Part shown: positions 1 to 64,000 of the stretch, piece by piece
How positions within the stretch are numbered: position 1 is the first letter of the stretch
Layout of the letters: each line of letters starts with the position of its first letter
Position numbers and translations under genes: made by a program
The notes under the pieces: generated by a model
Database searches by the model: none
What the model was told of the DNA's origin: nothing
The model's input: only the letters and a program-made list of their open reading frames with translations
Assembly (NCBI GenBank): GCA_945883795.1
Contig: CAMCYC010000003.1
Coordinates: 1-64,000 of the forward strand
Length of the DNA stretch: 64,000 nt
Source of the DNA: Sulfurimonas crateris
GTDB lineage: Bacteria > Campylobacterota > Campylobacteria > Campylobacterales > Sulfurimonadaceae
Direction of reading: 5' to 3'

Positions 1-2
1 GA

Positions 3-80
3 AGGGAATTGGTCGTAAATCATTACAGTGCATCAATCGTAAATGGTATCTATAAAAAACTAATAGAGGAGATTCTTTGA
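3..80 (+). CDS. C-terminal end of a glycosyltransferase-like protein (partial)
   Basis: An open frame enters from the left edge and stops at the TGA at 78-80. The last 25 residues (RELVVNHY...YKKLIEEIL) are visible. A short amphipathic tail ending in a YKKL helix is common at the C-terminus of family 4 glycosyltransferases, and the following genes belong to polysaccharide synthesis, so a glycosyltransferase is the best guess. The stop overlaps the TTG start of the next gene by four bases, which suggests translational coupling. The fragment is too short for a firm family assignment. Confidence 0.45.
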   Translation, partial: RELVVNHYSASIVNGIYKKLIEEIL

Positions 81-934
81 ATATTTTACTCACAGGTTCA
101 AGCGGTTTTTTGGGAACTTATTTTCTCCAAAACTATAGTTCAAAATATACCATGAAGACTTTTTCATTTTTGCAAGATAATTTTCAAACTTTGGATATAG
201 AAAATATCAATACTGTTATTCATCTCTCCGCACTTGTACATCAAATGGGTGGTGCGAGTGTAGAGGAGTATGAAAAAATAAATGTGATACAAACACTTCT
301 TCTCGCCAAAAAAGCAAAAGAGAGTGGAGTAAGCCATTTTATTTTTATGAGTAGTGTCAAAGTATATGGGGAAGAATCTCAAACTGTTTATACAGAAAAT
401 AGTGCATGTAAACCTGAAGATGATTATGGCAAAAGTAAGCTCAAAGCTGAGAGAGAGTTGCAAAAACTCGAAGATGCAAGTTTTAAAATCTCAATCATAA
501 GAACGCCTATTGTTTATGGATATGGTGTAAAAGCAAATATTAAAAATCTTATTAATTTGGTCAAAAAAATCTCTCTATTGCCTTTTGGTGCTATACAAAA
601 TAAGCGAAGCATGGTTTATATTGGTAATCTTTGTCATTTGCTAGATGTTGTGATTGAACAACAAAAAGAGGGTATATTTTTGGCGAGTGATGATGAGGTT
701 GTGAGTACAACAAAATTGATTGAACTTATCGCAAAAAATTTAGATAAAAAAATAACTTTTATTCAAATACCATTTTTTAAACAACTTCTCAAATTAGTAA
801 AACCCTCTTTTTATAAAAGATTGTATGAAAGTTTGGAAGTTGATACTACTCAAACAAAAAAAATATTAGGGTTTAAAAATTTATATACACTCCAAGAGGG
901 AATCAGTTTTATGATACATGGAAAAGAGTTATGA
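77..934 (+). CDS. NAD-dependent sugar-nucleotide epimerase/reductase (WbpV/WbpK-like)
   Basis: Extended short-chain dehydrogenase of 285 residues, a usual size for nucleotide-sugar 4-epimerases and 4-ketoreductases. The Rossmann motif GSSGFLG lies at residues 7-13, a catalytic Ser-region SSVKVYG near 92, and the YxxxK motif as YGKSK near 117. It starts with TTG, preceded by the purine-rich AGAGGAGA, and overlaps the gene before it. It is followed with a 4-base overlap by a polyprenyl-phosphate sugar transferase and then a WbpM-type 4,6-dehydratase. In Pseudomonas the same order (wbpV-wbpL-wbpM) makes and loads UDP-QuiNAc or UDP-FucNAc, so reduction of the UDP-4-keto-6-deoxy sugar is the likely reaction. 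That step is inferred from context; the fold assignment is firm. Confidence 0.8.
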   Translation: MNILLTGSSGFLGTYFLQNYSSKYTMKTFSFLQDNFQTLDIENINTVIHLSALVHQMGGASVEEYEKINVIQTLLLAKKAKESGVSHFIFMSSVKVYGEESQTVYTENSACKPEDDYGKSKLKAERELQKLEDASFKISIIRTPIVYGYGVKANIKNLINLVKKISLLPFGAIQNKRSMVYIGNLCHLLDVVIEQQKEGIFLASDDEVVSTTKLIELIAKNLDKKITFIQIPFFKQLLKLVKPSFYKRLYESLEVDTTQTKKILGFKNLYTLQEGISFMIHGKEL

Positions 935-1890
935 TTTATGCAGTTGTATTGTTTCTATCTTTTATACTTACTTATTTTATTAAAAACCTAGCGATAAAAA
1001 AATCTTTGCTAGATATTCCAAATGAGAGAAGTTCTCACACTTTGCCAACCCCTCATGGCGGTGGCATTGCCATAGCGATAAGTTGGTTTTTTGGGATAAG
1101 TTATCTCTATTTTATAGACGATATTGACACACAACTTTATTACACTCTTTTAGTAGGCATTGTTATTTCTGTTGTTTCTTATCTGGATGATTTGTATGAA
1201 CTGAGTCCAAAAGTGAGACTTTTTACGCAAAGCTTCGTTGCGTTTGCTGGACTTTATTTTTTAGGTGGGCTTGAAAAAATAGATTTTATTTTTTTTACAA
1301 TTGAAAATCAAATTTTTACCAATCTTTTTGCCTTTTTTTTAATTGTTTGGTTTATAAATTTATATAACTTTTTAGATGGAATTGATGGATATGCAGGAAG
1401 CCAAGCTATATTTTTGGCACTTGCTGGATTTTTACTTTTTGGTGGTCATCACTTTTTAGTTTTAATTTTTGCAGTTTTTGGTTTTTTGATTTGGAATTGG
1501 CATAGAGCAAAAATTTTTATGGGCGATGTTGGGAGTACACTTTTGGGTTATAATATTGCAGTATTTACCCTTTATTATGCAAATCAAGCGAGCCAAAATT
1601 TATGGATATGGATTATTTTATTTGGAGTTTTTTGGTATGACGCTACGCTTACTCTTTATAGAAGATATAAAAATGATGAAAGACTCAGTCTAGCACATAA
1701 AAAACATGCCTATCAAAGAGTAACTCAAGCTGGATTTGCTCATGACAGGGTTGTACTTTTCGCCATGGGAGTGAATTTACTTTTATTAAGTTTTGTTTTA
1801 TTTGTATCTAACATGGCTCTTGCATTGATTATTGCTTTGTTAGTGTTACATGCAAGTGTTGTGTATGTCGATAAGAAAAAGAGATTTTAG
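931..1890 (+). CDS. Undecaprenyl-phosphate N-acetylhexosamine-1-phosphate transferase (WecA/WbpL/MraY family)
   Basis: Polytopic membrane enzyme of 319 residues with about ten hydrophobic segments. Family motifs are all present: the early HTLPTPHGGG loop, DD in YLDDLYEL, NFLDGIDGYA (catalytic Asp and Mg binding), FMGDVGST, and the late cytoplasmic basic loop HKKHAYQR. These enzymes move a sugar-1-phosphate from a UDP-sugar onto undecaprenyl phosphate at the inner face of the cytoplasmic membrane and so start O-antigen or glycan assembly. The position next to a WbpM-like dehydratase favours a WbpL-type QuiNAc/FucNAc-1-phosphate transferase over WecA or MraY. The sugar specificity cannot be read from the sequence. 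Confidence 0.85.
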   Translation: MIYAVVLFLSFILTYFIKNLAIKKSLLDIPNERSSHTLPTPHGGGIAIAISWFFGISYLYFIDDIDTQLYYTLLVGIVISVVSYLDDLYELSPKVRLFTQSFVAFAGLYFLGGLEKIDFIFFTIENQIFTNLFAFFLIVWFINLYNFLDGIDGYAGSQAIFLALAGFLLFGGHHFLVLIFAVFGFLIWNWHRAKIFMGDVGSTLLGYNIAVFTLYYANQASQNLWIWIILFGVFWYDATLTLYRRYKNDERLSLAHKKHAYQRVTQAGFAHDRVVLFAMGVNLLLLSFVLFVSNMALALIIALLVLHASVVYVDKKKRF

Positions 1891-3627
1891 ATGAATATAG
1901 ACAAACCATTATTAAATTTTTTAGTCATTATCGTGCTATCGTTTGCAACATTTTTATGGACATTTTTTATTTTTCATATTTCTTTTGATGAAAAAATTGT
2001 TTTAACGGTTATAAGCATTCGTATCATAGCTTCTTTGTTTATTTTTCGTGATTATTCCCTCTCATGGTCAAAAGTTTCTCCAAAAACATTTCTTCTTAAA
2101 AGTGTTGTATATATTGTTGCATTTTTAGTGTATGCAACTATTTTTTATACTTATATCCATTTGTCTTTTTTAGCATCAGAACTTTTTTTATATATTTTTA
2201 TCGTCAATTTTATGATGTACTTGTATTATTATCTTGTCAATAGAAGCCATATAGAAAAGACAAAATCAGTGGTAATTTATGGTGCTGGAAAAGCAGGGAT
2301 AAAATTAGAATCAGAATTTTCAGATACTGAATATAAAGTAAAATATTTTGTTGATGATAATAAAATATTGCAAAATCGCTCAATAGATGCTGTTTTAGTT
2401 GTCTCTAGTGAATATTTAAAAAAAAGTATTGGAGAAAATAGAGTTGATTTGTTAGTTATAGCTATCCCCTCCGCACCTCAAGAATTATTTAAAAAGATTT
2501 ATGCTGATTTAAGCCCTTATTTTAAAGAGCTAAAAATTTTACCCTCCATGGATAAAATCTTAGAAAATAAAGAGTTTACAACGCAACTCAAAGATATTTC
2601 CGTTGAAGACCTTTTAGCTCGAAATCCACAAGATTTAGATAAAGAAAAAATAGCAGAATTTATAAAAGATAAAACGATTTTAATCACTGGTGCGGGTGGA
2701 AGTATTGGAAGTGAAATATGCAGACAGTGTGAAAAATTTGGTGCAAAAAAATTGATACTTTTAGATAATAGCGAGTTTAATCTTTATACAATTAGCGAAG
2801 AGATACAAAAAACAAAAAGTGTCTCTGTGATGCAAAATGTGGTAAACAAAGAGTTATTAGAGAAGACTTTTAAAATTTATATGCCAGAGATAGTTATTCA
2901 TGCAGCGGCATATAAACATGTGCCAATGGTTGAAGCAAATATTTATGAGGCTATTGTAAATAATATTGTTGGAACCAAAAATGTGATTGATTTATCTCTT
3001 GCTTATGGAGTGCAAAAGGTTGTTCTTATCTCCACGGATAAAGCGGTGAGACCTACAAATGTGATGGGTGCGACAAAACGAATTTGTGAACTTTATGCTC
3101 AAAATTCAAATGGTTTTGCTACAGATATTGTGGCGGTAAGATTTGGAAATGTTCTAGGAAGTAGTGGAAGCGTAATTCCTAAATTTCAATCTCAAATTAA
3201 TAATGGACATAATATTACAGTAACACATCCAGAGATTACAAGGTATTTTATGCTTATTCCTGAAGCATGTGAGCTTGTTCTTCAAGCTGGTGCGATAGGA
3301 ACTGGCGGAGAGATATTTATCCTAGACATGGGTGAGCCAATAAAAATTGTAGATTTAGCTAAAAAAATGATAGCTTTGAGTGGTAAAGAGGGGATAGAGA
3401 TAGAGTTCACAGGTTTGAGAGCGGGTGAAAAATTATATGAAGAGCTTCTTATTGACGCAAAGAGTGTTAAAACAGATTATAAATCAATTCTTATTGCACC
3501 ACCCACAAAATATGATAGAGATAAACTCAATAAAGATATAGCTGAACTTCTTGTGTGTGAAGATAAATTGACGAAGTTAAAAGAGATAGTTCCAGAGTTT
3601 GAGCATAAAGTGTTACCTTCTTTGTAA
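1891..3627 (+). CDS. Membrane-anchored UDP-N-acetylglucosamine 4,6-dehydratase (WbpM/PglF/CapD family)
   Basis: Full-length FlaA1/WbpM-type protein of 578 residues. Four membrane spans occupy roughly residues 8-120, followed by a first Rossmann-like region (VVIYGAGKAG, about 130) and the catalytic SDR domain with TGAGGSIGSEICRQ near 268. The catalytic motif reads NVMGATKR, so the usual SDR Tyr is Met, which is normal in this family, where a nearby Asp/Lys pair does the elimination. The product is UDP-4-keto-6-deoxy-GlcNAc, precursor of bacillosamine, QuiNAc or FucNAc. It directly abuts the sugar transferase gene (stop TAG, then ATG) and ends the polysaccharide operon. Confidence 0.9.
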   Translation: MNIDKPLLNFLVIIVLSFATFLWTFFIFHISFDEKIVLTVISIRIIASLFIFRDYSLSWSKVSPKTFLLKSVVYIVAFLVYATIFYTYIHLSFLASELFLYIFIVNFMMYLYYYLVNRSHIEKTKSVVIYGAGKAGIKLESEFSDTEYKVKYFVDDNKILQNRSIDAVLVVSSEYLKKSIGENRVDLLVIAIPSAPQELFKKIYADLSPYFKELKILPSMDKILENKEFTTQLKDISVEDLLARNPQDLDKEKIAEFIKDKTILITGAGGSIGSEICRQCEKFGAKKLILLDNSEFNLYTISEEIQKTKSVSVMQNVVNKELLEKTFKIYMPEIVIHAAAYKHVPMVEANIYEAIVNNIVGTKNVIDLSLAYGVQKVVLISTDKAVRPTNVMGATKRICELYAQNSNGFATDIVAVRFGNVLGSSGSVIPKFQSQINNGHNITVTHPEITRYFMLIPEACELVLQAGAIGTGGEIFILDMGEPIKIVDLAKKMIALSGKEGIEIEFTGLRAGEKLYEELLIDAKSVKTDYKSILIAPPTKYDRDKLNKDIAELLVCEDKLTKLKEIVPEFEHKVLPSL

Positions 3628-3708
3628 TAATAGAAATGTATAGTTTCATTTTTTCTGGGAATTTCTTATAAACTTTTAGATACCATTCTCAAACACAAGG
3701 AGGTTGTT

Positions 3709-4047
3709 ATGGAAACTTTTATTATGTATGCTCTGGGCATTGGATTGAGTGTTTTTTTTCTTTATTTTGTGGGTATTTTAATTGCCCCTTATTCTCCAAA
3801 TCAGATTAAAAATGAACATTTTGAATGCGGTTTACCTGCAAGTAGTTCTACCCCTAAAAAGGCAAATTTTGGATTTTTTATGTTTGCTATCATGTTTATT
3901 GTAGCAGATATGACTGGTTTATTTTTTACACTTTTCGTGTATGCGCATGATATTCATTCACAATTTATTGCCGCTATTTTTGCGGTTATTATTGGGTTTG
4001 CAGTCACATTTTCTATGAAGGAATATAATTATGCTCAAAGTATTTGA
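3709..4047 (+). CDS. nuoA: Complex I-like subunit A
   Basis: Small membrane subunit of 112 residues with three hydrophobic helices. The conserved FECGLP motif sits in the loop after the first helix, and acidic residues lie in the second helix (MFIVADMTGLFFTLF). NuoA packs against NuoH and NuoJ near the quinone-access region. The gene opens the operon behind a near-perfect Shine-Dalgarno AAGGAGG at 3697-3703, five bases before the ATG, much stronger than at the other genes of the operon. Its end overlaps nuoB by 17 bases. NuoA is absent from group 4 hydrogenases, so its presence marks the cluster as complex I rather than an Ech/Mbh hydrogenase. Confidence 0.92.
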   Translation: METFIMYALGIGLSVFFLYFVGILIAPYSPNQIKNEHFECGLPASSSTPKKANFGFFMFAIMFIVADMTGLFFTLFVYAHDIHSQFIAAIFAVIIGFAVTFSMKEYNYAQSI

Positions 4048-4504
4048 TTTTTTTGCCCATGCCAAAAGTGAAAGTCTTTGGATGGCGCACTTTTGTACTG
4101 GTTGTTGCTCGCTTGAGATGGCAGCGGCTATGGGACCTCGTTATGACTGGGAACGGTATGGTTTTTTGCCTACTCCTACACCTCGCCAAGCAGATATTCT
4201 TATTATTACGGGACTTGTCACCAAAAAGATGCTTCCAGCACTTTTACGCACTTATGCACAGATGCCTGAACCAAAATATGTTTTAGCCCTAGGTGCATGT
4301 TCGTTTGATGGCGGACCTTATAATGACTCTTTAGCAGTTATTAAAAACCCTACGGAGATACTTCCAGCAGATGTTTTTGTAGCAGGTTGCCCACCTAAAC
4401 CTGAAGCAATTATTAGTGGCATGGAAGAGATAAAGAAAAAGATGAAAGCTGGAATTCCTAGTGCAGCATCAGAGGGTGGACTTTGGAAGGAGATGAGATT
4501 TTAA
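4031..4504 (+). CDS. nuoB: Complex I-like subunit B (N2 cluster protein), hydrogenase-like variant
   Basis: Soluble [4Fe-4S] protein of 157 residues that carries the terminal N2 cluster. Four likely ligands are visible: the adjacent pair in HFCTGCCSLEM, one in GACSFDGG and one in AGCPPKPE. The paired cysteines are typical of complex I. In contrast, GACSFDGGPYNDS replaces the complex I pattern GSCANGGGYYHYSY and looks like the small subunit of group 4 [NiFe] hydrogenases. The gene overlaps nuoA and abuts nuoCD. The assignment as NuoB is secure; its closeness to hydrogenase-type subunits is my reading of the motifs from memory. Confidence 0.92.
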   Translation: MLKVFDFFAHAKSESLWMAHFCTGCCSLEMAAAMGPRYDWERYGFLPTPTPRQADILIITGLVTKKMLPALLRTYAQMPEPKYVLALGACSFDGGPYNDSLAVIKNPTEILPADVFVAGCPPKPEAIISGMEEIKKKMKAGIPSAASEGGLWKEMRF

Positions 4505-6147
4505 TGCAAAATATCAAAAATATTTTATCCTCTTATGAAACAGAGTATATTGAGGATTATAAAACCGTTTGGATAAAAACAAAGTTGTTAAAAAGTGGTG
4601 ATTTGCTTGAAGTTGCTAAAGCTCTCAAGGAAAATGGTCTGCGAACTATTTCTACCGTTTCTGCCACAGATTTTCTTGAAGAGAATAAAATCGAGATGAA
4701 TTATTTCTTTGAGGATTTACTCACAAAACGAAATTGTTGGCTTAAATGTGATATTCCACGAGAGATAGAATTGTGTGTGATAGATTCGATTACTCCTCTT
4801 TTTGTGGGTGCTTCTTGGCATGAGAGGGAAGTTTTTTCTATGTTTGGAGTCAAATTTACAAACCATCCAGATTTGCGACCTATTATTGTTTCACAAGATT
4901 TTTATGGCAAAACCCCTTTTAGAAAAGATTTTGATTGGGATGCACATGAAGCGGATATTGTAACAAACATGAATACAATCGTGGATTCTTTTGCAAATGA
5001 AGAGTTAGAAAACGATAAAAAACTTGACCCACATGGTTCGGAGATGATTCTTAACTGGGGACCAACACATCCAGCAAGTGGACCAATTCGCCTCAAAGTA
5101 CATTGTGATGGGGAAGAGGTGCTTGGCATTGACCCTGATATTGGGTTTGTGTGGCGAGCTTTGGAGCATTTAGTGACCAAAAAAGATTTTATTGGTGCTA
5201 TTGTTGCAGTTGAGCGATTATGTTTTATGGATAATATCAACTCCATGGTTGGATATTGCCAAGCAGTAGAAGAGATTGCAGGGGTTGAAATTACAGAGTT
5301 TGCAAAGTATATGCGAGTAGTTTTAGGCGAAGTTGCACGACTTTCTTCTCACATGATGGGGATGGCTGGGGTTTATAATGCTTTGGGACTTCACACTGTC
5401 ATGATGTGGAATATGGACATGAGAGAGTTCTTTTTGGACTTTTTGGAGAGTTATAGTGGGGCTAGAATTGCAACTGCTGCGATTGAGCCTGGTGGTGTAA
5501 GATACTCTTTAGAGCCAAAAATGTTAGAGGAACTTCAAAAGGCACTTGATAAATTTGATGCAACAAAAGAGGATATTCGGTCTATATTTGTAAAAAATCC
5601 AACTATGAAACTTCGTGGTGCAAAAATTGGGATTATATCTGCTGATGAAGTTTTGGATTATGCACTTTGTGGTGTTGTGGCACGAGCGAGTGGAGTCAAA
5701 ACAGATATTAGAATTGATGAGCCTTATGGAGCGTATGCAAATATTACAATGGATTATATTACCCAAGAGAGTGGTTCTGCACAAGATAGAATGATTCAAA
5801 TTTTTGCAGAGATGGAACAATCTGTTGATATTATCAAACAAGCCAAAAAACATATTGAAGCAAAAGTTGCTTCGGCTGAGTTTGATTTAACAAAAGACCA
5901 CATGGTAAAAGTACCTAAAAAACTTCCAAAAGGGGAAGCGATTAGTAGGGTAGAGTGGGCAAGAGGGGAAGTTTTAATGCATTTAGTTACAGCAGAAAAA
6001 GCCACTTCACCGTATAGACTTAAATTAAAAGCACCAAGTTTTAATCATACCATGATGCTTAATCATCTTTTAGAGGGGAAAACTCTTTCAGACATTCCAC
6101 TTATCTTTGGCAGTCTTTATATCTGTCAAGGTGATTTAGACAGATAA
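4504..6147 (+). CDS. nuoCD: Fused complex I-like subunits C and D, divergent quinone-site residues
   Basis: The ORF track extends to a TTG at 4483, but the ATG at 4504 overlaps the nuoB stop (TAATG) and has AAGGAG upstream, so it is preferred (547 residues). Residues 1-150 are a NuoC domain with WHEREVFSMFG and a HPDLRP...PFRKDF stretch; residues about 175-547 are NuoD. In NuoD the motif GPTHPASG lacks the second His of the usual GPQHPxxHG, and the position of the quinone-binding Tyr reads Phe (RLCFMD). These two residues normally hold the quinone headgroup. The body (KKDF, GYCQAVEEI) resembles group 4 hydrogenase large subunits such as EchE/HycE, yet both nickel-binding CxxC pairs are missing. 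It likely contacts NuoB and an unusual electron acceptor. Confidence 0.9.
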   Translation: MQNIKNILSSYETEYIEDYKTVWIKTKLLKSGDLLEVAKALKENGLRTISTVSATDFLEENKIEMNYFFEDLLTKRNCWLKCDIPREIELCVIDSITPLFVGASWHEREVFSMFGVKFTNHPDLRPIIVSQDFYGKTPFRKDFDWDAHEADIVTNMNTIVDSFANEELENDKKLDPHGSEMILNWGPTHPASGPIRLKVHCDGEEVLGIDPDIGFVWRALEHLVTKKDFIGAIVAVERLCFMDNINSMVGYCQAVEEIAGVEITEFAKYMRVVLGEVARLSSHMMGMAGVYNALGLHTVMMWNMDMREFFLDFLESYSGARIATAAIEPGGVRYSLEPKMLEELQKALDKFDATKEDIRSIFVKNPTMKLRGAKIGIISADEVLDYALCGVVARASGVKTDIRIDEPYGAYANITMDYITQESGSAQDRMIQIFAEMEQSVDIIKQAKKHIEAKVASAEFDLTKDHMVKVPKKLPKGEAISRVEWARGEVLMHLVTAEKATSPYRLKLKAPSFNHTMMLNHLLEGKTLSDIPLIFGSLYICQGDLDR

Positions 6148-6156
6148 GGAGTAGAT

Positions 6157-7113
6157 ATGGATATGATATTTAATATAGTTGTTTTTCCAGGGCTTTTATA
6201 TGTTTTGTTATGGACAGTTGCATTGTTTTGGTTTTTTAGAAAATTTATGGCAGCTCTTCATAAAAGAGTTGGTCCTAGTTTTAATGGACCTGCTGGGAGT
6301 TTACAAACACTTTTTGATTTGAGTAAACTTCTTACAAAAGAGAGTATCACTCCAAAAGGGGTAAATCCTTATCTTTTTTCAATCATGCCACTTCTTGCTG
6401 CTACTATTGCGATGTTACCTACTGCACTCATTCCATGGACACCTAACCTCACGGTGGTTTCAAGCCAATATGCTTTGCTTGGACTCGTTGTTCTTATTGG
6501 AATAGAACCATTTTTACTCTTTTTAACAGGTTTTGGCTCTGATAATAAATACTCTTTTTTAGGTGGTATTCGGATTTTAACACAGATGATTTCTATGGAA
6601 ACATCTTTTTTTCTCGCAGCTCTTTCACCTGCACTTTTATTTGGAACTATGAATTTAAACTCTATTGTAGAGCAAAGTACTTGGATGAGTTTTTGGATTT
6701 TATTTCCAGGATTTTTACTCTATTTTGTTGCACTTCTTGGACTCTTAGAACAACCTCCTTTTAATATTCCAGATGCAGAACAAGAGATAGTGTATGGTTT
6801 TTATACAGAATACAGCGGTACAAACTATTTTCTTTTAAAACTTGCAGAGTTTGCTGAGTTTATGGCAGTTTTTGCGGGAGCTGCAACACTCTTTTTGGGT
6901 GGTTTTAGAGGATTGTTTTTTGATAATTATTTTTGTCTTTTTATTAAAATGATTTTGATTGCAATTTTTATGATGACTATTCGTGCAAGTACACCTCGTA
7001 TTACCATGAAACAGATGCTTAATTTTTCATGGAGCTATTTAGTGCCACTTTCACTTTTAAATCTTGCATGGATTATGTTAGCTAAAATATTTATACTCGG
7101 AGGCGTTGCATGA
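6157..7113 (+). CDS. nuoH: Complex I-like subunit H
   Basis: Membrane subunit of 318 residues with about eight helices, which forms the quinone chamber and links the redox arm to the proton pumps. Conserved signatures are KRVGPSFNGPAGSLQ near residue 37, the acidic loop PFNIPDAEQEIVYGFYTEYSG near 202, and FLGGFRG after it. The ATG follows AAGGAGTAGAT. Unlike NuoD in this operon, the NuoH loops keep the normal pattern with only mild changes (PFNIPDAE for PFDLPEAE). The 3' end overlaps nuoI by four bases. Confidence 0.93.
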   Translation: MDMIFNIVVFPGLLYVLLWTVALFWFFRKFMAALHKRVGPSFNGPAGSLQTLFDLSKLLTKESITPKGVNPYLFSIMPLLAATIAMLPTALIPWTPNLTVVSSQYALLGLVVLIGIEPFLLFLTGFGSDNKYSFLGGIRILTQMISMETSFFLAALSPALLFGTMNLNSIVEQSTWMSFWILFPGFLLYFVALLGLLEQPPFNIPDAEQEIVYGFYTEYSGTNYFLLKLAEFAEFMAVFAGAATLFLGGFRGLFFDNYFCLFIKMILIAIFMMTIRASTPRITMKQMLNFSWSYLVPLSLLNLAWIMLAKIFILGGVA

Positions 7114-7598
7114 TTTTTCAACTTATTGCAAAAGTGTTTCGTGTTTCAAAGGCACTCTTTATCAAAAGCCCAGCAACACAAGATGTAAGAACACATGTTA
7201 TGCACCAAGCAGAGCGTTATAGAGGTGAGCATAGAATCGATTATGAAACTTGTATAGGGTGTGATGCATGTGATAAAATTTGTCCAACTCATGCTATTAC
7301 CATGAAACATCTGCCGTTTAAAAAACAAAATATTGTTCCAGAGGTGAATCTTTCTGTTTGTATATTTTGTGGACTTTGTGAAGATGTTTGTCCTACAAAA
7401 CCAGAAAAGTCAATTATTTTGAGTGGTGGAAGGTATGATATGCTTAGTGGTGGTTGGCATGAAGACCAAAATCAATTTTGGGTGCATGTTGATATTCCTC
7501 AAAGTTATATAGATAGCAGACTCGAAGAGGAAGAGGCTGCAAGAGTAAAAAAAGAGTTAGCTGCAAAGAAAAAAGCAGCCCAAGGAGAAAAAGAATGA
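7110..7598 (+). CDS. nuoI: Complex I-like subunit I, 2x[4Fe-4S] ferredoxin-type
   Basis: Peripheral iron-sulphur protein of 162 residues carrying clusters N6a and N6b. Two complete CxxCxxCxxxCP motifs are seen: CIGCDACDKICP near residue 48 and CIFCGLCEDVCP near 87. The N-terminal amphipathic helix (FQLIAKVFRVSKALF) would anchor it to the membrane arm. The C-terminus is a Lys/Ala/Glu-rich tail of about 25 residues. With no NuoE, NuoF or NuoG in the operon, NuoI would be the outermost iron-sulphur subunit and the probable docking point for an electron donor such as ferredoxin or flavodoxin; this is an inference. Confidence 0.93.
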   Translation: MIFQLIAKVFRVSKALFIKSPATQDVRTHVMHQAERYRGEHRIDYETCIGCDACDKICPTHAITMKHLPFKKQNIVPEVNLSVCIFCGLCEDVCPTKPEKSIILSGGRYDMLSGGWHEDQNQFWVHVDIPQSYIDSRLEEEEAARVKKELAAKKKAAQGEKE

Positions 7599-8068
7599 AT
7601 ATAGTTATTTTAACCATTGTTTTAGCACTTGCAATTGCTTCTTTGAATCTCAAAAAGAGTATCGCAGCACTAATATCTTTTGCTCTTATGATGTTAGTTT
7701 TGGGGATTTATTATATCTCTTTAGATGAAAAACTTTTGGGATTATTTCAAATTTTTGTTTATACTGGCGGGATTGGTGTGCTTATGCTTTTTGGGATAAC
7801 TCTTATTGGCGTTGAATTTCCAATTACAAAGAAAAATCCATGGACTGCATTTATCTCATTTTTATTTTTTGTTCTCGTTGTTGTTTTTGGTTTGAAAAAT
7901 CATATACTTTTGGTGGCACATCATCCAGAAATAGTGGAGAGTAAAGAACTTTTTGCAAACTCTTATAGTGATTTTGTGATTATCTTTGCATTGATAGGTT
8001 CAAGCCTACTCTATGCAACAATTAAAATGATAAATGTACTCAACCCTAAAAGGAAAAAAAATGTTTGA
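7595..8068 (+). CDS. nuoJ: Complex I-like subunit J
   Basis: Integral membrane protein of 157 residues with five hydrophobic helices. The third helix carries the conserved pattern QIFVYTGGIGVLMLFGITL, the pi-bulge helix that changes conformation during turnover in complex I. The gene overlaps nuoI by four bases and nuoK by eight bases. Length is close to other NuoJ proteins, somewhat shorter at the C-terminus than the E. coli protein. Confidence 0.92.
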   Translation: MNIVILTIVLALAIASLNLKKSIAALISFALMMLVLGIYYISLDEKLLGLFQIFVYTGGIGVLMLFGITLIGVEFPITKKNPWTAFISFLFFVLVVVFGLKNHILLVAHHPEIVESKELFANSYSDFVIIFALIGSSLLYATIKMINVLNPKRKKNV

Positions 8069-8360
8069 AACTGACATGCTTTTTGCCATTGCACTCTTTA
8101 GTATAGGGCTTTTTGGAGTCACTTCCAATAAAGATTTTTTACGCATATTCTTTTCATTAGAGATGCTGATTAACGCTGTTATTTTAATGTTGGCTTCAAG
8201 TGCTCATTATTTGGGATTGTCACAAAATCTTCCACTTGCTTATATGCTTATTATTTTAGCAACGCTTGAAGCTGGTGTTGGAATTTTGATTTTTGCAGCT
8301 GCAAATAAGTTTACACACTCAGTTGTCCCAGATGAGATAGACCATGAAGGAAGCAAATGA
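8061..8360 (+). CDS. nuoK: Complex I-like subunit K
   Basis: Small three-helix antiporter-like subunit related to MrpC. The ORF track begins at 8034, but the ATG at 8061 follows AAAGGAAAAAAA and gives the standard 99-residue NuoK length, so it is preferred. The conserved Glu of helix 2 is present in FFSLEMLINAVIL and the Glu of helix 3 in LATLEAGVGILIF; both are part of the central proton path. It overlaps nuoJ by eight bases and nuoL by four. Confidence 0.92.
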   Translation: MFETDMLFAIALFSIGLFGVTSNKDFLRIFFSLEMLINAVILMLASSAHYLGLSQNLPLAYMLIILATLEAGVGILIFAAANKFTHSVVPDEIDHEGSK

Positions 8361-10207
8361 ATACACAAATAACAGCTTTATTATTGTTGCCATTTATTGG
8401 GGCAATTGTCACATTTGTAGTAGGAAAATATAAAAAATCACTTGCTTTTTGGTTTGCTGAAATTATCGGTATTACCCTCTTTGTATTGAGCTTTTCTATT
8501 TTTATGTCTTGGCATGAGCCTTTGAATTTTGATTTTCAGTGGTTTACTTTTGGAGCAACGACTTTGCCTTTTGGGATTTATATTGACCATTTATCTCTTG
8601 TGATGCTTCTTATTGCCACAGGTTTAGGTGCACTTGATATACATTTTTCGCATGATTATATGGCAGAAGAGAAAGACCAAGCAAGATATTATTCAAAAAT
8701 ACTCTTTTTTATTGGTGGAATGATTTTACTCGTAAGTGCAAAAGAACTCACTGGTTTATTCGTTGGATGGGAATTTATGGGACTAGCGAGTTATTTGCTT
8801 ATCTCTTTTTGGCATCAAAATTCTGCTCCAGCAGATGCTGGTGTTGCTGCATTTTTATATACAAAGTTTGGGGATATTTTTCTTTTTGCAGCGATTGGTT
8901 TACTCATTTATTATACTGGCACTTTGGACATGGTAAAACTGAATCAACCTGAAATAAATGGCTCAATTAGTACAAACATAATTTATGTGATAGCGGTATT
9001 TATTTTTATAGCTGCCATTGGTAAGTCTGGACAATTTCCTCTCTTTCCATGGCTTATGCGTGCGATGGAAGGTCCTACAACTGTTTCAGCACTTATTCAT
9101 GGTGCTACTATGGTTAATAGTGGTATTTATATAGTTGCAAGACTTTTTGACTTTTATGTTGCTGCAAATGCTCTTATTGTTGTTGCGTCAATTGCTGCTT
9201 TGAGTGCGTTTATTGGAGCAACTTCTGCACTCGTGCAAGATGAGATGAAAAAGGTTCTTGCTTATTCAACCATGTCACATCTTTCACTTGCTTTTATGGG
9301 CTTGGGTGCAAGTTCTTTGGCGGTTGGTATGACCCATCTTGTAAACCATGCTATTTTTAAAGCATTACTTTTTTTATCTGTTGGGGCGGTGATTATGTCC
9401 ACACATCATACAAAAGATGTTTGGAAATTAGGTGGCTTAAGTCATAAGCTTACACTTGTTGCACTCTTTATGGGGATGGGGATTCTTTCATTGAGTGGTG
9501 TTCCCCCTTTTAGTGGTTATTTTTCCAAAGATGCAGTTTTGGCTTCAGCACTTTTAAATCCACAAACGCATGGTTTCTTGAGCACTTTAACTATTATTGC
9601 GGGAGTTCTTTCTATTGCTTATGGTGGAAGATTATGGACACTAATTTTTGGAGGAAGGGTACGAGATAGAGAGATATATGAAAAAGCAACAACTCCATCG
9701 CTCTTTTGGATATCTTTACCTTTAGGAATTATGGCAGTTTCCACATTGGTTTTGGGTTTTTATCACGAAAAAGTAATCAATTTTATTGCTAATCAAGAGT
9801 ATATTGAACCGCATGCAGATTGGTTACTATTGTTTATGATGAGTGCGATTTCTCTCTTAGCGTTGCTTGTGTATTACTTTTATAGGCGTCGATATAGTTT
9901 AAGAGAAAAAGTATCTGCACAACCTTTTATGAAAACAATTCGTCAGGTTTTATTAAATGGCTATTATATTGAAGTGATGATTACTTGGTTTGCAAAAAAT
10001 ATTATGGTTTACAGTGTTGCAAAAAGTATTAATTGGAGTGAAAAACATATTATTGATGGTTTAGTCAATGGCATGGTTTCTTTGAGTCATAAAATATTTA
10101 TTTTATTTGAAAAAACACAGAGTCCAAAAGTAAGCAATCAATCAGGCACCATGCTTTTGGGTGTAGTGCTTATTGTGATGATAATTTTTATAGGAAGTGT
10201 GCTATGA
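8357..10207 (+). CDS. nuoL: Complex I-like subunit L, antiporter-like proton pump with lateral helix
   Basis: Large antiporter-like subunit of 616 residues, close to the 613 of E. coli NuoL. The conserved helix-5 Glu lies in FVGWEFMGLASYLLI and the helix-7 Lys in IGKSGQFPLFPWL. The signature AMEGPTTVSALIHGATMVNSGIY follows, with a late HL-helix region and a final membrane anchor at the C-terminus (MLLGVVLIVMIIFIG). It sits at the distal end of the membrane arm. Its full length, including the lateral helix, says the membrane arm is complete even though the NADH module is absent. Confidence 0.94.
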   Translation: MNTQITALLLLPFIGAIVTFVVGKYKKSLAFWFAEIIGITLFVLSFSIFMSWHEPLNFDFQWFTFGATTLPFGIYIDHLSLVMLLIATGLGALDIHFSHDYMAEEKDQARYYSKILFFIGGMILLVSAKELTGLFVGWEFMGLASYLLISFWHQNSAPADAGVAAFLYTKFGDIFLFAAIGLLIYYTGTLDMVKLNQPEINGSISTNIIYVIAVFIFIAAIGKSGQFPLFPWLMRAMEGPTTVSALIHGATMVNSGIYIVARLFDFYVAANALIVVASIAALSAFIGATSALVQDEMKKVLAYSTMSHLSLAFMGLGASSLAVGMTHLVNHAIFKALLFLSVGAVIMSTHHTKDVWKLGGLSHKLTLVALFMGMGILSLSGVPPFSGYFSKDAVLASALLNPQTHGFLSTLTIIAGVLSIAYGGRLWTLIFGGRVRDREIYEKATTPSLFWISLPLGIMAVSTLVLGFYHEKVINFIANQEYIEPHADWLLLFMMSAISLLALLVYYFYRRRYSLREKVSAQPFMKTIRQVLLNGYYIEVMITWFAKNIMVYSVAKSINWSEKHIIDGLVNGMVSLSHKIFILFEKTQSPKVSNQSGTMLLGVVLIVMIIFIGSVL

Positions 10208-11637
10208 GTTCTCTTTTACTTATTTTTTCTCCAATAGTTTTATCGTTATTTGTTTATTTTATCACTAGAAATAGTGGTTATGCAAAGTACATAGCACTCG
10301 CTCTTTTTGGCTGGATGCTTTTTGAAAGTATAACCCTCTATATGCAATTACCACAAACTGGTTACATGTTGCTTGGAGAATTTTTAGATGTAAAAGCCTT
10401 TGATTTTAAGCTTGTTTTACAAGTGGACCGTTTGAGTGTTATTATGCTTTTACTTACCTCTGTTTTACTTATTTTAGTGACACTCTCTAGTTGGAGCATG
10501 AAAAATCAAGCAGCTTATTTTGCTTTGCTTATCTTTTTTTCAGGTGCAATTTTTGGTGTTTTTATGAGTACAAACTTCTTATGGTTTTTTATTTTCTGGG
10601 AATTAACACTTATCCCTATGTACTTTTTAGTAGGTGTTTGGGGTGCTGAGGGGCGTGTGTATGCTGCTATAAAATTCTTTTTATATACACATGTGGCTTC
10701 CATGTTCATTTTACTTGCATTTTTTCTTATTTATAAACAAAGTGGAACTTTTGATATGACGATGATTAAAGAGGCAGTTTTAGTGACACCTACTTTAATT
10801 TGGTGGCTTTTATTTATTGGCTTTGCTGTTAAAATGCCACTTTTCCCATTTCACACTTGGCTTCCAGATGCCCATGTTCAAGCACCTGCGCCTGTTTCTG
10901 TTTTACTCGCTGGGGTACTTTTAAAAATGGGTGCATATGCGATGATACGGATGGTAATTTTAATGCTTCCACTTGAAGCACAAAAGTACGCATGGGTGAT
11001 TTTGATACTAGGACTTTTGAGTCTTTTATATGCGGGTTTTATGGCTTTATATGAAACACATGTCAAAAAAATGGTGGCATATAGCTCAATTTCACACATG
11101 GGGCTTGTTGCAATTGCAATATCTGCTATGAGTTTTGAGTCTTTGAGTGCTGGAGTGTATGAGATGATAGGGCATGCTTTTATTATTTCTCCACTCTTTT
11201 TAATAGCTGGATTTTTCCATCACAAAACAGGGAGTTGGCAAATGGGTGATATGGGTGGTATTATGCAAAAAAGCCCTTATGTTTCCGCAATTTTTGTCTT
11301 AGCTGGTTTAGGGGCTTTGGGGCTTCCTGCAACTATGGGCTTTATCGGAGAACTCACAATTTTAATCAGCTCAATTGAGCGTTTTGGAACATGGCTTATT
11401 ATTATTTTGCTCGGTTCTATGCTCTCGGCAGCTTATCTTATTTGGACATTTCGCCGTGTTATTTATGGCGAGATGAGTGAACTTGTGATGAAAACTGAGT
11501 TTAGCATGTCAAAAGTGGAATTTCTATCGCTTATGATTTTTGCGATTTTGATAGTTCTTTTTGGAATTTATCCCCAACCACTTTTTGATATGATAAATCA
11601 GGTTTTTAGCGGTTATGTAATAGGAGGTGCATTATGA
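10204..11637 (+). CDS. nuoM: Complex I-like subunit M, antiporter-like proton pump
   Basis: Antiporter-like subunit of 477 residues with 14 predicted helices. The essential Glu is in FFIFWELTLIPMYFLVGVWG near residue 130 and the Lys in FAVKMPLFPFHTWLPDAHVQAPAPVSVLLAG near 215; a second Lys lies in HVKKMVAYSSISHMG. Overlaps nuoL and nuoN by four bases each. All residues expected for a working proton channel appear to be kept. Confidence 0.94.
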   Translation: MSSLLLIFSPIVLSLFVYFITRNSGYAKYIALALFGWMLFESITLYMQLPQTGYMLLGEFLDVKAFDFKLVLQVDRLSVIMLLLTSVLLILVTLSSWSMKNQAAYFALLIFFSGAIFGVFMSTNFLWFFIFWELTLIPMYFLVGVWGAEGRVYAAIKFFLYTHVASMFILLAFFLIYKQSGTFDMTMIKEAVLVTPTLIWWLLFIGFAVKMPLFPFHTWLPDAHVQAPAPVSVLLAGVLLKMGAYAMIRMVILMLPLEAQKYAWVILILGLLSLLYAGFMALYETHVKKMVAYSSISHMGLVAIAISAMSFESLSAGVYEMIGHAFIISPLFLIAGFFHHKTGSWQMGDMGGIMQKSPYVSAIFVLAGLGALGLPATMGFIGELTILISSIERFGTWLIIILLGSMLSAAYLIWTFRRVIYGEMSELVMKTEFSMSKVEFLSLMIFAILIVLFGIYPQPLFDMINQVFSGYVIGGAL

Positions 11638-12947
11638 GTGCTTTTGTTGTTTTATTTGCCTCGGCACTATTTTCTTTTGCTATTCGTGGTGTATTGATAC
11701 AAAAAGCGTTTGCTTTTAGTGCATTGGTTGTGGCGGGTAGTTTAGTGATTTTAGGTTATACCACTCCACTGAGTGGTTTTGGCTCAAATACTATTATCTC
11801 TTTTTTTGAACTGATAGTATTTATAGTTTTTGGTGCTGTGGTTTTGAGTGAAGATGAAACTATAAATATTACGCAATCACTTTTCATAGCCTCCGCCTCT
11901 CTTTTACTGCTTGAGAGTAAGACAATTTTAACTTTTGTTATCTCTTTTGAAGCACTTAGTATTATTTCATTTATTTTGGTGAGTAATATTAAAAATGCAA
12001 CTCAAGCAGAAGGTGCTTTAAAAATGTTTATCTCAGGGGCAATTGCAACTGGATTGATTGTTTTGGGGTTAAGTCTTTATACGATTGAAGGGCACTCTCT
12101 AAATGAAGCTATCTCTATGAAAGCTGGTCTTTTTGGAACTCTTGGTTTATGGATTATTTTAGTTGGATTATTTTATAAATTGACAATTGTTCCCATGCAT
12201 GGCTGGGCAGCGGATAGTTACGCACAAGTGAGACCTTCTCATGCTGCAGTTCTCTCTGGAGTTGCCAAAACAGTTGTTGTAATAGCCTTATTTTATACTT
12301 TTTCCCCTTTTATTTTAGAAAATTTAAGTTTTAACTCCCCAATTTTTCTTGTTCTTTCTGTTGTTACGATGACAATTGGAAATGTGCTTGCACTTTTTCA
12401 AAAGAAAATTGGTAGAATCCTTAGCTATTCTTCTATCGCTCATGCAGGTTATATGTTGTTGCCATTTGCAGTGCTAGAAAGTTCGTTTGCATCCACTGGA
12501 TTATTATATATGGCTATTGCCTATATTTTTATGCAAACAGCACTTTTTTTACTTTTGGATAAACTCTCAAATGGAAATAGTGATATGACGCTTGAGCAAT
12601 TCAAAGGGTTGGCAACAAAACAGAAACTTAGCGCACTATTTTTTACAGTACAACTTTTTTCACTCGCAGGAATTCCACTTCTTGGAGGTTTTATCTCTAA
12701 AGCAATTTTGGTCTATGCGGTTGTAGATGTGAATTTAACAGTTGTTGCTTTGATAGTTTTACTTAATTCTGCTTTATCAGTTGGTTATTATGCATGGATT
12801 ATAAAACATATTTATTTTGATGGTGTAAGTGGAGAGAATAAAATCACACAAGTCGCAATAATGCCACTTCTTGCACAAACTATTTTACTTTTAGGAACAC
12901 TTTATTTTGGTATTTTTGCCTATAGTGTTTTTTCAGTTACAATTTAA
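11634..12947 (+). CDS. nuoN: Complex I-like subunit N, antiporter-like proton pump
   Basis: Antiporter-like subunit of 437 residues, shorter than E. coli NuoN (485) and somewhat divergent, which is usual for Campylobacterota. The functional Glu is in FVISFEALSIISFILVS near residue 103, and the Lys-bearing segment reads GLFYKLTIVPMHGWAADSYAQVRPSHAAVLSG near 190. Last nuo gene of the operon. The stop is 16 bases before the following small membrane-protein gene, which is probably cotranscribed. Confidence 0.92.
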   Translation: MSAFVVLFASALFSFAIRGVLIQKAFAFSALVVAGSLVILGYTTPLSGFGSNTIISFFELIVFIVFGAVVLSEDETINITQSLFIASASLLLLESKTILTFVISFEALSIISFILVSNIKNATQAEGALKMFISGAIATGLIVLGLSLYTIEGHSLNEAISMKAGLFGTLGLWIILVGLFYKLTIVPMHGWAADSYAQVRPSHAAVLSGVAKTVVVIALFYTFSPFILENLSFNSPIFLVLSVVTMTIGNVLALFQKKIGRILSYSSIAHAGYMLLPFAVLESSFASTGLLYMAIAYIFMQTALFLLLDKLSNGNSDMTLEQFKGLATKQKLSALFFTVQLFSLAGIPLLGGFISKAILVYAVVDVNLTVVALIVLLNSALSVGYYAWIIKHIYFDGVSGENKITQVAIMPLLAQTILLLGTLYFGIFAYSVFSVTI

Positions 12948-12963
12948 TTGTTAAGGGGCGTAA

Positions 12964-13263
12964 ATGACAAATGAGATGCTATATATATTTTTAGGTATCG
13001 TAATTCTTATAGCAATTGGTTTGTTCATTTTTCGCTCTCGTCCCATGAAAATTGTACAGACAAAAGAAGAAAAAAGAGAAGAGATACTAAGCGGATACAA
13101 AAAGCAGTTACAAGAAGCGCTTCTTCCACTTAAAGATGACCAACAGACTAGGATAAATCTAAAAAGTAAACTTCTGAAAAATATAAGTTATGAACTCTCA
13201 AGAAATATTTTTTTTGACCAAAGTGAAATTAGAGAGATAATATTAGAGTTATCTTTGGAATAA
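12964..13263 (+). CDS. Small single-pass membrane protein, unknown function
   Basis: Ninety-nine residues with one N-terminal membrane helix (about residues 5-24) followed by a charged, helical cytoplasmic-type domain rich in Lys, Glu and Leu. The ATG is preceded by AAGGGGCG. I do not recognise a family. It follows nuoN with only 16 bases between, so it is probably on the nuo transcript and could be a small accessory or assembly factor, but nothing in the sequence proves a link. No cysteines or cofactor motifs are visible. Confidence 0.65.
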   Translation: MTNEMLYIFLGIVILIAIGLFIFRSRPMKIVQTKEEKREEILSGYKKQLQEALLPLKDDQQTRINLKSKLLKNISYELSRNIFFDQSEIREIILELSLE

Positions 13264-13376
13264 TTTGGTACTTTTTTTGCTATAGTCATGCAATTATATA
13301 ATAGGTCTTAGTAGTCGGAATTGAATAATTATGAATTATTTAATTTTGATTTCTTAATGACTTACAATCAAGGTAC

Positions 13377-15722
13377 ATGATGTCAGATGCAGTAGAAGAG
13401 ATAGTAATTATTGATGATAGTGAAGCTAATAAAGTTGGTAATTCAAATAAAAAAATAAAACACCAAAATGATAATGATGAGGCAAAAAAGAAAAAAATTA
13501 TAATTTTTGGTGGTGCAGCGATTGCATTAACTCTTATTATTGTAATAGTTATTTTGTTATCTATAAAACTATCAAAACAAGAGGTGGCTCTTCCTATGGC
13601 CATGGAACCCATAGAAATAAAGCTTGAACAAAAAACTACGGTATCTATTGAACCTAGTAAATTAGAAAAATTAATCTCTAAAGCTAATTATTTGTACACG
13701 AATGGCTCAAAAGAGGAAGCACTTCCTTTGTATGAAAAAATAGCACTCTATTCTCAAGCAATTTCAAGATACAATTTAGGTGTTGCACAAATGAAAAATG
13801 GGCAATATGAGATGGCACTTGAAACATTCAAGCAAGCAATTACGAATGATAAAAAAAGGTGTGTCAGTGCAATAAATGCAGCCGTTTGTTGTTTACAGCT
13901 CAAAGATGAAAGCCGTTTTAAATATTATATAGATTTAGCATATGCTTATTTGCCAAGCGAAGCGAATTCCCCTTTATATTCCTATTATTACACACTTATT
14001 AATTATTACAATAAAAATTACTTAGAAAGTTTGAGTTCACTTGAAAATCCAAGTTCAGACGAATATCCAGAGATTAAAAAATATTTGAGTGCAAAAATGA
14101 ATGCACTTTTTGGTAACGATTATGAGGCGATAGAATCTATGGAAAAATCGTTTATGCAAGCAGATTCGTTTAATATTGGACTTTTATACGCAAGAGTTGG
14201 GGAATTAGTTCTTGCTAAAAAGAACTTTGAAGAAGCTATTTTACATAATAATGAGCCTATGAAATCACAACTTGCATTGGGACTTATTGATTTGAAATTA
14301 GGTTTTGTACTCTCGGGAAGCAAAGAGATTAAGAATGTAACAGATATGTTTGAAGAGGAGATTTATAATCCATATCCAATCAAAGTGGAACTTAAAAATT
14401 CTCTTTTTGAACCAGTTGAAGCTCAAAAATTGTATCGAAATTTTGAAAAAAATAAGTATTTCAATTACCAAAAACTGTTTTATTTTTCCCCTTATAAAAT
14501 TTTTAATGCCGAGCAAACAATTAGTTATATCCGAAAAGGAAATGCAAATATTTTTGTTGATAATATTGAAGGTGCTCAGGAATATCTTAAAAAAGGGGAT
14601 TACTCTTCAAGTGTAAATCTTGGAATAACAGCAGCCATTCAAAAGGCTTTGCAGTTTAAAATAAGAGAAGCAAACGAAGAGTTGCAAAAAATGGTTAAAA
14701 TAGAGCCACGCCATTCTATATTACAGTACGATTTAGCTCTTACCTATGCACAAATGGGAGATATGATTGAAGCACAGAAACATTTTTTACTCTCTTATCA
14801 TCTTGATGCAAAAAATTATTTATCTGGAATATATGCACTCATGACAAGCCAGATAATTAATAAAGAGAGTGATAAGTTTAAATCTATTCTCAAAAATGAC
14901 TTAGAAGATGAAGAAGCCAGTGAGAATATTGATTTTTATAAAACTCTTTATGCCATGAGTGAAAATAATATACTTGTCATGTCTGATTGGCTTAATAATA
15001 GTTACAAAAGAAAACCTCTCTATTTAGCAGTCGATATTATTAGTGCTTTAATTTTAAATAAAACAGCGGCTGCAAATAAAGCTTCTGAAGAGTTGGTGAA
15101 ATTATCTCCACATGAGATAGTGCCACACTTAATGTATGCAGATACTCATTTTGAGAAATTGGCTTATAAAGAGTATGCAAAAGAGTTATATAATTATTTA
15201 AAGTTGCAAAAGTTTGATTTTGATGATTTGTATTTTGGTCCTGAAATAGTACGCTATTTATATATACAAGCAAATCTCATGACGGGAAGACTTTATTATC
15301 TGCAAGAACAATTAAAAGAAGTTTTAAGTAAAACCAAAGAGACTAAACAGGAACTCATCAGAGGGTTAGCTTTGACTTATTTGTATAATAAAAATTTTGA
15401 AGAATCATATACGCTTTATAATCAACTCATTGATGACCTCAAAGTCACAGATGCTCGCACCCTATTTTTGGGTGCAGTTGCATCTACTGCAGCCAATCAT
15501 CATAGCAATGCGATAGCATTACTTGAATTATCAAAGATAAAAGACCCAAATTTTTTAGAGAGTCGTTACGCTTTAGGTCTTTTATATCTTGAGGCAAAAA
15601 ATAACCAAGGTGGAGTTATCCAATTGGCAAAAGTTGGAGATGGAACTTTTATTTCTGAATATTTTAATTTTGAAATTGATTTAGACAAATTGTTATTTGA
15701 GAAGCAACGCAAGGTTGAATAG
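13377..15722 (+). CDS. TPR-repeat membrane protein, PflB-like flagellar stator scaffold
   Basis: Protein of 781 residues: a charged cytoplasmic N-terminus, one membrane helix at about 40-64 (IIIFGGAAIALTLIIVIVILL), then a long periplasmic region made of tetratricopeptide helices (for example residues 100-170 and 440-480). Size and layout match Campylobacter PflB (Cj0390, about 820 residues), which with PflA forms the disk-and-cage scaffold that holds the MotAB stators. Two adjacent ATGs open the gene (13377 and 13380). It stands alone between a small membrane-protein gene and a chemoreceptor gene. The PflB call rests on layout and length rather than on a diagnostic motif; a generic TPR protein is the alternative. 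Confidence 0.6.
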   Translation: MMSDAVEEIVIIDDSEANKVGNSNKKIKHQNDNDEAKKKKIIIFGGAAIALTLIIVIVILLSIKLSKQEVALPMAMEPIEIKLEQKTTVSIEPSKLEKLISKANYLYTNGSKEEALPLYEKIALYSQAISRYNLGVAQMKNGQYEMALETFKQAITNDKKRCVSAINAAVCCLQLKDESRFKYYIDLAYAYLPSEANSPLYSYYYTLINYYNKNYLESLSSLENPSSDEYPEIKKYLSAKMNALFGNDYEAIESMEKSFMQADSFNIGLLYARVGELVLAKKNFEEAILHNNEPMKSQLALGLIDLKLGFVLSGSKEIKNVTDMFEEEIYNPYPIKVELKNSLFEPVEAQKLYRNFEKNKYFNYQKLFYFSPYKIFNAEQTISYIRKGNANIFVDNIEGAQEYLKKGDYSSSVNLGITAAIQKALQFKIREANEELQKMVKIEPRHSILQYDLALTYAQMGDMIEAQKHFLLSYHLDAKNYLSGIYALMTSQIINKESDKFKSILKNDLEDEEASENIDFYKTLYAMSENNILVMSDWLNNSYKRKPLYLAVDIISALILNKTAAANKASEELVKLSPHEIVPHLMYADTHFEKLAYKEYAKELYNYLKLQKFDFDDLYFGPEIVRYLYIQANLMTGRLYYLQEQLKEVLSKTKETKQELIRGLALTYLYNKNFEESYTLYNQLIDDLKVTDARTLFLGAVASTAANHHSNAIALLELSKIKDPNFLESRYALGLLYLEAKNNQGGVIQLAKVGDGTFISEYFNFEIDLDKLLFEKQRKVE

Positions 15723-15787
15723 TATTTTATAATATTAAAAAAATATCCCTCTTTTTTCTTTGCTATGTTCATGCTATGTTCTTTTTC

Positions 15788-15793
15788 TATAAT
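15788..15793 (+). promoter_or_regulatory. -10 box of the chemoreceptor gene
   Basis: A perfect TATAAT lies in the T-rich leader TTTTTCTATAATCG, about 30 bases before the ATG at 15825; AGGGGAA at 15811-15817 is the ribosome binding site. A TATAAT with T-rich upstream DNA and no clear -35 is the usual sigma-70 promoter style in Campylobacterota. No convincing sigma-28 box was seen. Confidence 0.45.
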
Positions 15794-15824
15794 CGTTATT
15801 ATTAAATCATAGGGGAAACTACAT

Positions 15825-17945
15825 ATGAAATTTATATCTATCAAATTAAAATTGCAATTAATTTTAGTTGCTACAGTAGTATTAGTTACAATTGTTATTG
15901 TTGTTCAATCAATTTTTAGTATCAATAAAATAAGTGAACATAATATTCTAAAATATAAAGAAGAAGCTTATTTAAATAAAGAGATAGAACTTAAAAATTA
16001 TATTTCCGTAGCTATAAAATCGATAGATTCCTTTTATCAAAGAACATCTCAAGAGAAGATAAAACAAGAGGTTCAAAATGAGCTCAAAAATCAAACAGAT
16101 TTTTTATTTAGTATTCTCAATAAAGAGTATGAAGAGAATAAAAATAAACTTTCTTCAGAGCAACTCGCTATGAGGATAAAAAATCTTGTTAGTTCTGTGA
16201 GATATGGTGAAGATGGTTATTTTTGGATAAATGACACTTCACCAAAAATGATTATGCATCCTATAAAACCTAGTTTAGATGAAAAAGATTTATCTAAGTT
16301 TCAAGACCCAAACGGTGTTTACCTTTTTAATGAAATGGCTCAAGTAGCAAAAACAATAGGAGAAGGAATTGTAGAATATAGTTGGGCTAAACCAGGATTT
16401 GAAAAACTTCAACCGAAAGTTTCTTATGTAAAATTATTTAAGCCTTTCAATTGGGTAATAGGCACAGGTGCTTATGTTTCGGATGTTACAGCTAAAATAC
16501 AACAAGAAGCACTCAAAACAATTTCCGACATGAAATTTGGAGAGAGTGGTTATTTTTGGATAAATGATACCTCTCCAAAAATGATTATGCACCCTATCAA
16601 ACCAGAACTCAATGGAAAAGATTTATCAACTAGCAAAGACCCAAACGGTGTTTTTTTATTCAATGAGATGGTAAAAATTTCACAAGAAAAAGGTTCTGGC
16701 ATGGTGAAATACTATTGGGAAAAACCAAAACATGAAGAACCACAACCAAAAATGTCATATGTTGAACTTTTTAAACCTTGGGGATGGATTATAGGAACTG
16801 GGGAATATATTGACAATATAGAAACAAAAATCACACAAATGAGACAAACAGCATCTGATGAGATTTTGGATTCAGTAGAAAGAATGATTATAACAAGTAT
16901 AGCTATATCTGCATTTATTGCTTTAATTGTATCAATTATTGCTAATCGAACTATTATCCAACCAATTAAAAATATATTACAAGTTACCGCAGATTTAGCA
17001 CAGGGTGATGGTGACCTCACAAAAAGAATACTTATTTGTAGTAATGATGAAATTAAAGAAATTGCAAACTACATGAATAATTTTATAGAAAAAGTGCATT
17101 CAAGTATCAGTGTAGTCAAACTTTCAAGTATTGAAAACTCTTCCATTGCACATGAACTTTCTATGACATCTTCAAATGTGGGTAAAAATGTTGAAAAATC
17201 TTTATTAATTGTAAATGAAACAACGAATAAAGCTACTCTTATAACCCAAGAGATAATCAACTCAATACAAGATGCAGTAAAAAGTAAAGAAGATATGATT
17301 GCAGCAAATAAGATTCTCAACGATGTAAGAGATGAGATAAGAGAACTGACAAAAAAAGTACATCTAAGTGCAGAAAATGAAACAAATCTTGCCATTAGTA
17401 TCAACGCATTATCAAAAGATACAGAACAAATCAGAAATGTCCTTGAAGAAATTTCCGATATAGCAGACCAAACAAATCTTTTAGCACTCAATGCAGCAAT
17501 AGAAGCTGCCCGAGCAGGAGAAAATGGACGAGGATTTGCTGTTGTCGCCGATGAAGTAAGAAAATTAGCAGAAAGAACTCAAAATAGTTTATCTCAAATT
17601 AATATTACGATAAATGTAATTTTAGAAGCTATAACTTCCACTAGTAAACACATGAATAGCGATTCAAAAGATATGGAGAAGCTAACTGCCATATCTGTAG
17701 AAGTAGAAAAAAAAATAAATGCTACGGTCAGCATTGTGAAAAAAGCAACAAACGCAAGTGATAAAACTGTAAAAGATTTTGAAAAGACAGGAGTTCACAT
17801 TGGAAATATTGCAAAAGGTATCAATGAAATAAACTCTATCTCTACGGTCAATGCGAAAAATGTAGACGAGATAGCAAGTGCTGCACATCATTTAAATAGT
17901 TTAACATCCCAACTTGCAAATAAATTAGAACAGTTTAGAACTTGA
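15825..17945 (+). CDS. Methyl-accepting chemotaxis protein with two tandem sCache_2-type sensor domains
   Basis: Chemoreceptor of 706 residues. Order: membrane helix about 9-30, periplasmic region about 31-345, second helix about 350-370, HAMP (about 371-425), then the signalling rod with the conserved hairpin tip ([18 protein letters not shown]). The periplasmic part holds two copies of a Cache unit, each with [29 protein letters not shown] and a closing W.IGTG.Y motif, 111 codons apart. sCache_2 units often bind small organic acids. No CheR/CheB pentapeptide is seen at the C-terminus. The gene looks monocistronic. Confidence 0.92.
16215..16820 (+). repeat. Tandem intragenic duplication of the Cache-domain coding sequence
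   Basis: The DNA from 16215 (GGTTATTTTTGGATAAATGA...) recurs at 16548 with only scattered, mostly third-position changes over roughly 55 bases, then diverges while keeping the protein pattern. The period is 333 bases (111 codons). High nucleotide identity in the first part suggests a fairly recent duplication or ongoing gene conversion. Confidence 0.8.
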
Positions 17946-18130
17946 AGATGATTGTAATGCAAGAGAAATATTTCATAATTACATAAAAAGAGAATTATAA
18001 TGTTAGCACATTCCTATTTGTATCAATAATGAGTTAAAACCTCTATGGTTTATTTTTTAATCTCCATATTTCCTTCATCTTTTTTTATTATAATGACAAA
18101 CTAGAATTCACATTAATTACATAAAATTTT

Positions 18131-18151
18131 AAAGCCTATTTTTTGGGCTTT
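18131..18151 (+). terminator. Possible terminator hairpin after the chemoreceptor gene
   Basis: AAAGCC and GGCTTT pair around a nine-base loop, followed by TTGTGTGG, so the U-tract is poor. It is about 190 bases beyond the chemoreceptor stop. Weak candidate. Confidence 0.3.
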
Positions 18152-18187
18152 TGTGTGGTTTTATGGGGTTTGTCTGCATTACATAAT

Positions 18188-18223
18188 TTCATGAAAAGTC
18201 CTTAAAATAGAGCTTTTCATGAA
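18188..18223. promoter_or_regulatory. Perfect 11-base inverted repeat upstream of amrA (possible operator)
   Basis: TTCATGAAAAG at 18188-18198 is exactly complementary to CTTTTCATGAA at 18213-18223, with a 14-base spacer that contains TTAAAATA. Each arm itself includes the palindrome TTCATGAA, and the two palindrome centres are 28 bases apart. It lies about 57 bases before amrA. It could be a dimer-of-dimers operator or an RNA hairpin; no T-run follows, so a terminator is unlikely. Confidence 0.4.
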
Positions 18224-18280
18224 GCACATGATAAATGCGAGTTAGAAAATGGTATATATCAAAATTAGGATTGATTAAAA

Positions 18281-18853
18281 ATGTTAAATATTATTTTATT
18301 AAGAATTGCTAAAACGGCAATTTTACAGGCATTCGACAAAAATAGAGATATTGATACACAAGGACTTATAAGTAAATACCCTTTTCTAGAAAAAGCGGGT
18401 GCTTCTTTTGTAACACTTAAGTATGAGCATCAGCTTAGAGGATGTATTGGCTCAATAATAGCACATAGAAAGCTTTTGGATGACATTGTGCGTAATGCAA
18501 AATCTGCTGCTTTTAATGACCCTAGATTTAGCTCTTTAAAAAGTGAAGAGTTTTCACATCTCACACTTGAAGTTTCCATTTTAAGTGAACCTCATTTTTT
18601 AGAATATGAAGATTTTGATGATTTAGTACAAAAAATTCGACCAAATATTGATGGACTTATTTTAAAATATGGGGTTTATCAAGGGACATTTTTGCCTCAG
18701 GTTTGGGAGCAACTTACACAGGCTAAAGATTTCTTAGAACACTTGAGCATAAAAGCGGGTGCAAATCCTAGTATTTATGCGAAGCATCCAGATATTTATA
18801 CCTATCAAGTCGATGCGATAGAGGAGAAATTTGATGCAATATTACCGTTATAA
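18281..18853 (+). CDS. amrA: AMMECR1-domain protein AmrA (AmmeMemoRadiSam component A)
   Basis: AMMECR1-family protein of 190 residues with the family signature LRGCIGSI near residue 50 and the conserved NAKSAAFNDPRFSSL segment near 73. The family is found in all domains of life; the human member is linked to a contiguous-gene syndrome, and the biochemical role is unsettled. Here it heads a three-gene operon with a radical SAM enzyme and a Memo-family protein, the arrangement named AmmeMemoRadiSam. The stop overlaps the next start by 20 bases. Confidence 0.9.
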   Translation: MLNIILLRIAKTAILQAFDKNRDIDTQGLISKYPFLEKAGASFVTLKYEHQLRGCIGSIIAHRKLLDDIVRNAKSAAFNDPRFSSLKSEEFSHLTLEVSILSEPHFLEYEDFDDLVQKIRPNIDGLILKYGVYQGTFLPQVWEQLTQAKDFLEHLSIKAGANPSIYAKHPDIYTYQVDAIEEKFDAILPL

Positions 18854-19823
18854 AGATGAAACATCTCTAACATGCTTATTGTGCAAACATTACTGCACTT
18901 TAAAAAAAGATTCGCATGGGATTTGTGGAATAAACTTCAATATTGATGAGCATCTGGTAAATAAAACATATGGACATCCAAGCACTGTTCATGTAGACCC
19001 TATAGAGAAAAAACCGCTTTATCATTTTTTGCCCTCTTCTTCATCCCTTTCCATAGGAACAGTTGGCTGTAATTTTAGATGTCCATTTTGTCAGAACTAT
19101 TCTATTTCGCAGACCTCTACTGTAGACGAAAGTAGTTTTTACACTCCTCAAGACTTGGTAAATTTAGCACTTAAATATAAAACAAAAAGTATTAGTTACA
19201 CATACAATGAGCCAACCATCTGGTATCCTTATGCAAAAGATATTGGTATGCTTGCAAAAGAATATGGGCTTAAGAATGTTTTTGTTTCGAGTGGATATGA
19301 ATCAAAAGAAGTTTTAGAAGATATGAAATATTGGGTTGATGCTGCAAATATCGACCTTAAAAGTTTTTCTCATGAGTACTATAAAAAAGTTTTAAAAACT
19401 GATTTAGATGGTGTTTTAGAATCTCTTATAGAGTTTGCCAAGAGTAATATTTGGCTAGAGATAACAACCTTAATCATACCAAATATCAATGATAGCGATG
19501 AAGAGATACACAAAATGGCAGAGTTTATCTCAAGCAAATTAGGAACAGATATACCATGGCATTTTAGTGCTTTTCATCCTGATTATAAAATGCTTGATAC
19601 GCCGAGTACATCTTTGGAAAGTTTGCAAAGGGCTAAAGCTATTGCTCAAAGTTACGCTATAAAGTATGTTTATTTAGGAAATATAAGAACAAATACAAAT
19701 ACATATTGCGATAAATGCCATGCAGAACTTATACAACGCAATGGCTTTTTTGCAGAGTATTCAAATATGCAAGGTAATCAATGTTTGGCATGTGAAAATA
19801 TTATACCAGGAGTTTTTAGATGA
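18834..19823 (+). CDS. amrS: AmmeMemoRadiSam system radical SAM enzyme AmrS
   Basis: Radical SAM enzyme of 329 residues. The CxxxCxxC motif that binds the SAM [4Fe-4S] cluster is C79-C83-C86 (GCNFRCPFCQN). Extra cysteines occur near the N-terminus (CLLCKHYC, then HGICGIN) and the C-terminus (CDKCHAEL and CLACENI), which could bind a zinc or a second cluster. The track start is TTG at 18831, immediately before an ATG at 18834, which I prefer. It resembles PflA-type activases and is always paired with the Memo and AMMECR1 proteins. Its substrate is not known; Memo or AMMECR1 themselves are plausible targets. Confidence 0.9.
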   Translation: MQYYRYKDETSLTCLLCKHYCTLKKDSHGICGINFNIDEHLVNKTYGHPSTVHVDPIEKKPLYHFLPSSSSLSIGTVGCNFRCPFCQNYSISQTSTVDESSFYTPQDLVNLALKYKTKSISYTYNEPTIWYPYAKDIGMLAKEYGLKNVFVSSGYESKEVLEDMKYWVDAANIDLKSFSHEYYKKVLKTDLDGVLESLIEFAKSNIWLEITTLIIPNINDSDEEIHKMAEFISSKLGTDIPWHFSAFHPDYKMLDTPSTSLESLQRAKAIAQSYAIKYVYLGNIRTNTNTYCDKCHAELIQRNGFFAEYSNMQGNQCLACENIIPGVFR

Positions 19824-20614
19824 GAAGAGAGATGAGCGTTGTTGGTTTATTTTATCCAGCCAGAGATGTTGAATTAGAGAGATATTTTGAGCATTTTAAT
19901 AAGATATACGATACTCATGAAACATTACCAGATGTACAAAGTAGGGCAGTGATAGTTCCTCATGCGGGTTATATTTACTCTGGATATACAGCAAATATAG
20001 CCTATAGGATTTTGCAAAATTCTCGTATTAAAAATTTTGTAGTCATTGGACCTTCCCATAAAGTAGGTTTTGAAGGGATAAGTCTTTGTACTGCCCAAAC
20101 TTATGCTACACCTTTTGGAAATATTCAAAGTTCTGCAGCACTCGTAGCGGAGTTAAAAGACGATTTTAATCTTACTACTATTTTAAGTCCACATGCTGAA
20201 CATAGTACAGAGGTACAATTTCCCTTTATTAAATATTATTTACCAGATGCAAAAATTGTTGAACTTGTGTATGGGAATATCCCTCCTGAATTTCTTTCTC
20301 AAATCATAGACTTTATTTTAGAAAAAAAAGATTGTGGGGTTATCATCAGTACCGATTTAAGTCATTTTTACACGCTAGAACAGGCAAATAAACTTGATAA
20401 TATTTGCCTCAATGGTATCTATAACTTGGAAATACGCCTACTCAATCAAGGGTGTGAGGCATGTGGCATGACAGGTGTAAAAGCGATGATTCTAAGTGCC
20501 AAAAAATTGCGACTTACTTCGGGTATTTTAGATTACAGAACAAGTGCTGATACTAGTCATAACACAAAGAATGTAGTGGGTTATGTGAGTGCTTTTTTTA
20601 AAAATGGAAGATAA
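19820..20614 (+). CDS. amrB: Memo-family protein AmrB (AmmeMemoRadiSam component B)
   Basis: MEMO1-like protein of 264 residues. Human Memo1 has a metal site made by two His and one Cys; here the equivalent segments are VPHAGYIYSGYTA (near residue 50), GPSHKVGFEG (near 80) and EACGMTGVKA (near 213). The SPHAEHSTEVQFPF and STDLSHFYT motifs of the extradiol-dioxygenase-like fold are also present. It overlaps amrS by four bases, so AmrA, AmrS and AmrB are made together. Function is inferred only as part of this conserved radical SAM trio. Confidence 0.9.
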   Translation: MRREMSVVGLFYPARDVELERYFEHFNKIYDTHETLPDVQSRAVIVPHAGYIYSGYTANIAYRILQNSRIKNFVVIGPSHKVGFEGISLCTAQTYATPFGNIQSSAALVAELKDDFNLTTILSPHAEHSTEVQFPFIKYYLPDAKIVELVYGNIPPEFLSQIIDFILEKKDCGVIISTDLSHFYTLEQANKLDNICLNGIYNLEIRLLNQGCEACGMTGVKAMILSAKKLRLTSGILDYRTSADTSHNTKNVVGYVSAFFKNGR

Positions 20615-20658
20615 AATAAACTCTATCTTCTATAATAATATGCTTATTTGTTTTATAT

Positions 20659-20699
20659 TTAGGAATAAAAATTATTAATTATTTAAATTTTATTCCTAA
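20659..20699. terminator. Bidirectional terminator between amrB and the cation antiporter gene
   Basis: TTAGGAATAAAA at 20659-20670 pairs perfectly with TTTTATTCCTAA at 20688-20699 (12 bases, 17-base loop). The stem has A runs on one side and T runs on the other, and it lies in the 120-base gap between two convergent genes. Placement more than GC content supports a two-way terminator. Confidence 0.55.
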
Positions 20700-20734
20700 T
20701 AAATATTTTCATCTCAAAACTTTGAAAATTAAAA

Positions 20735-22363
20735 TTATATTTTAACTATATTTAATTGACAAGTAAGTGTTCGCTCTACTAAAACACGAGCAACTTCAAG
20801 TTTTCCATCTACAATTACATTAACATTGAGGTCTTTTAGCTTTTCTCGCTCATCTGCAGAAATAACTTTTACTACCAAATTTACATTTTTTGTTTGCGCT
20901 AAAATTGCTTCACAAATAGAGCGTTTTTTATCAAAATTATCAAGTGTCACAATTACTGCAGCTGCATGCTCAACATTTAAAGCTTGAATAATAGAGCGTT
21001 TTGACATATCTCCTAAATAAGCTTCTAATCCTTCGTTTAACGCTTCTTGCACATGTTTTGGGCTATTATCAACGATGATATAATCTGCTCCATAAAGTTC
21101 CAAATTCTGTTCAACAAACTTTCCTACAATGCTATATCCACAAATAATAACATGATTTTTTCTTGTACCCATATGTAAAACTTCAGGAATAATATTATTA
21201 TCTTTTATAAAAAAGTTTGCTATTACTTTTGTTTGAGGTACCAAAAATGGTGAGATAACCATTGAAAAAATAACAACTAATACGAGTAGTTCGGAGAGTT
21301 CATTATTAATTAATCCATTCATACTTGCAAGTGCAAAGATAACAAAAGCAAACTCTCCAACCTGAGAGAGTGCTATTCCTGTTGTGAGGGCAAGTGGGCT
21401 TGGTGTGGAAAATTTGAGCGCTCCAAATGTAATAAGCGTTTTTAGAACTATTATAAGCAAAAATAGAGCAGTAATTAAGGCAATATTTTGCACTAGCATC
21501 TCCAAATTTATCTTCATCCCAATCACAATAAAAAAAGTTCCCAATAAAATATCTTTAAATGGAGCGATGTCTGATTCTACTTTATGATGATACTTTGTCT
21601 CGGCAATAATCATGCCAGCGACAAATGCACCCAAAGAGTAAGTAAAGCCCATAAAATGTGCTAAAAGTGAAGCAGCTACAACAACAAATAAAACCGAACT
21701 CATAAACAATTCATCAAGCTCAGAAGATGCAGAAAAGTGCAATAGCCATGTGATAACTCTTTTACCTACAACAAATAAAAGTGCTATAACAATAACCGCA
21801 CTTATAAGAGTATGATAAAGTATGGTGCTAATACTTTCGCCTGCTTCATGTGTCAAAATACCAATCAAAATTAAAATTGGAATCACGGCAATATCTTGAA
21901 AAATAAGTATTCCAGTTGCACGCTGTCCATAAGGAGCATGAATCTCTTTGGAGCTTTTTAAATAGCTCAAAACAATAGCAGTTGAAGAGAGAGAAAATGC
22001 AAGAGCTGTAATGAGTGCAGGCATAGATTCTAAATTAAAAAAGTAATGTCCTATAAGAAAAAAGAGTGTTGCACTTAAACCAACTTGTAATATTCCATTA
22101 GTAAAAATAATATTTTTCATGGAGTTCATTTTTGCAAGTGAGATTTCAAGACCAATCGTAAACATCAAAAACACAATACCAAATTCAGCAATATCATTCA
22201 GTGTCTCAGAACTTGCAAGATGTTTTAAATCAAAAGCATACACCATGACAGTACCTGTGAGAATATAGCCAATAATTTGCGATATCCCAAATCGTTTGAG
22301 AAAAATATTAGTAACTGTAGAGAAACCAAGAGCGATAATGATAAATAAAAGGACTTGTTCCAT
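20735..22363 (-). CDS. CPA2-type monovalent cation:proton antiporter with RCK_N domain (Kef-like)
   Basis: Protein of 542 residues. About residues 5-385 form a 12-helix Na+/H+-exchanger domain with FGIVFLMFTIGLEISL and FQDIAVIPILIL. About 400-520 are a TrkA_N/RCK domain with a dinucleotide fold (VIICGYSIVGKFVEQN) and acidic loop IIVDNS. No TrkA_C domain follows. Relatives export K+ or Na+ in exchange for protons and are gated by ligands binding the RCK domain. It is a single gene facing away from pyrG, with a 116-base divergent promoter region. Confidence 0.88.
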   Translation of the reverse strand: MEQVLLFIIIALGFSTVTNIFLKRFGISQIIGYILTGTVMVYAFDLKHLASSETLNDIAEFGIVFLMFTIGLEISLAKMNSMKNIIFTNGILQVGLSATLFFLIGHYFFNLESMPALITALAFSLSSTAIVLSYLKSSKEIHAPYGQRATGILIFQDIAVIPILILIGILTHEAGESISTILYHTLISAVIVIALLFVVGKRVITWLLHFSASSELDELFMSSVLFVVVAASLLAHFMGFTYSLGAFVAGMIIAETKYHHKVESDIAPFKDILLGTFFIVIGMKINLEMLVQNIALITALFLLIIVLKTLITFGALKFSTPSPLALTTGIALSQVGEFAFVIFALASMNGLINNELSELLVLVVIFSMVISPFLVPQTKVIANFFIKDNNIIPEVLHMGTRKNHVIICGYSIVGKFVEQNLELYGADYIIVDNSPKHVQEALNEGLEAYLGDMSKRSIIQALNVEHAAAVIVTLDNFDKKRSICEAILAQTKNVNLVVKVISADEREKLKDLNVNVIVDGKLEVARVLVERTLTCQLNIVKI

Positions 22364-22479
22364 AGGTATTCTTTGTGTGAAATATTTTGTAGATTATAGC
22401 TTATTTGAGGTTTATTCTATAGAGATTTTAAGAGATTTTAGAATACAATCCGCGAATTATTAATCTTTAAAGGCTTGAC

Positions 22480-24099
22480 ATGACTAAATTCATTTTTGTA
22501 ACTGGTGGGGTTTTAAGTTCTCTTGGGAAAGGAATTACAGCTGCAAGTATTGGTACTTTGCTCAAACACGCTGGTAAAGAAGTGGGTATGTTAAAAATAG
22601 ACCCTTACATTAATGTTGACCCTGGAACTATGAGTCCACTTGAACATGGAGAGGTTTTTGTCACAAAAGATGGCGCTGAAACAGATCTTGATATTGGAAA
22701 TTATGAGCGATTTTTGGATAGTTCATTTTTAAAATCAAGTAACTTTACAACGGGTCAAGTATACTCTTCTGTTATTGAGCGAGAAAGAGCAGGTGGTTAT
22801 TTAGGACAAACTATTCAAGTTATTCCTCATATTGTTGGAGAGATAGTCCATCGCATAAAACTCGCAGGAAAAGGGCATGATATCCTTGTTGTAGAGCTCG
22901 GTGGAACTGTGGGAGATATTGAAGGTTTACCATTTATGGAAGCAATTCGTCAGATGAAACATGATGATGATGTAGCTGGTACTTTTTTTATCCATGTCAC
23001 ACTTATCCCTTATATAAAAGCTGCTGGTGAGCTTAAATCAAAACCAACACAACATTCAGTTCAAGAGCTTCGCCGTATTGGAATTACACCTCAAATGATA
23101 ATTGCAAGAAGTGAAAATGCAATGCCAAAAACATTTAAGAAAAAACTCGCCATGAGTTGTGATGTAAGTCAAGATAGCGTTATTGAAGCACTTGATGCGG
23201 CAACTATTTACGATATTCCTATCACATTTTTGCGACAAAATATTTTAAAACCAATTGCAAAAGAGTTGGATTTAGGGGAACTCAATCCCGACATGGAAGC
23301 ATGGGATACTTTGGTTAAAAAAATTGTACAACCTAAAAATATCACTGTTATCGGTTTTGTAGGCAAATATTTGGCACTCAAAGAAGCGTATAAATCTTTG
23401 ACTGAATCACTTATCCATTGTGGTGCACATCTTGATACAAGAGTAGAAATTGTTTGGGTTGATAGTGAAGAGATAGAAGAACGAGGTGCTGAAGCACTTT
23501 TGGGTGATTGTGATTCTGTTTTGGTTGCAGGTGGATTTGGAAATCGTGGTATTGAGGGGAAAATTAAAGCAATTGAATATGCAAGGGTTAATAAAGTTCC
23601 TTATCTTGGAATTTGTTTGGGTATGCAACTGACCCTTGTGGAATACGCTAGAAATGTACTCGGTCTTGCAGGTGCAAATTCTGTAGAATTTGATGAAAAT
23701 ACACCTCATCCTATGGTTTATCTTATTGATAGCTTTTTAGACCAAGCAGGGAACTCTCAGCTACGAACACATAAATCTCCAATGGGTGGCACACTCAGAC
23801 TCGGTGAATATCCATGTGACACAAAAGAGGGTTCAATTTTACGCAAAGCTTACCATGGTGCGACAACTATTCATGAACGACATCGCCATCGTTATGAAGC
23901 AAATCCAGCATATCGTGAGCAGTTGGAAAAAGCGGGGATGATTGTGACAGGTGAATCAAATGGACTTATTGAAACGGTAGAAATTCAAGACCATCCATGG
24001 TTTTTAGGTGTACAATTTCATCCAGAATTTACATCAAGACTCCAAACGCCAAATCCAACAATCCTTGCATTTGTTCAAGCTAGTTTGAGTGCTGAGTAA
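22480..24099 (+). CDS. pyrG: CTP synthase
   Basis: Full-length CTP synthase of 539 residues. The N-terminal synthetase domain begins with [14 protein letters not shown] (ATP binding). The C-terminal class I glutamine amidotransferase domain has the nucleophile Cys in [10 protein letters not shown] near residue 380 and the catalytic His/Glu in QFHPEFTSR near 514. It converts UTP and glutamine to CTP in the cytoplasm. The 3' end overlaps recJ by 11 bases, so the two are probably cotranscribed. Confidence 0.97.
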
Positions 24100-25678
24100 T
24101 ATCACCCAATTAGATAAGCACTCTCTTTACGAGTTGCTTTCGCAACGCTTTGAGAGTGAAGATAAAAAACTCTCACAGATTCCAAATCCAGCTCTTTTAC
24201 AAGATGCCACAAAATCTGCAAAAAAAATTGCCTTAGCCATAAGAGAAAATAAAAGAATCACTTTAGTTGGGGATTATGATGTGGATGGAGTAAGCTCTAC
24301 TGCTATTATGGTTGATTTTTTTCGACAAATCCCTTATCCTCTTGAAGCAATTATTCCTAATCGTTTTCATGATGGTTATGGAGTGAGTCCTAATGTCTTA
24401 AAAAGAGTTGATGCAGATTTGGTAATAACCGTAGATAATGGAATCGCTGCTATTGGAGCGGCCCAAATTTGTAAAGAAAAAAATATTGAGCTTATCATTA
24501 CAGACCATCATACGCCTTCAGATATTCTTCCAGAAGCGTTTGCAATAGTGGACCCAAAACTTGCAACTTGTGCGTATCCATTCAAAGAGATATGTGGTGC
24601 GCAAGTGGCATGGTTACTTTTGGCACTTGTTAAAAAAGAGTTAAACCTTACTATCGACATGAAACAATTTTTGGATATTTTGGCAATTGCAATTATTGCG
24701 GATATTATGCCTTTGATTGATATTAACCGCACTCTTGTCAAAGAAGGTTTAAAACTTATGCTCCATTCAAATCGCCCATCTTCTATAATTATCCGAGATT
24801 TTTTAAATAAATCTATTATCACTTCCGAAGATATAGCTTTTCAAATTGCACCTCGAATCAATTCAGCGGGAAGACTTGAAGATGCTTCTATTGCTTTGGA
24901 TTTTTTTACAGCAACTACAACAACTCAAGCATATAAACAATTTGAACTTTTAGGCACACTGAACGAACTTCGAAAAGCAACAGAAGCAAAGTGCACACAA
25001 GAAGCGATGGAAATTGCCAATGGAGATGATAAAGTGATTGTTGTTTGGCATGAATATTGGCATGAAGGTGTTGTGGGGATTGTTGCCTCACGACTTGTTG
25101 AAGCATTTGGTAAACCTGCTATTGTTCTCAGCTGTGAAAATGGTATTGCAAAAGGAAGTGCTAGAAGTGTTGGTGAGGTGAATATTTATGAGCTTATCAA
25201 AGCAAATAATAGCTATTTGAGTAAGTTTGGTGGGCATAAAATGGCAGCAGGTTTGGGGCTTCTTGAAGAAAATATTAAAGCTTTTAAAATTGCAATTAAT
25301 CAAACTGCTTTAAAAATTGACCCAAAAGATTTTATCCCAAAAGATACACTTATGGGAATACTCTCGAGTGATGAGATAGATTTAGAATTACTCAATTTAT
25401 TGGAGAGTTTTGAGCCATTTGGTGAGGGAAATCTTCGCCCAAAATTTTTGCTTCAAGATGCAGATGTTGTCAAAATTCGTCTAATTGGTACAGATAAATC
25501 ACATTCAAGAATTGAGGTAAAACAGTATCCACATGCAAAAAAGACAATAGAACTTGTAGCATTTCGCACTGTTTTTGAGATGCCAGAAAATAAAAAAATT
25601 ACATGCAGTTATACGGTTTCAAAAAATGAGTTTAATAATAAACTCTCAGTGCAACTTCTTGTCGATAAAATTTACTGA
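24089..25678 (+). CDS. recJ: Single-stranded-DNA exonuclease RecJ
   Basis: DHH-family nuclease of 529 residues. Motifs: [10 protein letters not shown] (motif I, near residue 60), VDNGIAA and ITDHHTP (DHH motif III, near 138), and the DHHA1-like C-terminal part with [10 protein letters not shown] and [11 protein letters not shown]. RecJ degrades 5' single-stranded ends in recombination and mismatch repair. The start is GTG at 24089 inside the end of pyrG. The stop is directly next to the end of hypA on the other strand, leaving no intergenic space. Confidence 0.93.
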
Positions 25679-26020
25679 TTACTCCATCTCAAGGGACATG
25701 AGAAACATCTCTTCTCCGTCCAAAATGTCAACTTCTACACTTTGACATGCAGGGCAACAATACTCTAATTTTTTGAGTGTTGATTCTTTTTTACATGTAA
25801 GACATAAAATAACTATAGGCTGAATACTCATCACAAATTTCGCTTCTTTACAAATAGTTTCTTCTTTAAATGTATCAAATGCAGTTTCTAAAAGTTGCGG
25901 TTCAACGCCACTCATAACACCTATTTTGACAACAACTTTTGTTATTTTTAGAGCATCATTTTGGGTTGCATATTCTTGGCAAGAGTCTAAAAGTGATTGC
26001 ACAATACTATATTCATGCAT
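25679..26020 (-). CDS. hypA: Hydrogenase/urease nickel metallochaperone HypA
   Basis: The track starts at a TTG two codons earlier, but HypA needs the N-terminal sequence MHEYS, in which His2 binds nickel, so the ATG at 26020 is chosen (113 residues). The zinc site is made by CLTC near residue 72 and CPAC near 90. HypA delivers Ni2+ to [NiFe] hydrogenase precursors with HypB. The start overlaps the hypE stop (TGATG). The other hyp genes and any hydrogenase structural genes are not in this window. Confidence 0.93.
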   Translation of the reverse strand: MHEYSIVQSLLDSCQEYATQNDALKITKVVVKIGVMSGVEPQLLETAFDTFKEETICKEAKFVMSIQPIVILCLTCKKESTLKKLEYCCPACQSVEVDILDGEEMFLMSLEME

Positions 26021-27018
26021 CAACAAATTCTCGGAAGTAATTCACCATTAGGCATTTCCAAAAATCTCGAAGTTCCCCAATTAGTGTGTAAAATCACTTT
26101 TTTGAGATGTCTTTTTGTCACTTTACCAATAATAGTTGCTTGGGAACAATTTTCAAAAGTTTGTAAAATTTTTATTGCTTTGTTGGCATCCTCTTTTTTC
26201 ACAGCTAAAACAAATGTTCCCTCATTTGCTAAGGTGGTTGCTTCAAAACCCAATATTTCACAAATCCCATTTACCTCATCACTTATAGGAATTTTTGTCT
26301 CTTGGACTTCTATACAGATATTTGACTGTCTTGACCACTCATTCAAAACAGCACTCACTCCGCCTCTAGTCGCATCTCTCATGGCAGTTATTTTTATCCC
26401 TGAATCTATAAGTGCTTTGACTTGAGGAAAAAGTGAGTCACAATCACTCTTGAGTGTAGAATTTATCTGCATCCCCTCACGAGCCACAAAAATAGTAGCA
26501 CCATGACACCCTATATCACGATTGAGCACAATTACATCATCTTGAGATATTGTATTGGAACTTATCCCTTTTTGAAGCACTTCGCCAATACCTGTTGTAT
26601 TGATAAAGATTTTATCAACACTCCCACGAGGAACAACTTTTGTGTCGCCACTCACGATAATCGCATCATTGATTTCAAGTTCACGCTTCATGCTTTGCAC
26701 AATTTTCTCAAGTTCATAAGTGCTAAATCCCTCTTCAATAATCACGCTACATGTAAGATATTTTGGCTTCGCACCCATCATGGCAAGGTCATTGCATGTG
26801 CCACAAATTGCGAGTTTCCCTATATCTCCACCACTAAAAAATAAAGGTGAAACAGTAAAACTATCAGTAGAAAAAGCAAGTTCTCCACCATAAATAATTG
26901 CAGCATCTTCGCTAGAGGCTAAAATATCATTGGCAAAGGCTTTATAAAAAACTTGTGAGATAAGTTGATGGTTTTCTTCTCCACCATTGCCATAAGCGAG
27001 AGTTATTGTAGGATTCAT
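26020..27018 (-). CDS. hypE: Hydrogenase maturation protein HypE
   Basis: PurM/ThiL-type ATP-binding protein of 332 residues. It ends with PRIC, the family's hallmark, where the terminal Cys is carbamoylated by HypF and dehydrated to thiocyanate, giving the cyanide ligands of the [NiFe] centre. SSEDAAI and TRGGVSAVLNEW are typical HypE segments. It lies between pyrF (one base before) and hypA (one-base overlap). HypF, HypC and HypD, which it needs as partners, are not encoded here. Confidence 0.94.
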   Translation of the reverse strand: MNPTITLAYGNGGEENHQLISQVFYKAFANDILASSEDAAIIYGGELAFSTDSFTVSPLFFSGGDIGKLAICGTCNDLAMMGAKPKYLTCSVIIEEGFSTYELEKIVQSMKRELEINDAIIVSGDTKVVPRGSVDKIFINTTGIGEVLQKGISSNTISQDDVIVLNRDIGCHGATIFVAREGMQINSTLKSDCDSLFPQVKALIDSGIKITAMRDATRGGVSAVLNEWSRQSNICIEVQETKIPISDEVNGICEILGFEATTLANEGTFVLAVKKEDANKAIKILQTFENCSQATIIGKVTKRHLKKVILHTNWGTSRFLEMPNGELLPRIC

Positions 27019-27019
27019 C

Positions 27020-27703
27020 TCAGATATTTTCTAAAATTTTTGCAACAACCTCAGCAGGGTTTTGTGCTTGATAAATTGGGCGACCAACTACAATAAAATC
27101 AACCAAAGCACTTTTTGCAAATTCTACATCTGCAACTCTTTGTTGGTCGCCAGAATCTTCTCCAAAAGGTCTAATCCCTGGTGTAAGTGTGAGGAAATGT
27201 TTGTTTGTAATTTTTTTAATAGATTCACTCTCATAGGCAGAACACACGACACCATCGAGTCCACTTTCGTTTGCATCTATTGCAAATTGGTCTGCTTTTT
27301 TGGCAATAGAGCTTTCATACACTGCGCTAAACTCTTCTTGATTAAAAGAGGTCAAAGCTGTAACCGCCAAAACAATAGGTCTTTTTTCATACTTTGAGAG
27401 TCGTTGCATCACCTCTTGCATGGCTCTTTTTCCAGCAGAGGCATGAATATTAAACATATCAACTCCAAGCCCCATAATAGATTCCGCAGCGTCAGCCATT
27501 GTATTGGGGATATCATAAAGTTTTAAATCCAAAAATATTTTAAAATTTGGATTAATCTCTTTAATCTCTTGCAAAAACTCAACACCATCACGAATATAAG
27601 CACGAAGCCCAACTTTAAGCCAAATATCGTACTCTTTTATTTGATGGATTAAATCCAAATTTTCTTGTTTTGTAGGTAAATCAAGGGCGACACATAATTT
27701 CAT
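27020..27703 (-). CDS. pyrF: Orotidine 5'-phosphate decarboxylase
   Basis: TIM-barrel enzyme of 227 residues that makes UMP in pyrimidine synthesis. The catalytic segment FLDLKLYDIPNT near residue 59 contains the Asp-Lys-Asp set, and the phosphate-binding PGIRP and VVGRPI motifs are near 180 and 210. It begins four bases after the glyQ stop and is followed by hypE, so a glyQ-pyrF-hypE-hypA transcript is likely. Confidence 0.96.
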   Translation of the reverse strand: MKLCVALDLPTKQENLDLIHQIKEYDIWLKVGLRAYIRDGVEFLQEIKEINPNFKIFLDLKLYDIPNTMADAAESIMGLGVDMFNIHASAGKRAMQEVMQRLSKYEKRPIVLAVTALTSFNQEEFSAVYESSIAKKADQFAIDANESGLDGVVCSAYESESIKKITNKHFLTLTPGIRPFGEDSGDQQRVADVEFAKSALVDFIVVGRPIYQAQNPAEVVAKILENI

Positions 27704-27706
27704 TTT

Positions 27707-28588
27707 TTAACCATTTACCCTTTTGATTCTTTCAGGCTCTTGTGCTTTATACAGTTCTGCACAACCACGAGAGAGCTCACGGATTTTTAAGATGTAGTTT
27801 TGTCGCTCAGTTTGTGAAATTGCTTTTCTAGCATCTAAAACATTAAACGAATTTGCGGCACTCATGCATAAGTCATAAGCAGGAAGCGGTAAACCAGATT
27901 CTAATGTTCGTAAACACTCTTTACTTTTTGCTTCGAATTCAGCAAATAACATAGCTGTGTCTGCTACTTCAAAATTGTATTTACTAAACTCTATTTCACT
28001 CTCTTTATGCACATCTTTATAATAAGTTTTTCCATGAACACTTTCGTTCCAAACAATATCAAAAACATTATCCACACCTTGCAAATACATGGCAAGTCTC
28101 TCTGTTCCATAAGTGATTTCAGCAGTTACAGGTTTGCATTCTATCCCACCAACCTGCTGAAAATAGGTAAACTGAGTCACTTCCATCCCATTGAGCCAAA
28201 CTTCCCAGCCAAGTCCCCATGCGCCAAGTGTTGGAGATTCCCAATTGTCTTCTATAAAACGGATGTCATGCGCTGAAACATCAAGACCTAAATATTCTAA
28301 CGACTTGAGATACAACTCTTGAATATTGTCAGGAGACGGTTTGATAATCGCTTGAAATTGATAGTAACTTCCAAGTCTATTTGGATTTTCTCCATATCTT
28401 CCATCTGTCGGACGGCGAGATGGTGCAACATAAGCAACAGACCATGGAGTAGAATCGAGTGAACGAAGAAAAGTAGCAGGATGAAAAGTTCCAGCACCTG
28501 CAGGAATATCATAAGGTTGTACAATATTACACCCTTGTTTCATCCAAAATTCTTGTAGTTTTAGTAATATTTCGCTAAAAGTTATCAT
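27707..28588 (-). CDS. glyQ: Glycyl-tRNA synthetase alpha subunit
   Basis: Class II synthetase alpha chain of 293 residues from the chosen start. The N-terminus [19 protein letters not shown] and the active-site stretches [10 protein letters not shown] and [16 protein letters not shown] are typical of GlyQ. The ORF track begins with TTG at 28624, but that extension contains a TATAAT box and the ATG at 28588 has GAGG upstream, so it is chosen. GlyQ works as a tetramer with GlyS, which is not in this window. Confidence 0.96.
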
Positions 28589-28613
28589 AATTACCTCGTA
28601 AATAAATTGCGAA

Positions 28614-28619
28614 ATTATA
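28614..28619 (-). promoter_or_regulatory. -10 box of the glyQ-pyrF-hypE-hypA operon
   Basis: On the minus strand GGCTATAATTTCG contains a perfect TATAAT 25 bases before the glyQ ATG. It falls inside the longer reading frame given by the track, which argues that the longer frame is not translated. No -35 is evident. Confidence 0.5.
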
Positions 28620-28740
28620 GCCAAGATGTAAGTATCTATAACTTAAAGAGAAATGGTAATTGTAAATATCTAAGTAAATCTATATTTCTCTCTACAAAGA
28701 AAAATAACTTAAAAATAAGAAAGGAAAAAATGGAGGGTTG

Positions 28741-28785
28741 TTGTAATTACTCAATATATTTTAGGCAAATAGGGAGTAATTACAA
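28741..28785 (-). terminator. Inverted repeat directly after ftsH
   Basis: TTGTAATTACT (28741-28751) and AGTAATTACAA (28775-28785) are perfect 11-base arms around a 23-base loop, starting just six bases beyond the ftsH stop. The stem is AT-rich and no U-tract follows on the minus strand, so this may be a weak terminator or a 3' stability element. Confidence 0.35.
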
Positions 28786-28790
28786 AAAAA

Positions 28791-30758
28791 TTATTTTTCA
28801 TCACCTTTTGTTTTAGTACTTCGTTTTGACATAGATGCATCTTCTTCAAGTTCGTGTGCTATTTCATTTGAAACATCCATAACTTTAGATTCTATGTTGT
28901 TTTCTTTTTCAAAGTTTATAATAATTTCTCTGACTTCATCACCAGTAATATTTTCTTTTTTGTATAGAAGTGCAACTATCTCTTCAATCGCATCTTTATA
29001 TTCCTCAAGTCTTATAATTACAGCTTTATATCTTTCGCTTAAAGATGATTTAATAAACTCATCCATCTTCTCAGCCATTTTTTCGCTAAATTCTCTACTT
29101 GCTTGTTGTGGTCCACCTAAAAATGATTGTCGATGTTTTTCTAAAACCATAAGTCCTGCAACATCACTCATACCATATACTTGAACCATAGATTTAATTA
29201 TCTCTGTGGCTCTCTCAAGGTCATTTCCAGCGCCAGTTGAGATTTCACCAATAAATACTTGTTCAGCAGCACGCCCTGCTAGTAAAACATCGACTTCAGC
29301 CCAAAGTTCATGGCGTTGCATCATAAACTTATCTTCTTCTGGTTTATTAAGTGTGTATCCAAGTGCAGCTAATCCACGAGGGACTATTGAAACTTTTGAA
29401 ACTTTTTTTGCACCAATTGTAGTCTCTGCTAAAAGTGCATGACCACTCTCATGATAAGCGACAATTTTTTTCTCTTTAGGATTAATGCGGCGAGATTTTT
29501 TAGCAAGTCCTGCTATAGCTCTCTCGACTGATTCATAAAGGTCTTTTTGTTTTACAGTTTTTTGGCTTTTTCTCCCTGCAAGGAGAGCGGCTTCATTGAT
29601 AATATTTGCTAAATCAGCTCCAGCTAAACCTGCGGTTAATCTTGCAATCTCTTCAATCTCAACATCCGCATCCATTTTGACATTTTTCATATGAACATGA
29701 AGTATTTTAATACGACCTTGAAAATCAGGTTTGTCAACTAAAACTTGTCTATCAAAACGCCCTGGACGCAATAATGCCTGGTCTAGTACTTCAGGTCTAT
29801 TTGTTGCTGCTAAAATGATGATAGGCGTATCTGTTCCAAAACCATCCATCTCTGCTAGGAGTTGATTGAGTGTTTGTTCTCGCTCATCATTACCACCCAT
29901 CATACCACCAGCTGCACGACTTTTCCCAATCGCATCTATCTCATCTATAAATATAATACTTGGTGCATCTTTTTTTGCTTGTTCGAATAAATCACGAACT
30001 CTCGCTGCTCCAACGCCCACAAACATCTCAATAAAACTTGAACCACTGACAGAAAAAAATGGGACTTCAGCTTCTCCAGCAACTGCTTTTGCAAGAAGGG
30101 TTTTACCAGTTCCTGGGCTACCAACAAGAAGTACCCCTTTTGGAATTTTTGCACCAATTTCAACATAACGAGCAGGGTATTTTAAAAAGTCAACAATCTC
30201 TTGGACTTCTTCTTTTGCCTCTTCCACACCAGCTACATCATCAAATTTAGTTTTAGGTTTTTCAGAATTGACCATCTTTTTAGAATTACCCATTCCTAAA
30301 ATACCACCACCCATGCTTTTTTGCATTCTGCCAGCAAAAAACATCCAAATACCGATAATCATTAGAAATGGAAAGAGCCAGCCAAACATTTCCGTAAACC
30401 AGTTTGTTTCACTAAAACCAGTATATTCTATCCCTTGTCTATCTAATTCTTCTACAAGATTTGTATCACCACTTGTAATGAGTCTTGTTGTATAAAAATT
30501 ACCATCTGCACCTTTCGCTCTGATATAGCTTTGTCCTATTTCTACTTTGGAAAGACTTTTAGATGCTATAAGCGATTTGAATTCTGAGTAACTGACTTGC
30601 TTGTTTTTCGTATTAGCTACAGTTGAACTTTCAAAATCACCACCTTCTCCAACAATTAATTTAAAAACTAAAATGATTACAACTGAAAAAATTGCAAAAG
30701 TTATGAGAGGATTTTGATTAAAGAAGTTATTGTTATCATTTTTCTTGTTATTTGCCAT
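28791..30758 (-). CDS. ftsH: ATP-dependent membrane zinc protease FtsH
   Basis: AAA+ protease of 655 residues. Two membrane helices (about 15-35 and 128-148) flank a periplasmic domain. Walker A is GSPGTGKT near residue 209 (the common form is GPPGTGKT), Walker B IIFIDEID, and the second region of homology [22 protein letters not shown]. The zinc site HESGH is near 432 with the distant Asp in GNDLERAT. The Lys/Glu-rich tail is usual. It is third in the cheY-prmA-ftsH operon, an order also known in Campylobacter jejuni. It degrades misassembled membrane proteins and regulators. Confidence 0.97.
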
Positions 30759-30759
30759 G

Positions 30760-31599
30760 CTAGTGTGTTTTATCCTTTCTTTTTAAAAGAAGAGTGACCC
30801 ATTCTTCTTGTGATATTCTTTCTAATATATCAAACTCTTTATAAAAGCTCAAAACTTTTTGCTCATATTTATCGATAATACCTGATAAAATTAAGATTCC
30901 ATTCTCTTTAAGAACATTTTTTAAATCCTTCGCTATAAAAGTTAATACATCTGCAACTATATTTGCTACTACAATGTCATAAGTATTATTTGCTAAAGAT
31001 ACAGAGCCTTCCCAAATATTTGAAAAGCTTAGTTCATTAAGAGTTGCGTTTTGTATGCTATTTTCGACAGAGATAGGATCAGTATCACAAGCATCCACAT
31101 ATGCACCAAGTTTTACAGCAGCAATTCCTAATATACCACTACCACACCCAACATCTATAAGTAAATTATTTGGTTGTACATATCTTGAAATAGCTTGAAG
31201 AGCTGAAGCAGTAGTTGGATGATGTCCTGTTCCAAATGCGAGTGCAGGGTCAATGACAATATTTGTAAAGTCTGGATTTGGTTCATTCCAAGTGGAATGA
31301 ATATAAAATGCACCAACAGCTAAAGGCTCAATACTTTGTTGATAAACTTCTACCCAGTCACTAGTTTGTTGTTTTGTTTGATGACATTCGAGTTCAATAA
31401 TTTCACCAAGAGCTTTTTGTAATGCCTCTTGAAATTGTTCTAGACCCCAAATTATTGTATCAAGTTCCTCTTCACTTCTAATAATAAATCCAGATTCTAT
31501 CTCTTCAAAGCCTATGGGTAAAGTATCTGATAAAAAATCTGAAAATAAAACATGTTGAGAAGAGACTTTGACTACTAACTCAAAGTAGTGTTCTTGCAT
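30760..31599 (-). CDS. prmA: Ribosomal protein L11 methyltransferase
   Basis: SAM-dependent methyltransferase of 279 residues. Motif I is LIDVGCGSGILGIAAVKLGA near residue 146, the acidic end of beta-2 is DACDTDPIS, and the catalytic-loop motif is VANIVADVL. The segment DPALAFGTGHHPTT is the typical PrmA pre-motif. It trimethylates L11; loss is usually tolerated. It overlaps the cheY stop by one base (TAATG) and precedes ftsH by one base. Confidence 0.94.
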   Translation of the reverse strand: MQEHYFELVVKVSSQHVLFSDFLSDTLPIGFEEIESGFIIRSEEELDTIIWGLEQFQEALQKALGEIIELECHQTKQQTSDWVEVYQQSIEPLAVGAFYIHSTWNEPNPDFTNIVIDPALAFGTGHHPTTASALQAISRYVQPNNLLIDVGCGSGILGIAAVKLGAYVDACDTDPISVENSIQNATLNELSFSNIWEGSVSLANNTYDIVVANIVADVLTFIAKDLKNVLKENGILILSGIIDKYEQKVLSFYKEFDILERISQEEWVTLLLKRKDKTH

Positions 31600-31973
31600 T
31601 ATTGAGCAATACCCATAACAGCACCAAGTTTTTCTTTTAGAACTTGAGGTGTAAAAGGTTTTACAATATAATTATTTACACCCGCTTTTAGTGCTGTAAT
31701 AACTTCTGCTTTACCACCTTCTGTTGTTACCATGATAATTGGTACATCTTTAAAACGAGCATCGGCACGAACTTTTTTTACTAATTCCAACCCATTCATC
31801 TCTGGCATATTCCAATCCGTAATTAACATTTCAATATCTGGATTAGCGTCCATTGCAGCCCAACCCTCAACACCATCAGCACCTTCTAAAATCTCTTTAT
31901 AACCTAGTCGAGCTAAAGTGTTTTTAATAATACGACGCATTGTAGAGCTATCATCAACAACAAGTAATTTCAA
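31599..31973 (-). CDS. cheY: Chemotaxis response regulator CheY
   Basis: Single receiver domain of 124 residues. The acidic pocket is D7/D8 (VVDDSSTMRR), the phosphoacceptor is D53 (LITDWNMPEMNG), the switch Thr lies in MVTTEGGK near 83, and K105 is in IVKPFTP. No output domain. The sequence closely follows the canonical CheY of Campylobacterota that controls flagellar switching. Its place in front of prmA and ftsH is the conserved order of the class. Confidence 0.95.
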   Translation of the reverse strand: MKLLVVDDSSTMRRIIKNTLARLGYKEILEGADGVEGWAAMDANPDIEMLITDWNMPEMNGLELVKKVRADARFKDVPIIMVTTEGGKAEVITALKAGVNNYIVKPFTPQVLKEKLGAVMGIAQ

Positions 31974-32044
31974 TTAAAATCCTTTTTAATAATATGTGTA
32001 TAAAATTTATGGGTAATAATATCCAAATTTTGTTTGCTTTAGTA

Positions 32045-32755
32045 TTAAATTAATTGTTTAAATATTTTTGGTAGGTCAATAGTACTTTCATAGTATGCTT
32101 TTCCTATAATAACACCATCAACCTCTTTAGTTGCTATGAGTTTATTGATATCTTCTTCATCTTTGACACCTCCGCTTGCTATAGTAGGAATTCCACAAGC
32201 ACGAGCTATTTCTAAAGTAAATTCAACATTTACACCACTTAAAGTTCCATCTTTACCAACATCAGTACAAATGATAGCTTCAACACCAGCATTTGCAAAC
32301 TCACGGGCTAAATCGGTTGCTTTCATGGTGCTTACATCTGCCCATCCCTCAACAGCTACAAACCCATCAATTGCATCAATTCCAACAGCAATTGGATATT
32401 TTGCTGCCATCTCTTTTACAAATTGTGGATTTTTTACAGCGATTGAGCCTAAAATGATTCTATCTATTCCAATATCAAGCATTTTTTTGATAGTTGCTTC
32501 ATCACGAATTCCACCACCGAGTTCGAGTTTTACATTACAGTTTTCTCGAATTTTGATGATTTGTTCAAGATTTTTTGGCTCACCTGCAAAAGCACCATTT
32601 AAATCTACCAAATGTACCCATTTTGCACCCATCTCTTCAAATTTTTTCACCAATTCCCATGGCTCATTTGAGTAAATTTTTGCACTCTCCATTAACCCTT
32701 TTGTAAGGCGAACTGCTTTTCCATCTTTTAAATCTATTGCGGGGTAAAGTGTCAT
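32045..32755 (-). CDS. hisA: Phosphoribosylformimino-5-aminoimidazole carboxamide ribotide isomerase
   Basis: Beta/alpha barrel of 236 residues for histidine synthesis. The N-terminal catalytic Asp is in [16 protein letters not shown] and the second acid in VGIDAIDG near residue 123. Phosphate-binding repeats LELGGGIRD and IASGGV are present. It begins one base after the hisH stop. A gap of 71 bases separates it from cheY. Confidence 0.96.
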
Positions 32756-33367
32756 CTATAATCCTATAAAATTTTCTAGTATTTTTAAGCCATTGTTATG
32801 ACTTTTTTCTGGATGTGGTTGAATGCCAAGAATATTATCATGTGCAATCGCAGATGTAAATTGATATCCATAGTTTGTAGTCGCTATACTATTTTCTTGA
32901 TTAGTACAATTTACATGATAAGTGTGTACAAAATAAAGATATGGCTCTTGAGTAATTCCATTAAAAAGGGGGTGATTCTTTATAAACATTTTATTCCAGC
33001 CCATGTGAGGAATCTTTAGCGGTTCACTAAATTTTGTTGCATCAAATTTTGTAACAGTTCCTTTGATAATGCCCAAACCCTCATGGAATCCAAACTCTTC
33101 ACTACTTTCAAATAAAAGTTGCATTCCAAGACATATTCCAAACATATATTTACCGCTTAAAGCATATTCTCTCAGTGATTCTATCATCTTTCTTTCTTGT
33201 AAATGCTCCATAGCATCAGCAAATGCACCAACTCCTGGAAGTACAAGCTTGTCATAATTCTTAAATTTTTCAGGATCACTCTCAACGACTGTTTCTTGTC
33301 CAAGTTTAGCAAATGCATTTTGCACACTTGCCAAATTTCCCATGTTATAATCAACTATTGCAATCAT
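32756..33367 (-). CDS. hisH: Imidazole glycerol phosphate synthase glutaminase subunit
   Basis: Class I glutamine amidotransferase of 203 residues. Nucleophile Cys in [16 protein letters not shown] near residue 79; His/Glu in IQPHPEKSHNNG near 185. It feeds ammonia to HisF, which is not encoded in this window. The start overlaps the preceding membrane sensor gene by four bases (ATGA), and hisA follows directly. Confidence 0.96.
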   Translation of the reverse strand: MIAIVDYNMGNLASVQNAFAKLGQETVVESDPEKFKNYDKLVLPGVGAFADAMEHLQERKMIESLREYALSGKYMFGICLGMQLLFESSEEFGFHEGLGIIKGTVTKFDATKFSEPLKIPHMGWNKMFIKNHPLFNGITQEPYLYFVHTYHVNCTNQENSIATTNYGYQFTSAIAHDNILGIQPHPEKSHNNGLKILENFIGL

Positions 33368-34269
33368 TCTTCAATCTTTAACTTTGTAAATCTGATATAA
33401 ATAGCTAAACTGATGATGAGTAATCCAACCCCAGCAACTATATACATAGCATATATTAATTTATCAGGGTCGGTAATTGCAAATTTAAAAACAAGCATCA
33501 AGGCTTCGATAGATAAGGCGATAATAATTGAACCTAAAAATTTCACCATGGTTTTATGTGGACCTGCAATATTATTATTTTTATTCCAGCCTAGCATCTC
33601 CTCTTCTATAAGTGTTTTTGATAAGTCAAAAATAGCAAGTGCAAGTGTAAGTAAAATAGTTGCTTCAAAAACATATTTAATCTCAAAATGGTCAGGTGTA
33701 ATGTCATGAAGAAAGAAACTTTGAGCACCTTTTAAAAATAAGAGAAGTGCAATTGCCATAAGAGCAATTGCAAACATAGCGTAAGATGCTTTAAAAAAAT
33801 ATGTAAAAAAGAGTTCCCCAATATCTAAATGTGATATTTTAATCACTTCTTCAAGAGGCATATCTAAACATGCAATAAATTTCAAGTCATCATTTTGGTC
33901 ATAAATAGGTTTGGAAACCGTGATAAAAAGTCCACCTTGTGCGGAAGGTTGTGGGTCTGAAATATCACATTGAGCATTTCGGATAGAGCGATAATAACAT
34001 TCTTGCTCACTTTTATCTTTTCCAATATCATCAGTTTGTTCTAGTGATGTGTAAGTAGGTGTGATTTGTGTACCATTTTGGTCAAGCACATAGACACTCT
34101 CACAATTATGTATAGAAGACTTTATTTTGAGTAAAGTATTTATAATTTTCTCTTTAGAGGGAGTTTCTAATTTATTTGGCATATTTTTATCAAACAATCT
34201 GCAAAAATAACTTTTTGCTTTATTGCGACTCTCTAAAAACTGTTTCATTTCCGATTTTGACATACCCAT
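33364..34269 (-). CDS. PDC/Cache sensor-domain membrane protein without an output domain
   Basis: Protein of 301 residues. Residues about 20-150 look like a PDC/Cache ligand-binding domain (ESVYVLDQNGTQI, then GGLFITVSKPIYDQNDDLKFIACLDM), but there is no cleavable signal or first membrane helix ahead of it. Four to five membrane helices follow (about 160-295). No kinase, HAMP, GGDEF or methyl-accepting domain is present. The ATG at 34269 has AAAGGA at good distance. It overlaps hisH, so it is cotranscribed with histidine genes. The role is unknown; it may be a sensor that acts through protein contacts. Confidence 0.75.
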   Translation of the reverse strand: MGMSKSEMKQFLESRNKAKSYFCRLFDKNMPNKLETPSKEKIINTLLKIKSSIHNCESVYVLDQNGTQITPTYTSLEQTDDIGKDKSEQECYYRSIRNAQCDISDPQPSAQGGLFITVSKPIYDQNDDLKFIACLDMPLEEVIKISHLDIGELFFTYFFKASYAMFAIALMAIALLLFLKGAQSFFLHDITPDHFEIKYVFEATILLTLALAIFDLSKTLIEEEMLGWNKNNNIAGPHKTMVKFLGSIIIALSIEALMLVFKFAITDPDKLIYAMYIVAGVGLLIISLAIYIRFTKLKIEE

Positions 34270-34339
34270 GGTCCTTTGTTTTTATTACATTTTTGTGGAT
34301 TATAGCACATCAAGATTAATTTTGATTCAAGAGTTTGGA

Positions 34340-34345
34340 TATAAT
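34340..34345 (+). promoter_or_regulatory. -10 box in front of waaC
   Basis: GGATATAATGC contains a perfect TATAAT. It lies within the longest reading frame given for waaC and only eight bases before the ATG at 34353, so the transcript would start at or almost at that codon. Confidence 0.45.
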
Positions 34346-34352
34346 GCTCACA

Positions 34353-35363
34353 ATGGAAAATAGAAGTAAAAATTATACACGCATTGCGATTGTAAGACTC
34401 TCTGCTCTTGGTGATATTGTCAATAGTGCTGTGATGCTACAGTTTATTCATGCAAAATTTCCCAATGTAAAATTAGAGTGGATAACTGAAAAAGTGTTTG
34501 CACCTTTACTACAAAATCATCCTTTGATAAATGCAGTTCACACGGTTAATCTTAAAAGACTCAAAAAAGAAAGAAGTTTTGTACTTTTAAAACAAACTAT
34601 TTCACAACTTCGTTCTTTAGGGACATTTGATATTATCATTGATATGCAAGGACTTTTGAAATCTGCTGTTGTTGCAAGGCTTATTGGTAAAAATATTCAT
34701 GGATATGATAAAAAATCTGCTCGAGAATCTTTGGCATCATTTTTTTACAAAACAACTTCAACGATTGCTTATAAAGAAAATATTATAAAAAGAAACCTTT
34801 TTTTGGTTTCAGATGCACTTGGATTTGAAATTACTGATAGAATGATTTTAGATAAAAAGCCAATTTTTCCTTTTGTTACTTATAAAAATTTGTCAAAAGA
34901 TAAAAAAAATATAGCTTTTGTTATTGGAGCTTCATGGCAATCAAAAAAATATCCAAAAGAGTTAGTAGCAGAACTTTGTAATCAACTTGAACAAAACTGT
35001 ATTATTGTTTGGGGAGATGAGGTTGAACGAGAAGAGGGTTTATGGATTTGTGCCAACTCTACTTATGCACAATTAGCTCCAAAATGTTCTCTTAGTGAGC
35101 TTATAACTCTTATCTCTAGTGTAGATTTGATGATTGGAAATGATACTGGACCCACGCACATGGCATGGGCGCAAAATATTCCATCTATTACACTTTTTGG
35201 TCCAACTACTACAAGAATGATTTACGAAACTCCCATAAATATTGGAATAAAATCACCTTCACATGTGGATATTCTCAAAATTGATAAAAATGATTTTTCT
35301 ATTCAAGAGATAAAAGTGCAAGAGATACTAAAAAGAGCAGAGGAATTACTTTATGGGGTTTAA
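34353..35363 (+). CDS. waaC: Lipopolysaccharide heptosyltransferase I
   Basis: GT9-family enzyme that adds the first heptose to Kdo in the lipopolysaccharide inner core. IAIVRLSALGDIVNSAV near the N-terminus is the family's opening motif; MIGNDTGPTHMAWAQNIPSITLFGPTT near the C-terminus is the ADP-heptose site. The track begins with TTG at 34335; ATGs exist at 34344 and 34353. A TATAAT at 34340-34345 favours the last one, which also matches the usual short N-terminus (336 residues). It overlaps htrB by 11 bases, and the waaC-htrB pair opens the LOS locus in Campylobacter. Confidence 0.92.
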   Translation: MENRSKNYTRIAIVRLSALGDIVNSAVMLQFIHAKFPNVKLEWITEKVFAPLLQNHPLINAVHTVNLKRLKKERSFVLLKQTISQLRSLGTFDIIIDMQGLLKSAVVARLIGKNIHGYDKKSARESLASFFYKTTSTIAYKENIIKRNLFLVSDALGFEITDRMILDKKPIFPFVTYKNLSKDKKNIAFVIGASWQSKKYPKELVAELCNQLEQNCIIVWGDEVEREEGLWICANSTYAQLAPKCSLSELITLISSVDLMIGNDTGPTHMAWAQNIPSITLFGPTTTRMIYETPINIGIKSPSHVDILKIDKNDFSIQEIKVQEILKRAEELLYGV

Positions 35364-36240
35364 ACTTTTTTTACTTTTTGAGAAATTTTTGATGATTTTG
35401 CCAAAGAGTTTGAGAAAAAAGTTTTTCTTTAGTATTGCATCTCTTGCTTATTTTGTTTCTAAAAAACATAGAACTATTGTAAAGCAAAATTTAGATTTTG
35501 CTTTTGATGGTAAATTAGATGCAAAAGAAAAAAAGGATATTACTCAATACGCTTTTAAAAATCTTGCACTCAATTTTTTTCACGCATTAGAGCTTCGTCA
35601 CATGACACAACAAGAGCTACAAAAAAGAGTTACCATTAAAAATATTGAAGCAGTCCAAAGAGTTCATGCAGAGGGTAGGGCAGTTGTGTATATCGCTTCT
35701 CATTATAGTTCGTGGGAATTTGGGACTGCTTCTGTTGGGGCTTTTATTGAACCAATTATTGCAGTATATAAAAAGATGAAAAATCAAGCTTATGAAGATT
35801 GGCTTTTAGAAGCTAGAGATAAATTTGGAAATATCTCCATGGAAAAAACAAATGTTGTCAAACCTCTTATAAGAAACCTTAAAAAAGGGATAGCGTGTGG
35901 TATTCTTATTGATACAAATATTAATCCAAAAGAGGGATTGATAGTCGAATTTATGGGAAAAAGTATCCGTCAAACATATACACCAGCATATTTGGCAAGA
36001 AAATTGAATGTAGCGATTATCCCTGTAAGTATTCAAACTGATGATGAGGAAAATTTTATTTTGAGTATTTTTGATGAAATTCCTGTAGAAAAAACTCAAA
36101 ATGAGTCAGAAGATATTCAAAAAGCTACGCAACTTCAAGCAGATTGGCTGACAAAACTGATAACAGATGAGCCAAAATTTTGGTTTTGGCTTCATAGAAG
36201 ATGGAAAAATGACCATCCTGAAATATATAAAAACACTTAA
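35353..36240 (+). CDS. htrB: Lipid A biosynthesis lauroyl acyltransferase
   Basis: LpxL/HtrB-family acyltransferase of 295 residues with an N-terminal membrane anchor. The catalytic HX4D/E motif is ASHYSSWEFG near residue 114, and the later FMGKSIRQTYTPAYLAR segment is the substrate-side motif. It adds a secondary acyl chain to lipid A at the inner membrane. It overlaps waaC upstream and converges with the AI-2E-family gene with a four-base overlap of the ends. Confidence 0.92.
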   Translation: MGFKLFLLFEKFLMILPKSLRKKFFFSIASLAYFVSKKHRTIVKQNLDFAFDGKLDAKEKKDITQYAFKNLALNFFHALELRHMTQQELQKRVTIKNIEAVQRVHAEGRAVVYIASHYSSWEFGTASVGAFIEPIIAVYKKMKNQAYEDWLLEARDKFGNISMEKTNVVKPLIRNLKKGIACGILIDTNINPKEGLIVEFMGKSIRQTYTPAYLARKLNVAIIPVSIQTDDEENFILSIFDEIPVEKTQNESEDIQKATQLQADWLTKLITDEPKFWFWLHRRWKNDHPEIYKNT

Positions 36241-37277
36241 TTTAAAAGCTCTTTTGTTCTCGCTTCAAAGAGTTTAAGAATAGTTAAGAAAAATGCAGTA
36301 ATTGCAGGTCCTAAAATCATCCCCCAAAATCCAAAAGTTGATAATCCAGCGATAATAGAGAAGAAAATAACAAGTTCATTCATTCTTCCATCTTCATCTT
36401 TTAAAACTCTGGAATTTATCTCTTTAATAATAAGTGGTTTTAAAAATGTATCTGCGATTATGGAAATTGCAATAACAGAATAGATTACAATAAAAATTGC
36501 ATTTTTGTCATGTCCTAAAGAAAATTCATAAAGCATAAATGGTAACCACATTACAACACCGCCAATAAGTGGTATTAAAGACGCAAAACTATACATGATT
36601 CCAAATAATATTCCATTGTAGCCCATAAAAGATATTGCTACACCAAATAAAATTCCTTGAAACATAGCGTTGACTAAAATGGAATAAAAAACAATACTCA
36701 TGACAGATGAAAGTTCTTTGATTAAAATAGTGGTTTCATTGACTGACATTTGTACAACTCTTTTAAAAAAACCAATTACATGCACCCCATTATATTGTGC
36801 AAAAAAGTAAAAGATAATGACTAAAAAAGCATTCTTTAAAAATTCTGCACTAAATGTTCCCACTTTTGCTGCTATTTGTAGTGCATTTGAAGTAAGTGCA
36901 TTAATATCTACTTCTTTAACTGCATCCATAGCATATGGTTTTAAGAACAATAAATACTCAGGTGGATTTGCTACAAAAGCTTTGATGTAAATTGTTACTT
37001 TTAAAAAAAATTCTGGCTCAAGATGGTTGAGTTTGACTGTTAAAGCTGCCAAAAAATAACCAAGAGGTGCAAAAAAGAGGAGTGATAAAAAAACTGTTGA
37101 TATAAGTGCTGCTATAAGTTTTGAACGAAACATATTTTCAACTAAATCTTGAAAATTTGATGTAGAAATAGCTAAAAGAACAGCAATAGTAATAACAAGT
37201 AAAAAAGGGGCATATAAAAAATACATCCCATAAAGGGAAACAGCAAACAGTATCCCTACAACATATTGTGGTTTCAT
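36237..37277 (-). CDS. AI-2E family transporter (PerM/TqsA-like)
   Basis: Integral membrane protein of 346 residues with about eight helices and the family features: a soluble loop in the middle ([17 protein letters not shown]) and the late [17 protein letters not shown] and [22 protein letters not shown] segments. Members include the autoinducer-2 exporter TqsA and Na+/H+ antiporters, so the substrate cannot be told. Its start overlaps the ruvB stop by four bases. Confidence 0.85.
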
Positions 37278-38290
37278 GAAAAAAGACTTCCTTTTTCTTC
37301 TGGAGATTGTATGTTTAAAACTTCGTAGGTTGCAGTCGTTGCTTTTCTCCCTTTGGCAGTTCGTTCCAAATAACCATTTGCAATGAGATAAGGTTCTAAC
37401 ACATCTTCAACGGTGCCTTCATCTTCACTTAGTGCTGCTGCAATTGTACTGAGTCCCATCGCTTTTCCTTTTGCATTGACTAAAAGTTGTAAAAGTCGTA
37501 AGTCCATTTCATCAAATCCATGGGAGTTAATACCAAGTTCATTGAGTGCATACTGTGTTCTTGCATGGTCAATAAAATGTTCAGACGCTACATCTGCAAA
37601 ATCTCTTACACGGCGTAAAAGACGGAGTGCAATACGGGGAGTTCCTCGACTTCTTTTTGCTATTTCTAAACACGCTTCATGGATTATCTCTTTTTTAAGT
37701 TTTTTTGAAGCTTGAGAGATAATTTGCGATAACTCTTCAAAGGAGTAAAACTGCATCCGAAAGCTCATCCCAAATCTATCACGAAGTGGATTTGAGAGCA
37801 TTCCCGCACGAGTGGTTGCACCGATAAGTGTAAAACGGGGAAGGTCGATTTTTACAGTTTGAGCAGCTGGTCCACTTCCTATGATAATATCAATTCTAAA
37901 ATCTTCCATGGATGAGTAAAGTATCTCCTCAACTGCAGGTGAGAGTCGGTGAATTTCATCAATAAATAAAATATCTCCCTCTTCTAGATTGGTAAGAAGT
38001 GCTGCTAAATCGCCACTTTTTTCTATCATGGGTGCTGTTGTAATTTTGATATTGGCATTCATTTCACTTGCAATAATAAGTGCAAGTGTCGTTTTTCCAA
38101 GTCCTGGAGGTCCAAAAAATAAAACATGGTCAAGTGCTTCAGCTCGTTTTTTACTGGCTTGTATAAATACTCCAAGATTTTTTTTAATTTGTTCTTGACC
38201 TATGTATTCATTCCATGCACTCGGACGCAATGAAGTTTCAGCCACTGCTTCATCCATATCAAACTTTTCTATTTCTACTATTCTTTGCAT
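37274..38290 (-). CDS. ruvB: Holliday junction branch migration ATPase RuvB
   Basis: AAA+ helicase of 338 residues. Walker [13 protein letters not shown] near residue 60, Walker [11 protein letters not shown] near 108, sensor 1 [20 protein letters not shown] near 155, and a winged-helix C-terminus ([13 protein letters not shown]). It drives branch migration with RuvA, not encoded here. Adjacent to panB, as in Helicobacter pylori, and coupled to the transporter gene after it. Confidence 0.97.
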
Positions 38291-38302
38291 ATTTCTACCA
38301 TT

Positions 38303-39094
38303 TTAATATGTGTGAATTTCTTGAGGAAATTCTCTTGTTGCAACTTCGTTTGAATATTCTTTGATGGCATTTTTAACTAAGGATGCACCATTGATATATT
38401 TTTTTACAAATTTTGGTGTAAAAGCTTCAAAAAGTCCTAACATGTCTGAAAAAACAAGCACTTGCCCATCGACACCAGCTCCAGCTCCTATTCCAATAAC
38501 AGGGATATTTACAGAGTTTGCTATTTGTGTTGCCACTTCAGCTTTTACACCTTCAATTACCATGCAAAACGCACCTGCTTCTTCAATTGCTTTTGCATCT
38601 TTTAAAAGTTGGATTTGTTCTTGCTCATTTTTCCCTTTGACTTTATAGCCACCTTCACTACGAACAGATTGAGGTAATAAACCAATATGACCGCAAACTG
38701 CAATCCCATTTGAGCATAAATGTTTAACAATTTCTGCTTTTTCTTTGCCACCCTCTATTTTGATGCAATCAGCAGGTGTTTCTTGAAAAACTTGAATAGC
38801 ATTTGTGAGTGCTTTATCTTTGTCTGTATAAGTTCCAAACGGCATATCACAAATAACAAAAGTATTTTTTGCACCCATGCAAACGGCATTTGTATGGTAT
38901 ATCATCTGTTCTAGCGTAGCACTAAGGGTATCACTTTTTCCAGCAAAGCTCATATTTAAGCTATCGCCTACCAAGATAATGTCACAGTTTCCAGCAAATA
39001 AGGAGGAAAATAGAGCATCATAAGCAGTAATCATGACAAGAGGTCGTACGCCTTTTGACTTTTTAATAGAAGATATTGTCATTTTTGTAGTCAT
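38303..39094 (-). CDS. panB: 3-methyl-2-oxobutanoate hydroxymethyltransferase
   Basis: TIM-barrel enzyme of 263 residues for pantothenate synthesis. Metal and substrate motifs: MITAYDALFSSLF, ILVGDSLNMSFAG near residue 41, GHIGLLPQSV near 135, the catalytic Glu in FCMVIEGV near 178, and GIGAGAGVDGQVLV. It makes ketopantoate from alpha-ketoisovalerate and methylene-tetrahydrofolate. First gene of a panB-ruvB-transporter operon. Confidence 0.96.
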   Translation of the reverse strand: MTTKMTISSIKKSKGVRPLVMITAYDALFSSLFAGNCDIILVGDSLNMSFAGKSDTLSATLEQMIYHTNAVCMGAKNTFVICDMPFGTYTDKDKALTNAIQVFQETPADCIKIEGGKEKAEIVKHLCSNGIAVCGHIGLLPQSVRSEGGYKVKGKNEQEQIQLLKDAKAIEEAGAFCMVIEGVKAEVATQIANSVNIPVIGIGAGAGVDGQVLVFSDMLGLFEAFTPKFVKKYINGASLVKNAIKEYSNEVATREFPQEIHTY

Positions 39095-39175
39095 TGTAAA
39101 ACTCTTTTAATTAATTTGTGTAGGGGATTTTAACTAAAAATTGCTATAATTTAGACGAGATAGGAGATTTATTGC

Positions 39176-39577
39176 ATGGGAATAAAGAGTGAATTGGAGG
39201 CTGGTTTTGATTTTGAAATTGTGGATGAATTTGTAGACCATTTTTCATTAATGGTTGAAAGTATGGAAGTTTTAATACTTGATTTGTCTAAACCTGACAT
39301 GTATCATAGGAGTGTTAATGAACTTTTCCGTGTTTTTCATAATATAAAATCAGCTTCTGGATATTTAAACCTTACATCTATGTTTCGATTAGCTTCTCTT
39401 GTGGAAGATGAACTTGAAGTTCTTCGAAATATGGATAAACCAATCAATGAAGAAACTATTACTTGGCTTTTTGCAATAAGTGACATGTTCGCTCAATGGC
39501 AAGAAGATTTTCGCTTAGACAACAACTTAAGTAAAGTGAAATATTCTTTACTAAAAATACCTGACTTGGAAAAATAA
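39176..39577 (+). CDS. Histidine phosphotransfer (Hpt)-domain protein
   Basis: Small all-helical protein of 133 residues. LFRVFHNIKSASGYLNLTSMFRLASLVEDELEVLR around residues 49-83 fits the Hpt signature, with His54 as the likely phosphoacceptor. No other domain is present. The ATG at 39176 follows TAGGAGATTTATTGC. It ends directly before trpA with no intergenic base. Hpt proteins usually pass phosphate between receivers; no partner kinase is adjacent. The Hpt call comes from the local motif and helical pattern. Confidence 0.7.
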   Translation: MGIKSELEAGFDFEIVDEFVDHFSLMVESMEVLILDLSKPDMYHRSVNELFRVFHNIKSASGYLNLTSMFRLASLVEDELEVLRNMDKPINEETITWLFAISDMFAQWQEDFRLDNNLSKVKYSLLKIPDLEK

Positions 39578-40318
39578 TTGAAAAATTTAGTAGCATATAT
39601 AACAACTGGTTTTCCAGAAAAATCTTTTACAATTGATTTAGCTTTAGCACTTGGAGAAAATGGTGTGGACACACTTGAACTTGGAATCCCTTTTTCGGAC
39701 CCTGTTGCAGATGGTCCTTTGATAGAAAAAGCAAATCATGAAGCACTTTTGCTTGGATTTAAATTTAAAGACCTTTTGGAAATTTCAAAAGCGGTTGCTC
39801 CAAAAGTAGATACGCTTTGGATGGGTTATTTTAATAGTTTTTATCAACAAAAATTAGATAAACTGATTCCTTTAGCAAAAGAATTAGCTGTAAAAGGGTT
39901 TATCATACCCGATTTACCTTATGAAGAAACTCTTGCTTATAAAGATTTATTTCAGACAAATAATATCTCTAATATTAGTTTTGTAGCTCCAACAGATTCT
40001 GCAGAGCGGATAAAAACAATAGTTACAGATGCACAAAAATTTATCTACATGGTGGCATATACAGGGATAACAGGCTCTGGTGTGAGTGAAGATTTACAAC
40101 CTTTTTTAACTTCCATCAAAGAATATACACAAACTCCAGTGTATGTTGGTTTTGGTGTGAATCAAAAAACTGCTAAAGAGAAAGTGAAAGGTGCTGATGG
40201 TGTGATTGTTGGAAGTGCTTTTGTCGATATTCTTCTTAAAGAGACGCTTAGTTATAACCAAAAAATTGTAGAATGCAGTGCATTAGCAAAAATTTTAAAG
40301 ACTGAGATAAACTCTTAA
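39578..40318 (+). CDS. trpA: Tryptophan synthase alpha subunit
   Basis: TIM-barrel lyase of 246 residues that releases indole from indole-3-glycerol phosphate. The catalytic Glu is in LELGIPFSDPVADGP near residue 36 and the catalytic Asp in FIIPDLPYEE near 112; the phosphate loop is AYTGITGSG and GFGVNQ. It starts with TTG immediately after the stop of the Hpt gene. It is separated from the other trp genes, which are not in this window. Slightly shorter than the usual 260-270 residues, at the N-terminus. Confidence 0.95.
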   Translation: MKNLVAYITTGFPEKSFTIDLALALGENGVDTLELGIPFSDPVADGPLIEKANHEALLLGFKFKDLLEISKAVAPKVDTLWMGYFNSFYQQKLDKLIPLAKELAVKGFIIPDLPYEETLAYKDLFQTNNISNISFVAPTDSAERIKTIVTDAQKFIYMVAYTGITGSGVSEDLQPFLTSIKEYTQTPVYVGFGVNQKTAKEKVKGADGVIVGSAFVDILLKETLSYNQKIVECSALAKILKTEINS

Positions 40319-40322
40319 TTTC

Positions 40323-40520
40323 ATGAAAATAGAAACACAATATAGCTATGAAAAAAAATGGACACTCACTTCTGAAATAGATATTTTAAGAATCATTCAA
40401 GAGGAACTTGGAGAAACCGATACAAAAGGGGTTCTTGCATATATAAAAGAGAGTATTGCAAATAAAAAAGTTATGAGTGTTGGAAGTTGTAGGTTTAGAG
40501 TACAACTTCCTCAAAATTAA
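40323..40520 (+). CDS. Small conserved-type hypothetical protein
   Basis: Sixty-five residues, begins four bases after the trpA stop and is probably cotranscribed. The sequence is soluble, mixed charged, and ends in a basic strand (MSVGSCRFRVQLPQN). No motif is recognised. Coding status is supported by position and normal codon use, not by homology. Confidence 0.55.
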   Translation: MKIETQYSYEKKWTLTSEIDILRIIQEELGETDTKGVLAYIKESIANKKVMSVGSCRFRVQLPQN

Positions 40521-40618
40521 CGCTATTTTTTTCAAATCCAAATCTCTTTGAAAACTTCATGAAATCTTCATAAATCTATTTTATAATTTTTTCATATTTT
40601 AAAATTTGGAGTTTTATT

Positions 40619-42919
40619 ATGAAAAAGTTACTTTTACTGTTTTTCTTTCTGTTCTCTGCATTTGCAGGGACAATAAACTTTCAACAGGGGTGGAATTTTG
40701 TAGGGTTTAATAACAATATGAATTTTTCAACTGATGCTGTGTTTTCGGATATATCAAAAGTTAAATTGATATGGAAATATGTCAATGACCCAAAACTGCC
40801 AACTGTTGGATGGCAGGTGTATTCAGCTGATGCTAATATCCAAAATTTTGTGAATTCCAAAGGTTTGTATTCATTTAATACTTTGTTGTCTTATGAGGGT
40901 GCTTGGGTTTATGCTAATAAATCTTTTAGCTATAGCGTGTCAGATTCTACTGATTTAAACAGTGATATACCAGTGTATCGTGGTTGGAATCTTTTATCTG
41001 CTGTCAATAATAGTTCGATAGCCATGGATGAGAATATCTTTACACAAACCAAACAAATCTGGGTATATAGAAACTCTCAATGGTTTTTAAAAATAAATGG
41101 TGCAGATACGCCATCCATTTATGGCACATTAAGCACTATTAATCCTTATGAAGCTTTTTGGATATATTCTGAGAATGATATAGTTTCAAGTAGTTCATCA
41201 AGTAGCAATGCAACAACAAGTAGCAGTTCCACTTCTTCAACACAGAACCAGAGTAGCTCAAGTGAAGAGGAAGATGAAGATGAAAGTTCGAGTTCAAGTG
41301 TAACAACAACTTCAAGTAGTTCTTCAGGCATAAGTGTCATTCTTCCATCAAATAATAAATATACTCTTTTAGCATGGAATGATTTGGGAATGCATTGTAT
41401 GGATGGAAAAGATTTCTCCGTATTTTCCATTTTACCACCGTTTAATAACTTAAATGCACAACTTATTATAAAAGATGGAACAACGAATAAACATGTAGTT
41501 TCAGGTGTCACAATCACATATACTGCATCTGCGAGTTTAGATAATAAACTCAATACTACAAGCATGTTTGATAATACGAATAAGCCTAAAACGAATTTTT
41601 GGGATTTCGTAGGAAAACTTTTTAATACAACACTTTTAGATGATATAGGTTTAACTAATAATCCAACTCCAAGTTTACTCCCAAAACCATTGAGTTATAA
41701 TACGGCACATAATTGGTGGGAAGCAACAGGTATTCCGCTCACTCCATACAATGATGATGGAACAAAAAATTACTATCCAATGGTTGATGTAACTGCAAAA
41801 GATAGTAGTGGTACAATTTTGGCTTCTACAAAAGTGGTACTTCCTGTAAGTGATGAAATGGATTGTAAAGCATGTCACAGTTCGACAAGTAACTATACTT
41901 CAGCCAAACCATTAGCGGGTTGGGAAAATGATTCAGATGTAGAAAAAGATTTTAAATTTAATATCTTAAGATTACATGACCAAAAATATCCAAATGCAGT
42001 TTTGAACTATCAAACAGAGCTAAAAGCCATGGGATATAATAACTATGCAGATGGAGGACTTTACACAAGTGCAAAAAATGGAAATCCAATTTTATGTGCA
42101 ACATGCCATGCAAGTAATGCACTCTCTACGACAGGTGTTACAGGTGTAAAACCACTCACAGAATCACTTCACGCACTTCATTCAAATGTATTAGACCCAG
42201 TAGAAAATATAAAATTGGGTGATTCGACCAATAGAAGTTCATGTTATAGATGTCACCCAGGAGCTACAACGAAATGTCTTCGTGGAGCTATGGGAAAACA
42301 AAGCAATATTGAGTGTCAAAGTTGTCATGGAGATATGAATGCAGTGGGTAAACATGGAAGAGTAGGTTGGTTGGATGAACCAAATTGTCAAAGCTGTCAC
42401 CAAGAGGGACAAAGATACACAACTGCTGTCACAAATACAGTGACAGGAACTCTTAGAGCATCGCTTGATAACAGATTTGCAACAAATGTAAATACTCCAG
42501 CAACTGGAATTAGTATGTATAGATTTAGTACAGGACATGGAGATATGCAATGTTCAGCATGTCATGGTTCAACTCATGCAATCTATCCAAGTTCACACAC
42601 AGAAGATAATTTACAGAGTATAGCAGTTCAAGGTCATGAGGGAACAATTGCAGAATGTACTGCATGTCACACAACAACACCAACAACACTCACAGGTGGA
42701 CCACATGGGATGCATACAATAGGACAAGCATGGATAAGTTCTCATGAACATGCATCTAAAACTGGATGTACGGCTTGTCATGGAAGTGATTCTCGAGGAA
42801 CTGTATTATCAAAAACATTTAGTGCAAGAAATTTTAGTGTAGAACATAAAACAAAAACCTATACAGCAGGACAAATGGTCACTTGTTATGATTGTCATAA
42901 TGGACCTAAAGGAGATTAA
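40619..42919 (+). CDS. Secreted nine-heme cytochrome c with Ser-rich linker
   Basis: Protein of 766 residues with a cleavable signal peptide (FLFSAFAG). Residues about 17-185 are two copies of a repeat with GWN near the start, I-W-x-Y in the middle and a closing W-x-Y motif. About 188-240 is a Ser/Thr-rich linker with an acidic EEEDEDE core. The rest begins with YTLLAWNDLGMHCMDG, a motif seen at the start of large multiheme cytochromes, and has nine CxxCH heme sites: CKACH, CATCH, CYRCH, two CQSCH, CSACH, two CTACH and CYDCH. Probably a periplasmic or surface electron carrier. It is a lone gene; the terminal reaction is unknown. Confidence 0.88.
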   Translation: MKKLLLLFFFLFSAFAGTINFQQGWNFVGFNNNMNFSTDAVFSDISKVKLIWKYVNDPKLPTVGWQVYSADANIQNFVNSKGLYSFNTLLSYEGAWVYANKSFSYSVSDSTDLNSDIPVYRGWNLLSAVNNSSIAMDENIFTQTKQIWVYRNSQWFLKINGADTPSIYGTLSTINPYEAFWIYSENDIVSSSSSSSNATTSSSSTSSTQNQSSSSEEEDEDESSSSSVTTTSSSSSGISVILPSNNKYTLLAWNDLGMHCMDGKDFSVFSILPPFNNLNAQLIIKDGTTNKHVVSGVTITYTASASLDNKLNTTSMFDNTNKPKTNFWDFVGKLFNTTLLDDIGLTNNPTPSLLPKPLSYNTAHNWWEATGIPLTPYNDDGTKNYYPMVDVTAKDSSGTILASTKVVLPVSDEMDCKACHSSTSNYTSAKPLAGWENDSDVEKDFKFNILRLHDQKYPNAVLNYQTELKAMGYNNYADGGLYTSAKNGNPILCATCHASNALSTTGVTGVKPLTESLHALHSNVLDPVENIKLGDSTNRSSCYRCHPGATTKCLRGAMGKQSNIECQSCHGDMNAVGKHGRVGWLDEPNCQSCHQEGQRYTTAVTNTVTGTLRASLDNRFATNVNTPATGISMYRFSTGHGDMQCSACHGSTHAIYPSSHTEDNLQSIAVQGHEGTIAECTACHTTTPTTLTGGPHGMHTIGQAWISSHEHASKTGCTACHGSDSRGTVLSKTFSARNFSVEHKTKTYTAGQMVTCYDCHNGPKGD

Positions 42920-42954
42920 TTCATTCTTAATAATAGAAGAAGTTTTTTTCTGTA

Positions 42955-42972
42955 CCCAGAATTTATTCTGGG
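42955..42972 (+). terminator. Possible terminator hairpin after the multiheme cytochrome gene
   Basis: CCCAGAA and TTCTGGG form a 7-base stem with a TTTA loop, GC-rich against its surroundings, 35 bases after the stop. A T-run lies before rather than directly after it, so efficiency is doubtful. Confidence 0.4.
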
Positions 42973-43122
42973 ATACTCCTTGAGGGTCAATGTTTTTTTG
43001 ATTTCACTTTATTTTACACAGTTTTTTTTCTTATTTGAAGCATTTAATAGGGTTTCATCGAATTTATTTAAAAAAATAGAGTAAAAATGATTAATCAAAG
43101 CTAAATAAAAGCTTTCGTTATA

Positions 43123-43128
43123 TATACT
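43123..43128 (+). promoter_or_regulatory. -10 box of the tRNA pair
   Basis: TATACT within GTTATATATACTTCC, about 18 bases before the first tRNA base. One mismatch to consensus. Position fits a start just ahead of the tRNA 5' end. Confidence 0.4.
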
Positions 43129-43145
43129 TCCGTCCTATAAAAAAT

Positions 43146-43222
43146 GTCAGGGTAGCTCAGCTGGTTAGAGCACTGGTCTCATAAGCCGGGGGTCGGGGGT
43201 TCGAGTCCCCCCTCTGACACCA
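43146..43222 (+). tRNA. tRNA-Met (anticodon CAT)
   Basis: A 77-base cloverleaf. Acceptor arm GTCAGGG pairs with CTCTGAC, followed by discriminator A and encoded CCA. Anticodon stem CTGGT/GCCGG, loop CTCATAA, anticodon CAT. The T-arm GGGGG/CCCCC with TTCGAGT loop is standard. It is not the initiator form, since the initiator's C-A mismatch at position 1-72 is absent. A CAT anticodon could also be the lysidine-modified tRNA-Ile2; sequence alone does not separate these with certainty. Confidence 0.88.
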
Positions 43223-43231
43223 TTTTTATAT

Positions 43232-43306
43232 TCCGAATTAGCTCAGCGGTAGAGTAGGTGACTGTTAATCACTTGGTCACTGGTTCGAATCCAGTATTCG
43301 GAGCCA
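43232..43306 (+). tRNA. tRNA-Asn (anticodon GTT)
   Basis: A 75-base cloverleaf nine bases after the previous tRNA. Acceptor TCCGAAT pairs with ATTCGGA, then G and encoded CCA. The anticodon loop CTGTTAA gives GTT, read as asparagine. Probably cotranscribed with the tRNA before it. Confidence 0.95.
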
Positions 43307-43311
43307 TTTTA

Positions 43312-43332
43312 AAACCCTAAATGTAGGGATTT
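43312..43332. terminator. Hairpin after the tRNA pair
   Basis: AAACCCTA and TAGGG(A)TTT form a stem with an AATG loop just six bases after tRNA-Asn. On the minus strand it is followed by TTTTAAAA. It may serve both the tRNA transcript and the convergent pssA-like gene. Confidence 0.5.
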
Positions 43333-43407
43333 AAAACTTCCTTTTATCAATTAAATCAACCAATAAACAATTTTTATCAGTATAACTAAATCCATTTCTA
43401 AGCAAAA

Positions 43408-43965
43408 TCAGAGGTGCTTAATCTTGATTGTAGAGTTTAAACTCCAACTAATAATAATCATGATGATTACAACTACAAAAGAGTTTATGATTGCATAAGT
43501 GTTAGCAAGATAAACAAGCCATAAAAGAATTGCTCCAAGTGGAGTAGGTACGCCTGTAAAATAGTTTGCAACTTCTCCCGCATCTGCATTAATATTAAAA
43601 GTAATAAGTCTTCTAAGGCCAGAAATAACATAAACAATAGAGACAATAGAAGCGACAATAAGCCAAAATCCATGTAAATTTTGTGCATACACAGCTTGAA
43701 AAATCAAAAAGACAGGCACAAGTACAAAACTTAAAAAGTCTGCAAAACTATCAAGTTGAATTCCAAACTCATTTGAAAGTTTATATTTTCTTGCAATTTT
43801 TCCATCGAAAATATCAAAAGCTCCCCCAATCCAAGCTAGGATAATCGCTAAAAAAAAGTTATTTTGAGTAATAAAATAGGTTGCCATAAGCCCAGCGGTA
43901 ATATTTACAAAAGTAAAAAGGTTTGCGAGATTAAAATGGGAGTTAGAATTATATAAAAATTTCAT
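43408..43965 (-). CDS. CDP-alcohol phosphatidyltransferase, PssA-like
   Basis: Membrane enzyme of 185 residues with about six helices. The CDP-alcohol signature is complete: FDIFDGKIARKYKLSNEFGIQLDSFAD near residue 51 fits DGx2ARx8Gx3Dx3D. NLANLFTFVNITAG and YFTGVPTPLGA resemble phosphatidylserine synthase rather than PgsA. At 185 residues it is shorter than the roughly 240 of the PssA of Helicobacter or Campylobacter. It is not next to ftsH, where pssA lies in Campylobacter. Phosphatidylserine synthesis is likely but other CDP-alcohol products are possible. Confidence 0.75.
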   Translation of the reverse strand: MKFLYNSNSHFNLANLFTFVNITAGLMATYFITQNNFFLAIILAWIGGAFDIFDGKIARKYKLSNEFGIQLDSFADFLSFVLVPVFLIFQAVYAQNLHGFWLIVASIVSIVYVISGLRRLITFNINADAGEVANYFTGVPTPLGAILLWLVYLANTYAIINSFVVVIIMIIISWSLNSTIKIKHL

Positions 43966-44105
43966 GAAATACCTTTAAAATTGATTGCGTAATTGTAGCT
44001 TACAAATTCTATACTCTAGCAAAAAAGAGAAGATAATTTTTGAAATTTTTTTATCTATTTTTTGCATACTAAAGTGAGTCAGTGGTTTATGGATTCAATA
44101 TTACT

Positions 44106-45308
44106 TTAGAGTAAATGGGTATAGCGTTTATCTGTTAATGTTTTCAAAAAAGCTTCAAGATTCATTATTTTTTGGTCTGTGAGTTCTTTCGTTTGTTTAA
44201 GTAAAGTGTGATTTATTGTTTTATTATAATCCATTTCACCCCAAGGTTTATTGGTTTGGGGGTTATTAACACGAGTTCCAACTCCTAAATGGTCATAAAA
44301 TTCTAAAACAGTTCGCAGATTTTTAAATACTCCATTACTCATATAAGGTGGTGTAACCCCAACATTTCGAAGGCTTGGCACTTTTATTTTGCCATCATGG
44401 GTTGCATCATCTAAAAATCCACCTAATCCTTTATCTTTTGTAATTGTATTGCCATCCCTTGCTTGAAGTGCTTCTAGGTTGCGGGGTGTTCCTATATTTT
44501 CAAATTTATAGTTAGTAAACATCTCATGGGAAGTTGCTTCAGTTGAAGAATTAAGTGTGTGACATGAAGCGCAGTTTGTATTGTTATTTGAAAAAAATAG
44601 GGCATATCCTGCTTGTTCTTCTATGCTCCAATTTCCATCTTCATAACAAAATCCTTCCCCGTTACCGCTAGTCTTACACTCAATAAATTTATCATATTTT
44701 GAATCAAATGGTGAAAAGAGTTCGCTTTTTTCAAAAGTTGCTATGCTTTGGGCAATCTTATCATAAGCTTCAGTGACATTATTGTCCAAAATAGTTTCTC
44801 CATAGAGTGCCTTCATGGAGGAAACATATTCACTATTTTCTTTGATTTTATCCACTACACTTTGCATATCTGGCATCATCATCTCTGCGGTATCTAAAAA
44901 TGGTCCTTTTGCTTGTTCTTTTAAGTTAGAGGCTCGTCCATCATGAAATTGTCCCCCCTTATACTCGTTATTATAGAGTCCAAATTCTGGTGCAAAAGCT
45001 GTATAGGCTGCACTTGGTGTATTTCTGCCTCCTAATGCTAAAGAGTCACTTCCAAGAGAAAGCGCTCCATGCGTTGGGTCATTAGGATTGTTATAAAAGC
45101 GAGCATCTATAAAAGCATGTTCAGGATTATGGCAGGTAGCACATGACATATTTTGATGCAAAGAGAGGTTTGTATCAAAAAAAAATCTCTCACCGAGTTG
45201 CACTTGGCTCATAAGCTCAGGATTATTTTCTGGTGTGCTATTTTGTTTACCGCATCCCATGAAGAGTAATAGAGTAAAAAATAGAGGTAAATTGATTTTG
45301 TTTTTCAT
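44106..45308 (-). CDS. Di-heme cytochrome c peroxidase/MauG-like lipoprotein
   Basis: Protein of 400 residues with a lipoprotein signal (LLLFMGC). Two heme motifs: CATCH near residue 56 and CASCH near 249. GGRNTPSAAY, GQFHDGRA and VPSLRNVGVTPPYMSNG are typical of the CcpA/MauG family, which reduces peroxide or oxidises a protein or small substrate in the periplasm. Last gene of the six-gene operon that starts at the imelysin gene and begins nine bases after the porin stop. Two di-heme proteins in one iron-related operon are notable. Confidence 0.88.
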   Translation of the reverse strand: MKNKINLPLFFTLLLFMGCGKQNSTPENNPELMSQVQLGERFFFDTNLSLHQNMSCATCHNPEHAFIDARFYNNPNDPTHGALSLGSDSLALGGRNTPSAAYTAFAPEFGLYNNEYKGGQFHDGRASNLKEQAKGPFLDTAEMMMPDMQSVVDKIKENSEYVSSMKALYGETILDNNVTEAYDKIAQSIATFEKSELFSPFDSKYDKFIECKTSGNGEGFCYEDGNWSIEEQAGYALFFSNNNTNCASCHTLNSSTEATSHEMFTNYKFENIGTPRNLEALQARDGNTITKDKGLGGFLDDATHDGKIKVPSLRNVGVTPPYMSNGVFKNLRTVLEFYDHLGVGTRVNNPQTNKPWGEMDYNKTINHTLLKQTKELTDQKIMNLEAFLKTLTDKRYTHLL

Positions 45309-45317
45309 GTTGGGTTC

Positions 45318-46643
45318 CTAAAATATAAATCCAAGTGCAAATGCAAAAGAGTTCTCGTCTGCTAATTTTGCTTGACTTGCATAATCTTTGATTTTATAAT
45401 CTGCTTTTAGAACAACTTTTGGGTCTATAAAGTAGCTCAAACCTGCACTATATTCCATAAAGTGATTGTTATCTGTATAGGTTGTATCGCTGGAAGCATC
45501 CATATTAAGATGTTCAATTTCTACAAATGTGTAAAGATTTTGAGAGGATTTGAAAAACCATGGGAGTATATCGTATCCAATATTTAAATATTCTCCATGG
45601 ACACTTTTAGAAATTTCTTGTGAAACACTATTGCTAAGTTGTGCAACATCGCCTCCTAATGCTCCATAAGTGGCAATTGTTTGAATATTCCAATTCTCTT
45701 TTTTATATGTAGCATGGAGTTCTGCTATTGTAATGGTTACTCTTGCATTGGAGTTGATTCCTGTGGAAGTACCTGGTTTGGATTCTTTTGTAGCACTTGA
45801 ATTACCATATAAAAATGAGGCTCCAATATTAAGTCCATCAAATAAATCGTAAGAGAGTCTGCCTACAAATGAAAAATCATCACTAAAAACTTTTGCTCCA
45901 GTTCGCCCTTGTTGTATAAAACGCCCTTCTGTAAAACCACCTGCATCAGGGGAAATAATCATTCCAGCGTAGTATTCTAAGTTATCAATTTTTCCGTGAG
46001 TAAGTATCCCGTTTGTATGCCAAGTTGAGGGGATTATATAACTTTCTACTGTCGGTCTATCAGTGCTAAGATAGGAAACGGGTTCATGATTTAAGTTGAT
46101 TAATCCCATGGGGACTAGAATATGTCCTGCACGAATTGCAAATGATTTATCAATTAAGAAATCAAGATAGGAAAATTCTACGATAGCGTATTTGTAATTT
46201 TTTTCTCCATCGCTTCTTGCACCGCCATCTTCAAACTCAATTTCTGTATTCATGATAATCCAATCATTAAATTTAAAACCGATATAAGGGACAAAACGGA
46301 CAATATTTGTCTCAAGTTTGTTGCGAGTATTGTTTGCCATGGTGGTGTTGTAGTTTTTATAATTTGTGTATTTTGTAGCTTTATATTCTCCATATCCACC
46401 AAGACTAAGTGCATCTTTTGAATAATAAACTTTTGAAGCTGCACCGCCCATGGAGCTAAAACTTTCATACTCTTCACCATTGAGGTATTCCTCTTTTGCC
46501 ATTTCATCCACTATTGAGCTTTGTGTGCTTTTTATCTCTTGTAACTCTTGCTTTAAGAGTTTCATCTCATTTAAAAGTTCTTCATTAGTTATTCCAAAAA
46601 CTACACTTGAACAAATTCCTAAACCTAAAACTGTTTTTTTCAT
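45318..46643 (-). CDS. Outer-membrane porin with N-terminal coiled coil
   Basis: Protein of 441 residues with signal peptide (GICSSVVFG), a coiled-coil stretch about 20-45 (ELLNEMKLLKQELQEIKS), then a beta-barrel with alternating aromatic strands, ending in Phe (FALGFIF), the usual C-terminal sorting signal. The layout resembles phosphate-selective porins O/P and other trimeric porins of Campylobacterota. Position between a sterol-desaturase-like gene and a MauG-like gene, 12 and 9 bases away, suggests it admits a substrate for this Fur-linked operon. The solute is unknown. Confidence 0.75.
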   Translation of the reverse strand: MKKTVLGLGICSSVVFGITNEELLNEMKLLKQELQEIKSTQSSIVDEMAKEEYLNGEEYESFSSMGGAASKVYYSKDALSLGGYGEYKATKYTNYKNYNTTMANNTRNKLETNIVRFVPYIGFKFNDWIIMNTEIEFEDGGARSDGEKNYKYAIVEFSYLDFLIDKSFAIRAGHILVPMGLINLNHEPVSYLSTDRPTVESYIIPSTWHTNGILTHGKIDNLEYYAGMIISPDAGGFTEGRFIQQGRTGAKVFSDDFSFVGRLSYDLFDGLNIGASFLYGNSSATKESKPGTSTGINSNARVTITIAELHATYKKENWNIQTIATYGALGGDVAQLSNSVSQEISKSVHGEYLNIGYDILPWFFKSSQNLYTFVEIEHLNMDASSDTTYTDNNHFMEYSAGLSYFIDPKVVLKADYKIKDYASQAKLADENSFAFALGFIF

Positions 46644-46655
46644 CTTAATTCCTTA

Positions 46656-47525
46656 TTATATTTTTCTTAAAAATGGTTCATAAAAGAGACTCCATACCGT
46701 TGTATGAGGGTTCTTTTCTTCTAAACCGTAAATTTGATTTTCTTGTGTTGTTTGTACATGCCAAGTGTGAAATATTTTATCCCAAATACTTAGCACACCA
46801 CCAAAATTTTGATGCGAGTGTTTTTTTGTATGATGGAGTTGATGCATATAGGGCGAAATGAAAAGATGTTCAAATATTCCATAACGAAGGGGAATGTGAG
46901 AATGTCTTAAATTAGCTCCAAGCAATCCAAAAATAAATACAAATATATTAGTTCCAAAAAACTCTATCGTGCCAATTTTTGCACCAAATAGATAAATAAA
47001 TATGGCACTGACAATACCAGCACTTAAAGCATGACGCAAACCAAACAAGATATTTTCAACTGGATGCACCCTATAAAAAGTAAAAGGGTTAAGCACCTCT
47101 GCACTGTGATGGATTCTGTGAAATCTCCATAATAGTGTAGAAGTGTGCAAAAATCTATGGAGCCAATAACGGGTAAAATCACCTATTATAAATAGGCTCA
47201 AAGTATATAAAAGTACAACATTTTCTTTTGCTACATGCAAAGGTTGTAAATATCCAAATACTGTTTGTAAAAATTGGATAAGAATCAATGCAACTTCATT
47301 CGCCCCAATTAATAAAGGGAGAATTAGGAATGTTTTTACAAACGCATTGAGAATAAAATATTTATAATCTAAAATGGAACTTTCACTCCAGAGAATTTTT
47401 TTTGTAAAATAGCTTTTATATTTAGGATGTAGTTTTATCATGACTAAGGCTATTGCTAAAGAGCTTAGGAGATAAAGCCAAAAAATCCGTTGATTTGCAT
47501 CAAAAATATAGCTACTAAATTCCAT
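46656..47525 (-). CDS. Sterol desaturase/fatty acid hydroxylase superfamily di-iron membrane enzyme
   Basis: Membrane protein with four to five helices and the full His cluster for a di-iron site: HRFLH near residue 127, HRIHHS near 141, and HQLHHTKKHSHQ near 229. The track starts further upstream at a TTG, but the ATG at 47525 has GGAG six bases ahead and follows the upstream stop, so it is chosen (289 residues). Relatives hydroxylate or desaturate lipids, carotenoids or alkyl ethers using O2. Its presence between an imelysin and a porin is unusual and the substrate is not evident. Confidence 0.85.
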   Translation of the reverse strand: MEFSSYIFDANQRIFWLYLLSSLAIALVMIKLHPKYKSYFTKKILWSESSILDYKYFILNAFVKTFLILPLLIGANEVALILIQFLQTVFGYLQPLHVAKENVVLLYTLSLFIIGDFTRYWLHRFLHTSTLLWRFHRIHHSAEVLNPFTFYRVHPVENILFGLRHALSAGIVSAIFIYLFGAKIGTIEFFGTNIFVFIFGLLGANLRHSHIPLRYGIFEHLFISPYMHQLHHTKKHSHQNFGGVLSIWDKIFHTWHVQTTQENQIYGLEEKNPHTTVWSLFYEPFLRKI

Positions 47526-47526
47526 A

Positions 47527-48591
47527 TTAATCTCCATCTGCTTCAATAATTTTTTGTGTGAAATTCATACTTGCTATGAGTGCTGTATATTCTTGTTGTA
47601 GTACATTGACTATGTTATACAAATCTTTCACTTTTGTATCATTGAGCGAATCCTCTAAGGGTGCATGAAAACTTTTACATAAAGTAATAGCGGTTTGGAG
47701 TGTTTGTTCAATAGCGTCTGCTTGTGTAGTTGCACCTGCACTTGAAGCTATACTTTTTAAACCATTTTGTAAAATACGCAAATGGGTTTGGAGTATCATG
47801 ATAATGGCATCAATCGAAAAGTTACTTTTGTAATATTCAAGTTTTTTCTTATCTATAATCCCTTCATATTTTTTTACAATTCCTGTTGCTTCACCAATAC
47901 GCCACTCTTTAAGTTTATAACTGCTATCTATGAGTTGGTTGAGTAATTCTGAAGTACTCACTTCCATACTATTTAAAAAACTTTCATCATTTATATAAAA
48001 ATCTTTGATAAGTTTTGAGTAAGTAGCAATTTTTTCGCCCATTAAAAGCCCAGCATGAGAGCGTCTCTCATCCATTTTATTGAGAAGAGAGCTGATATTT
48101 TCATCTTCACCAAAAAGCGTATATTCCAAAGAAGTGATACTTTTATTAGAGTTTTTATAGAGTGCTTCTGCTAAATTAGTTTGCGACCTAAATATGGCAT
48201 TGAGTTCACTTACCAAATCACTATTTTTTCCTGAATGAAAATATTCCATATAACCAAGTGTATCTAAGAAGTTATCATTCAAAACATCTGCTAAAAAAGT
48301 TGCTTCAAGTTTTTTTTGCTCTAGTACAAAGAGTTTAAATTTTGTTTGAACTTCTTGAAGATTTATTTGATTTTGTGTTTGATTTAAATTCTTTAAACTT
48401 TCCACTAAACTTATGATTGCTTCATAAGAACTATTTGCATCAGTTCTATATACTTTTTCATAGAGAGTTGTTAGGGCGGTATCATCTTTAATACCTCCAC
48501 TAATAAGCCCATTTTGTGCATCATAATCATTGTCTGAATTACATCCTAAAAATAGAAATAGGATAAAAAGAGAGAGAAGATATTTTTTCAT
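47527..48591 (-). CDS. Divergent imelysin-family lipoprotein
   Basis: Lipoprotein of 354 residues (signal ending LFLFLGC). All-helical and of imelysin size. The family's GxHxxE motif region reads ITSLEYTLFGED near residue 155: the Glu is kept but the His is lost. The C-terminal region (MNFTQKIIEADGD) is typical of the second imelysin in such operons. Imelysins are periplasmic or outer-membrane proteins linked to iron uptake, with no proven peptidase role. It abuts the di-heme oxidoreductase gene (one-base overlap) and the desaturase gene. Confidence 0.75.
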   Translation of the reverse strand: MKKYLLSLFILFLFLGCNSDNDYDAQNGLISGGIKDDTALTTLYEKVYRTDANSSYEAIISLVESLKNLNQTQNQINLQEVQTKFKLFVLEQKKLEATFLADVLNDNFLDTLGYMEYFHSGKNSDLVSELNAIFRSQTNLAEALYKNSNKSITSLEYTLFGEDENISSLLNKMDERRSHAGLLMGEKIATYSKLIKDFYINDESFLNSMEVSTSELLNQLIDSSYKLKEWRIGEATGIVKKYEGIIDKKKLEYYKSNFSIDAIIMILQTHLRILQNGLKSIASSAGATTQADAIEQTLQTAITLCKSFHAPLEDSLNDTKVKDLYNIVNVLQQEYTALIASMNFTQKIIEADGD

Positions 48592-49958
48592 TATAATCCT
48601 TTAAGAAAGTCGATGAGGTACTTTCTTGATTGTTTTTCTAAAGCTTTAAAAGCCTCTTTTGCCTTTTGTGCTTCGCCACCGTGCCAGAGTATCGCTTCGG
48701 GAAAACTTCTTGCTCGTCCATCATGTAAGAGATACAACCCACCGCTGAGTTTTTCTCGTAAACCTATTCCCCAAAGTGGAGTAGTTCTAAATTCACTTGT
48801 ATTTGCTTGAAAATCAACATGTCCATCATCTAAGTCTTTGCCCATATCATGAAGTAATAAATCACTGTATGGATGAATTGTTATGCCTGTTTGTGTTACA
48901 AATGTACTAATATGGCATTTTGTGCATTCTAAGCTTTGAAATATTTTTTCACCTTCTAAAAAGTTTTTATTTACTCTACTCTTTGGAATTTGCAAAGATT
49001 TTAAATAAAAACTTATTGCGTTGAGCCTTTGTATAGGTAAATCAAACTCTGCTTCATCTTTTGGGGCATTCAAACACTCTTTTTCAAATTGTGTACAATT
49101 TTCTTGTGGATATAAAGGGTTTGTAAGTCCCATATCATTGAGAGCAGCATTTGCACTTTGATGTTTAATATCTACTGCCGTTGCCTTATAGGCAAAACGC
49201 CCTAGCATCATTATTTTATGTTGGGGAGAATATACTTTATTGGCTTTACCAGAAATACCATCGCCATCAAGGTCGTTTACATCTTCATTTTTTAAAATAT
49301 CTTTTGCACTAATATCTTCTAATAAACCAAGTCCTACAAGTGGAAGTGCCAAACGGGGTGCTATATTGAGATTTTGACTTGTAGCACCATAATTTAAATG
49401 TGAAATACTATAAGTTGGCATAGTCAGTTCAAAGTGTTCACCGTCTGTATAATTCCCTTTTATTTTCTCGTAAGAAACACTGATTTTACCTTCAAATGGA
49501 ACTTTTATATTCCCATTTGTTGCTAACTGTACACCATAAATAGGCTCTGGAATAAAACCTATTGTATTGATGAGGTCATGATGTATATTTTGTGCTATTG
49601 ATAATCGTAAAACCAAAGAGTGGTTTAGCGTTGCATCTTGATTGAGTACAATTCCCGCAGAATTATTCTGATGACAACTTTTGCATGTGTTGGCATTGAA
49701 AAGTGGACCAAGACCATCACGAGCTGTTGTAGCAGAGGGTGCTTCAACCCATGGAATACTAAAAAAACTTTTCCCTAAAATAAAAGTCTCTTCCTCTTGA
49801 GTATTTAATTTTTGCATATTTGAAAAGGCTGTCTTAGTTGTATCGTTTGTGTAAATATCAGGTGTATTTAGAGTTCTTTCATTTTCAAAACTACACCCCA
49901 AAAAAAAGAGTGTCGTTACTATAAACGATGAAAAATGAATTTTAGAGTTGTGTTTCAT
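48591..49958 (-). CDS. Di-heme oxidoreductase (DHOR/COG3488 family) lipoprotein
   Basis: Protein of 455 residues with a lipoprotein signal (TTLFFLGC). Heme sites: CKSCH near residue 93 and CTKCH near 350. RDGLGPLFNANTC, the Ca-like loop NDLDGDGISGK, and EFRTTPLWGIGLR with LHDGRARSFPEAILWHGGEA are hallmarks of the former DUF1111 'thiol oxidoreductase' family. The imelysin-DHOR-imelysin order is a widespread iron-responsive gene set in proteobacteria. Probably handles redox state of iron or heme in the periplasm. It overlaps the first imelysin by 17 bases. Confidence 0.88.
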   Translation of the reverse strand: MKHNSKIHFSSFIVTTLFFLGCSFENERTLNTPDIYTNDTTKTAFSNMQKLNTQEEETFILGKSFFSIPWVEAPSATTARDGLGPLFNANTCKSCHQNNSAGIVLNQDATLNHSLVLRLSIAQNIHHDLINTIGFIPEPIYGVQLATNGNIKVPFEGKISVSYEKIKGNYTDGEHFELTMPTYSISHLNYGATSQNLNIAPRLALPLVGLGLLEDISAKDILKNEDVNDLDGDGISGKANKVYSPQHKIMMLGRFAYKATAVDIKHQSANAALNDMGLTNPLYPQENCTQFEKECLNAPKDEAEFDLPIQRLNAISFYLKSLQIPKSRVNKNFLEGEKIFQSLECTKCHISTFVTQTGITIHPYSDLLLHDMGKDLDDGHVDFQANTSEFRTTPLWGIGLREKLSGGLYLLHDGRARSFPEAILWHGGEAQKAKEAFKALEKQSRKYLIDFLKGL

Positions 49959-51309
49959 CTGGGTCTGTTACATCATCTGTTGTTAAGCTAATACCAAATT
50001 CAGTAGCTACGCTTACCATTTTATCCCCTAAGTCTCTCATACTATTTTTAGCATTCACTATATTTTGTCTGTAAGAGCTTCCCTCTTTGATTTGATAATC
50101 AAAATGTTCGGTTGTTATGGCTGTATTGAGTGTAGTGATTTTTGTATCTATTGAACTTATAAGAGTGTCAATTTCACTTTTTTTAGCGGTGCTTAGAAGT
50201 GAATAGAAACTTTTTCCTTTTGATGCACCTAAATATTCACCTTTGAGAAGATTTTTAAAGCCTTGATAGTTCGTTGTTATATCTCTATGTGTGTTGTCCG
50301 AAAAACAACTATGTTCATCCTCTTCACTTGGTGTAAGCACAGCAACTGCTATACGCTCATTTGCAACTTCAGATTTGATAAATACGCCTAAACCGATAAA
50401 TATATTTTTGAGCGCTGTATCTGTTGCAATATTTTTAGAAGCATCATTGTTTGTAAGTGTTCCCAAAAATGCACTTCTATAACATCCAATACCTGTTGTA
50501 CAATTTGTACTTTCGCTTTGCCATGCATTTGAAATTGTTGTTAAATTCTCTACTAATAAATCTGCACTAGCTTGTAAATAAGTCATTCTTCTTTGAGCAT
50601 TTGCACCTGAAGTAAAATCAGTGAGTGGGCGTTGTCCTGCGGTTGTAGCACCATTTGTTATGGTGTCTGCAACAAATGAGGCATAATCTTGGTCTTGTCC
50701 CCAAAGTAAAAACTCTATTGCATGGTAGCCAGTAGCAACATTTGCATCGCCTCCATTTTCATTGAGTTGGCTAAGTACCTCTTTTGTGATGGTTGTTACA
50801 TTCACTTCAGAGCCTCCATTTGGAGTAAAAGAGGTGGTATTATCAATAATATTACCACTTGTTGTACTTCCATCTGCGGCAGTTGTGTAATCAATCATGT
50901 TTTCATCCAAAGGCCAAGCATTAATCTGCCCCTCAGGTGTTTTATAAAGTGTAGCAATCCAACTATCCTCTGCATCTATAGGACCATTTGATAAACGCAA
51001 AGCTTCAGTAGTTCCATAGGATTCCCTAGCTTTAAGCCATGCTGTTTTTGTGGCATCTAAATTTATTTGATTTGGCGTTGTGGCAAATGTATTTATTGCA
51101 CTTTGAAGAGTTTGAGCATCTGCTAAAGCTTTTTCATAATTGAGTTCTGCAATAGTTGCATAAGTAGTTAAAACCTCATTTTTTTGTGTAGAAGAGATAC
51201 CATTTGCTGGTGTTGGTGAGCTTCCGCCACCACCGCCACATCCAGTTATTAGCGATGAGAGTAGAGTTGCCAAAACAATGCTGTGCATACTTTTGTATTG
51301 TATTTTCAA
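49942..51309 (-). CDS. Imelysin-family iron-regulated lipoprotein (IrpA-like)
   Basis: Lipoprotein of 455 residues with a lipobox SSLITGC followed by a Gly run. The imelysin motif GxHxxE is intact in TGYHAIEFLLWGQD near residue 205. WPLDENMIDY and RRMTYLQASADLLVENL are further family segments. The start is TTG at 51309, chosen because AAGGA lies eight bases upstream and it gives a Lys-bearing signal peptide; an ATG seven codons later is the alternative. First gene of a six-gene operon and next to a Fur box. Likely acts in iron uptake or storage at the envelope. Confidence 0.88.
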   Translation of the reverse strand: MKIQYKSMHSIVLATLLSSLITGCGGGGGSSPTPANGISSTQKNEVLTTYATIAELNYEKALADAQTLQSAINTFATTPNQINLDATKTAWLKARESYGTTEALRLSNGPIDAEDSWIATLYKTPEGQINAWPLDENMIDYTTAADGSTTSGNIIDNTTSFTPNGGSEVNVTTITKEVLSQLNENGGDANVATGYHAIEFLLWGQDQDYASFVADTITNGATTAGQRPLTDFTSGANAQRRMTYLQASADLLVENLTTISNAWQSESTNCTTGIGCYRSAFLGTLTNNDASKNIATDTALKNIFIGLGVFIKSEVANERIAVAVLTPSEEDEHSCFSDNTHRDITTNYQGFKNLLKGEYLGASKGKSFYSLLSTAKKSEIDTLISSIDTKITTLNTAITTEHFDYQIKEGSSYRQNIVNAKNSMRDLGDKMVSVATEFGISLTTDDVTDPDETQL

Positions 51310-51377
51310 ATTAAATTCCTTTTTTGATATTAATTATCGAAATTATAAATGAACTTTCCTTTAGTAATTATTAATTT

Positions 51378-51399
51378 GATAATTGTTATCAGTATCATT
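51378..51399. promoter_or_regulatory. Fur box in the imelysin / FMN-protein divergent promoter region
   Basis: GATAATTGTTATCAGTATC (51378-51396) matches 15 of 19 positions of the Fur consensus GATAATGATAATCATTATC, and the following ATT extends the repeat. It lies in the 145-base gap between two divergent operons and touches the -35 of the plus-strand promoter, so Fur-Fe2+ would repress at least that side, probably both. Confidence 0.75.
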
Positions 51400-51426
51400 G
51401 ACAAAAAATATTGAATAAATTATAAT
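51398..51426 (+). promoter_or_regulatory. Perfect sigma-70 promoter TTGACA-N17-TATAAT for the FMN-binding operon
   Basis: TTGACA at 51398-51403 and TATAAT at 51421-51426 with a 17-base spacer: consensus at every position. The start of transcription would fall near 51433, 22 bases before the ATG at 51455, with AGAAGG as ribosome site. Such a -35 is rare in Campylobacterota. On the minus strand a TATAAT (51342-51347) may serve the imelysin operon. Confidence 0.75.
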
Positions 51427-51454
51427 TGCATTTATTTTACAAGAAGGTATAAAA

Positions 51455-51979
51455 ATGAAAAAAACTTTTTTGACTTTATTCGTTGTTTCTTTAGCTAGTG
51501 CAGAACTTTTAGTATCACCTGCAAAATCTATGCAACTTGCTTTTTCTTTAGACGCACACATAGAAAAAAAGAATATTTTACTTTCAAAAGAGCAGGTTGA
51601 TACGGTTGAAAAAGAGACAAAAAATAAGCTTAAAACAAAACTTTATCAAATATATAAAGCTACAAAAGATGAACATCTTTTAGGGTATGGAATTTTAGTG
51701 AGTCAAATGGTTCGTTCTAAAAATTGTGTTGTGATGTATCATATCTCTGCTGATAAAATTTTAAAAAGTATAGAGATAATAGCGTTTAATGAACCAAAAG
51801 AGTATCTGCCAAATCAACAATGGAAAAAAGTATTTAACACCGTTTCGACATTAGAACCTTTATACCTTTCAAAGCAAATTCCAACTATTACAGGTGCAAC
51901 TTTAAGCGCAAGAGCGGTTACTGATGCCTCAAGAACTGCATTTGCAATTTATAATCAGGTGTTAAAGGAGCAAAAATGA
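51455..51979 (+). CDS. Periplasmic FMN-binding-domain protein (flavinylation substrate)
   Basis: Exported protein of 174 residues: signal peptide MKKTFLTLFVVSLASA, then a small domain of the NqrC/RnfG FMN-binding type. The attachment motif is TITGAT with Thr149 as the predicted covalent FMN site; the Asp usually found four residues before the GA pair is Pro/Thr here. An apbE gene, whose product attaches FMN to such motifs, lies at the end of the same locus. The gene is behind a Fur-controlled consensus promoter and overlaps the next membrane-protein gene by four bases. Likely transfers electrons across the envelope to an iron-related acceptor. Confidence 0.82.
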   Translation: MKKTFLTLFVVSLASAELLVSPAKSMQLAFSLDAHIEKKNILLSKEQVDTVEKETKNKLKTKLYQIYKATKDEHLLGYGILVSQMVRSKNCVVMYHISADKILKSIEIIAFNEPKEYLPNQQWKKVFNTVSTLEPLYLSKQIPTITGATLSARAVTDASRTAFAIYNQVLKEQK

Positions 51980-52449
51980 GATTTACACTTATCAAAGATA
52001 TTAAGCAAGACCCTTTTATGCGTCTTGTTCTTTCGTTTTTACTCCTTTTTATTTTTATCTATCTTGGAAGTGATTTATTTGTAAAACACTCCTCTTTTGG
52101 AATATTTCCACTCCAAATTTCAAATACACTTTATGGAGATACAGAGCAGTTTTTAGATGCTATTTCTGCATCTCTTTTTTTAGAATTTTGGCATACAGAA
52201 ATATTTTTTTGCATGATGATTTTGTTTACTCTTAGCACAGTGTATCTGAGAGTTTCTAAAGCTTCTAAAGGGGCAATAATTCTTGTACATGTTATGATGA
52301 TAAGTGCATTTTTATCTCTTCTTACGCTTTTTTTAGCCTATTATGGTTCAAACTTTTTTGTAAACTTTTATGTTATATTTAATTTTATTTGGCATATTGG
52401 TGCAGTTGGTAGTTCCCTTGATTCATTTAAAAGGTTATATTTTGCATAG
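51976..52449 (+). CDS. Four-helix membrane protein, possible heme b subunit
   Basis: Hydrophobic protein of 157 residues with about four membrane helices (about 17-32, 72-92, 100-122, 128-145). Histidines fall in or at the ends of helices: H73, H105 and H140. These could bind heme b as in small ferric-reductase or DUF4405-like proteins, but no family motif is certain. It sits between the FMN-binding protein and another membrane protein with overlapping frames. I infer a membrane electron-transfer partner of the flavin protein. Confidence 0.6.
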   Translation: MRFTLIKDIKQDPFMRLVLSFLLLFIFIYLGSDLFVKHSSFGIFPLQISNTLYGDTEQFLDAISASLFLEFWHTEIFFCMMILFTLSTVYLRVSKASKGAIILVHVMMISAFLSLLTLFLAYYGSNFFVNFYVIFNFIWHIGAVGSSLDSFKRLYFA

Positions 52450-52882
52450 AGCATATAAGGGGATAATTCTTTATTTTGGATTTTTTCTTTTTTTATTACT
52501 ACTGAGTGGTGTGATGTTATATGCACAAAAAACATCGTTTAGTTTTTTGGGTACTTTAAACTATTATTTTGGTTGTGAAACAAGATTTATTGTTGCAAAA
52601 ACAAATATGGGTATTTGGAAACTTATATTGCCTCATATTTTTGCATTTGCTTTGCTTTCGATGCTGTTGTTGCATTTTTTACTTTTTACAAAGTTCAAAC
52701 AAAAAGCAATTCCTCTTGTTTATACTCTTTTTATTCTACAGTTTTTAGAGATTTTTAGCCCTTTTTTGATTAGTAAAGGTATCGTTTTTTTTGTTATTGT
52801 TAAGCTTTTATCTCTTATTTTATATCTTGCTTTACTTATTTTTGTTTTTATTCTTTTAGTTTTGAGTATGCGTCAATCTTAA
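52442..52882 (+). CDS. Membrane protein with paired His in one helix, possible heme b subunit
   Basis: The track ORF begins at 52370, inside the previous gene and without a ribosome site. The TTG at 52442 has AAAAGG seven bases before and overlaps the preceding stop by eight bases, so it is preferred (146 residues). There are about four helices. One helix has two His 13 residues apart (LPHIFAFALLSMLLLHFLL), the spacing of ligands that hold two hemes b in cytochrome b-type proteins. Together with the upstream protein it could form a transmembrane path to the periplasmic FMN domain. Converges with apbE with a four-base overlap. Confidence 0.6.
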   Translation: MHRAYKGIILYFGFFLFLLLLSGVMLYAQKTSFSFLGTLNYYFGCETRFIVAKTNMGIWKLILPHIFAFALLSMLLLHFLLFTKFKQKAIPLVYTLFILQFLEIFSPFLISKGIVFFVIVKLLSLILYLALLIFVFILLVLSMRQS

Positions 52883-53826
52883 TAAACTTTTAAATTTTTT
52901 ACAAATTTGTGGATATTTTGACTTATTACAAGTTTTTTGTCATTTTCTAAGATGATATATCCGATTGATTTATTGTTTAAGAATTGATAAGCTTTTTCTT
53001 TTGGCATGACACTTACGGCAGTAGCATACGCATCCAAATCACTATTTGGAAGTTGTGAAATAAGTGTAATGGAAGTAAAATTTTGTTGAGAAAATCTTGT
53101 TTTAGGGTTGATAAGATGATTATTTTTTACGGAATTTACATATCTATTATAAGTGCCACTTGTACTAATTCCAGTTTCAAATGCTACCGTATCAAAGTGA
53201 GCAAGATAGTTTGCATCATGTGGATTTTGAATATTTATACGACATGTATCTAAGCAACGAATATCTCCACTTACTCCAATAATAGCTTTTTTGATATGTT
53301 TATTTTTAAAATTTTGCATCACTTTATCGACTCCAAAACCTTTTCCCATGCCTCCAAAATCAAGTGTGATATTAGCATCTAAAGAGACTTGTTTTCTATC
53401 AAAATGTAAACCATGAAAGTCCACTTTTGCACTTTTGAGTTCTTTGATATATGGCACTCTTTGTTCCTCTCCAAATCTATACAAATCTTTGGTAATTGAC
53501 CCAATTGTAATATCAAAATAACCATTTGTTTCTTGATAATAACGGCTACTTTCTTGTAATGCTTCAAAAAGAGTATCATCAAGAGTTATTTGTTTGTCAT
53601 GATTGAGTTTATATACAAGTGCATTTTGGTTGTAAGATGAGAGTGACATCTCTATTTTATGCAAAATATCAAACCCTTTTTGTATCTGATTTTCATCTTT
53701 TTTGAGTGTAAATAAAGTTACAAAAGTTCCCATTTGTACAAGTGTTCTACTCACTAAAGATTCTTGAGAAAATAGTAAAGTGTTTAAAAAAAAAACTATT
53801 ATAATAGTTTTAAAAATAAGTATCAA
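52879..53826 (-). CDS. apbE: FAD:protein FMN transferase
   Basis: ApbE-family protein of 315 residues with an N-terminal signal or anchor (IIIVFFLNTLLFSQ). Typical segments: MGTFVTLFTL, ALVYKLN, NGYFDITIG, the metal-site LDFGGMGKGFGVDKVM near residue 152, and ISTSGTYNRY with HLINPKT. The late DLDAYATAVSVM motif contains the acidic metal ligand. It attaches FMN to Thr of exported proteins using FAD and Mg2+. It faces the FMN-binding operon tail to tail, and that protein is the obvious substrate. Confidence 0.92.
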   Translation of the reverse strand: MILIFKTIIIVFFLNTLLFSQESLVSRTLVQMGTFVTLFTLKKDENQIQKGFDILHKIEMSLSSYNQNALVYKLNHDKQITLDDTLFEALQESSRYYQETNGYFDITIGSITKDLYRFGEEQRVPYIKELKSAKVDFHGLHFDRKQVSLDANITLDFGGMGKGFGVDKVMQNFKNKHIKKAIIGVSGDIRCLDTCRINIQNPHDANYLAHFDTVAFETGISTSGTYNRYVNSVKNNHLINPKTRFSQQNFTSITLISQLPNSDLDAYATAVSVMPKEKAYQFLNNKSIGYIILENDKKLVISQNIHKFVKNLKVY

Positions 53827-53990
53827 AAGTTATCCTTTTTACTAAAAAAAAGCATTATAACAAAAAAAAGATTTGAGGTTTTTTTTATCAAATTTATCTC
53901 TATTTGTAATTATAAAAAATAAGTATTTTTAATTTTTGCTTAATAAATATAATCCTATAATCCAATTAACTTTAAATAAGGGTTTATTGG

Positions 53991-55622
53991 ATGGATTTTT
54001 TGAATAATTTTCGTATTCGACAAGTTTTGTTGGGTTCGGTTGTGATTGTATTGGTTGTTTTACTTTTGAGTACTTTTTTGAATCATATTAAAATGGATGA
54101 GGTTGTTGCAAATACAGAAAAACAAAAAAATGATGCAATACCCAATTTGATAGATTTTTTAGATTTACAACTCAATATCATTCAAATCCAACAGTGGCTT
54201 ACAGATATTTCGGCTACAAGAGCTGCTGAGGGTTATGATGATGGATACGATGAGGCAAAAAATTATTTTGATAAAGCAAATGCAACACTAGAGAGATTAA
54301 TTCTTAGACATAAACAGTTTGAGGATATGAAAACAGTTGAGATGCTTGGGGCGTATAAAAAAAGTGTTCAAGAATATTATGCACTTGGTGTAGAGATGGC
54401 AGAGATTTATGTAAAGCATGGACCAACAGAGGGAAATAAACTGATGTCAAAATTAGACCCTTTTGCAGAAAAATTAGCAACAGAGCTTGATTCTTGGATT
54501 GACGAACATAAAAAGGATTTTAAACAAAGTTCTATTGCAGTTTCTACAAGTATCTTAAGTTTTAAAGCTCAAAGTACCGCTCTTTTTATTTTGCTTTTTG
54601 TTGTTATTATTGCCTCTTTTTCAATCATTGATAGAGTTTTAAGTCGCATAAAATATATTGATAGTTATTTGGCTCAATTAGCAAAACTTGATTTTACTCA
54701 TAAATTAGAGATTCATGGCAAAAATGAGATAGCACAAATTGCTCAAAATCTTTTTAAAGTGATTGAAGTGATAAAAGATTTTATTGCAGAGGCAAAAATC
54801 TCTTCTACAGAAAACTCATCTATCTCTCATGAACTCTCTACCACTGCAACAATTGTTGGAAAAAAAGTGGAAGATGTAACAAAAATTGTACAAGTTGCAA
54901 CTCAAAAAGCAAAAGATATAACACAAGAGATAGACCACTCTGTAGCAGATGCAAATCAAAGTCGTAAAGAAACAGTTTTTGTAAGTGAAAATTTAGCAGC
55001 GGCTACAAAAGATATTATCTCTCTTACAAAAGATGTTCAAGAAACTGCACATATAGAATCTGACATGGCACAAAAACTTCAAAATTTAAGTCATGAAGCT
55101 TCACAAGTCAAAGAGATATTAAATGTTATCTCCGATATTGCAGACCAAACAAATCTATTAGCTTTAAATGCAGCTATTGAAGCAGCAAGAGCTGGTGAGC
55201 ATGGAAGAGGGTTTGCGGTGGTTGCAGATGAGGTGCGTAAACTTGCAGAAAGAACACAAAAAAGCCTTTTAGAAATACAAACAACAATTAATGTGATGGT
55301 TCAATCAATTACGGATTCGAGTGAACAAATGAATAAAAATTCCAACCATATTCAACAACTTGCAAATATCTCTTCAAATGTAGAAAAGAAAATTCATGAA
55401 ACACTAGAGTTGATGGAAAAAGCGACAAATGCAAATAAAAAAACAGTAACTGATTTTGACCGCACTGGTAAATTGGTATTTGCTATTGCTTCTGATATTG
55501 ACAATGCAAATACTATTGTCGCTTCAAATGCAAGAAGTGTTGAAGAGATAAGTGCGGCAGCAGAGCATTTAAGAAACATGACTGAAAATTTAAATAATAA
55601 AATGCAACAGTTTAAAGTCTAA
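53991..55622 (+). CDS. Methyl-accepting chemotaxis protein with four-helix-bundle sensor
   Basis: Chemoreceptor of 543 residues. Membrane helices about 11-29 and 196-214 enclose a helical periplasmic domain ([18 protein letters not shown]), of 4HB_MCP type. HAMP about 215-270, then the signalling domain with the conserved tip [24 protein letters not shown] near residue 385. No CheR tether pentapeptide. Two TATAAT boxes lie in the leader. Directly after the iron locus, so iron or redox taxis is possible, but the ligand cannot be told. Confidence 0.92.
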
Positions 55623-55662
55623 AATTTTTTATATTATATTAATTAATGTGCAAAGGATAAAA

Positions 55663-56847
55663 ATGCAAAATATAGTAAAAGTGGTTTTTGTGTCAAGTTT
55701 ATTGGGAGCATTAGTCTATGGTGATGATATCACACAGATGTTTGTAAATGGAAAAGAAAGTGGTGATTTAAGGTTTCTTTATGCGGGAAAATCTCAAAAA
55801 GAGATAGGTGCAGTTAACTTTTATTCTAGTGTAGTTGGCGGTTCTTTAAAATATGAATTGGCAGAGTATTCAGGTTTTAGTGGTAGTGCTGAATTTGTGA
55901 CTGCTTATGATATTCCATTTGCAAGTGGCGATAGAAGCAAAGAAAAAAACTATGCTGAAGTTTCTTCTTCAAATGGATATTACACAACATTATCTCAAGC
56001 CTATCTTAATTACAAATATGATGGTTTAAATCTAAGAGTTGGTCGTCAAGTTCTTGAGACTCCTTTAGCAAATAATGATGATAGGATGATGATTCAAAAC
56101 ACTTTTGAAGCGTATATGGCTACTTATGAGATAAATAGTTTCACCTTGACGGCTGGTAATTTACAAAACTATCAAGGCGTTGATGTAGGGCTTGACACTG
56201 GTTGGTCAAATCCAACAGGCGAAGATGGCACTTGGTTTGGTGGTGTAACCTATAAAGATGCTATAGAAGCAAATGCTTGGTATTACAATATTTCTAAACT
56301 TTTAAATGCTGTTTATATAGATATGAGCATGGAGTATCAATTGAATGATGCTATTGCAGTTGGAGCTGGGGTGCAATATCTCAATCAAAGAGAGCTAGAA
56401 AATAGTGGTTCAGAAGCTAATATTTATGGTGCTGTAGCGGGATTGTCTGTATATGATTTGGGCTTCAGTGTTGCTTATGATAAATCAATTAAAGTTGCTG
56501 GAAAAGCAAGTTTTAGTGGTTTTGGTGGCGGTTGCATGTACACAAGCATGGATACTATGATAATAGATGTAATTACAGAAGATAGAGATGCAGATGCTTT
56601 GCTTGCAGGTGTAAGTTATGCTGTTTTTGATTTTACTTTGTCTTATAATTATGGAAATTTTGTTGGTGATAAGAATAGTGTAGGGGATAAAGCTCATATA
56701 ATAGAACAAGATATTGGTGGGCAATATACTTTTAATGAAAACCTTTTGGCATCAGTTTTTTATATTATTTCTAACGATGAAGAATCTTCTATAAAAACAA
56801 GTTATGATTGGAATCGTGTACAAGCTACTGTTCGATATTCTTTTTAA
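55663..56847 (+). CDS. OprD-like outer-membrane porin
   Basis: The track start is GTG at 55648, but AAAGGATAAAA directly precedes the ATG at 55663, so that start is chosen (394 residues). Signal peptide VVFVSSLLGALVYG, then beta-strands alternating polar and aromatic residues, ending in Phe (ATVRYSF). YLNYKYDGLNLRVGRQVLETPLANNDDRMMIQNTFEA is the OprD family segment. OprD-type porins pass small organic acids or amino acids. It lies 26-40 bases after the chemoreceptor and may be cotranscribed. Confidence 0.8.
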   Translation: MQNIVKVVFVSSLLGALVYGDDITQMFVNGKESGDLRFLYAGKSQKEIGAVNFYSSVVGGSLKYELAEYSGFSGSAEFVTAYDIPFASGDRSKEKNYAEVSSSNGYYTTLSQAYLNYKYDGLNLRVGRQVLETPLANNDDRMMIQNTFEAYMATYEINSFTLTAGNLQNYQGVDVGLDTGWSNPTGEDGTWFGGVTYKDAIEANAWYYNISKLLNAVYIDMSMEYQLNDAIAVGAGVQYLNQRELENSGSEANIYGAVAGLSVYDLGFSVAYDKSIKVAGKASFSGFGGGCMYTSMDTMIIDVITEDRDADALLAGVSYAVFDFTLSYNYGNFVGDKNSVGDKAHIIEQDIGGQYTFNENLLASVFYIISNDEESSIKTSYDWNRVQATVRYSF

Positions 56848-56902
56848 ATAAGAGATACATGTAGAAGTTAAAAAAATCAATTATATTTCAATATTGAAAG
56901 TG

Positions 56903-56908
56903 TATAAT
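56903..56908 (+). promoter_or_regulatory. -10 box of the sia-like operon
   Basis: TATAAT in GTGTATAATTGG, 33 bases before the ATG at 56941; AAAGAGGG is the ribosome site. No clear -35. Confidence 0.45.
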
Positions 56909-56940
56909 TGGCTTAATCACTAAAAAGAGGGTAGTATAAA

Positions 56941-57489
56941 ATGGATATAGGTGAAATCCAAAGAATGGTTGAAGATGGTGGGATTGTCTTTTTAAGTTAT
57001 GGTGGTTTTTTGTCGCAGGCTCTTATATCTGCTATGACAGAAGCACTTGAAAAAGAGGCTGAATATAGTGATATTAGCATGAATGCATCGAATAATATTT
57101 TTACGGTGTTTATTGAGCTTTCTCAAAATATAATGAACTATTCTAAAAGTGAACAGGTGAATGACAAATCTTTAAAATCGCAAGGGCTTATTGTGGTTTC
57201 TAAAAGTGAGCGTGGTAATTATTATATTCACAGTCAAAATATTATTTCACTTCAAGACAAAAATAATATAGAACTAAAACTCATTGAGATTCAATCTCTA
57301 GATAAAGATGGCATTAAAAAACGCTATAGAGAATTGCGAAAAAGTGGTCAAAATACACATTCAAAAGGTGGGGGAATAGGATTTTATGAAATTGCAAAAC
57401 GATGTGATTCTATTGAGTATGAGTTCAAGCAGATTAATGAAGATAAATTTTATTTTCATCTTAAAACAACTATAACAATAGATAGATAG
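56941..57489 (+). CDS. SiaB-family protein kinase
   Basis: Protein of 182 residues with the GHKL-like ATP-binding layout of SiaB (DUF6272). The N-box is IELSQNIMNYSK near residue 60 and the G-box GGGIGFYEIAKR near 143. In Pseudomonas aeruginosa SiaB phosphorylates SiaC and so releases it from the diguanylate cyclase SiaD. Here the SiaC-like gene follows by 11 bases, and a PP2C phosphatase of SiaA type lies at the other end of the locus. First gene of a four-gene operon. Confidence 0.85.
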   Translation: MDIGEIQRMVEDGGIVFLSYGGFLSQALISAMTEALEKEAEYSDISMNASNNIFTVFIELSQNIMNYSKSEQVNDKSLKSQGLIVVSKSERGNYYIHSQNIISLQDKNNIELKLIEIQSLDKDGIKKRYRELRKSGQNTHSKGGGIGFYEIAKRCDSIEYEFKQINEDKFYFHLKTTITIDR

Positions 57490-57500
57490 GAGATGTCATA

Positions 57501-57875
57501 ATGGAAAACTTAAAATTAGAAGCGACAAAATATACACCAGAAATTAGTTTGGATGCAAGTGGAACGGTTTCTCTTACTGGAAAATCATATCCTGAGAATA
57601 CATTTGAATTTTATGCTCCTATGATGGCATGGCTAGAAGAATATTTTGCTGGAAATGCTGTAGAAAAAACTACGATAAATATGGAAATTATTTACTTTAA
57701 CTCGAGCAGTTCAAAGCTATTCTTTGACTTTTTTGACTTGCTTGAGGACAATCAAGAAGACCATAAAATTGAAATAAATTGGATTTTTGATAAAGAAAAT
57801 GAAAGTGCTCAGGAAGCTGGAGAAGATTTTATAGAAGATTTTGAAGCGCTCAATATTAACCTTGTTGCAAAGTAG
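57501..57875 (+). CDS. SiaC-family regulatory phosphoprotein (DUF1987)
   Basis: Small alpha/beta protein of 124 residues of the DUF1987/SiaC family, with the anti-sigma-antagonist-like fold. PEISLDASGTVSLTGKSYPENTFEFYAP is the typical N-terminus. The regulatory phosphosite region reads YFNSSSSKLFFDFFDLL near residue 70, where P. aeruginosa SiaC carries a Thr; a run of Ser here offers the phosphoacceptor. Dephosphorylated SiaC activates its output enzyme. An AGGAGA ribosome site precedes the ATG. Confidence 0.87.
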   Translation: MENLKLEATKYTPEISLDASGTVSLTGKSYPENTFEFYAPMMAWLEEYFAGNAVEKTTINMEIIYFNSSSSKLFFDFFDLLEDNQEDHKIEINWIFDKENESAQEAGEDFIEDFEALNINLVAK

Positions 57876-57883
57876 AAAGTAAA

Positions 57884-58681
57884 GTGGAAGAGTACGAAAA
57901 TAAACTCATAGCAGAGATTGAAATACTAAGAGATAATTTTATTAAGACTACTGAAAAGCTTATTAAAGATGTTAAACGACAAGATAAAATTATGTTAAGA
58001 AGTGATAAACGCCAACAACAAGAATATGATGAATTGCAACGCAAATTTGATGAGGTGGCTATCTTGCAAAGAGAAATAGAAGATACACAAAGAGAAGTTG
58101 TTTTTACTATGGGTGCAATCGGTGAAAGTAGAAGCAAAGAAACGGGGAACCATGTCAGAAGAGTTGCACAGTATTCTAAAATATTTGCACTTCATTATGG
58201 TATGGATGAAAAAGAAGCTGAGATGCTAAAACAAGCTAGTCCTATGCATGACATAGGCAAAGTTGCTATTCCAGATGCTGTTTTAAATAAACCTGGTAAG
58301 TTTGACGAAGTTGAGAGAAAAATTATGGATACACATGCAGAACTTGGATATGAGATGCTAAAAATGTCAAATAGACCACTTTTAAAAATGGCAGCAACAG
58401 TTGCTTATGAACATCATGAAAAATGGAACGGAACAGGTTATCCTAATCAACTCAAAGGTGAAGAGATTCACATTTATGGTCGTATAACAGCTATGGCAGA
58501 TGTTTTTGATGCACTTGGAAGTGATAGAGTTTATAAAAAAAGTTGGGATGATGAGAAAATTTTTAGTTTTTTTAAAGAAGAAAGAGGGGAGCATTTTGAC
58601 CCTAAATTAGTAGATATTTTTTTTGAAAATCTAAATGAATTTTTAGCTGTTAGAGATAGTTTAAAAGATGTCTCGCTATGA
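57884..58681 (+). CDS. HD-GYP cyclic-di-GMP phosphodiesterase with N-terminal coiled coil
   Basis: Protein of 265 residues starting at GTG. Residues 1-75 are a long charged coiled coil; 76-262 are an HD-GYP domain. Metal and catalytic residues are intact: NHVRRVA, MHDIGKVAIPD, HAELGYEML, EHHEKWNGTGYPNQL and ADVFDAL. HD-GYP enzymes hydrolyse c-di-GMP to pGpG/GMP. There is no receiver domain, so control must come from the coiled coil, likely through the SiaC-like protein encoded eight bases upstream. In the Pseudomonas system this place is taken by the GGDEF cyclase SiaD. It is coupled (ATGA) to the next gene. Confidence 0.9.
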   Translation: MEEYENKLIAEIEILRDNFIKTTEKLIKDVKRQDKIMLRSDKRQQQEYDELQRKFDEVAILQREIEDTQREVVFTMGAIGESRSKETGNHVRRVAQYSKIFALHYGMDEKEAEMLKQASPMHDIGKVAIPDAVLNKPGKFDEVERKIMDTHAELGYEMLKMSNRPLLKMAATVAYEHHEKWNGTGYPNQLKGEEIHIYGRITAMADVFDALGSDRVYKKSWDDEKIFSFFKEERGEHFDPKLVDIFFENLNEFLAVRDSLKDVSL

Positions 58682-60141
58682 TATATCAAGATGTAAAGCG
58701 TTTTTTAAAAGGTCATCTACAAAAGCCAGATGAAAATTATGTGTGGAGTGGACATGATAATTTTTTATTATTGAATTTTATTCAAAGTAGATATAGTGAT
58801 GAAGAGATAGAAAAAAATAGTTCTGAAATTCGTCAAGTTTTTAGAGATTTTTTTGAACCATCTGGCAGTGTCTTAGTCAGATTTAAATTAGATATAGGAA
58901 TTACATATAAAATATTGCCCTATCATATAAAACCAGAGAATAGCCGACATTTAAACGACATTATAGGAATCATTAAAAAAAATAGACGCTCAATTGAATA
59001 TCCCTATCATGGAAGAGATGACCAAATAGCTCTTTTAGGCAAAATTAGAAGACATATTAATGCTCAAATAATTGAGACAGATGAATCTGTCAATAAAAAT
59101 GAATTGGTGAGATATGCTATCAAAAAAGCTCTGGATTTAGATTCAAGAGATGTTGTAGTACAACTGAAAAGAAAATATATTGTCAAGCTATTTAAAAAGA
59201 ATGAATTACTTAGCTCTAAAGCTCAAGAATCACTCCCTAAAAGTGATGAAGAACTCCGTAATCCAGAAGAGTTGACAGGACATTATGAAGAGCTTATTCA
59301 AGATATAGATTTAGAAGAGTTTTTAGATAATGTTATGGCAGAGTTATTTGCAACAAAATTAAATTTTGATGTGATAACAAATAGTTATTATGAAAAAAAT
59401 GTTTTTATACTTATTCGGCATGGAATCGCAACAGAGTTACAACAATATGTTTCTGAAAATAAAGAGTATATCAAGGACTTTGCAGGATATATTTTTAAAA
59501 CTAATTTTACAAAAATACATGAACGGATAGCTATTGAAATATTAGAAAAAATTTCTATTAAAAGTCAGGTTGCTACAAAATTTCTTGAATATTATTCTGG
59601 GACTATTTATATTGAAGATGCTAAAAAGTATAGTACTCCAGAGATTAGTAGAGTAGATGGAAAAAGATGGAATGTGCCATCTATTATAGCTATTACAAAT
59701 ATGTGGTTACGCTCAAAAAAACAAAAAGCAAAATTTAAAGTACAACTAAAAAATCTTCTTCAAAGATATAACATTATAGCTGTAAACTTTGAATCAATGG
59801 ATGAGCAAAAAGAAAAATATGAGATAGAATTATTTGAAGAAGAAAATTTTGATATTGAAGGTCATGCTGATATTCAAATGAAACAAAATAATATTTTAGA
59901 ATCTCAGGCGACTGAATATGAAAATCTTAAAATGATTCAAGAGTTATCAGAAGAGCAGAATCAAAATGTACTTAAAAATATGAAAATAGAGTATTTAGAA
60001 ATGAGAAAGCAGAAACAATATTTAGAAGTTGAAATCAAAAATTTAAAAAATAATCTTGATATTAATAGAGCTTCTTTTCACTCTATTGTAGCTTCATTAG
60101 TCAAAGCTCTTACACAAAGAAAAAAACTTATAGAAGATTAA
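58678..60141 (+). CDS. Unrecognised 487-residue protein coupled to the HD-GYP gene
   Basis: Soluble protein with no signal peptide, membrane helix or motif that I recognise. The N-terminal 130 residues are mixed alpha/beta (VWSGHDNFLLLNFIQSRYSDEE); the middle is helical with many Lys, Glu and Asp; about residues 410-487 form a coiled coil (EYLEMRKQKQYLEVEIKNLKNN). The ATG overlaps the HD-GYP stop by four bases, so the two are made in step and may form a complex. Ends 48 bases before the convergent phosphatase gene. Candidate effector or target of the switch. Its frame is long, unbroken and has normal codon use. Confidence 0.8.
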   Translation: MIYQDVKRFLKGHLQKPDENYVWSGHDNFLLLNFIQSRYSDEEIEKNSSEIRQVFRDFFEPSGSVLVRFKLDIGITYKILPYHIKPENSRHLNDIIGIIKKNRRSIEYPYHGRDDQIALLGKIRRHINAQIIETDESVNKNELVRYAIKKALDLDSRDVVVQLKRKYIVKLFKKNELLSSKAQESLPKSDEELRNPEELTGHYEELIQDIDLEEFLDNVMAELFATKLNFDVITNSYYEKNVFILIRHGIATELQQYVSENKEYIKDFAGYIFKTNFTKIHERIAIEILEKISIKSQVATKFLEYYSGTIYIEDAKKYSTPEISRVDGKRWNVPSIIAITNMWLRSKKQKAKFKVQLKNLLQRYNIIAVNFESMDEQKEKYEIELFEEENFDIEGHADIQMKQNNILESQATEYENLKMIQELSEEQNQNVLKNMKIEYLEMRKQKQYLEVEIKNLKNNLDINRASFHSIVASLVKALTQRKKLIED

Positions 60142-60189
60142 TATAGGAAAAAAAGTTTTGAAATTTAATTATTTTGTATACTCAAATTT

Positions 60190-63100
60190 TTATATTTCAA
60201 ACCCAATAACAGTCATGTCATCGTTTCTATCATTATTTTTTATCATGTTTTCATATTCACTCATTTTATGCAAAAATACTTCTCGTTGTTCTGGCATTGG
60301 TTTGTAATAATGTCCTTCGATGATTTCATTAAATTTTTTCTTCCCAAATGGAAATCCTTTTTCTCCCCCATTTTGGTCTAAATAACCATCTGTTGAACAA
60401 TAAAACTTCATCCCATTTTCTACATGAATTATATGTTCTTTAAATTCAAAATTGGCATCTGATTTTTTATATCCTACAGAATGACGAGAACCTTTGAGTG
60501 TTTGAAGTTGATTGTTTTCGTCCACATAAAAAAGTGCTGTTTCAGCTCCAGAGAATTTAAGAATTTTTTCTTTTTTATTGTAATAAATTATCCCACCATC
60601 AAATCCTGCATTTGAGACAGAATCAATATTTTCTTGTTTGAGAAGATTTTTAATGCTTCTGTTAAATATACTTAGTATTTTTGCTGGACTAATCGTTTCA
60701 TCTTTATGTATATTTGCCATGAGTTGACGCTCTATTGCTTTTACTAGCATGGTCACAAATGCACCAGGAACGCCATGTCCTGTACAATCTATAATCATTA
60801 ATATAAGTTCATTTTCATTAAGCTCATGCATCAAATAAATATCGCCACCAACAATATCTTTTGGATTCCAAATTGTAAAATAATCTTGGAAAAAGTGTTC
60901 AAATATTTTATTGTCTGGGATGAGCGCACTTTGGATAAGGGCAGCGTATTCTATAGATTCTCGTGTGTGTTTATGAATAGCACGAATCTCATTTTCCATA
61001 TTTTTTTGTTTTGTTATATCTGCAACCATTCCAATATAAGCATCTACGCCTTGATAACCAATAGGAGTAACGGAAAGTAACGCTGTAAACTCTTTACCTT
61101 TGGAAGTTTTGAAATTTTCCTCCATGTTTTCAACTCTACCATATTTTTTTATAGCATCAACAATATGATAATGTTGCCCTTGAACGGTGTAGATGCTATC
61201 AATATCGCTTCCTATAATTTCATCAACTGTTTTTTCATATTGAATCTCTGCATATTTATTAGCGTAAAGAATTTTTCTCTCTTTTTTTGAAGTGATTAAA
61301 ACAGGTAATAAAATATTTGCAAGTATCTGTTCTACATCTTGTTTTGCTTTTTCTATCTCTGTGATATTTGTAAATATTGCAGCTTTGAGTCCATTTTTCC
61401 CTGGTAATTTTGCTGCAGTAACTGAAAAAATAAAATCTTTATTGCCTCTTGTTATCATAGCTTTATTGGCTGTTGAATATTTTCTTGATATAACATAATC
61501 TATCCAACTTCGCCCATCTATCGTAATTTGAAGATAGTCTTCTGGTGCATTGGTGTTAAAAGTATCACAAATACACTGAGCGTTATACTCTTTTTGAAAA
61601 TCAGCTATAGAATCGACTGCAAAAAAATCCAAAAATGCTTCGTTAACACTTAAAATAGATATATCATTCGTTGTGATAATAATCTGCTCTTGTGAATCAA
61701 GCAAAGCATTCAAAAAGAGTCTATTTTCTTTTATACTTTCTTCCATCTTTTTTTGTTCAGTAATATCAATTAAAACTCCATCAATCCAAGCTTCATCTCC
61801 ACTTGAGGACTTAATAGATTGTCCTTGACTTCTAACCCATGTAATCTCACCATTTTTTCTAATAACTCTATAATCAACTTGAAAATTTTTCCCTTGTGAA
61901 AATTGTTTTTGAATGATTTTACCAATAGGTTCTATATCATCTGGATACATGATGGTGGAGAAGGTCACTATTTTACTTTCCATAAAATCTGATGCAGGAT
62001 AACCCGTGATAGTTTCTATTTCATCACTCATGTAAATAATTGGCCACGCAGAATCATCTTTTACTCTATATATAGCACCTGGAACATTACTGACCATTGA
62101 TGCAAATTGTTGCTGTTGCTCTTGTAAATCTTTGGTTCGTTCATTGACTAAATTTTCAAGATTGCCACTTAATGCTTGCACCTCTTTTTGTGCTGTAATA
62201 TCTTGACTTATAGAGCTATATCCAATTAATTCATGTTTTGCATTGTACTGTGGAGAAACAACTATATCAGCCCAATAATAGTTACCATCTTTTCTAAGAT
62301 TTTTAACTTCCCCTCTCCAAATTTGACCTAATTTTATAGTTTTCCAAAGCTCTATAAATAGCTCTTTTTGTGTATCTGGATGTCTTAATATATTGTGTGA
62401 TTTTCCTGCTAGTTCCTCTTGATTGTATCCACTAATATGCGTAAAAGCTTCACTTACTTGCGTTATTTTACCGTTTAAATCTGTTCTGGTAAAAATAACA
62501 TTTTTATTAATTGTAATGAGTAAAATTTCAAGTTCATTTTTTTGTTCTTGGATATCTGCAGTTTTAAGTTTTATTGTTTCATTGAGTGTTTGCGTATAAT
62601 TTTCTAATTTTATTTTTTGTGCTTTTATTGTTTCTATCATTTTATAAAAACCATCGAAGAGTGCTTGAAATTCATCGTTACTTGTAAAATTTATGGTTAC
62701 ATCATAATTTCCATTTTCTCGTATTGTATCCATAGCACCTTTGAGGCTAAAAATAGGGAGTGTAAATATATTTTGTAATTTAAATGCTAAAAATACGATA
62801 ATCAATAAAATAAAAATTGATGTGAGTAGTTGCATAATAAACTGTGTCTTTAACATAGTGTGTATGCTATTTGTGTTTGAAATAATAACAAAAGAGGCTA
62901 AATAATCATTTTGTAAATATATTGGTTTACTAACAATCACATTGTAAAAATCATGAAATTTGATAGTTGTTTTTATATCATTTTTATCATACAAAGAAGA
63001 TATAGTTTTACTTATCTCATTTTCATCAACTCCATCTTTTAGATAAAAAGCAAAAGCAGTATTCTTATCTTTTAATATATAACCAGCCTCAATATCTGGA

Positions 63101-63345
63101 TTCAATTTAAGCGCTGAGAGGATTGATTTTGCACTTTCAGAATCATCAAATTCCAAAGAGGCACTTAAATTTTCCCCCATGATACTTACCGTTTGAGATA
63201 AAACTTTCAATCCATTGTTTTTATTTTGATTATATGTGTACCAAAATAAAACTGCTGAAGACAATACAATAGCGATTAATGCACTCAGACTAAGAATGAA
63301 CACTAATTTAAGACGGATAGACCTGAATTTTTTGTTATTTTGCAC
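60190..63345 (-). CDS. SiaA-like PP2C (SpoIIE) phosphatase with CHASE-type sensor, HAMP and four PAS domains
   Basis: Protein of 1051 residues. Membrane helices about 12-32 and 166-188 enclose a periplasmic sensor (about 33-165). HAMP follows (about 190-245), then four PAS domains (about 275-390, 410-530, 545-675, 685-800; the first has the PAC sequence DGNYYWADIVVSP), and a SpoIIE/PP2C domain (about 820-1051) with metal sites GGDIYLM, IIDCTGHGVPGAFVTML, CSTDGYLDQ and NDDMTVIGF. In P. aeruginosa the PP2C phosphatase SiaA dephosphorylates SiaC. This one, convergent with siaB- and siaC-like genes, is the expected counterpart but carries PAS sensors that SiaA lacks, so it may read redox or small molecules inside the cell. 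Confidence 0.88.
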   Translation of the reverse strand: MQNNKKFRSIRLKLVFILSLSALIAIVLSSAVLFWYTYNQNKNNGLKVLSQTVSIMGENLSASLEFDDSESAKSILSALKLNPDIEAGYILKDKNTAFAFYLKDGVDENEISKTISSLYDKNDIKTTIKFHDFYNVIVSKPIYLQNDYLASFVIISNTNSIHTMLKTQFIMQLLTSIFILLIIVFLAFKLQNIFTLPIFSLKGAMDTIRENGNYDVTINFTSNDEFQALFDGFYKMIETIKAQKIKLENYTQTLNETIKLKTADIQEQKNELEILLITINKNVIFTRTDLNGKITQVSEAFTHISGYNQEELAGKSHNILRHPDTQKELFIELWKTIKLGQIWRGEVKNLRKDGNYYWADIVVSPQYNAKHELIGYSSISQDITAQKEVQALSGNLENLVNERTKDLQEQQQQFASMVSNVPGAIYRVKDDSAWPIIYMSDEIETITGYPASDFMESKIVTFSTIMYPDDIEPIGKIIQKQFSQGKNFQVDYRVIRKNGEITWVRSQGQSIKSSSGDEAWIDGVLIDITEQKKMEESIKENRLFLNALLDSQEQIIITTNDISILSVNEAFLDFFAVDSIADFQKEYNAQCICDTFNTNAPEDYLQITIDGRSWIDYVISRKYSTANKAMITRGNKDFIFSVTAAKLPGKNGLKAAIFTNITEIEKAKQDVEQILANILLPVLITSKKERKILYANKYAEIQYEKTVDEIIGSDIDSIYTVQGQHYHIVDAIKKYGRVENMEENFKTSKGKEFTALLSVTPIGYQGVDAYIGMVADITKQKNMENEIRAIHKHTRESIEYAALIQSALIPDNKIFEHFFQDYFTIWNPKDIVGGDIYLMHELNENELILMIIDCTGHGVPGAFVTMLVKAIERQLMANIHKDETISPAKILSIFNRSIKNLLKQENIDSVSNAGFDGGIIYYNKKEKILKFSGAETALFYVDENNQLQTLKGSRHSVGYKKSDANFEFKEHIIHVENGMKFYCSTDGYLDQNGGEKGFPFGKKKFNEIIEGHYYKPMPEQREVFLHKMSEYENMIKNNDRNDDMTVIGFEI

Positions 63346-63524
63346 TTTTTATTACCTAAAATTTTATTGTTGCTTTAGAGCAGATAATGGAACAACTAAC
63401 ATCACAAAGAATTAAAAGAGAAGTTAATACTTTTTTAGTTGCCTCATCTTTGTTTTAAAACTATATGATAATATAATTTTTATTACACTTGCTAGTGGTA
63501 GCGTTTTTAATCTTATATTAACAT

Positions 63525-63543
63525 GATAGTGATTATCATTACG
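63525..63543 (+). promoter_or_regulatory. Fur box upstream of feoAB
   Basis: GATAGTGATTATCATTACG matches 15 of 19 positions of the Fur consensus. It lies 27 bases before the feoA ATG and just after a TATATT (63514-63519) that could be the -10, so Fur-Fe2+ binding would block transcription. Confidence 0.75.
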
Positions 63544-63569
63544 GAAATAAAATAAAAAAAGAATGAAAT

Positions 63570-63797
63570 ATGAAAACATTATCCACATGCGAAAGAGGGG
63601 AAAAGTTAAAAGTTGTGAAGTTGTACGCTGATACAGATTTAAAACAACGGCTTATATCTTTTGGTATTATGAAAGAGGCAATTATAGAGGTGCTAGAACA
63701 TGCACCTGCAAAAAGTACCATAGAAATTAAAGTTGGCAAAATGAGAGTAGCTCTTCGAGCAAAAGAAGCCCAAATGATAGAGGTAGAAACAGTATGA
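63570..63797 (+). CDS. feoA: Ferrous iron transport protein A
   Basis: SH3-like cytoplasmic protein of 75 residues: GEKLKVVKLYADTDLKQRLISFGIMKEAIIEVLEHAP is the typical FeoA pattern, ending in a beta-rich region. FeoA binds FeoB and helps Fe2+ uptake. A Fur box lies directly upstream and feoB overlaps the stop by four bases (ATGA). Confidence 0.92.
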   Translation: MKTLSTCERGEKLKVVKLYADTDLKQRLISFGIMKEAIIEVLEHAPAKSTIEIKVGKMRVALRAKEAQMIEVETV

Positions 63798-64000
63798 GTC
63801 AAATAATAGAAAAATCTTGTCCAGTGATGGCAAAGCATCTAAAAATAGCGTTGGTTGGTCAGCCAAATGTTGGCAAAAGTATGCTTATTAATTCCATTTC
63901 AAATGCACATTTACAAGTTGGAAATTTTACAGGTGTGACAGTTGAGAAGTCTGAGGTTTTATTTGATTATAAAGATTACCATTTTACAGTGGTTGATTTG
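63794..64000 (+). CDS. feoB: Ferrous iron transporter FeoB, N-terminal part (cut by the window end)
   Basis: The first 69 codons are visible: a short N-terminal extension (MSQIIEKSCPVMAKHL) then the G-protein domain with G1 VGQPNVGKSMLIN and the switch region VGNFTGVTVEKSE, typical of FeoB. The frame runs off the right edge. FeoB is the inner-membrane Fe2+ permease with a cytosolic GTPase domain. Coupled to feoA and under the same Fur site. Confidence 0.93.
   Translation, partial: MSQIIEKSCPVMAKHLKIALVGQPNVGKSMLINSISNAHLQVGNFTGVTVEKSEVLFDYKDYHFTVVDL

Follow-up and report, generated by a model that had tools for sequence, protein, structure and literature searches.

What does a complex I-type enzyme act on when it has neither an NADH module nor the residues that hold the quinone? 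The question is raised by an operon in a 64,000-nucleotide stretch of a Sulfurimonas crateris genome (contig CAMCYC010000003.1 of assembly GCA_945883795.1; hereafter the window), whose genes form a complete set in the order nuoA-B-CD-H-I-J-K-L-M-N and lack nuoEFG, as do the related loci that make up the family described here. NuoB and NuoCD were found where the original prediction had placed them (NuoB at 4031-4504). We tentatively propose, with slightly less than even confidence, that the operon encodes a ferredoxin-linked, 11-subunit complex I-type proton pump for which sulfane sulfur is the candidate substrate. The features referred to below are as follows.

3709..4047, + strand: NuoA (PF00507, 43 bits; compared with E. 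coli NuoA and the ordinary NuoA of the same genome)
4031..4504, + strand: NuoB, the [4Fe-4S] N2 subunit (PF01058; NF005012, 184 bits; alignment)
4091..4108, + strand: FCTGCC motif of NuoB, tandem C25-C26 plus the extra Cys22 (alignment)
4504..6147, + strand: fused NuoC-NuoD, NuoCD (PF00329 and PF00346; open reading frame 4483-6147 from TTG)
5068..5082, + strand: HPASG, beta1-beta2 loop of NuoCD (family alignment)
5221..5226, + strand: Cys247-Phe248 of NuoCD (family alignment)
5380..5382, + strand: Ala300 of NuoCD, the Asp139 position (family alignment)
6124..6126, + strand: Cys548 of NuoCD, in the ICQGDLDR end (family alignment)
6157..7113, + strand: NuoH (compared with ordinary NuoH and HycD/HyfC)
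7110..7598, + strand: NuoI, two [4Fe-4S] motifs, 8 Cys (profile matches)
7595..8068, + strand: NuoJ (PF00499; Tyr59 kept)
8034..8360, + strand: NuoK (PF00420; Glu36 and Glu72 kept)
8357..10207, + strand: NuoL, antiporter-like (NF005141, 435 bits; E144, D178, K229, K342 and K399 kept)
10204..11637, + strand: NuoM, antiporter-like (TIGR01972, 410 bits; E144, K234, K265 and E407 kept)
11634..12947, + strand: NuoN, antiporter-like (TIGR01770, 194 bits; E133, K158, K217, K247 and K395 kept)

The ATG at 4504 is preceded by AAGGAG and is a likelier start for NuoCD than the TTG at 4483; residue numbers are counted from the TTG (554 amino acids). A pseudogene or sequencing artefact was ruled out, as all subunits are open and conserved across many assemblies. 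The TPR and chemoreceptor genes downstream of the operon look unrelated.

The substrate cavity and the membrane arm

We compared 39 homologous NuoCD proteins from Campylobacteria with 15 ordinary NuoD controls, among them both ordinary complex I copies of the window's own genome. The second histidine of GPQHPxxHG, which had been predicted to be missing, is indeed absent: the His38 column (Thermus Nqo4 numbering) is a gap in 39/39 family members and His in 15/15 controls. The predicted Phe in place of the quinone-binding Tyr was also confirmed, with Phe at the Tyr87 position in all 39 (Phe248 in the window) versus Tyr in all 15, and the alignment thus places neither His nor Tyr at these two sites in any member of the family. 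The Asp139 position holds N, T, A, S or M throughout the family (Ala300 in the window) and Asp in every control. Since these changes are found in 39/39 proteins, they are fixed in the family and not an accident of a single protein. GPxHP retains its first His, and the loop, which reads HPAS-GP, has no counterpart of Glu21, the catalytic glutamate of the beta1-beta2 loop in MbhL.

The two Ni-binding CxxC pairs had also been described as absent. The pairs are broken, as the second, bridging Cys of each is missing, but the first Cys of each stays: C247 of the N-terminal pair is conserved in 39/39 NuoCD, and C548 of the C-terminal pair in the 37/37 with a readable C-terminus. Half of the Ni site is therefore conserved and its implied total loss is wrong, and with both bridging cysteines gone there is no NiFe site. 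By alignment coordinates with PDB chain 6u8y_L, C247 aligns ungapped with MbsL C85 (query 5-77 to chain 58-130) and C548 with MbsL C385 (query 4-66 to chain 329-391). MbsL, a subunit of the archaeal membrane-bound sulfane-sulfur reductase MBS, itself lacks H38 and Y87 and keeps just C85 and C385 of the four NiFe cysteines; because these two are dispensable for MBS catalysis (PMC7684303), the retention of C247 and C548 is no proof of function. The L1 stretch (VTKKDF...ERLC...AVEEIAG) had been likened, through KKDF and GYCQ..EEI, to EchE and HycE. It scored 45.7 bits against MbhL, at most 35.2 against complex I and 23 against HycE; with MbhL as the best match, L1 resembles MBH, and the HycE part of the comparison did not hold.

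In NuoB, Cys 22, 25, 26, 90 and 120 do not vary across the family. As predicted, the Cys pair of complex I is kept (C25-C26) and, together with C90 and C120, gives the tandem-Cys N2 signature of complex I. The pair lies in an invariant FC[TS]GCC that includes Cys22, a residue common to MbsJ, where it aligns with C25 of FCTGC; MbsJ has Gly in place of C26. In MBS only three cysteines bind the proximal cluster, which does the catalysis at its free iron, and the roles of the MbsJ cysteines have been described (PMC7684303). As NuoB retains the tandem pair, its proximal cluster could be fully ligated, unlike that of MBS. It is FC[TS]GCC with the extra Cys22 that distinguishes this subunit, rather than the GACSFDGG earlier read as hydrogenase-like, which is a weak mark since GAC..GG is also found in ordinary NuoB.

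The membrane genes are NuoA/H/J/K/L/M/N and do not constitute a Mrp-derived arm of the MBS kind. Every pump residue checked in the antiporter-like subunits is intact, and the arm has the conserved residues of complex I apart from exceptions in NuoH and NuoA. Glu36 of ordinary NuoH is replaced by Phe (the hydrogenase subunits HycD/HyfC have Thr/Ser there), and the other charged residues checked in NuoH are mostly kept, the exceptions being Asp213 and Glu216 (to Asp). In NuoA, Asp79 (E. coli numbering) is present and Thr stands in place of Glu81.

The predicted structure of NuoCD (AlphaFold) has a mean pLDDT of 71, falling below 50 exactly at residues 194-202, 230-254 and 548-554, so that the C247-C548 distance cannot be judged from it. 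A Foldseek search with this model placed fused NuoCD of complex I first and FHL ninth, with MBS absent from the top 50 matches, a ranking that says little at such model confidence.

Relationship to complex I, MBS and group 4 hydrogenases

In the tree the family forms a branch apart from both ordinary Nuo (99.6/100) and group 4 hydrogenases (99.9/100), and nesting inside Campylobacteria Nuo was rejected (AU p ~0.015; 0.0155 for NuoCD and 0.013 for NuoD). A constraint uniting the family with hydrogenases (AU set, fast search) gave a topology that does not conflict with the best tree, and is hence uninformative. Invariant residues, tree and AU tests together bear out the original prediction of a separate branch that is neither a standard quinone reductase nor a hydrogenase. 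Its description as intermediate stands insofar as the family branches off where the Nuo clade meets the NiFe group 4 clade, in a NuoD-type tree that is unrooted, has a long stem (0.93) and is without MbsL and FpoD. In the NuoB tree, family NuoB groups weakly with MbsJ (45.8/72). Whole-chain profile scores of NuoCD were higher for NuoD models than for hydrogenase models. The NCBIfam equivalog cut-offs for NuoD were missed (264.5 vs 459 bits for TIGR01962; 315.6 vs 360 for NF004739), as was that of the FpoD exception model (243 vs 600 bits).

Like the family, MBS of Pyrococcus furiosus (PDB 6U8Y; PMC7684303) has no quinone His or Tyr, no MbhL Glu21 and no NADH module; both retain exactly two cysteines, at the MbsL C85 and C385 positions, and FCTGC in the NuoB/MbsJ subunit. 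However, the family is bacterial, fuses NuoC with NuoD, keeps the adjacent C26 in NuoB and carries the complex I arm NuoAHJKLMN, whereas the arm of MBS is Mrp-derived, with Na+/H+ antiporter subunits. With 11-subunit, EFG-less complex I it shares gene set, gene order, a two-cluster NuoI, three antiporter-like subunits and the NuoB tandem Cys, but it has lost the NuoD quinone-site residues, NuoH Glu36 and NuoA Glu81, keeps half of the NiFe cysteines and forms a separate clade. Group 4 NiFe hydrogenases (MBH, Ech, FHL) resemble the family in L1, which is nearest MbhL, in the first Cys of each CxxC, in the loss of NuoH Glu36 (HycD/HyfC) and in lacking the NADH module; the family differs from them in having neither bridging Cys and in its complex I-type NuoA/J/K/L/M/N.

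Hosts, neighbouring genes and candidate substrates

The carriers live at vents and are related to Sulfurimonas, Sulfurovum and, probably, Nautilia, and their NuoCD are 55-88% identical across families. Hosts of the Sulfurimonas/Sulfurovum type carry ordinary complex I besides; in the window's genome the copy on contig C76 has NuoE and NuoF, and a true group 4 hydrogenase has separate genes of its own. In 9/9 Nautiliaceae-like genomes, by contrast, the family is the sole non-hydrogenase NuoD. A partial nuo complex without EFG has been reported in Nautilia profundicola (PMC2628731), and since these nine small genomes have no non-hydrogenase complex I other than the family's, the two are probably the same. 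The AAA+ ATPase-like and RsmE-like genes upstream in Nautiliaceae-like genomes, named by eye, look unrelated.

Next to the operon, six relatives carry a CoA-disulfide/persulfide-reductase-like gene that counts CoA-persulfide reductase among its PDB relatives. It is present in 6/6 carriers outside the Nautiliaceae-like family vs 10/382 other genomes, co-occurs with the operon within two host families (p = 9e-6) and has clear homologues in only 3/9 Nautiliaceae-like genomes; the window genome's copy lies at C4:31106 (70% identical). A pyruvate:ferredoxin oxidoreductase (PFOR) is inserted between nuoJ and nuoK in two loci (L055 and L063). General co-occurrence with PFOR was discarded: 179/397 genomes have it and several carriers do not, so only the insertion in two operons counts.

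The original prediction had allowed for a different quinone or another acceptor. Nothing specific points to the former, and an MBS-like site is indicated for the latter, favored because the cysteine positions match MbsL, NuoB Cys22 is MbsJ-like and the reductase-like gene is linked. Ferredoxin or flavodoxin would deliver electrons to NuoI, the likely entry point, whose two clusters would relay them to N2 of NuoB. In complex I the cavity enclosed by NuoB, NuoCD and NuoH binds quinone; here it would have been rebuilt by loss of the quinone His, Tyr and Asp, leaving over, as in MBS, two terminal Ni-ligand cysteines of an ancestral NiFe site, and would most likely handle sulfane sulfur as polysulfide or persulfide. 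In sulfur-reducing, H2-fed hosts of the Nautiliaceae-like kind, ferredoxin may reduce polysulfide while protons are pumped; in sulfide-oxidizing, CO2-fixing hosts, the proton motive force may drive electrons from reduced sulfur to ferredoxin.

Four other readings were weighed. A menaquinone oxidoreductase that holds the head group by other residues, working as a ferredoxin:menaquinone pump or, as has been suggested for Nautilia, in reverse from quinol to NAD(P), is unlikely but deserves consideration. The membrane arm, NuoB tandem Cys and NuoA/J/K set are of complex I type, whole-chain scores prefer NuoD over hydrogenase models, and the N. profundicola genome paper proposes, in its account of this complex, that EFG-less complex I makes NAD(P)H from quinol (PMC2628731). 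However, none of His38, Tyr87, Asp139, NuoH Glu36 and NuoA Glu81 remains, the His38 deletion and Tyr87-to-Phe change are fixed, and the Sulfurimonas/Sulfurovum-type hosts already have an ordinary complex I. It is rather improbable that C247, C548 and NuoB Cys22 form a redox-active site, thiol/disulfide or metal, where not inorganic polysulfide but an organic disulfide or persulfide, such as CoA-disulfide or CoA-persulfide, is reduced: these residues and C98 are absolutely conserved and the reductase-like gene is adjacent and co-occurring, but MBS does not need the MbsL counterparts of C247 and C548 for turnover (PMC7684303), and the predicted structure at the site (pLDDT <50) is too uncertain to tell if C247 and C548 come together. 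Another low-potential acceptor or donor seems more improbable still; the cavity exactly matches neither quinone reductase nor hydrogenase, but no neighboring gene suggesting another substrate was found around the family loci. An inactive, decaying paralogue, as the loss of catalytic residues of both neighboring families might suggest, is very hard to reconcile with an intact operon, NuoCD conservation across families, invariant pump residues and its position as the only non-hydrogenase complex I of the Nautiliaceae-like genomes.

Significance for complex I evolution and vent metabolism

In one account of the origin of complex I, a NiFe hydrogenase gave rise to an MBS-like sulfur reductase and this to the quinone reductase, with two NiFe cysteines lost first and then all four (PMC7684303). 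The previously known two-cysteine stage has a Mrp-type membrane arm. In the present family that same quinone-less site with two cysteines is combined with a complete complex I arm; the family is bacterial, has many members and retains both adjacent NuoB Cys, so that the order of site change and membrane-arm change becomes testable. More cautiously than the pump itself, we suggest that this bacterial complex I-type enzyme, with sulfane sulfur in place of quinone, is a second chassis, independent or bridging, for the MBS active site and could also run backwards as a sulfide-to-ferredoxin pump.

Where the N. profundicola genome paper deals with this complex, it describes a quinone-linked complex I, and the altered active site goes unremarked (PMC2628731). 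As the family is the sole non-hydrogenase complex I in the Nautiliaceae-like genomes, the published view that quinol drives NAD(P)H formation may have to be replaced. The proposed sulfur-linked pump is also a candidate answer to the question of how vent bacteria that depend on sulfur and fix CO2 come by reduced ferredoxin: backward running in vent Campylobacteria, if true, could supply ferredoxin for CO2 fixation.

The operon and its counterparts in the genome

The window holds a complete nuo operon, and the same genome (G000), a campylobacterial draft of 2.41 Mb, carries further members of the complex I superfamily, making four within 2.4 Mb:

Window 3709-12947, + strand: complete operon nuoA-B-CD-H-I-J-K-L-M-N, every subunit identified by Pfam and NCBIfam
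Contig 76 (C76; L001/L123): ordinary complex I locus 1, with fused NuoCD plus NuoB, NuoE and NuoF
Contig 103 (C103; L002/L124): ordinary complex I locus 2, with NuoB and separate NuoC and NuoD
Contig 4 (C4; L004): true NiFe group 4 hydrogenase, both CxxC pairs present

The genes of the window's operon all lie on the + strand, each overlapping its neighbour or almost doing so, and no NuoE, NuoF or NuoG adjoins them. NuoI has eight cysteines forming two [4Fe-4S] motifs. One possible start of NuoCD is a TTG at 4483, from which residues are numbered here, but an ATG at 4504, preceded by AAGGAG, is likelier. The operon's nearest named relative is an uncultured Sulfurimonas MAG (88% identity over NuoCD). 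The ordinary complex I loci and the hydrogenase of G000 serve as internal controls.

Residues of the redox site

Our alignment comprised 39 NuoCD proteins of the family, 15 ordinary NuoD and five subunits of group 4 hydrogenases. In complex I the quinone head group is held at three sites, His38, Tyr87 and Asp139 in Thermus. These are H, Y and D in 15/15 ordinary NuoD; 39/39 family members have a deletion at the first site, F at the second and N/T/A/S/M at the third. Both groups keep the first His of GPxHP. The loss of the quinone His and Tyr in the original prediction is thus borne out (39/39 family members vs. 0/15 ordinary NuoD), and the change is a fixed family trait rather than that of one sequence. 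The Ni-binding CxxC pairs had also been called absent, which holds for the second, bridging, Cys positions. However, each pair retains its first Cys without exception: C247, in R[LI]CFMDN (39/39), and C548, in [IV]CQGDLDR (37/37 readable), align with MbhL C68 and C374. In NiFe hydrogenases the first Cys of each CxxC is a terminal Ni ligand. C98, in the NuoC domain, is invariant across the family as well.

This residue pattern is that of MbsL from the Pyrococcus furiosus membrane-bound sulfane-sulfur reductase (MBS): H38, Y87 and Glu21 of MBH have no counterpart there, and of the four NiFe cysteines only C85 and C385, both dispensable in MBS, remain (PMC7684303). By alignment coordinates, C247 falls on residue 85 of 6u8y_L (query 5-77 to chain 58-130, no net gap) and C548 on residue 385 (query 4-66 to chain 329-391). 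The NuoB alignment (57 family rows, some from loci that overlap between collections) has C[TS]GCCSLEM in all rows, with Cys 22, 25, 26, 90 and 120 invariant. Ordinary NuoB reads F-G-x-A-C-C or similar at this motif and MbsJ reads FCTGCGGIEM, so the family has both the tandem pair of complex I and the Cys kept by MbsJ as C25. In MBS, C25 is out of reach of the cluster, which has three ligands (PMC7684303); family NuoB shares the extra Cys, but its cluster ligation is not readable from sequence.

Phylogeny and membrane arm

In an unrooted NuoD tree (LG+I+G4), the family forms a single clade on a long stem (0.93), outside both the clade of all ordinary Nuo, haloarchaeal included (SH-aLRT/UFBoot 99.6/100), and that of group 4 hydrogenases, MbhL included (99.9/100). 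AU tests reject grouping it with Campylobacteria NuoCD (p = 0.0155), Campylobacteria NuoD (p = 0.013), MbhL (p = 0.037) or haloarchaeal Nuo (p = 0.046). An intermediate branch had been suggested in the original prediction; family NuoCD is indeed not nested in ordinary Nuo, and an intermediate position is compatible with the tree rather than proven by it, since the tree is unrooted and contains neither MbsL nor FpoD. In the NuoB tree MbsJ stands beside the family with weak support (45.8/72).

Membrane-arm residues were compared with E. coli complex I, from general knowledge of which the pump residues were chosen. All family members examined retain NuoL E144, D178, K229, K342 and K399; NuoM E144, K234, K265 and E407; NuoN E133, K158, K217, K247 and K395; NuoK E36 and E72; and NuoJ Y59. 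NuoH Glu36, present in E. coli, Prevotella and the ordinary NuoH of G000 and Thr/Ser in HycD and HyfC, is F/S/A in the family; also in NuoH, Asn or His replaces Asp213 and Asp replaces Glu216, and NuoA has T/S/A in place of Glu81. The changes lie at the coupling interface (NuoH, NuoA), and the residues show the pattern of an intact pump whose redox site is altered.

Distribution, gene neighbours and proposed function

The family is present in 15/397 sampled Campylobacteria genomes: 9/9 of f5, called Nautiliaceae-like from their small genomes, gene content and identity level, 4/29 Sulfurovum-like (f4) and 2/52 Sulfurimonas-like (f1). Identity drops sharply from 55% to ~33%, the level at which ordinary NuoCD starts. 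The family NuoCD is the sole non-hydrogenase NuoD-like protein in f5; f1 and f4 hosts have an additional ordinary NuoD (~350 bits or more; 346 bits in G000). Some loci duplicate each other between collections, as L039:5392-7053 (Sulfurovum sp. FS08-3 MAG contig) and L007 (G177 C39) are apparently identical. At L055:9549-10022 NuoB is in two ORFs, most likely through an assembly frameshift. The family is described in no paper found in the literature searched, from which most subscription journals were absent.

The 10-gene operon is constant across family loci and its flanking genes are mostly variable. Two kinds of neighbour recur:

L051:1036-2400 and L038:18490-19863: CoA-disulfide/persulfide reductase-like flavoprotein, adjacent to the nuo operon
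L055:14907-19461 and L063:9536-14093: gene for a pyruvate:ferredoxin (flavodoxin) oxidoreductase of full length (1810 bits), together with a dihydroorotate dehydrogenase-like gene, in the nuoJ-nuoK gap inside the operon

The 454-aa flavoprotein is a CoA-disulfide reductase family member; TIGR03385 is its best model, though at 205 bits it stays under cut-off, and its PDB relatives are NoxA-3, CoA-disulfide reductases and CoA-persulfide reductase. Its gene lies next to the operon, in the same orientation, at six loci, upstream in L049, L051 (overlapping nuoA by 4 bp), L063 and L065 and downstream in L038 and L117. Rare in the class (16/397 genomes), it occurs in 6/6 non-f5 carriers of the complex, a co-occurrence of p = 1.8e-9 over 388 non-f5 genomes and p = 9e-6 within f1+f4, kinship of genomes being ignored in both. 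The G000 homologue, on contig 4, is 70% identical; 3/9 f5 genomes have a clear homologue. The oxidoreductase inside the operon supports ferredoxin or flavodoxin as partner; L055 also holds an inserted 415-aa putative membrane protein. Downstream of nuoN, the window encodes a large TPR protein (13377-15722, 781 aa), and 8/9 Nautiliaceae-like loci (L108-L116) have an ORF of ~720-756 aa at that place. AMMECR1-like, radical SAM and MEMO-like ORFs follow in series at 18281-20614, which by eye resemble the AmmeMemoRadiSam triad of unknown function.

We propose that electrons from ferredoxin (or flavodoxin) would enter at NuoI and pass to N2, where the cavity, devoid of quinone ligands, may act on sulfane sulfur. 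The pump, the residue signature, its conservation and the gene linkage are observed; what the substrate and partner are and which way electrons flow is inferred. A remodelled quinone pocket and a sulfur pocket are not separable from sequence alone, and the AlphaFold model of NuoCD is unreliable at the active site. With typical potentials of ~-0.45 V for ferredoxin, ~-0.26 V for polysulfide/sulfide and -0.075 V for menaquinone, the span is moderate and could be exploited by the pump in either direction. Forward flow would suit growth on H2/S0; reverse flow could supply sulfide-derived ferredoxin electrons to the reductive TCA cycle. A complex I without NuoEFG has been reported in Nautilia profundicola and is proposed there to make NAD(P)H from quinol (PMC2628731). 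If that complex is the one described here, its residues would argue against a normal quinone site.
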